Virus record (IMG/VR): IMGVR_UViG_3300043427_003768
Coordinates: 1 to 20,114 of that record
DNA length: 20,114 bases
Direction: 5' to 3' (one strand)
Source of the DNA: a virus
The notes under the pieces are model-generated. The model made no database searches, was not told the origin of the DNA, and saw nothing but the letters and a program-made list of their open reading frames with translations. Position numbers and translations under genes: made by a program. Positions 1-20,114 of the stretch are shown in pieces (position 1 is the first letter of the stretch; each line of letters starts with the position of its first letter).

Positions 1-2
1 CT

Positions 3-347
3 CTACTGGACGATGATGATGCTCTGGAAGCACTGTGGAAGAAAGAGTATTCTCTATCTGCAATTACTGCACCCGACCAATTCAAGTCTTATGAAGATCT
101 TGAACGTCGGATGAATATGGTTCTTGGTCTGGGTGGTACTACAACTCCTACACAGTCTCGTGCTGTGGTAGAGCAGGAAGATGAATATGAATCTTACAGC
201 AAACCTGTAAGTCGTGAAGATAAGGTAATGGAAGAACTTGAAGATTCTTATAACCGTTCCAAGTCTCCTTCACTTCCTAAAATCACTTCAGATGATGAAG
301 ACGAAGATGATGCACTTTCATACTTCCAAAAATTGGCTGAGGAGTGA
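3..347 (+). CDS. 32: gp32 ssDNA-binding protein, C-terminal part (5' end outside window)
   Basis: The open frame enters from the left edge and stops with TGA at 345-347, giving the last 114 residues. The visible part has an LDDDDALEALWKKEYSL stretch, then a Ser/Thr-rich linker, and ends in a very acidic tail (SDDEDEDDALSYF). A basic/aromatic core followed by an acidic tail is the plan of T4 gp32, where the tail recruits replication and recombination partners. In T4-like phages gp32 coats ssDNA during replication, recombination and repair. The DNA-binding core and zinc site lie outside the window, so the call rests on the C-terminus and on the T4-like neighbours. A hairpin at 383-411 probably terminates its transcript. 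The downstream gp53 gene converges on it with no gap. Confidence 0.75.
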   Translation, partial: LLDDDDALEALWKKEYSLSAITAPDQFKSYEDLERRMNMVLGLGGTTTPTQSRAVVEQEDEYESYSKPVSREDKVMEELEDSYNRSKSPSLPKITSDDEDEDDALSYFQKLAEE

Positions 348-1085
348 TTATTCGTAGAGTCTAATATTATCTGCTCTCTTTAAGGTACTACTCAAATATT
401 GAGTAGTACCTCTTTTGTATTGCATAATATTATTCATATCATCAAATACTACATTTAAGTATCTTGGTTTTAGGAGAAAAATATTCCTTTTATCATTTTC
501 AATTTTTACTTCATACTCATAATTAGTTACTGGAATTGCAATATTTGTTTCATAAGTCATAGAACCAATTCCATCATCATAAAATTCCACAAAGTAAGGA
601 ACTTTTACTTGGTATGTTGGATTTTCAGTACCTTCATTTAAATATTCTCTTTCGTCCGTAATTTCTTCAGGAATTTCTAATCCTTCTGGAATAATCGTAA
701 TACCTGATGAATTTTTTACTTCTCTTGTTTCATAATGATGAATTCCATTATAAAGTTCATCATAAGATCCATATTTTTCTAAAAGAATCTGATCAAGTGA
801 TGTTTGTGGAAGTGGCCATTCTGATTGGATATTTAGAATGTTATTTGAAAGAAGAACTATCCAATCTAAAGTTTCATCATTATAAAATTTATATGCAACA
901 TTATCAGGTCTTTCATCACCAATAACTGAATACTTTTCAAAAAATGCTAAGTTTCCAAAAATATCATCTCTTAATTTTCCACGTTTAAAAAGATTTTTAA
1001 CGACGGAATAATTTGAGATACTTTGTTTATCTCGTTCTCTAGAGACATATGCAAAGTTTGGAACCTGTCTGAAGTATGATGCCAT
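348..1085 (-). CDS. 53: gp53 baseplate wedge subunit
   Basis: This 245-residue protein opens with MASYFRQVPNF and contains FGNLAFFEKYSVIGDERPD, then YKFYNDETLDWIVLLSNNI and WPLPQTSLDQ. These are the conserved features of the gp53 wedge family (a short N-terminal strand for baseplate attachment, then a LysM-like region). T4 gp53 is 196 residues, so this copy is longer, mainly through an insertion around residues 120-165. In T4, gp53 joins neighbouring wedges around the hub when the star or dome baseplate is assembled. The ATG lies one base after the gp48 stop, which suggests translational coupling in a gp4-to-gp53 minus-strand operon. The 3' end abuts gp32 and contains the gp32 terminator hairpin. 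Confidence 0.85.
   Translation of the reverse strand: MASYFRQVPNFAYVSRERDKQSISNYSVVKNLFKRGKLRDDIFGNLAFFEKYSVIGDERPDNVAYKFYNDETLDWIVLLSNNILNIQSEWPLPQTSLDQILLEKYGSYDELYNGIHHYETREVKNSSGITIIPEGLEIPEEITDEREYLNEGTENPTYQVKVPYFVEFYDDGIGSMTYETNIAIPVTNYEYEVKIENDKRNIFLLKPRYLNVVFDDMNNIMQYKRGTTQYLSSTLKRADNIRLYE
383..411 (+). terminator. Hairpin terminator for gp32, inside the 3' end of gp53
   Basis: A perfect 13-bp inverted repeat (AGGTACTACTCAA, then its complement TTGAGTAGTACCT) surrounds a 3-nt loop (ATA). On the + strand it is followed by CTTTTGTAT, a short U-rich tract. It starts 36 nt after the gp32 stop. On the minus strand the sequence after the hairpin is AAAGAGAG, with no U-tract, so termination would act only on rightward gp32 transcripts. 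The repeat lies in gp53 codons for its last roughly 20 residues. The hairpin is seen directly; the terminator role is inferred. Confidence 0.65.
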
Positions 1086-1086
1086 T

Positions 1087-2409
1087 TTAGTAACCTATTT
1101 CTGTTTCATCTAATGTACCATTACCATTACCGTACATATCATCATAGATGAAGTCAAGTTCGCTAAAGTTTAGTGTAACATCATATTGAGTCATTGCACC
1201 ATCTTCATAAGTCGCATAGTTTCCTGCTGGAGTATAATTTACGGAACAATCGGTGAGAGCACATTCTTTGATTTTATTAATCCAAGGATGTTCTGTGCTT
1301 TGCCCTCCATAATAATATTTAACTGTAAAAATATTTGGAGACATTATAAAAAGATTGGAAGTAGATCTTTTTACTGACATTCCTTGCTTAAAAAACCGAA
1401 TAATATTACGAACTGTTTTTGCTTCTTTTTCATTACGAGCAGACATTGAAAAAGTAAAAGAAAATGTTCTTAATGATGGTCCTTGGAAGAGAAGTTCCAA
1501 ATTACTATTTAAGACACCACCAGTTAATCTAGTTAGAAGTCCTCCACCAGTCACACCTCCAGCTTTTTCAGCTAACGTTGTTGTTACTACAGATTTCATT
1601 GCCCCTGCAGTGTCTGCATTTACTCCCTCTGCAGCTTTTTGTATCCCCCCTACACCTTCAGCAATCCCAGCAATACTTGCACCAGCAGCAGCTTGTTGTC
1701 CAGCATCCATTGTAGTTTCTCCCCATTGAACTCTGTTTGAGTCGGAAATTGTTGGTTGAATGGGAAGAACTACTGAACCCATCGATGCTCCAAGTGTTCT
1801 TTGTCCAAATGCTTCTCCTGTTAGAACACCTGACGCTTGAAAAGGTTTCTTTGCGTATCTATACATTGCAAATTTAATTCTATCTTGAGTAGAATTCATG
1901 TCTATGGGATATCTCCAATTTCCATATTGTTGCCTTATTTTTTCTGCATTGTCTTTTATTCCAGACGTTAATTCTTCAACTGGTGTTTTGGGGGCTTGTG
2001 GATCCCCCGTTTCTGTTCCTGTTGCACTATTTCCTGAACCACCAGATGCCACATCAAAACTTTTGTTAGTAGCTCCATCGGAGTTTGCATCAGAACCTAA
2101 TTTTTTCTTTGCATCATTAACCTGAGATTTTATTGATTGTCTCAGTTGAGAATTTGGATTTTCTAAAGCAGCTTTTTCTAACGATGTTGTATTAGATGTA
2201 GTTTCTTTTGATATGATTTTTCCAGTGTTATCAACTGATAGTTTTTGAATTAGAACCCCATTATTTCCACCAACATCTGTTCTATAAGTTTCTCTCTGCA
2301 AAGATCCATTTGCAAGTGTAATCACTTTAGTGTTATAGTAATTAGTAGTCTTATTACGCACGCTTGTTCCAGTTGTAACCGCTGCAGGTGTGCTGGTTGT
2401 TGATGCCAT
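1087..2409 (-). CDS. 48: gp48 baseplate tail-tube cap
   Basis: This 440-residue structural protein has a Ser/Thr-rich N-terminal half (about residues 1-150), then WRYPIDMNSTQDRIKFAMYRY and a Gly/Ala-rich middle. Its C-terminal half has LELLFQGPSLRTFSFTFSMS, followed by ARNEKEAKTVRNIIRFFKQGM and SNLFIMSPNIFTVKYYY. The motif 'FxGPxxRxFxFxFxxxxRxxxEaxxv..I' is typical of tail-tube-fold proteins, and of gp48, which caps the baseplate and meets the first tube ring. T4 gp48 is 364 residues. An upstream TTG at 2412 could extend it by one codon, but the ATG at 2409 is preferred. A NATAAATA late-promoter match sits about 18 nt upstream. No Shine-Dalgarno sequence is visible. Confidence 0.82.
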   Translation of the reverse strand: MASTTSTPAAVTTGTSVRNKTTNYYNTKVITLANGSLQRETYRTDVGGNNGVLIQKLSVDNTGKIISKETTSNTTSLEKAALENPNSQLRQSIKSQVNDAKKKLGSDANSDGATNKSFDVASGGSGNSATGTETGDPQAPKTPVEELTSGIKDNAEKIRQQYGNWRYPIDMNSTQDRIKFAMYRYAKKPFQASGVLTGEAFGQRTLGASMGSVVLPIQPTISDSNRVQWGETTMDAGQQAAAGASIAGIAEGVGGIQKAAEGVNADTAGAMKSVVTTTLAEKAGGVTGGGLLTRLTGGVLNSNLELLFQGPSLRTFSFTFSMSARNEKEAKTVRNIIRFFKQGMSVKRSTSNLFIMSPNIFTVKYYYGGQSTEHPWINKIKECALTDCSVNYTPAGNYATYEDGAMTQYDVTLNFSELDFIYDDMYGNGNGTLDETEIGY

Positions 2410-2425
2410 CAATACAATGGAGTTT

Positions 2426-2821
2426 TTATTTATTTAGACGGAATTTTGCATAAGGTATAGAGAGTAACTCATCCAACTCATTATACTTAACAACATGAAG
2501 TTTTCCTGCAACTTCTTCCCAGGTATATTGTCTTGATTGTCTCCAGTGAAAATTGATTGCTTTGAACCCCCACTTCTGAAGTTCAGTGCAAGCAATCAAA
2601 GGATGTTGATCGTATTCAATTTCTGGTGTCTTTGGATTGTAAATAAAGGTATAAAACTTGCCTGGTTCTGGATATAATACTTCTTCCTTTAGTGCTTCCA
2701 GTATCAGCAACATTAAATCTTCTGGATCGCTGGTTCCACTTTGAGCAATTTTTCTTTTGAGTTCTCTGACTCTTACAGTTGTTGATGCTTTTTCTGCGTA
2801 TTGCCCAAAACCTTCCGCCAT
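2426..2821 (-). CDS. Conserved small phage protein of unknown function
   Basis: This 131-residue protein has no function I can assign. Residues 1-45 are helical and charged (KASTTVRVRELKRKI, then DPEDLMLLILEALKEE). They are followed by PGKFYTFIYNPKTPEIEYDQ and HPLI, and then GFKAINFHWRQSRQYTW. The 'FY.F.Y.PK.....YD..PL' and later 'GF.aiN.H' pattern resembles small phage proteins that often sit among T4-like structural genes. It is therefore probably a virion or assembly protein. Its ATG shares one base with the stop of the upstream homing endonuclease (TAATG), so translation is coupled to it. It lies between gp4 and gp48, in a block otherwise made of head-completion and baseplate genes. Confidence 0.6.
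   Translation of the reverse strand: MAEGFGQYAEKASTTVRVRELKRKIAQSGTSDPEDLMLLILEALKEEVLYPEPGKFYTFIYNPKTPEIEYDQHPLIACTELQKWGFKAINFHWRQSRQYTWEEVAGKLHVVKYNELDELLSIPYAKFRLNK
2427..2434 (-). promoter_or_regulatory. Candidate T4-type late promoter before gp48
   Basis: On the minus strand this reads AATAAATA, a match to the NATAAATA late-promoter element of T4-like cyanophages (T4 consensus TATAAATA, read by gp55/gp33). It overlaps the stop codon of the 131-residue gene and is 18 nt from the gp48 ATG, leaving a short leader of about 12 nt. In AT-rich DNA a chance match is possible. Confidence 0.45.
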
Positions 2822-3474
2822 TATTTGATACTACTAACGAATTTTCCACCTTGCTTGAGAATATAGTATCTGGAAATTCCTGTTTTTTTTATTGCTTCGG
2901 TCATAGATGCATATATCTCTCCATTATAGATAACTGGTTTTTGATTCGGGCTTGGTCTACCTTTCATCATTTCACTATGCCTCTTATGCTTTTCTTTATC
3001 TGTCCTATTTCTTTCTGCCATTTTTTTTAAATTTTCTGCATAGTAAGATATTGGTCTTGGATTATTTTTTAATTTTTCTTTCCAAGTATTTGATAGTTTT
3101 TGTCTTACATTTTCTGGAATTGTTTTTCCTTTTAAACTTTTTTTATTTGCAGCACCTATTTTTGCTCTAACTTCCGGTCTTTTTGTTGGACTATCAGCAC
3201 CATACATTTTAGGTGGAGCATTACCACCATCTGCAATATTCATCAATATACCAGTTCCATCACACTTTTTACCAAAAATATCAATCATATAAATTTCGTG
3301 CTTAAATGCTTCTTCTTCAGTAAGATTTTGTTTTAACTTTATTATTCTACTTCTATCTTTTGGTGGTTTACAATTTTTCCCATACTTATAAAACAGTCTC
3401 TTTCCTTTTCCCTTACCAATATAATAAGGCCTGCCGTCTTCTTTTAGATAGGCGTATGTATAATAAGAACTCAT
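2821..3474 (-). CDS. Free-standing GIY-YIG homing endonuclease
   Basis: This 217-residue protein has the GIY-YIG nuclease signature near its N-terminus. It shows Y5-T-Y7 in the GIY position, Y18-I-G20, the catalytic Arg at R26, metal-binding Glu at E60 and the conserved Asn at N79. From about residue 90 on it has NUMOD3-like basic repeats (SPTKRPEVRAKIGAANKKS; KGKTIPENVRQKLSNTWK). It ends with a NUMOD1-type DNA-recognition helix region (KPVIYNGEIYASMTEAIKKT). The family makes site-specific cuts in related phage genomes to spread its own gene; T4 Seg enzymes are examples. No intron flanks it, so it is free-standing. It sits between gp4 and the 131-residue gene. A perfect TATAAATA lies just upstream. 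All catalytic positions are present, so it is probably active. Confidence 0.9.
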   Translation of the reverse strand: MSSYYTYAYLKEDGRPYYIGKGKGKRLFYKYGKNCKPPKDRSRIIKLKQNLTEEEAFKHEIYMIDIFGKKCDGTGILMNIADGGNAPPKMYGADSPTKRPEVRAKIGAANKKSLKGKTIPENVRQKLSNTWKEKLKNNPRPISYYAENLKKMAERNRTDKEKHKRHSEMMKGRPSPNQKPVIYNGEIYASMTEAIKKTGISRYYILKQGGKFVSSIK

Positions 3475-3496
3475 TTATATTTTGCGTCTCTGATGT

Positions 3497-3504
3497 TATT
3501 TATA
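3497..3504 (-). promoter_or_regulatory. T4-type late promoter before the homing endonuclease
   Basis: The minus strand reads TATAAATA, an exact match to the T4 late promoter consensus. It is 23 nt upstream of the endonuclease ATG and just before the gp4 stop codon. A second, partial element (TATAAATG) covers the start codon itself. It may originally have served the downstream structural genes, before the endonuclease was inserted. Confidence 0.6.
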
Positions 3505-3505
3505 A

Positions 3506-3943
3506 TTAAAAAAGATTATCTTCAGTTATAACTTTAAACTCAAGCATTCTATCCGCACACCATTCTTCTGCTGCTTTCCACTTTGCTTGATTGACTGCAT
3601 AAGTTCTACATTCATGAAGATATGATTTAGTCACTCTTGATCTTTGCTTTGGCGGAAGTGTTTGTTTCTTGGGTTTTACTTCAATTACATAAGTCTTAAT
3701 CTTTCCAGATTCTTCTTTTACTTTAATAAGATAATCTGGAAAGTATCTATGAATTCGGTTATCAATTGGAGACACATATGAAATACAAAATTCCTCTGAT
3801 GCCCAAGAAATTATACTGGGATTATGATCACAATAATAACAAAAGCGTCTCTCCCAACTGCTTCTACAAATGATGTTTGAAGCATCACCTTGATATTTTT
3901 CTGGATAGGATGGTTTGTAGATACTCTTAATACTTTCCGCCAT
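3506..3943 (-). CDS. 4: gp4 head completion protein (PD-(D/E)XK fold)
   Basis: This 145-residue protein matches the length and layout of T4 gp4 (150 residues; also called gp50/gp4). Visible features are CRSSWERRFCYYCDHNPSI with E31, RYFPDYLI with P69-D70, and YVIEVKPKKQ with E88-V-K90. Together these are the E...PD...ExK catalytic set of TnsA-like restriction-endonuclease folds. In T4, gp4 acts after DNA packaging to prepare filled heads for tail joining; its exact chemistry is not settled. It is the first gene of the minus-strand block and has a TATAAATA late promoter 31 nt upstream. A GGA lies 3 nt before the ATG as a weak ribosome-binding site. Confidence 0.9.
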   Translation of the reverse strand: MAESIKSIYKPSYPEKYQGDASNIICRSSWERRFCYYCDHNPSIISWASEEFCISYVSPIDNRIHRYFPDYLIKVKEESGKIKTYVIEVKPKKQTLPPKQRSRVTKSYLHECRTYAVNQAKWKAAEEWCADRMLEFKVITEDNLF

Positions 3944-3973
3944 TTTCCAGCATACATAATATATCAGTAAAAG

Positions 3974-3981
3974 TATTTATA
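3974..3981 (-). promoter_or_regulatory. T4-type late promoter for gp4 and the minus-strand block
   Basis: The minus strand reads TATAAATA, the exact T4 late consensus, 31 nt before the gp4 ATG. It ends one base before the divergent gp54 ATG at 3983. The whole gap between gp4 and gp54 is 39 bp, so the promoter occupies the start region of the opposite gene. Confidence 0.65.
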
Positions 3982-3982
3982 G

Positions 3983-4837
3983 ATGGCTGCATCTGCCCCA
4001 GAAATAAGAACAGTTTCTAAAATTAAAAGTTCTTTATTACAACCAGCACTTACCTCTCACTATGAGTGCTTTTTTGTTATTCCTGGGTTAGTAAACACAT
4101 TTATAAATCAGGGTGGGGTTAAAGAAGCAAGCAAAGAAGAATTATTAATACTATCTTGTAGTGAGGCATCTCTACCTGGTTCTAATCTTGCAACTCACGA
4201 ACTGAATAATGACTTTACGGGAGTAACTCAAAGACACGCATATAGAAGATTGTATGATGATAGAGCAGATTTTACTTTTTATGTAAACAACTCATATTCA
4301 CAAATACTTATTTTTGAGAGATGGATCCAATACATATCTGGTGAACAAAAGACTGGATCTGCAATGCTTAATAATTTTTATAGAGTAAAATATCCTCAAA
4401 AATATAAAGCAGATATTTACCTTACAAAATTTGAAAGAACTGCAAAAGCAAAAACTGGAAAAGGAAAACAAAATGAAACTAACGGTTCTTCATATTCAAG
4501 TCAAAAATTATATTATAGTTTCTACAATGCCTTTCCAATTTCTATAGGATCAATGCCGATTTCTTATGATTCTTCTTCTCTTTTAAAATGTACAGTTTCC
4601 TTTACTTACGACCGTTACCTTTGTAGTTATGAGAAATCAGTTGCAGGAGTGTCCGTAGAACCTCCAGCACCAGCAACTGCTGCTGGAGTTCCTAATCCAT
4701 ATAATCTTACTCCAGAATTCCAAGCAGCTGCGAATGCCGCATACTCTCAAAATTTAAACTTGGGTAATTTTTCAGCAGGGTCCTTAACTAATCCAAATGT
4801 TGATCCATCTATTTTAAACGTTCCATTTTCCAACTAA
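3983..4837 (+). CDS. 54: gp54 baseplate tail-tube initiator
   Basis: This 284-residue protein (T4 gp54 is 320) has a tube-fold pattern. It contains HYECFFVIPGL, a stretch LILSCSEASLPGSNLATHEL, then DFTGVTQRHAYRRLYDDRAD followed by FTFYV, and IFERWIQYISG. The middle has VKYPQKYKADIYLTKFE and the C-terminal part has YSFYNAFPISIGSMPISYD before SLLKCTVSFTYDRY. This 'S.P...' to 'F.NAFP..i...pl.y....l...V.F.Y' plan is characteristic of gp54 and gp19-like tube proteins. In T4, gp54 and gp48 form the platform on which tube polymerisation begins. The last roughly 55 residues are Ala/Pro/Asn-rich and probably flexible. Neither a clear Shine-Dalgarno sequence nor a plus-strand late promoter is visible before the ATG. 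Confidence 0.82.
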   Translation: MAASAPEIRTVSKIKSSLLQPALTSHYECFFVIPGLVNTFINQGGVKEASKEELLILSCSEASLPGSNLATHELNNDFTGVTQRHAYRRLYDDRADFTFYVNNSYSQILIFERWIQYISGEQKTGSAMLNNFYRVKYPQKYKADIYLTKFERTAKAKTGKGKQNETNGSSYSSQKLYYSFYNAFPISIGSMPISYDSSSLLKCTVSFTYDRYLCSYEKSVAGVSVEPPAPATAAGVPNPYNLTPEFQAAANAAYSQNLNLGNFSAGSLTNPNVDPSILNVPFSN

Positions 4838-4866
4838 ATAAAATACCTGAATTGTTTTAGGAGATT

Positions 4867-5586
4867 ATGCCTTTACCAAAAATTGCAACTCCAACATATG
4901 AGTTGAAGTTACCATCAACCGGACAAACTATAAAGTATAGACCCTTTCTAGTTAAAGAAGAAAAACTTTTAGTGATTGCATTAGAATCTGAAGATACTAA
5001 ACAGATTACCACTGCAATTAAAACTGTAATTAAAAACTGCATAGAAACTAAAAATATTAAAGTAGAATCATTACCTACTTTTGATATTGAATATTTGTTT
5101 TTGAATATTCGTGGAAAATCTGTGGGCGAAGAAATTGAAGTTAATATTATCTGCCCCGATGACGAAGAAGTATCAGTACCCATCAAAATTAATGTAGATG
5201 ATATTCAAGTTCAAAGAGATGAAAATCATACAAACAAAATTAAACTTGATGAAACTTTAATAATGGAAATGAAATATCCTTCATTAGAACAATTTATTAA
5301 AAATAATTTTGATCTTTCTAATAATAGTGCAATGGAGCAATCTTTTGAACTTGTTGCTTCTTGTGTGGACAAAATTTATAATGAAGAAGAAGTTTGGGCT
5401 GCTGCTGATGTAACTAAAAAAGAGTTAATGGAATTTTTGGATCAAATGAACACTACTCAATTTAAAGAAATTGAAAAGTTCTTTGAGACAATGCCTAAAC
5501 TTTCTCATACAGTAAAGGTAAAAAATCCAAAAACTGAAGTTGAAAGTGAAGTAGTGTTGGAGGGTCTTTCCAGTTTTTTCGCATAG
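4867..5586 (+). CDS. 26: gp26-family baseplate hub assembly protein
   Basis: This 239-residue protein starts with MPLPKIATPTYELKLPSTGQ followed by KYRPFLVKEEKLLVIALES. That N-terminus is the hallmark of the T4 gp26 baseplate family (T4_baseplate; T4 gp26 is 208 residues). Further on are a gp26-like central region (FDIEYLFLNIRGKSVGEEIE) and a helical C-terminal half with ELMEFLDQMNTTQFKEIEKF. T4 gp26 is needed for hub assembly and is present in low amount or absent in the final baseplate, so an assembly-factor role is plausible. AGGAG lies 3 nt before the ATG. The last codons contain a -1 slippery heptamer, so a minority product fused to the next ORF is predicted (see 5559-5623). Confidence 0.85.
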   Translation: MPLPKIATPTYELKLPSTGQTIKYRPFLVKEEKLLVIALESEDTKQITTAIKTVIKNCIETKNIKVESLPTFDIEYLFLNIRGKSVGEEIEVNIICPDDEEVSVPIKINVDDIQVQRDENHTNKIKLDETLIMEMKYPSLEQFIKNNFDLSNNSAMEQSFELVASCVDKIYNEEEVWAAADVTKKELMEFLDQMNTTQFKEIEKFFETMPKLSHTVKVKNPKTEVESEVVLEGLSSFFA

Positions 5587-5623
5587 GAATGAGTCATATG
5601 AACCTGGAGAGTTACTTCAGGTT
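5559..5623 (+). promoter_or_regulatory. Predicted programmed -1 frameshift site joining gp26 to the next ORF
   Basis: The heptamer TTTTTTC at 5574-5580 is phased in the gp26 frame as T TTT TTC, two codons before the TAG. A slip of -1 there reads CGC ATA GGA ATG and continues in the frame of the 60-residue ORF. GGAGG at 5559-5563 ends 10 nt before the heptamer, the spacing of the E. coli dnaX stimulator. Downstream, AACCTGGAG (5601-5609) pairs with CTTCAGGTT (5615-5623) as a 9-bp stem with one G-U pair and a 5-nt loop. The stem starts 20 nt after the heptamer, which is farther than usual. The fusion would have 301 residues (238 from gp26 plus 63). The elements are seen; the frameshift is inferred. 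Confidence 0.7.
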
Positions 5624-5771
5624 AAATTTTTCATTGATGCAGTATCATAAATATTCATTAATGGAAATTGAAAATATGATTCCTTGGGAAAGAGACATTT
5701 ATGTTGAACTTCTCAAGCAACACATAGAGGAAGAAGAGTTCAAACAAAAACAACAAAGTAATGGCTGGTAA
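5589..5771 (+). CDS. Small ORF, probable C-terminal part of a gp26 frameshift fusion (tail-chaperone-like)
   Basis: This 60-residue ORF lies in the -1 frame after gp26, two bases beyond its stop. Its sequence has NLESYFRLNFSLMQYHKYSL and then IENMIPWERDIYVELLKQHI followed by an acidic/glutamine-rich end. A short helical 'mPW.r.iyv.ll...' segment directly before a tape-measure gene is what the second part of lambda-type tail chaperones looks like. It may be translated on its own: the ATG at 5598 has AGGA 9 nt upstream, while the first ATG at 5589 directly abuts the same AGGA. It may also be made as an extension of gp26 by -1 frameshifting. Its last 11 bases overlap the next gene, so coupling to the tape-measure-like protein is likely. 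Confidence 0.65.
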   Translation: MSHMNLESYFRLNFSLMQYHKYSLMEIENMIPWERDIYVELLKQHIEEEEFKQKQQSNGW

Positions 5772-8211
5772 TCCTACTTTACCCACAGAGAATATTGATG
5801 AGGTAATTTTAAGATTACTAGCCTTAGAACCTAATGAAGTTGATGAGATTGATTATCAAACCTATTCTCAATACTTAAAAGAACTTTTAGTTGAAGTTAC
5901 TGCATCAAAGAGAAAAATTGGCGCAATTGAATTTAATTCTTTAAAAGATGAATTCAAAAGAGTAAAAGGAAAAAAAGGAAGATTTAGAATTAAGAAAGCA
6001 AAAATAACTGCAACTGGACTTGGACTTGGTGGTATCAGAAAACAAGTCAAGGCAGCACAGAATAGATTGATGCTTGCTCCGGTTGGAGGAGTTCCAAAGT
6101 TACAAGAAAAGATTGAAACTATATCTCAAGGGACAAAGGAAAATCCTTTGCTTAAAATTAGTAAGACGCTTGATTCTATTTTAAATACTCTTATTGATAT
6201 TGGAAAACAAGATGCAAAAGAAAAAGAAAAAAACAGACGTAGTGAAGAAGAGAAAAAAAGAACAGGAAGAGAAAGTAGTTTAGAATCAAAAACTTTTGAT
6301 GGTCTTAAGAAAGCAATTTCTAGCGTTATTAAACCATTTCAATCTATATGGGATAAGATCGTTAATTTTATCTTTTATACTTTCCTTGGTAGAGTAGTTG
6401 TAAAATTATTTGATTGGTTTAGTAACAAAGAAAATCAGGATAAAGTTAAATCACTTATTCGTTTTATTAAAGATTGGTGGCCTGCTCTTCTTGGATCTTA
6501 TATTTTATTTGGAACTAAATTTGGTGGACTAATTCGTTTCGTTGGTGGTTGGGCTGTAAGACTTGCATTTCAATTGGGTAAGGTAGTAATACCAAAACTC
6601 CTAACATTAATTGCTAAAAATCCTTTTGCTGCTTTAGCAGTTGCAGGTGGAATTGGTGCTTATGCAGCAACTCAACAAAATAAAGAAAGAAGAGATGAAT
6701 TTGCGGAAACAGATTCTAGCATCGTAAAACCAGAAGAGACCGCTGAAACTGGAAAAGGACCTGGACCTCTTCAACTTCAACAAGAACAAATAGGTCAACA
6801 AGGACTTGGATTAGGTTTTAGTGGTGGTGGTATAGTAAGATTACCTGCTTTTGCTGGGGGTGGATTTAATTTCAAAAATATGATGGGCGGTGTATTTGGT
6901 TCTGGAAAATCACAAGAAATGTTCAGTGGTTTTGTAAATGGACCCGGTGGACCAAAAGGTGATAAAATCCCGGCAATGCTTTCTGACGGAGAATTTGTAA
7001 TGTCTGCGGGAGCAGTTCAAAAGTATGGTGTAGATACTCTTGAGGGCATGAATGCTGCTGGTGGTGGAACAAATAAACCAAAAGTTGTTAGTGGAACTAC
7101 TTATGCTGCTGGTGGTGGATATATTGGACCTCAAGATGATACAAAAGAAAAAGTTAAAGATCCAATTTTAGAAAAAAGAAAGAATACTGAAGAATCGTTT
7201 AAATGGAATCCAAATAAAAATGTAATTGCTTCCAAAAATGGTGAACTTGGTATTATGACTAAAGGTGATCCAAGTTCTTGGAGAAAACCATCATATAATG
7301 AAAAGGGAGAGGTTCCCATCTCCAGTATAAATGCTTTTGCAAAATCTGCTGCAGGATTAAGATTTACTCAACAAAGAGATGCAAAAAAATCTGCGATTTC
7401 TCCAAATATACCAAAGATAATTCCAACACCAAAACCAACAGGAATGAGATACACTCCATACCAATCTCGTTTTGCTGGTGCTCGTGATGCTGCTCACGAA
7501 CGGGCAAAAGGAATTACTGGAGATTCTTCTGCAATAAATCCATATAATCCGATGAATATGTTTAAGATGGGTGGTATTTTTGGTGGTCCAAGAATGCAGG
7601 CAAGAACTGACTACGCTGCATCAAAAGGAAAATATTATTCTTCTTCAGACCAAAAAACCTATGGAAACTATAATGATGCCCAAGCAGCTAAAAAATCTAG
7701 AATGACTTCGCTTGCATCACAACAAAGATTAGATAAATTGAGTTCTGCTGGTGCAAATAGATCTTCAAGAGGTGTAAGATTTGATGCTGAAGCGAAAGCA
7801 AGAAATAAAGACTTTTCACAGAGAGGTGGTCTTTTAGGACAAATGGGTAGAGGTTTTACTCGAATGTTTGGATCAGGAGATCAAATTCAAAAATTGGATC
7901 AGCAAGATAAATCTGCAAATATTGCTACAAAACAAGCAGGCGCTGCTTCTATTGGTAGATATTATTCATCTTCTGATGGAAAGTACTATAAAGATTATAA
8001 CGCAGCTGTGGTTGCAAAAAAACAAAGACTAAAATCTGGAGTAAAACCATTACCAAAATCAAAACCAAAATATAATCCTGCTGGTGGTGGTATGGGCGGA
8101 GGAAGAGGTAGTGGAGCAAAACCAAGTGCAACACAAAAAGCACCAAGTCCATCACCAAGACATAGAGCAGGAACAAGAAGTACAGAAAGAACAACGGGGA
8201 CTAACAGATAA
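5761..8211 (+). CDS. Tape-measure-like virion protein, first copy
   Basis: This 816-residue protein has no enzyme domain that I recognise. Residues 1-130 are basic and helical. Residues about 140-175 are charged and coiled-coil-like. Hydrophobic helices follow (IWDKIVNFIFYTFLGRVVV, about 196-215; LLGSYILFGTKFGGLIRF, about 242-260; NPFAALAVAGGIGAYAAT, about 286-303). At 394-425 is a GPGGPKGDKIPAMLSDGEFV motif, common in phage tape-measure and related tail proteins. The C-terminal half is Gly/Lys/Ser-rich, and a module beginning YYSSSD is present twice (about 623-649 and 732-758). Position after gp26 and the chaperone-like ORF supports a tape-measure or T4 gp29-analogue role, which fixes tail length and leaves during infection. 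The ATG overlaps the previous stop by 11 nt with no nearby Shine-Dalgarno sequence, suggesting coupling. Confidence 0.6.
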   Translation: MAGNPTLPTENIDEVILRLLALEPNEVDEIDYQTYSQYLKELLVEVTASKRKIGAIEFNSLKDEFKRVKGKKGRFRIKKAKITATGLGLGGIRKQVKAAQNRLMLAPVGGVPKLQEKIETISQGTKENPLLKISKTLDSILNTLIDIGKQDAKEKEKNRRSEEEKKRTGRESSLESKTFDGLKKAISSVIKPFQSIWDKIVNFIFYTFLGRVVVKLFDWFSNKENQDKVKSLIRFIKDWWPALLGSYILFGTKFGGLIRFVGGWAVRLAFQLGKVVIPKLLTLIAKNPFAALAVAGGIGAYAATQQNKERRDEFAETDSSIVKPEETAETGKGPGPLQLQQEQIGQQGLGLGFSGGGIVRLPAFAGGGFNFKNMMGGVFGSGKSQEMFSGFVNGPGGPKGDKIPAMLSDGEFVMSAGAVQKYGVDTLEGMNAAGGGTNKPKVVSGTTYAAGGGYIGPQDDTKEKVKDPILEKRKNTEESFKWNPNKNVIASKNGELGIMTKGDPSSWRKPSYNEKGEVPISSINAFAKSAAGLRFTQQRDAKKSAISPNIPKIIPTPKPTGMRYTPYQSRFAGARDAAHERAKGITGDSSAINPYNPMNMFKMGGIFGGPRMQARTDYAASKGKYYSSSDQKTYGNYNDAQAAKKSRMTSLASQQRLDKLSSAGANRSSRGVRFDAEAKARNKDFSQRGGLLGQMGRGFTRMFGSGDQIQKLDQQDKSANIATKQAGAASIGRYYSSSDGKYYKDYNAAVVAKKQRLKSGVKPLPKSKPKYNPAGGGMGGGRGSGAKPSATQKAPSPSPRHRAGTRSTERTTGTNR
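7627..8037 (+). repeat. Two copies of a YYSSSD module in the 816-residue protein
   Basis: Residues about 623-649 and 732-758 of the first tape-measure-like protein share GKYYSSSDQKTYGNYNDAQA-like and GRYYSSSDGKYYKDYNAAVV-like sequences, each ending in AKK.R. The two copies are about 330 bp apart and diverged at DNA level, so they are an old duplication rather than a recent slippage event. Confidence 0.7.
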
Positions 8212-8214
8212 TAA

Positions 8215-11211
8215 ATGGCTAACTTAATTCCATATAAAAAAAATAATACCTCTTCTCTTATAAAAATAGATAAACTTATTTCAAGTTCTCTAATTAAAAA
8301 AAGTGCAAAAATAGATTCTAAAATAGGATCTAAAATAGATCCAGAAGAAAAAACACTGTTAAATATTCAACAAAAAGTAATTAAGATTGATAAACTTTTA
8401 AAAAACTCCCTACTTTTAAAGAAAAAAGATACTGAAAAAAAGAGAGTATCTACAGAGCAAACGGAGTTTGAACAAAAAGAAAAAGATTTAGAAAAAAATA
8501 AACCAAAAGCAATTCCGGGAATTAAATTACCATCTCCACCAAAACTTGGTATATTTGATTGGATAAAAAACTTTATTTTTAATACTCTTCTTGGATTTGT
8601 TTTCGTAAGATTATATGAACATTTACCAAAGTTACTTAAGTTAGTACCAATTATTTTTAAAGCAGGTGAGTTTCTGATTAATATTGGTGGAAAACTTTTA
8701 GATGGATTGGTGACTTTTATTGATTGGGGATATAAGGCTTATGATGCAACTCGCGGATTTGTTAAGAATACTTTTGGTGAAGGTGGCGTAAAACAATTTG
8801 ATAATTTAATGAGCACTTTGAATAAGTTATCAAGTGTAATCATTTTGGCATCTTTGGCTGCAGCGATGCCCGGTGGTCCTGGTGGAGGAAGGAGTGGTGG
8901 TAGAGGAGGAGTTGGAATTGTAGGAGCAAAAGATATTGCAGGTAGAAGTCGTTATGGAGCTAGTGCATCTGCTGCAAGAAGGTATGCTCAAAGGTTTGGA
9001 AGAGATGCTGCGATAAAGAAATTTGGTGAAGAAGGTGTTAGATCATTGGGTGGAAAATATGGAAGATCGGGTCTCACTAGATTTGGTAGAAATGCTCTAG
9101 TAGGAACTCTTGGTAAAGGTGGAGCAAAAGCAGTTCTCAAATTTGTAAAACCATTAGTAAGTAAAATACCAATTATTGGTGGATTAATTGAATTTGGATT
9201 ATCTTGGGCACTTGGAGAACCAATTGGTAAAGCAGCATTTAGGGGTATAGGTTCTGTTCTTGTTGGTGCTATTGGGACAGCGATTGGTGGACCTATAGGT
9301 GCATTTTTAGGTGCTTGGGCTGGTGGAGAGGCGGGTGGTGCATTATATGATTTGTTTTTTGGAAATAAAAAACCACCACAGAGTAAAGTTGCAAAAGCAG
9401 CAGGGGGCGGAAAACCTGCAACTCGTGGTGGTAAATTAGTTGGTGGTCCTGCAAAGAGAACATTAAAGAAAAAGAAAACACCAAGAACATTAAGAGCAAC
9501 ACCTTCAAAATTAAAACCAGGTGCTGCAGTCGGTGGTGAGAAAAAAATTAAAGAGTTATATCCAGAACCAAAAGATAAAAACCAAATGAGTCCTTTTGGA
9601 TTTTTAAAGAATACTTATGATCGTTTTTCAAAATCAACGGGTCTTGATGCACCGGCGGCTCTTGCAATCAAATCCTTAATGGGAGATAAACCATCCGCAG
9701 TCGATTATAAAAATTCTGCAATGGGAATCAATAATTGGATGAATCAAACGATTGCTTCTGGAACACTTGCATATGCTGGAGGTGGTGAAGTTAAGATGGA
9801 AAGTATTGTATCTGGAGAAGATTATAGTGATGTAATTGCAAAGTCATTACAAGATTCTATTGCTCCACAAATTGATAAGACTATTCAAGATTTAATGGAA
9901 CAAATGATGTTGAAACCTTCTACTCAACCTGCTGGTGTTCCCGGATCTACTACACCAACAAATCAAGATACAATTAATATTCAAGGTGGTGACGCAGACT
10001 TTTGGACTTTAGTTGCAGTTGCTTCAAGGGAAGATGGGGAACCTCAAGCATGGGCTGATGTTGCTCAATCAATTTATAATAGATTAGCATCAGGTGCTTA
10101 CAGTGGGAAAACAATTAAGGATTTAATTCTTGGACAAATGCAATATGAACCAACTTGGAAATTTCCGAAACCAGGAGCAATTGGAAAACCGAATCAAGAG
10201 TGGTATGCAATTAAAGATGCTGCAAGTGCTGGAGCAGCTGCGGGACAATCTGAAGAAGCAATGAAAAAAGTAGCTGCTGCAATTTTAGATCCAACTCTTC
10301 AAAAAAACGCAAGAGAATTTATTCAAGGTAGAACTGATTTCAGAGGATACAGTGTATCTGGTGGAGTTCAAAGAAAATCTGGAGATAATTATTATGGATG
10401 GTATAATAATTATAAAGCAAATAAGATAGGATCTGTTCCAAATTTTGGTGCAACTGCTACATCTGGTGGAGGTCCTGGCCCTGGTGGATCTTTTGTTGGT
10501 GGTGGAACTGGTGCTGGATATGGAGGAGGTGGTGTAAAAATCGCTGGTGATTTGGGCGATTTTATGAAAGCAAATAGAGGAAAAATAGGCATTACCGGTG
10601 ATATTCATCAACACCCCAAACACCCCGGACTTTCTAAACGTAATTATTTTTCATATCACAATCAAGGTAGAGCACTCGATATTGGTGGATACGGGCCCTC
10701 TCATCCAAGTTCTGGTGGGCGTGATGAACAAGCACCGGTAATTAGAGCATTATTAGAGTGGAATAAAAGAAATGGTTATAAACCAATTGAGATCATTCAT
10801 GGTTCTCCCGCATTTCGGGGTCTTGGTAAATATGAGTCTGCTCCGAATGCACTTCATTCTCATCATGTTCACGTTGCATATGCAAAGGGAGGAAAGACAA
10901 AAGGAGTACCTCACTTTGCAATGTTAGGTGAAAAAGGAAGAGAATTTGTTATTGATGCAGACTCCACTGCTGCATTAGAAAGAACATTCCCCGGCTTCCT
11001 TGATGCAATTAATAAAGCAAAATATAATGATGCTATTCGAGTATTGAAAAGTTATACTGATTATGAAAATCCAGAACCACAAATTGTTGAAGTTCCTGTT
11101 TATATTGAAGTAGAAAAACCAGTACCAGTTCCTATGGGTGGAGGATTAATGTCTGGTGGCGGTGGTATAGATAATAATGATATGTTCTCAGATTTTGATG
11201 CAATAGGATAA
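8215..11211 (+). CDS. Tape-measure-like virion protein with SleB-type hydrolase and M15-type peptidase domains
   Basis: This 998-residue protein is paralogous in its N-terminal part to the previous gene (GIFDWIKNFIFNTLLGFVFV at 112-131 against IWDKIVNFIFYTFLGRVVV). Residues about 10-110 are charged and helical. Gly-rich and hydrophobic segments follow at about 225-400 (SVLVGAIGTAIGGPIGAFLG). Residues about 593-740 look like a SleB/Hydrolase_2 cell-wall hydrolase: LVAVASREDGEPQAWADVAQ then SIYNRLASGAYSG, with E606 in the catalytic-Glu position. Residues about 780-890 have SYHNQGRALD (H815, D822) and HHVH (H884, H886), the SxHxxGxAxD...HxH zinc motif of M15/LAS peptidases. The C-terminus has LGEKGREFVID, as in tape-measure tails. 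It probably determines tail length and opens peptidoglycan during DNA entry. It begins 3 nt after the previous stop. Confidence 0.7.
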   Translation: MANLIPYKKNNTSSLIKIDKLISSSLIKKSAKIDSKIGSKIDPEEKTLLNIQQKVIKIDKLLKNSLLLKKKDTEKKRVSTEQTEFEQKEKDLEKNKPKAIPGIKLPSPPKLGIFDWIKNFIFNTLLGFVFVRLYEHLPKLLKLVPIIFKAGEFLINIGGKLLDGLVTFIDWGYKAYDATRGFVKNTFGEGGVKQFDNLMSTLNKLSSVIILASLAAAMPGGPGGGRSGGRGGVGIVGAKDIAGRSRYGASASAARRYAQRFGRDAAIKKFGEEGVRSLGGKYGRSGLTRFGRNALVGTLGKGGAKAVLKFVKPLVSKIPIIGGLIEFGLSWALGEPIGKAAFRGIGSVLVGAIGTAIGGPIGAFLGAWAGGEAGGALYDLFFGNKKPPQSKVAKAAGGGKPATRGGKLVGGPAKRTLKKKKTPRTLRATPSKLKPGAAVGGEKKIKELYPEPKDKNQMSPFGFLKNTYDRFSKSTGLDAPAALAIKSLMGDKPSAVDYKNSAMGINNWMNQTIASGTLAYAGGGEVKMESIVSGEDYSDVIAKSLQDSIAPQIDKTIQDLMEQMMLKPSTQPAGVPGSTTPTNQDTINIQGGDADFWTLVAVASREDGEPQAWADVAQSIYNRLASGAYSGKTIKDLILGQMQYEPTWKFPKPGAIGKPNQEWYAIKDAASAGAAAGQSEEAMKKVAAAILDPTLQKNAREFIQGRTDFRGYSVSGGVQRKSGDNYYGWYNNYKANKIGSVPNFGATATSGGGPGPGGSFVGGGTGAGYGGGGVKIAGDLGDFMKANRGKIGITGDIHQHPKHPGLSKRNYFSYHNQGRALDIGGYGPSHPSSGGRDEQAPVIRALLEWNKRNGYKPIEIIHGSPAFRGLGKYESAPNALHSHHVHVAYAKGGKTKGVPHFAMLGEKGREFVIDADSTAALERTFPGFLDAINKAKYNDAIRVLKSYTDYENPEPQIVEVPVYIEVEKPVPVPMGGGLMSGGGGIDNNDMFSDFDAIG

Positions 11212-11215
11212 ACAT

Positions 11216-12814
11216 ATGTCTCTAGATGCTCTATCAAAGGCTAATATTACCAAGTTTAATATCTTTCCAAATGCTGGAGGGCAAGAAGTAGATTTTAAAG
11301 GTGGTACTGTTGAGTTAAGTTATTATGAAGATATTATGTCTCCTACGATTCGTATTACTGCAGGAGTCATAGATACTGGACGGGCTGCTCCAGGAAAAGA
11401 TGGAACTGGAGGAAAGATAAGTGCTGCAGAATCCATCAAACTTACTGGTATGGAAAAATGTGAAATTGAAATTGAAGATGCCGAAGGACAAAAACTCTCT
11501 CTTAAAGACATTCATATCAGTTCTCGTCAAAGAATTACAGAAAAAATGAATGATGTGGAGGTGTTGGAGATTGTTTCAAAAGAATATTTAAGAAATGAAA
11601 GTGTAAGAGTTGTTGAAAGATATGACGGAAAGATATCAGATTCTGTTCAAAAAATCATTAGACAGGTATTGCAAAGTACAAAATCATTAGACATTGAAGT
11701 TACTCAAAATCAGAGATCCTTTATTGGAACAACTAAAAAACCTTTCTGGTTTATTACTTGGTTAGGAACACAATCGATTCCTCAAGCAAATGGAAAAGTC
11801 GGTAAGACTGCCGGATATCTTTTCTATGAAACTCATAAAGGACTTAAGTTTAAATCTATTGATACCTTAATGTCTCAAACATCCACTTCATCATCTTCTT
11901 CAGGTCTCAAAACAAGATATAAGTCTTACATTTATAACAACACAACCTCTTCAGTAATTCCTCTGGGGTATACTGGAAAGATTTTAAATTATGATTCTAA
12001 TAATACATCTGATATGAAAGATAAATTGATGATGGGTGCATTTAATTCATCAGTAAATTTATTTAATCCTTTTGAGAGTTCTTTTAATTGCAATCCATTA
12101 AGTATTACCTCTCAGGAATCTGGAATTACTTATGCAGGAACAGAGTATGGTAAAAATCTAAATCCATTTTTTGTTAAAGATGCATCAAGATATTTTACAA
12201 GTAATGAGTCAATTGGAGGTCTTACTGATATTGATCAATCTAAAGAATATGATATGGAAAAATCTCAAATTTTATCCACATCAACATCAAGATATAATCA
12301 ACTCTTTTCAATTAAAGTAAATATTACGATTCCTGCTGATTTTAGCCTAGAGGCAGGAGAGATGATCTTTATTGATATCCCAGAACAATCATCTAAACCA
12401 AATCCATCATATAATGAAAGAATGGGTGGTGTTTATATGATTTCTGCATTATGCCATAAGATAAGTCCAGGTAAAGGTAGTGATGGATTTCAGGCCATCA
12501 CCTCATTAGAATTAGTTCGGGATTCTTACGGAAGAAAACCAAACAGTGCTTCATCTTCAAGTAGTGGTAAGACAGAAGCACCTTCAGGATCTACTAATCA
12601 AACCTCTACTGCATCAAGTCCTAGTGATTCTAGAGGAGTTACAGATCAAGATATTGCTGACGCTTTAGGTGCTGAAGCAGATCTTATGCAAGACCAGGCG
12701 GCCGCCGCACAAGCAGAAGCAGATATTGGAAATTATGATGATCAAGGATTTCAGAATGATGCCGATCAATTTACTTATAATCCGATAACCGAAAGGTTTG
12801 ATCCTAGAGATTAG
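11216..12814 (+). CDS. gp27-like baseplate central hub protein
   Basis: This 532-residue protein begins with an N-terminal beta-rich domain (YYEDIMSPTIRITAGVIDTG). It then has the hub signature KKPFWFITWLGTQSI ... AGYLFYETHKGLKFKSIDTL (about 180-220), as in gp27 and VgrG-type hub rings. At about 365-430 is a second domain with SIKVNITIPADFSLEAGEMI followed by GGVYMISALCHKI. T4 gp27 is 391 residues; the extra length is a Ser/Thr- and Asp/Ala-rich tail from about residue 440. The hub forms the trimeric ring that joins the tube to the gp5 spike. Position between the tape-measure-like genes and the gp5-like gene agrees. The gene starts 4 nt after the previous stop. Confidence 0.7.
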   Translation: MSLDALSKANITKFNIFPNAGGQEVDFKGGTVELSYYEDIMSPTIRITAGVIDTGRAAPGKDGTGGKISAAESIKLTGMEKCEIEIEDAEGQKLSLKDIHISSRQRITEKMNDVEVLEIVSKEYLRNESVRVVERYDGKISDSVQKIIRQVLQSTKSLDIEVTQNQRSFIGTTKKPFWFITWLGTQSIPQANGKVGKTAGYLFYETHKGLKFKSIDTLMSQTSTSSSSSGLKTRYKSYIYNNTTSSVIPLGYTGKILNYDSNNTSDMKDKLMMGAFNSSVNLFNPFESSFNCNPLSITSQESGITYAGTEYGKNLNPFFVKDASRYFTSNESIGGLTDIDQSKEYDMEKSQILSTSTSRYNQLFSIKVNITIPADFSLEAGEMIFIDIPEQSSKPNPSYNERMGGVYMISALCHKISPGKGSDGFQAITSLELVRDSYGRKPNSASSSSSGKTEAPSGSTNQTSTASSPSDSRGVTDQDIADALGAEADLMQDQAAAAQAEADIGNYDDQGFQNDADQFTYNPITERFDPRD

Positions 12815-12815
12815 T

Positions 12816-12823
12816 GATAAATA
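12816..12823 (+). promoter_or_regulatory. Candidate late promoter before the small acidic gene and gp5-like gene
   Basis: GATAAATA matches NATAAATA and lies just after the stop of the hub gene, 26 nt before the preferred ATG at 12849. It could give internal late transcription of the spike genes. The match is short and the DNA is AT-rich. Confidence 0.45.
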
Positions 12824-12848
12824 AACAATAAGTACTATTGTGTTCCTT

Positions 12849-13064
12849 ATGGATAGAACACTTCAACAACATATCAACGATGATCGCAATGAACTAGATA
12901 GTCCCACTACTAGTAGTCAGCGTCGTAGGCATCTAGAATGTGAGTTAGATGATCTTGAACAATATCAAGTTAATCATCCTGATGAAGACAAAGATCCAAC
13001 ACCTTTAGAACTTTACTGTGATTTAAATCCAGATGCACTTCAATGTAGAATTTATGATGATTAA
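12849..13064 (+). CDS. Small acidic conserved protein of unknown function
   Basis: This 71-residue protein starts MDRTLQQHINDDRNELDSPT and ends with DPTPLELYCDLNPDALQCRI. It is very acidic, helical in the first two thirds and has three Cys residues. I do not recognise a function. A GTG at 12840 would add three residues, but the ATG at 12849 gives a better N-terminus; neither has a clear Shine-Dalgarno sequence. It lies between the gp27-like hub and the gp5-like gene, with a late-promoter-like element upstream. The spacing to the next gene is 5 nt. An assembly factor or small virion protein is possible, without direct support. Confidence 0.6.
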   Translation: MDRTLQQHINDDRNELDSPTTSSQRRRHLECELDDLEQYQVNHPDEDKDPTPLELYCDLNPDALQCRIYDD

Positions 13065-13069
13065 TTATT

Positions 13070-14917
13070 ATGTCTGATGTAAGTGCAGGGGCATCTTCCA
13101 ATCCTCATTTTTTTGGAATTAACATGCCCTGGTGGATGGGAAGAGTTGAAAGTAAAGAAACTTGGAGTGATAATATCCAAGGACAAACTTTTAATGCGGC
13201 CTCTGAAATTGAAGGATGGAGTCATAGATATAAGGTAAGAGTTTTTAATTGGCATAGTGGCGACACAGATAAATTAAAACCAGCACAACTTGCGATGTGC
13301 CAAGTGCTAATGCCTGTGACTGCGGGATCGGGTCATGGTGGGGCTGCGCAAACACCATCCATTGAATCTGGATCTGTAGTTTTTGGATTTTTTACCGATA
13401 TATCAGGGCAAGAAGGGTATATTATTGGTCTTCTTCCAAACTCCAATAATAATGTTCCCAAAGAAAGAGGAGAACCCGCACCAAATCAATCATCAACAAA
13501 ACCAACTCCTGGTGGCGGTGCTCCAACAGTATCAAAACCACCAACACCACCAACGGGTCCTGGAAGTCTTGCAAATCAACCAGTTCCTTCAAGTGTAGAT
13601 CAATTAAGTACAGATCAATTAAAAAAACTTTTAGATCCATCTAAAACACCATCCTCTGCAGTTTTTAAAGCAGCATCAGAAGTAAGACAAAAAGCAAAAG
13701 CACAAGGACTTCCACAAAAAGAAATTGAAAGATTAGTTTTAGTAGCAACAGTTAAAGCATCAAAACAACCAGGTGCTGATGCTGGTGCAAATGCAAATTG
13801 CAATAAAGGTTATCAGCAATTTAACAACACATATTCTGATGGATCTGAAGAAAGATCTGCAAAGGTTCCAGACAATTTAATTCTTGGAGGAATTCCACTT
13901 TCCACAACCGAAGCATTACATATTTTTACAGAAGCTTGGACATCTCAAGACAAAGACAAGAAAAAAAGAATTCCTTTATCTGATGTTTCAAAGAAAAACA
14001 ACAGTGATATGAAGGGTATTCAACGTACTCTCAAGAATTTAATTAATACTGTTGAGGACTTAAAGAAAAAATATAATCAGGTATCTGCATTTGTTACAGA
14101 CGTAAGTGAATTTTCTGGACAAATTGAAAAAGAAATTGGTGGGGCGGTAACTGAACTTTCTGGATTTACTAAAAATATAATGGGTGGAGTTCGTGGTTAT
14201 ACATTAACTAAATTATCTGATGGAGTAAAAAAGGCCGCACCAAATTTATTTCCTTCAGAAATTCCCAAGTTATATCAGAAAGTTGAAGAAGGAATGAGTG
14301 CTTTGAATTGTGCTTTTAATAACATTACAGCAAATATGCCGAATTTATTGAAAGGTTCTCTTAATGATATTCTTGATAAGACAATTAATACTCCAATGTG
14401 TGCGGTTGAACAGTTGATGTCTAAAATTATGGATGGTATTCTTGGTCAAATTACTGGAATATTAGATACTGTTTTTTCATCAATTAATGCTATTCTTGGC
14501 TCTGTTTCTGGTGCTCTTGGTGCTGTGGGAGGTGCTCTTGGTGCCGCCTCTGGTGCTCTTGGTGCCGTCTCTGGTGCTGCTGGTGCTCTTGGTGCTATTG
14601 GTGATGTTGGTGGAAGTTTATTTAATGCATTAGATTATGAAGCAGGTATTAAAAAATTCTTTTCCTGTGACGAAACAGAAAAACCTGTTAAATATAATGA
14701 GATTTCTTTGGATAGAGCTGCTCTCCCTGGAGGAGACGCAGTGAAAACTCCAACACCAGATGGAGGAGCACCAACAGGAACAGGTGATTCTTCTGCATCT
14801 TCTGCTAACATAGTAAATAGTGCAAATACTGCGCCAGATAATACAGGTATTGATCAAGCTTTAGAGGACTCTAAAGCGAACAAACCGCCAGGTAGAAATG
14901 ATTTAGAATTAATTTAA
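13070..14917 (+). CDS. 5: gp5-like baseplate hub protein (OB-fold), no lysozyme domain
   Basis: Of 615 residues, the first 130 are a gp5-type OB-fold: MPWWMGRVES (20-29), RYKVRVFNWHSG (53-64), CQVLMPVTAGSGHGG (77-91) and SGSVVFGFFTDISGQEGYII (100-119). In T4 gp5 this domain binds gp27. After it comes a Pro/Gly/Thr-rich linker, then helical segments (about 165-460) and an Ala/Gly repeat region (about 480-515). I see neither a T4-type lysozyme domain nor the C-terminal beta-helix. The beta-helix appears as a separate gene at 16189. The protein probably forms the spike base, but the cutting function must lie elsewhere. It ends 15 nt before the next gene. Confidence 0.75.
   Translation: MSDVSAGASSNPHFFGINMPWWMGRVESKETWSDNIQGQTFNAASEIEGWSHRYKVRVFNWHSGDTDKLKPAQLAMCQVLMPVTAGSGHGGAAQTPSIESGSVVFGFFTDISGQEGYIIGLLPNSNNNVPKERGEPAPNQSSTKPTPGGGAPTVSKPPTPPTGPGSLANQPVPSSVDQLSTDQLKKLLDPSKTPSSAVFKAASEVRQKAKAQGLPQKEIERLVLVATVKASKQPGADAGANANCNKGYQQFNNTYSDGSEERSAKVPDNLILGGIPLSTTEALHIFTEAWTSQDKDKKKRIPLSDVSKKNNSDMKGIQRTLKNLINTVEDLKKKYNQVSAFVTDVSEFSGQIEKEIGGAVTELSGFTKNIMGGVRGYTLTKLSDGVKKAAPNLFPSEIPKLYQKVEEGMSALNCAFNNITANMPNLLKGSLNDILDKTINTPMCAVEQLMSKIMDGILGQITGILDTVFSSINAILGSVSGALGAVGGALGAASGALGAVSGAAGALGAIGDVGGSLFNALDYEAGIKKFFSCDETEKPVKYNEISLDRAALPGGDAVKTPTPDGGAPTGTGDSSASSANIVNSANTAPDNTGIDQALEDSKANKPPGRNDLELI
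14510..14595 (+). repeat. 21-bp-period Gly/Ala repeat in the gp5-like gene
   Basis: The 14-mer GGTGCTCTTGGTGC occurs exactly four times, at 14510, 14531, 14552 and 14582, with spacings of 21, 21 and 30 bp. All are in frame and encode GALGA units separated by short Ser/Val/Gly variants. The spacing in whole codons allows copy-number change without frameshift. Confidence 0.8.
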
Positions 14918-14932
14918 CATAAAATTATAACT

Positions 14933-16183
14933 ATGATATCAACATCCATACCATTCCAAGACGCTATTAAGTTATCTTTCTTTGATACTGATGGAAAGAA
15001 AGTAGATGGATTAACTGTAGAACAAGCTAAAAAACTTTCGGAGTTAGATAGTAGTAGATTATTTTACTTTAAAACTGGTGATGGAACAGAAAAAGAATTA
15101 ACAATTGATCAAGTTAAAAAATTAACTCCACAAAAAGATTTACTACCATCATCAAATTGTTCTACTGGTCCCGTTGCTTGTGGCCCACCTCTTGTTAGAT
15201 TTTTTGGTGGGGATGGATTTGGTGCAGCAGCGAATGCAGTAATCAGTCCAATTTCATCATCAGTTATTGGATTTGATATTGTAAACGCAGGTAAAGGATT
15301 TAAATTCCCACCAAATGCAGAACTTATAGATCCTTGTGGAAAAGGTTCTGGAAGTTATGTAACTGTAAATGTGGAACCTGATGACTTCTCTATTGATGCA
15401 ACTGGAGTAACTGCAGCGGCGACTGGAGTAACTGCAGCGGCGACTGGAGTAACTGCAGCGGCGACTGGAGGAGGTACAAGACCTAGAGGTACAAGACCTA
15501 CAACATATAAAATTAAAAATATTACGGTTGTTGCTCCTGGTGATGGATACTTGGCTGCACCAGACGGAAGTTTGGGTGGAAATGAAAGAGTATGGAAAGA
15601 ACCTGATGATGGATATGTAAGAACTATAGATGGAAGTTATTATGTTGTGCAACCTTATCGTCCAATTCAAGCAAGAAAGGGAAGCACATATTATCCACCT
15701 GATGGACCCTCAAGAGTTTTGGAAGAGGATGAAGTTATTACTTTACCTTTAGTACCAGCAAAAGCACCAGACACTACAGTTGTTGGAACTACTTATCCAG
15801 TTCTATTGTGTATTGAAGAAATTAAAATATTAGACCAAGGTTTTGGATATAGACCTGGAGATCAACTAATCATTACTCCCGATAACGGAACAAAAACTGA
15901 ACTTGAGATTGATGAATTTGGTCAAATTACTGGAGTAAAAATTTTAAGCGGTGGTTGCGGATATAATGATTTCCCCGACATTAGAACTAATTCTCCAACT
16001 GGTTTTAATGCAACGTTTTCACCAATTTTTAAAGTAACAAAGATAGAAGATGTAGGTCCAGAAGGACCAATTATCGCTCCAGAAGGACCATTTGTCGTCC
16101 CTGATGGTGCTAATATAATTAGTGTAGTGGATTGTGTTGGTAAAATTTCACCAAAAAGAGAATTTGATATTGTACCGAGGTAA
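14933..16183 (+). CDS. Virion structural protein with repeated beta motifs
   Basis: I do not recognise a named family for this 416-residue protein. Residues 1-70 hold two related segments (DGKKVDGLTVEQAKKLSELD and DGTEKELTIDQVKKLTP). Further on, a short beta motif recurs: FDIVNAGKGFKFPPNAEL, ITVVAPGDGYLAAP, IKILDQGFGYRPGDQL and VKILSGGCGYNDFPD. This 'i..v..g.Gy..pp...i' unit is common in cyanophage structural proteins. Residues about 156-190 are made by tandem DNA repeats (TGVTAAA x3, GTRP x2). The gene sits between the gp5-like protein and its likely beta-helix partner, so it is probably part of the spike or central baseplate. Confidence 0.6.
   Translation: MISTSIPFQDAIKLSFFDTDGKKVDGLTVEQAKKLSELDSSRLFYFKTGDGTEKELTIDQVKKLTPQKDLLPSSNCSTGPVACGPPLVRFFGGDGFGAAANAVISPISSSVIGFDIVNAGKGFKFPPNAELIDPCGKGSGSYVTVNVEPDDFSIDATGVTAAATGVTAAATGVTAAATGGGTRPRGTRPTTYKIKNITVVAPGDGYLAAPDGSLGGNERVWKEPDDGYVRTIDGSYYVVQPYRPIQARKGSTYYPPDGPSRVLEEDEVITLPLVPAKAPDTTVVGTTYPVLLCIEEIKILDQGFGYRPGDQLIITPDNGTKTELEIDEFGQITGVKILSGGCGYNDFPDIRTNSPTGFNATFSPIFKVTKIEDVGPEGPIIAPEGPFVVPDGANIISVVDCVGKISPKREFDIVPR
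15401..15470 (+). repeat. In-frame 21-bp tandem repeat, 3.3 copies
   Basis: The unit ACTGGAGTAACTGCAGCGGC plus G is present three times without any change (15401-15421, 15422-15442, 15443-15463), followed by 7 bases of a fourth copy. It encodes TGVTAAA three times. Perfect identity points to recent slippage or duplication. The GC-rich core stands out from the AT-rich surroundings. Confidence 0.95.
15471..15500 (+). repeat. In-frame 15-bp tandem repeat, 2 copies
   Basis: GAGGTACAAGACCTA occurs twice back to back (15471-15485 and 15486-15500), directly after the 21-bp array. It encodes GTRPR followed by GTRPT. Confidence 0.95.
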
Positions 16184-16188
16184 TTAAA

Positions 16189-16791
16189 ATGGCTAAATCT
16201 GAAAATCTAGAAACAAAAGATATCCGAACTAAAGATGGAAATGTGAGATTTGGTCACATTCATAAAGACCAAGTTAAGTCATCAGTAATTATTCAAGGTC
16301 AAGGTGGCCAAGAGTACATTACGATAGATCAAACTGGTGGAAGAAAAGCATGGATTACTACAAGAGCAAGAGGTAGATATCAGGTAAAGTGTGGCGATAA
16401 TATACCAGAGGGTGATGTTGCAATCTATATAAGTTCTGGTGGTGAAAATGGATTGAGTTTAGGAAATATTGAAATTCATACAAAAGGTGTATTTAAAGTC
16501 AATGCAAAAGAAATTCAATTAATTGCTACGGGTACTGATAATAGTACTGGAAGAATCACTTTACAATCTAATGAAGAAATTAAATTAGATTCAAAGCAGA
16601 TTAATATTAATGCAAAAGAAGCAATCAGTATCTTTTCTGATGGAGAACTAAATACTACAGCAAAAAACATTATGAAAATGACTGCTGGTTCATATCAAAA
16701 ATTAAGTTCTGCAAGTGCATTAAAATCTCCAGGACTTGCTCCAAATCTCAATCAGAGAACACTTGGTTCTAGTAAACCTGGTTCAATTTAA
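16189..16791 (+). CDS. gp5C-like beta-helix spike protein
   Basis: This 200-residue protein has repeated short beta strands typical of needle-like beta-helix or beta-prism spikes: LGNIEIHTKGVFKVNAKEIQ, GRITLQSNEEIKLDSKQIN and INAKEAISIFSDGELNTTAK. It resembles the C-terminal part of T4 gp5 (the puncturing needle) and the tips of related contractile systems. It has no OB-fold and begins directly at a short charged leader (MAKSENLETKDIRTKDGNVR). In T4 this module is fused to gp5; here it stands alone, separated by one gene from the OB-fold protein. It begins 5 nt after the previous stop with no clear Shine-Dalgarno sequence. Confidence 0.65.
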   Translation: MAKSENLETKDIRTKDGNVRFGHIHKDQVKSSVIIQGQGGQEYITIDQTGGRKAWITTRARGRYQVKCGDNIPEGDVAIYISSGGENGLSLGNIEIHTKGVFKVNAKEIQLIATGTDNSTGRITLQSNEEIKLDSKQININAKEAISIFSDGELNTTAKNIMKMTAGSYQKLSSASALKSPGLAPNLNQRTLGSSKPGSI

Positions 16792-16793
16792 AA

Positions 16794-16800
16794 AAGGAGG
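16794..16800 (+). promoter_or_regulatory. Full consensus Shine-Dalgarno sequence
   Basis: AAGGAGG lies 7 nt before the ATG at 16808. It is the strongest ribosome-binding site in the tail block, where most starts have weak or no Shine-Dalgarno sequence, and predicts high translation of the 261-residue protein. Confidence 0.75.
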
Positions 16801-16807
16801 ATAGAAT

Positions 16808-17593
16808 ATGTCGTCATTCAGTGATTCGGAATATATTAATCAATTATTTGTTGCAAAAGATGAGGTAAAACCAGAAAATCTTGGAAGAGGAGAAGAAAAA
16901 ATAAATGGGTCTTGTTATATGCAAGGACCTATAGTAATTGGAAAAGATGATGCAAATAAAGGAATTACTGCAACATTAATGGTTGCTCCTTTAAACAATA
17001 CGGATTCTGCTGAACCATTAGTTGGTGGAAATATTTGTAAAACAAGTCCAAATCCCTTGTCTTTGTATTGTATAGGAAACTCTGCAGTAAAAGGAAACTT
17101 TTTTGCAAGTTCCGATATTTTTGCAAGAGGTAATATTACAGCATCTGGAGAAGTAAAGTCTCGTTGTGGGAGGCATGTTCTCTCAAGGAAAAAGAACTTT
17201 GATATTCCTCACCCAACAAAAGATGGATGGAGACTTACTCACACTTGTGTGGAAGGACCAGAAGCAGCAGTTTACATTCGGGGTAGAGTTAAAAATAGTG
17301 TTGAAATTAATTTGCCAGAATATTGGAAGGGATTGGTGGATATTAATACAATTAGCGTCAATTTAACTCCTATTGGTTCTCATCAGGATGTTATTGTAAA
17401 AAGATGGGACGACGAAAAAATATATCTTCAATCAAGAGGAGGTATGCCTATTGATTGTTTTTATTATGTAATGGCAGAAAGAAAGGATACTGAAAGATTA
17501 ATTCCAGAATACAAGGGGACTATTGAAGATTATCCTGGAGATAATTCCCAAAGATCAATTGCTGGATATCACTACGACACTAAAGGAGAATAA
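16808..17593 (+). CDS. Fibre-like virion protein with conserved C-terminal domain
   Basis: Of its 261 residues, the N-terminal part holds SSFSDSEYINQLFVAKDEVK and then short repeating strands (GNSAVKGNFFASSDIFARGN, ITASGEVKS). The C-terminal 120 residues begin with KKNFDIPHPTKDGWRLTHTC, then VEGPEAAVYIRGRV and VEINLPEYWKGLV. This 'FDIPHP......R..CvEGPE..vy.RG' domain recurs at the ends of cyanophage tail-fibre and structural proteins, where it probably aids trimer folding or caps the fibre, much as S74-type chaperone domains do. No cleavage motif is obvious. The strong Shine-Dalgarno sequence suggests many copies. The exact place in the virion is not known. Confidence 0.65.
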   Translation: MSSFSDSEYINQLFVAKDEVKPENLGRGEEKINGSCYMQGPIVIGKDDANKGITATLMVAPLNNTDSAEPLVGGNICKTSPNPLSLYCIGNSAVKGNFFASSDIFARGNITASGEVKSRCGRHVLSRKKNFDIPHPTKDGWRLTHTCVEGPEAAVYIRGRVKNSVEINLPEYWKGLVDINTISVNLTPIGSHQDVIVKRWDDEKIYLQSRGGMPIDCFYYVMAERKDTERLIPEYKGTIEDYPGDNSQRSIAGYHYDTKGE

Positions 17594-17595
17594 AA

Positions 17596-18408
17596 ATGGA
17601 TGATGTTTTTGTACTACCAGAAGAAGATATAGGAATAAAAGATTGTTCTGATATACAGCCATGGGATAGAAAATCTTTAAGATATGATTATATTTTAAAG
17701 GCAACAACGGGAGATAGTGATTATCCAATTGATCCTGAAGAAGTTGGAATATGTACTAGTCTATGGGTTCATGGAAATGCACAGATTGATAATATTCAAA
17801 TCAATCAAACAATAACAGGAAATCCTACTTCTTATTTGGGTGATGTAACTGCAGCAAATATAAATTCATTAGATATAGATGCAAATGGTACTGTCACTGC
17901 CGATTATTTTGTTGGTGATGGAGGTGGTCTTTATAATGTTGGAGGATATATGCTTGATGGTATCAATACCACAGGAATATCTACGTTTACTGATCTATTA
18001 GTTACCAGGGATTTGACCGTAAATCGTAATGCTAATATTGCAGGAATTGTAACTGCTTCTTCTTTTGTGTCTTCAGGAACAACCGCAGTTTATGTTGGAA
18101 TAGGCACCACAACTGTTGATTCAAATACAACAGCATTTCATTATGTTACTTTTGATACTACCAATACTCGGGTAAATATCTCCAATTTTACTTCTGGTAA
18201 AAAGTTTGAAATTGTAGCAAGAAATAGTTCTGCGGGGAGTAGAGATTTAATCGTGGGAACGAGTAATACTAGTGCTGTATTTACGACTGTCCCAAGAATT
18301 GTTCACGCTGCTGGAACGATTACAACTGGAACTATAAGTATTAACGCTACTTCTGGTCTATTAATAAGTATTTTTAATATGGGTGGTACTATCATTGCAT
18401 CTTACTGA
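17596..18408 (+). CDS. Fibre-like virion protein with beta repeats
   Basis: This 270-residue protein has an N-terminal capping region (MDDVFVLPEEDIGIKDCSDI; QPWDRKSLRYDYILKA). After that come Gly/Thr/Asn-rich short strands: DADGNG-like LDIDANGTVTADYFVGDGGG, GINTTGISTFTDLLVTRDLT and NIAGIVTASSFVSSG. The 'GI.T.....' and 'a..F.GdG.gL.nv' units are common in cyanophage tail fibres. The C-terminal 100 residues look like a beta-sandwich (HYVTFDTTNTRVNISNF; GKKFEIVARNS). It probably forms a fibre or tip adhesin. GGAG lies 6 nt before the ATG, and the gene starts 2 nt after the previous stop. It is the last gene of the late block. Confidence 0.6.
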   Translation: MDDVFVLPEEDIGIKDCSDIQPWDRKSLRYDYILKATTGDSDYPIDPEEVGICTSLWVHGNAQIDNIQINQTITGNPTSYLGDVTAANINSLDIDANGTVTADYFVGDGGGLYNVGGYMLDGINTTGISTFTDLLVTRDLTVNRNANIAGIVTASSFVSSGTTAVYVGIGTTTVDSNTTAFHYVTFDTTNTRVNISNFTSGKKFEIVARNSSAGSRDLIVGTSNTSAVFTTVPRIVHAAGTITTGTISINATSGLLISIFNMGGTIIASY

Positions 18409-18414
18409 TGAACC

Positions 18415-18443
18415 TTGACAACCTTCCAAGACCTTGTTATAAT
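18415..18443 (+). promoter_or_regulatory. Perfect-consensus sigma-70 promoter
   Basis: TTGACA (18415-18420) and TATAAT (18438-18443) are separated by exactly 17 bp, so all 12 consensus positions match. It lies 7 bp after the last structural gene and about 26 bp before the next ATG. It marks a switch from late (gp55-type) to host-type early transcription. Confidence 0.85.
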
Positions 18444-18468
18444 ACATAGGTAATCACGAAACGACCAA

Positions 18469-18651
18469 ATGCAAGACGAATACCTCTCACGATGCGTGGT
18501 AGACCCTCTTAAGCGTACTGTGTATCTTTATTCTAGTGAAGGGTCAGAGAAACAAGTGTCCTGCGAGACCGTTGAACAGTTTATGAATGTGCTAGACTTT
18601 GTTCGTGCTACTGTGGATGAGAAAACTCTCTCATACGCAAATCCACTTTAA
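18469..18651 (+). CDS. Small early protein of unknown function
   Basis: This 60-residue protein begins MQDEYLSRCVVDPLKRTVYL and goes on SSEGSEKQVSCETVEQFMNV. It is rich in charged residues, and I see neither a transmembrane segment nor a known motif. It is the first gene after the perfect sigma-70 promoter, so early expression is expected. There is no clear Shine-Dalgarno sequence. It could be one of the many small host-takeover proteins of T4-like phages, but there is no direct sign of a target. Confidence 0.6.
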   Translation: MQDEYLSRCVVDPLKRTVYLYSSEGSEKQVSCETVEQFMNVLDFVRATVDEKTLSYANPL

Positions 18652-18713
18652 AATCCATTTTAGGTCGATAAAAATCCCGGCAAATTTTTTCCCTTATTAC
18701 TTTTTTGGAAAGT

Positions 18714-18920
18714 ATGAATCCTTACAAAATTAACTATAAGACTCTAAAGGAAGAACAAGTAAAAACAACTCCAGAAAATGTAAAAGAGGCAAATGAAGCC
18801 TTATTTCGTGCTAGAATGACTCTTCCTGCAGCAGCAAAACACTGTGGTATGAGTCAAAAAGAGATGAAACTCACTTTCTTTGAGTATTTGAAGTATCATC
18901 CAATTACTTATTCTGGGTGA
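18714..18920 (+). CDS. Small HTH-like protein of unknown function
   Basis: This 68-residue protein begins MNPYKINYKTLKEEQVKTTP, with a helical C-terminal half containing LPAAAKHCGMSQKEMKLTFF and then EYLKYHP. The 'L..AA...GMS...m' spacing resembles a helix-turn-helix, so DNA binding is possible but unproven. A TTG at 18705 could extend it by three codons; the ATG at 18714 is preferred, with GGAA just upstream. It lies 6 bp before the tRNA-Leu gene and may be co-transcribed with it. Confidence 0.55.
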   Translation: MNPYKINYKTLKEEQVKTTPENVKEANEALFRARMTLPAAAKHCGMSQKEMKLTFFEYLKYHPITYSG

Positions 18921-18926
18921 TTTTAT

Positions 18927-19010
18927 GGGAGCGTGGTGGAATCGGTAGACACACCAGACTTAAAATCTGTTGGGCGTATGCCCGTGCGAGTTCAAGTCTC
19001 GCCGCTCCTA
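18927..19010 (+). tRNA. tRNA-Leu (UAA)
   Basis: The acceptor strand GGGAGCG pairs with CGCTCCT (19003-19009, one G-U), with A as discriminator. The anticodon loop CTTAAAA (18959-18965) gives anticodon UAA. The long variable arm (GGGC-GTAT-GCCC) is the class II mark of Leu. The T-arm is GCGAG-TTCAAGT-CTCGC. The top pair of the anticodon stem is a C-U mismatch. No CCA is encoded. UUA-rich phage genes would gain from such a tRNA. Confidence 0.95.
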
Positions 19011-19015
19011 CTTAG

Positions 19016-19023
19016 AATAAATA
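19016..19023 (+). promoter_or_regulatory. Weak late-promoter-like element
   Basis: AATAAATA matches NATAAATA but lies only 14 bp before the ATG of the 92-residue gene, leaving almost no leader. It may be a chance match. Confidence 0.25.
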
Positions 19024-19037
19024 ATCAAAAAACGCCA

Positions 19038-19316
19038 ATGAAATATAAGATTACTTGTTCTTATAATTGGTACGAAACTGATGAAGACAGGTTTATAATC
19101 AAAACTTATTACATAAACGGAATTCCATTTACATTTGATGACGTTCCATCAATTATGCAGGACAATCCAGAAATTATTGAAAGAGCAGAACAACAACTTA
19201 CAATGACTCCTGAAATCTTCTATCAAAAATCATTCTATCTTATAGACGAAGAAGCACATCCTTGTTTATTTGAAATGGATCTTGAAAATCCAGAAGTGCT
19301 TGACGAAATCCTTTAG
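19038..19316 (+). CDS. Acidic protein of unknown function
   Basis: This 92-residue protein begins MKYKITCSYNWYETDEDRFI and is acidic throughout, ending EMDLENPEVLDEIL. The longer reading frame runs back into tRNA-Leu, so the ATG at 19038, just after the tRNA, is the real start. No known motif is visible. The sigma-70 promoter for the tRNA-Thr gene overlaps its last codons. Confidence 0.6.
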   Translation: MKYKITCSYNWYETDEDRFIIKTYYINGIPFTFDDVPSIMQDNPEIIERAEQQLTMTPEIFYQKSFYLIDEEAHPCLFEMDLENPEVLDEIL

Positions 19317-19328
19317 GTATCTTATACT
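19300..19328 (+). promoter_or_regulatory. Sigma-70 promoter for tRNA-Thr
   Basis: TTGACG (19300-19305) and TATACT (19323-19328) are spaced by 17 bp, matching 10 of 12 consensus bases. It overlaps the stop of the 92-residue gene. The predicted start site is within a few bases of the tRNA 5' end at 19338, so the transcript would need little 5' processing. Confidence 0.7.
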
Positions 19329-19337
19329 ATCTTTATT

Positions 19338-19409
19338 GCCCTTGTAGCTCAGTGGTAGAGCAACGGTTTTGTAAACCGTTGGTCGCTGGTTCAAATCCAG
19401 TCGGGGGCT
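19338..19409 (+). tRNA. tRNA-Thr (UGU)
   Basis: The acceptor strand GCCCTTG pairs with CGGGGGC (19402-19408, with two G-U pairs). The D-arm GCTC-AGTGGTA-GAGC and anticodon stem ACGGT/ACCGT are intact. The anticodon loop TTTGTAA gives UGU. The T-arm is CTGG-TTCAAAT-CCAG. The discriminator is T and no CCA is encoded. Confidence 0.95.
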
Positions 19410-19430
19410 TGAGTTCACTATAACTCCAAT

Positions 19431-19589
19431 ATGTCTCTAATATCACAAAAAGACCGCGAAATGGTTATCGAATCACTTGAGTATTATATTCATAAACTCA
19501 AGGAAGATAACTGCACTGACGCATCTATAACTGCTTTTAACACTCTTCTAAAATGGATTGAACTGGAGCACTATAAAAATGAAAATTAA
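19431..19589 (+). CDS. Small protein of unknown function (52 residues)
   Basis: This short ORF begins MSLISQKDREMVIESLEYYI and ends with LKWIELEHYKNEN. It is predicted helical and charged. Its ATG lies 21 bp after tRNA-Thr. Its last 11 bases overlap the next ORF, a gene-chain pattern that supports it being real. I recognise no motif. Confidence 0.5.
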   Translation: MSLISQKDREMVIESLEYYIHKLKEDNCTDASITAFNTLLKWIELEHYKNEN

Positions 19590-19752
19590 TCTCTGGTATT
19601 GTGAGGGTATGAGGCAGTGGCGGTGGATTTTAACAGATGATCATCGTCCTGTTATTAAGCAAGAATCAGGACAAAGACCATTTCTGCGTGATGCAATGAA
19701 TGATGTTGCAAATACTGTAGAATATATGTTAGAATCCCAACAAAGTGAGTAA
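19579..19752 (+). CDS. Small protein of unknown function (57 residues)
   Basis: The ATG at 19579 starts MKINLWYCEGMRQWRWILTD and the protein ends EYMLESQQSE. A TTG at 19558 would add seven residues, but the ATG has GGAG 11 nt upstream and gives a normal start. The aromatic-rich N-terminus is followed by a helical end. It overlaps the previous gene by 11 bp. Confidence 0.5.
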   Translation: MKINLWYCEGMRQWRWILTDDHRPVIKQESGQRPFLRDAMNDVANTVEYMLESQQSE

Positions 19753-19763
19753 AAATACCCATA

Positions 19764-20114
19764 GTGAAATCTGATTTTTTTATAGATACTGTAAAGAAAT
19801 GCGAAGTAAGAGATCTTCTCAACACTTTTCATTATCTTAAAGACGAATCAAAAGATTTCAAAGTAAGTCCTTACTCCTATGGTCTCTACCGAAATAGTGT
19901 TACAGACGTTTTGCACGTTGGTGGTTGTCTCGGTGTTTGTATCTTTACTGGTCTTCCAGTCCCCGAAATAGCAGTAGGTGCATTTGGACTTCAGAGACAG
20001 GAGCAGGAGGGTCTCTATGAACTCTCAAGACTCTGTATTCACCCTGATATCCAAAAAGAGGAATATAACATTACATCTTGGTTCGTTAGTCGTTGTATAA
20101 AGAGGTTTAGAAAA
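19764..20114 (+). CDS. GNAT/Mom-like protein, 3' end outside window
   Basis: The frame is open from the GTG at 19764 to the window end, giving the first 117 residues; the stop upstream in this frame (TGA, 19746) leaves no ATG, so GTG is the likely start. It has LHVGGCLGVCIFTGLPVPEI, then VGAFGL, and then LYELSRLCIHPDIQKEEYNI followed by SWFVSRCIKRF. The 'ELSRLc..p.......Sw......ik' pattern is like the acyltransferase-fold proteins related to the Mu Mom DNA-modification protein. If so, it might help to modify DNA or another substrate, but the acceptor is unknown. The C-terminal half is missing, so this is tentative. Confidence 0.5.
   Translation, partial: MKSDFFIDTVKKCEVRDLLNTFHYLKDESKDFKVSPYSYGLYRNSVTDVLHVGGCLGVCIFTGLPVPEIAVGAFGLQRQEQEGLYELSRLCIHPDIQKEEYNITSWFVSRCIKRFRK

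Follow-up and report, generated by a model that had tools for sequence, protein, structure and literature searches.

The window analysed here is a 20,114-nt stretch of DNA from an ocean cyanophage (IMG/VR virus record IMGVR_UViG_3300043427_003768, positions 1 to 20,114). Profile matches from Pfam and PHROG place four genes of its tail locus in the order tail tube, gp26, gp51 and tape-measure-like gene. The features of the locus are the following, where TAC stands for tail assembly chaperone and SD for Shine-Dalgarno.

3983..4837, plus strand: tail-tube-like gene (Pfam PF23849 Phage_TTP_2, E 9.7e-13; PHROG 45 tail tube, E 6.6e-32)
4867..5586, plus strand: gp26, predicted TAC-N, 239 aa (Pfam T4_baseplate PF12322, E 1.8e-75; PHROG 150, E 8.7e-82)
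5559..5563, plus strand: GGAGG, predicted SD-like stimulator 10 nt upstream of the heptamer (from the sequence and from relatives)
5574..5580, plus strand: slippery heptamer T TTT TTC in the phase of gp26 (from the sequence and its conservation in relatives)
5580..5771, plus strand: extension in the -1 frame, predicted TAC-C of a 301-aa fusion, in which the slip is followed by 63 residues (R-I-G plus gp51)
5584..5586, plus strand: gp26 stop codon TAG (from the sequence)
5588..5635, plus strand: predicted 3' RNA structure, a 6-bp stem (5588-5593/5630-5635) around a 9-bp hairpin (5601-5609/5615-5623)
5589..5771, plus strand: gp51-family ORF, 60 aa (PHROG 634 baseplate hub assembly catalyst, E 2.9e-27)
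5761..8211, plus strand: tape-measure-like gene, 816 aa (weak matches to a number of tape-measure families in PHROG, E 6.2e-9 at best; otherwise position)

The gp26 of the window aligns with T4 gp26 over 203 columns (hhalign E 1.6e-20). The gp51-family identity of the 60-aa ORF, which an earlier sequence-only reading of this DNA had missed, comes from PHROG 634, the direct comparison with T4 gp51 being weak (hhalign E 0.0047); the same ORF also matches the last 40 columns (241-280) of PHROG 150, the family of gp26. As that reading had noted, the end of the 60-aa ORF (5771) is overlapped by the tape-measure-like gene, which starts at 5761. The location of gp26 between apparent tail tube and tape measure genes supports the interpretation developed below, with the identity of the tape measure gene judged from weak profile matches and position.

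Upstream of the tail tube gene, on the minus strand, the head completion protein gp4 (3506-3943) matches PF08722, the N-terminal domain of TnsA-like endonucleases (E 2.7e-23). In S-SM2 gp4 directly adjoins a 131-aa ORF; in the window the two are separated by an inserted 217-aa ORF (2821-3474, minus strand) that by eye resembles a GIY-YIG homing endonuclease (YTYAYL...YYIGKGKGKR) and had no match in Pfam. The window also contains genes for tRNA-Leu(taa) at 18927-19011 and tRNA-Thr(tgt) at 19338-19409, and the protein encoded by the ORF at 14933-16183 contains short tandem copies of ATGVTAA.

The 3' end of gp26 reads GTG TTG GAG GGT CTT TCC AGT TTT TTC GCA TAG. The heptamer is thus in phase, with TTT (5575-5577) as the P-site codon and TTC (5578-5580) as the A-site codon, followed by GCA and the stop codon. 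Read in the -1 frame from there, the sequence continues as ...S-F-F-R-I-G-M-S-H-M... into the 60-residue ORF, giving 238 + 63 = 301 residues, in agreement with the coordinates, the phase, the fusion and its length proposed in the sequence-only reading. An in-phase T TTT TTN is found at 2 of 5,854 codon positions across the genes of the window. Under the codon usage of this genome S-F-F would nevertheless be written T TTT TTY about 54% of the time, so that one genome alone proves nothing against a chance origin of the heptamer in AT-rich DNA encoding an S-F-F C-terminus. The window by itself would also allow ordinary termination and reinitiation to yield gp51 as a short protein of its own, with the T run merely coding. 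One ATG (5589) lies 2 nt past the gp26 stop codon, one base back in frame, and a second (5598) has AGGA (5585-5588) 9 nt upstream, overlapping the stop codon.

To evaluate these possibilities we collected related loci from IMG/VR using gp26 of the window, S-PM2, Melnitz, ValKK3, Salmonella PLL1 and AsFcp_4 as queries, and added named phages. The comparisons use 193 distinct Kyanoviridae-type junctions and a set of 70 non-redundant loci; the junctions are related by descent, and counts among them are not phylogenetically independent. All 193 junctions contain T TTT TTN in the phase of gp26, ending in TTC (159), TTA (19), TTT (14) or TTG (1), at a distance of 0 or 1 codon (0 or 3 nt) from the gp26 stop codon. 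The conservation of heptamer and phase, proposed earlier as a check, thus extends to every junction. The stop codon is TAG in 133, TAA in 46 and TGA in 14 junctions, and the flanking codons vary as well. The codon before TTT TTN always ends in T (AGT, TCT, AAT, GAT, GGT or GCT) even where the encoded residue changes, so that the base is kept and the amino acid is not. The first phenylalanine of the slip site is encoded by TTT in 193/193 junctions, compared with 38-94% TTT in other conserved phenylalanine columns, and the second by TTC in 159 of 173, although TTC accounts for 30% of phenylalanine codons in these genes. By these sequence comparisons the synonymous choice is fixed at the slip site only. 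Elsewhere in the related gp26 genes T TTT TT occurs in phase at 3 of 14,000 codon positions.

A chance origin is ruled out by these data. The heptamer persists in 193/193 junctions with a varying residue before the two phenylalanines and with TTT as the invariant first phenylalanine codon, the -1 frame leads into gp51 without a stop in every case, and the probability of the pattern under codon usage is 10^-21.5 for the 70 non-redundant loci, if they were independent; we regard coincidence as negligible. Slippage of the RNA polymerase on the T run, yielding some mRNAs in the -1 frame, could in principle exploit a run of six T (seven in 14 of 193). In bacteria the usual run length for transcriptional slippage is 8-9, and a six-T run below that length argues against it. 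In 179 of 193 junctions a base other than T ends the run after exactly six T, and the phase, an SD-like element at the dnaX spacing and a 3' structure are needs of a ribosomal shift. Transcriptional slippage is consequently a highly improbable explanation.

The reading frame downstream of the heptamer bears on reinitiation. The -1 frame remains open for 61-69 codons from the heptamer in 70/70 non-redundant loci. An ATG is present between the gp26 stop codon and the conserved gp51 core in 131 of 193 relatives, and the cyanophage database records consulted show gp26 and gp51 as two genes, or omit gp51; both the retained ATG and the separate annotation speak for reinitiation. Against it, 48 of the 193 junctions lack ATG, GTG and TTG in the -1 frame ahead of the core, and a further 14 offer GTG or TTG only; the gp51 part cannot come from an ordinary start there. 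In Melnitz, for example, the -1 frame reads FFLIALSHNSLENYFKTNFALM and the first methionine falls within the core. In ACG-2014b and ACG-2014d the gp51-like frame is there, yet no gp51 gene is annotated in public records.

The codons between the gp26 stop codon and the usual ATG are informative as well. Differences between nearest neighbours number 61, 42 and 117 at the first, second and third positions of -1-frame codons, respectively, and in the 30 loci where ATG occurs at codon 8 only, the preceding codon always encodes histidine (CAT 22, CAC 8). Judged by this substitution pattern, the -1 frame is already under protein-coding selection ahead of the usual ATG, and for selection on those codons a plain start codon is no explanation. 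Reinitiation also leaves the fixation of NNT TTT TTN unexplained, and as the sole source of gp51 we consider it quite improbable.

Both processes might operate together, with the frameshift producing the fusion and reinitiation supplying some free gp51 in lineages that keep the ATG. The ATG retained in 131 of 193 relatives and the SD-like AGGA overlapping the gp26 stop codon in the window are in keeping with such a combination. However, codon 5 of the -1 frame is leucine or methionine, with ATG in 93 of 193, and codon 8 is methionine in 74 of 193, a pattern of drifting ordinary residues rather than of a conserved start, and the combination appears unlikely. Its specific form, in which lineages of the window type would have three products because some gp51 started at the ATG at 5598 is added to gp26 and the fusion, is likewise unlikely.

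Elements that could stimulate a shift flank the heptamer on both sides. The GGAGG 10 nt upstream, pointed out in the sequence-only reading together with the suggestion that its conservation be examined, lies at 5559-5563, and an SD-like 4-mer occupies the same position in 67 of 70 non-redundant loci, compared with 0-3 of 70 at three control places. In the relatives the predicted energy of pairing with the anti-SD sequence reaches a single narrow minimum at positions -16/-15 relative to the heptamer. The glutamate codon that forms the element favours GAG (38:28 compared with 349:852; p = 3.3e-6).

Downstream, the predicted fold of the 60 nt at 5581-5640 has an energy of -17.5 kcal/mol (z = -3.2 relative to shuffled sequences). 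The 9-bp hairpin noted earlier does exist, at 5601-5609/5615-5623, but its importance was over-read, as it starts 20 nt past the heptamer and its exact form is not conserved. With that spacing the bare hairpin is doubtful as a stimulator; the enclosing 6-bp stem, which begins 7 nt past the heptamer, fits better. Among relatives the mean folding z in the 50 nt after the heptamer is -1.55, compared with about -0.2 in the flanks, and the value right after the heptamer differs by group, being -3.06 in the S-PM2 group and near zero (-0.13) in the Melnitz group. The spacing and form of the 3' structure differ between lineages. A search for a single covarying fold with RNAalifold gave only a 4-bp hairpin (-1.47 kcal/mol) among close relatives and none across groups, and we rejected the notion of one conserved 3' hairpin, although single sequences fold better than their shuffled versions.

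The same arrangement extends beyond cyanophages to other families and to several genus-level T4-like groups. The heptamer is T TTT TTC or T TTT TTT in the Aeromonas and Vibrio Straboviridae (AsFcp_4, AS-zj, Aeh1 and ValKK3), Menderavirus, Busanvirus, Otagovirus, pf16 and phiM19; in Pootjesviridae it is T TTT TTG. In Aeh1 (AY266303) the heptamer is T TTT TTC and is followed by a gp51-like frame -1 to gp26. Ackermannviridae, represented by 23 loci, present a separate case. Their gp51-like ORF is also -1 to gp26, mostly without ATG, GTG or TTG near its beginning, and the T6 heptamer is absent; the invariant feature is an in-phase T TTC that precedes the gp26 stop codon by one or two codons. It is a candidate non-canonical -1 site (U UUC), or the two parts may be joined in another way.

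T4 itself is organised differently. Its genes 26 and 51 are separate and on opposite strands, and the end of gp26 reads TTC TTT, with no slippery run. T4 gp51 (249 aa) matches columns 13-280 of PHROG 150 (E 2.6e-84), compared with columns 14-235 only for T4 gp26, and PHROG 634 matches residues 147-246 of T4 gp51 (E 1.2e-23). From these profile matches, T4 gp51, with a gp26-like part of its own, resembles a single-gene version of the fusion, and T4 gp26 resembles the short form; in the window a frameshift would join what T4 carries in one reading frame.

The abstract of the 2022 study by Vladimirov reportedly states that frameshifting is conserved in several T4-like groups and that T4 uses separate genes 26 and 51. 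Although the sequence-only reading knew of no description of such a frameshift for gp26 in T4-like phages, the TAC genes of these phages, the same genes as here, were identified by Vladimirov, Gautam and Davidson (Virology 2022, as cited in PMC12846349), and the 2025 paper PMC12846349 cites poly-T slippery signals in T4-like TAC-N genes as known. T4 was still excepted from the conserved G-T frameshift in a 2016 review (PMC5009743). A report of a cyanophage-specific frameshift was not found in the literature searched. The kind of signal was already reported for T4-like phages in 2022, and the window is a well-supported new example; what is new here is the conservation evidence. PMC12846349 also describes TACs of Vandenendeviridae and Andersonviridae that resemble the window in having a poly-T signal (GTTTTT) at the end of TAC-N and a -1 frame open into the C-domain, although these are other phage families with other TAC proteins.

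Closer functional models come from lambda and E. coli. In lambda the order V-G-T-H corresponds to tube, TAC and tape measure. The frameshift that produces gpG and gpGT is said to have been described by Levin in 1993 and Xu in 2004. Lambda makes a short and a long chaperone by shifting to the -1 frame close to where the first ORF ends, and the genes lie directly between those for tail tube and tape measure, as is predicted for the window. The lambda heptamer is G GGA AAG whereas that of the window is poly-T, the window adds an SD-like element and a predicted 3' structure, and the lambda and window proteins have no recognisable sequence similarity. The -1 site of E. coli dnaX has the heptamer A AAA AAG, preceded at 10 nt by an SD-like element and followed by a stem-loop, for which sites of this type have a spacing of 5-9 nt. 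The window shares the position of the SD-like element and has a predicted structure after the heptamer, which in relatives varies in spacing and form; gene and heptamer differ.

Structural comparison with known TACs is only suggestive. Among the 50 PDB matches listed by Foldseek for an AlphaFold model (pLDDT 86.4), the HK97 chaperone 2OB9 chain B had the top probability, 0.66, but with E 1.4 and TMq 0.21, and no PDB match reached E <= 0.001. A sequence search of the PDB with the gp26 profile returned BRR2 noise only.

With the phase, the conservation, the coding character of the -1 frame and the homology to T4 gp26 and gp51 all obtained from sequence, we consider it very probable (about 0.92) that the gp26-gp51 fusion, as the long form of a tail assembly chaperone, arises through programmed -1 ribosomal frameshifting. 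Conservation lends strong support to the original proposal of a chaperone of the lambda G/GT type encoded upstream of the tape measure. By analogy with lambda, the best reading of the sequences is a pair in which gp26 would be TAC-N and the frameshift fusion TAC-NC. Most ribosomes would stop at the gp26 TAG and release the 239-aa TAC-N. In a minority, the two tRNA-Phe in the P and A sites, paused on TTT TTC, would move back by one base onto TTT TTT, and translation would continue through R-I-G-gp51 to give the 301-aa TAC-NC. Stimulation of the slip, on the model of E. coli dnaX, would come from pairing of GGAGG with 16S rRNA and from the RNA structure downstream. If the parallel with gpG and gpGT holds, the tape measure protein would be coated by the gp26 portion of the fusion, and its gp51 portion would bring in the tail-tube subunit. 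We infer that slipping occurs, its efficiency and the chaperone role; the function of the fusion is taken from lambda.

A frameshift of this kind may also account for two earlier observations. Sullivan et al. (2010; PMC3037559) found that gp51 of cyanophages and marine vibriophages is without the first ~200 residues and that Aeh1 is without gp51. The short gp51 would be explained because the part that it lacks is contributed by gp26 when ribosomes shift, and the reported absence in Aeh1 because the gp51-like frame lies -1 to gp26 behind the heptamer. The annotation of a core tail locus would thereby be settled, where cyanophage records now have two genes or only one. If lineages of the window type do make three products, the set of chaperones would differ between ATG-keeping and ATG-lacking cyanophages. 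Tail assembly in abundant ocean phages becomes testable with a simple reporter.
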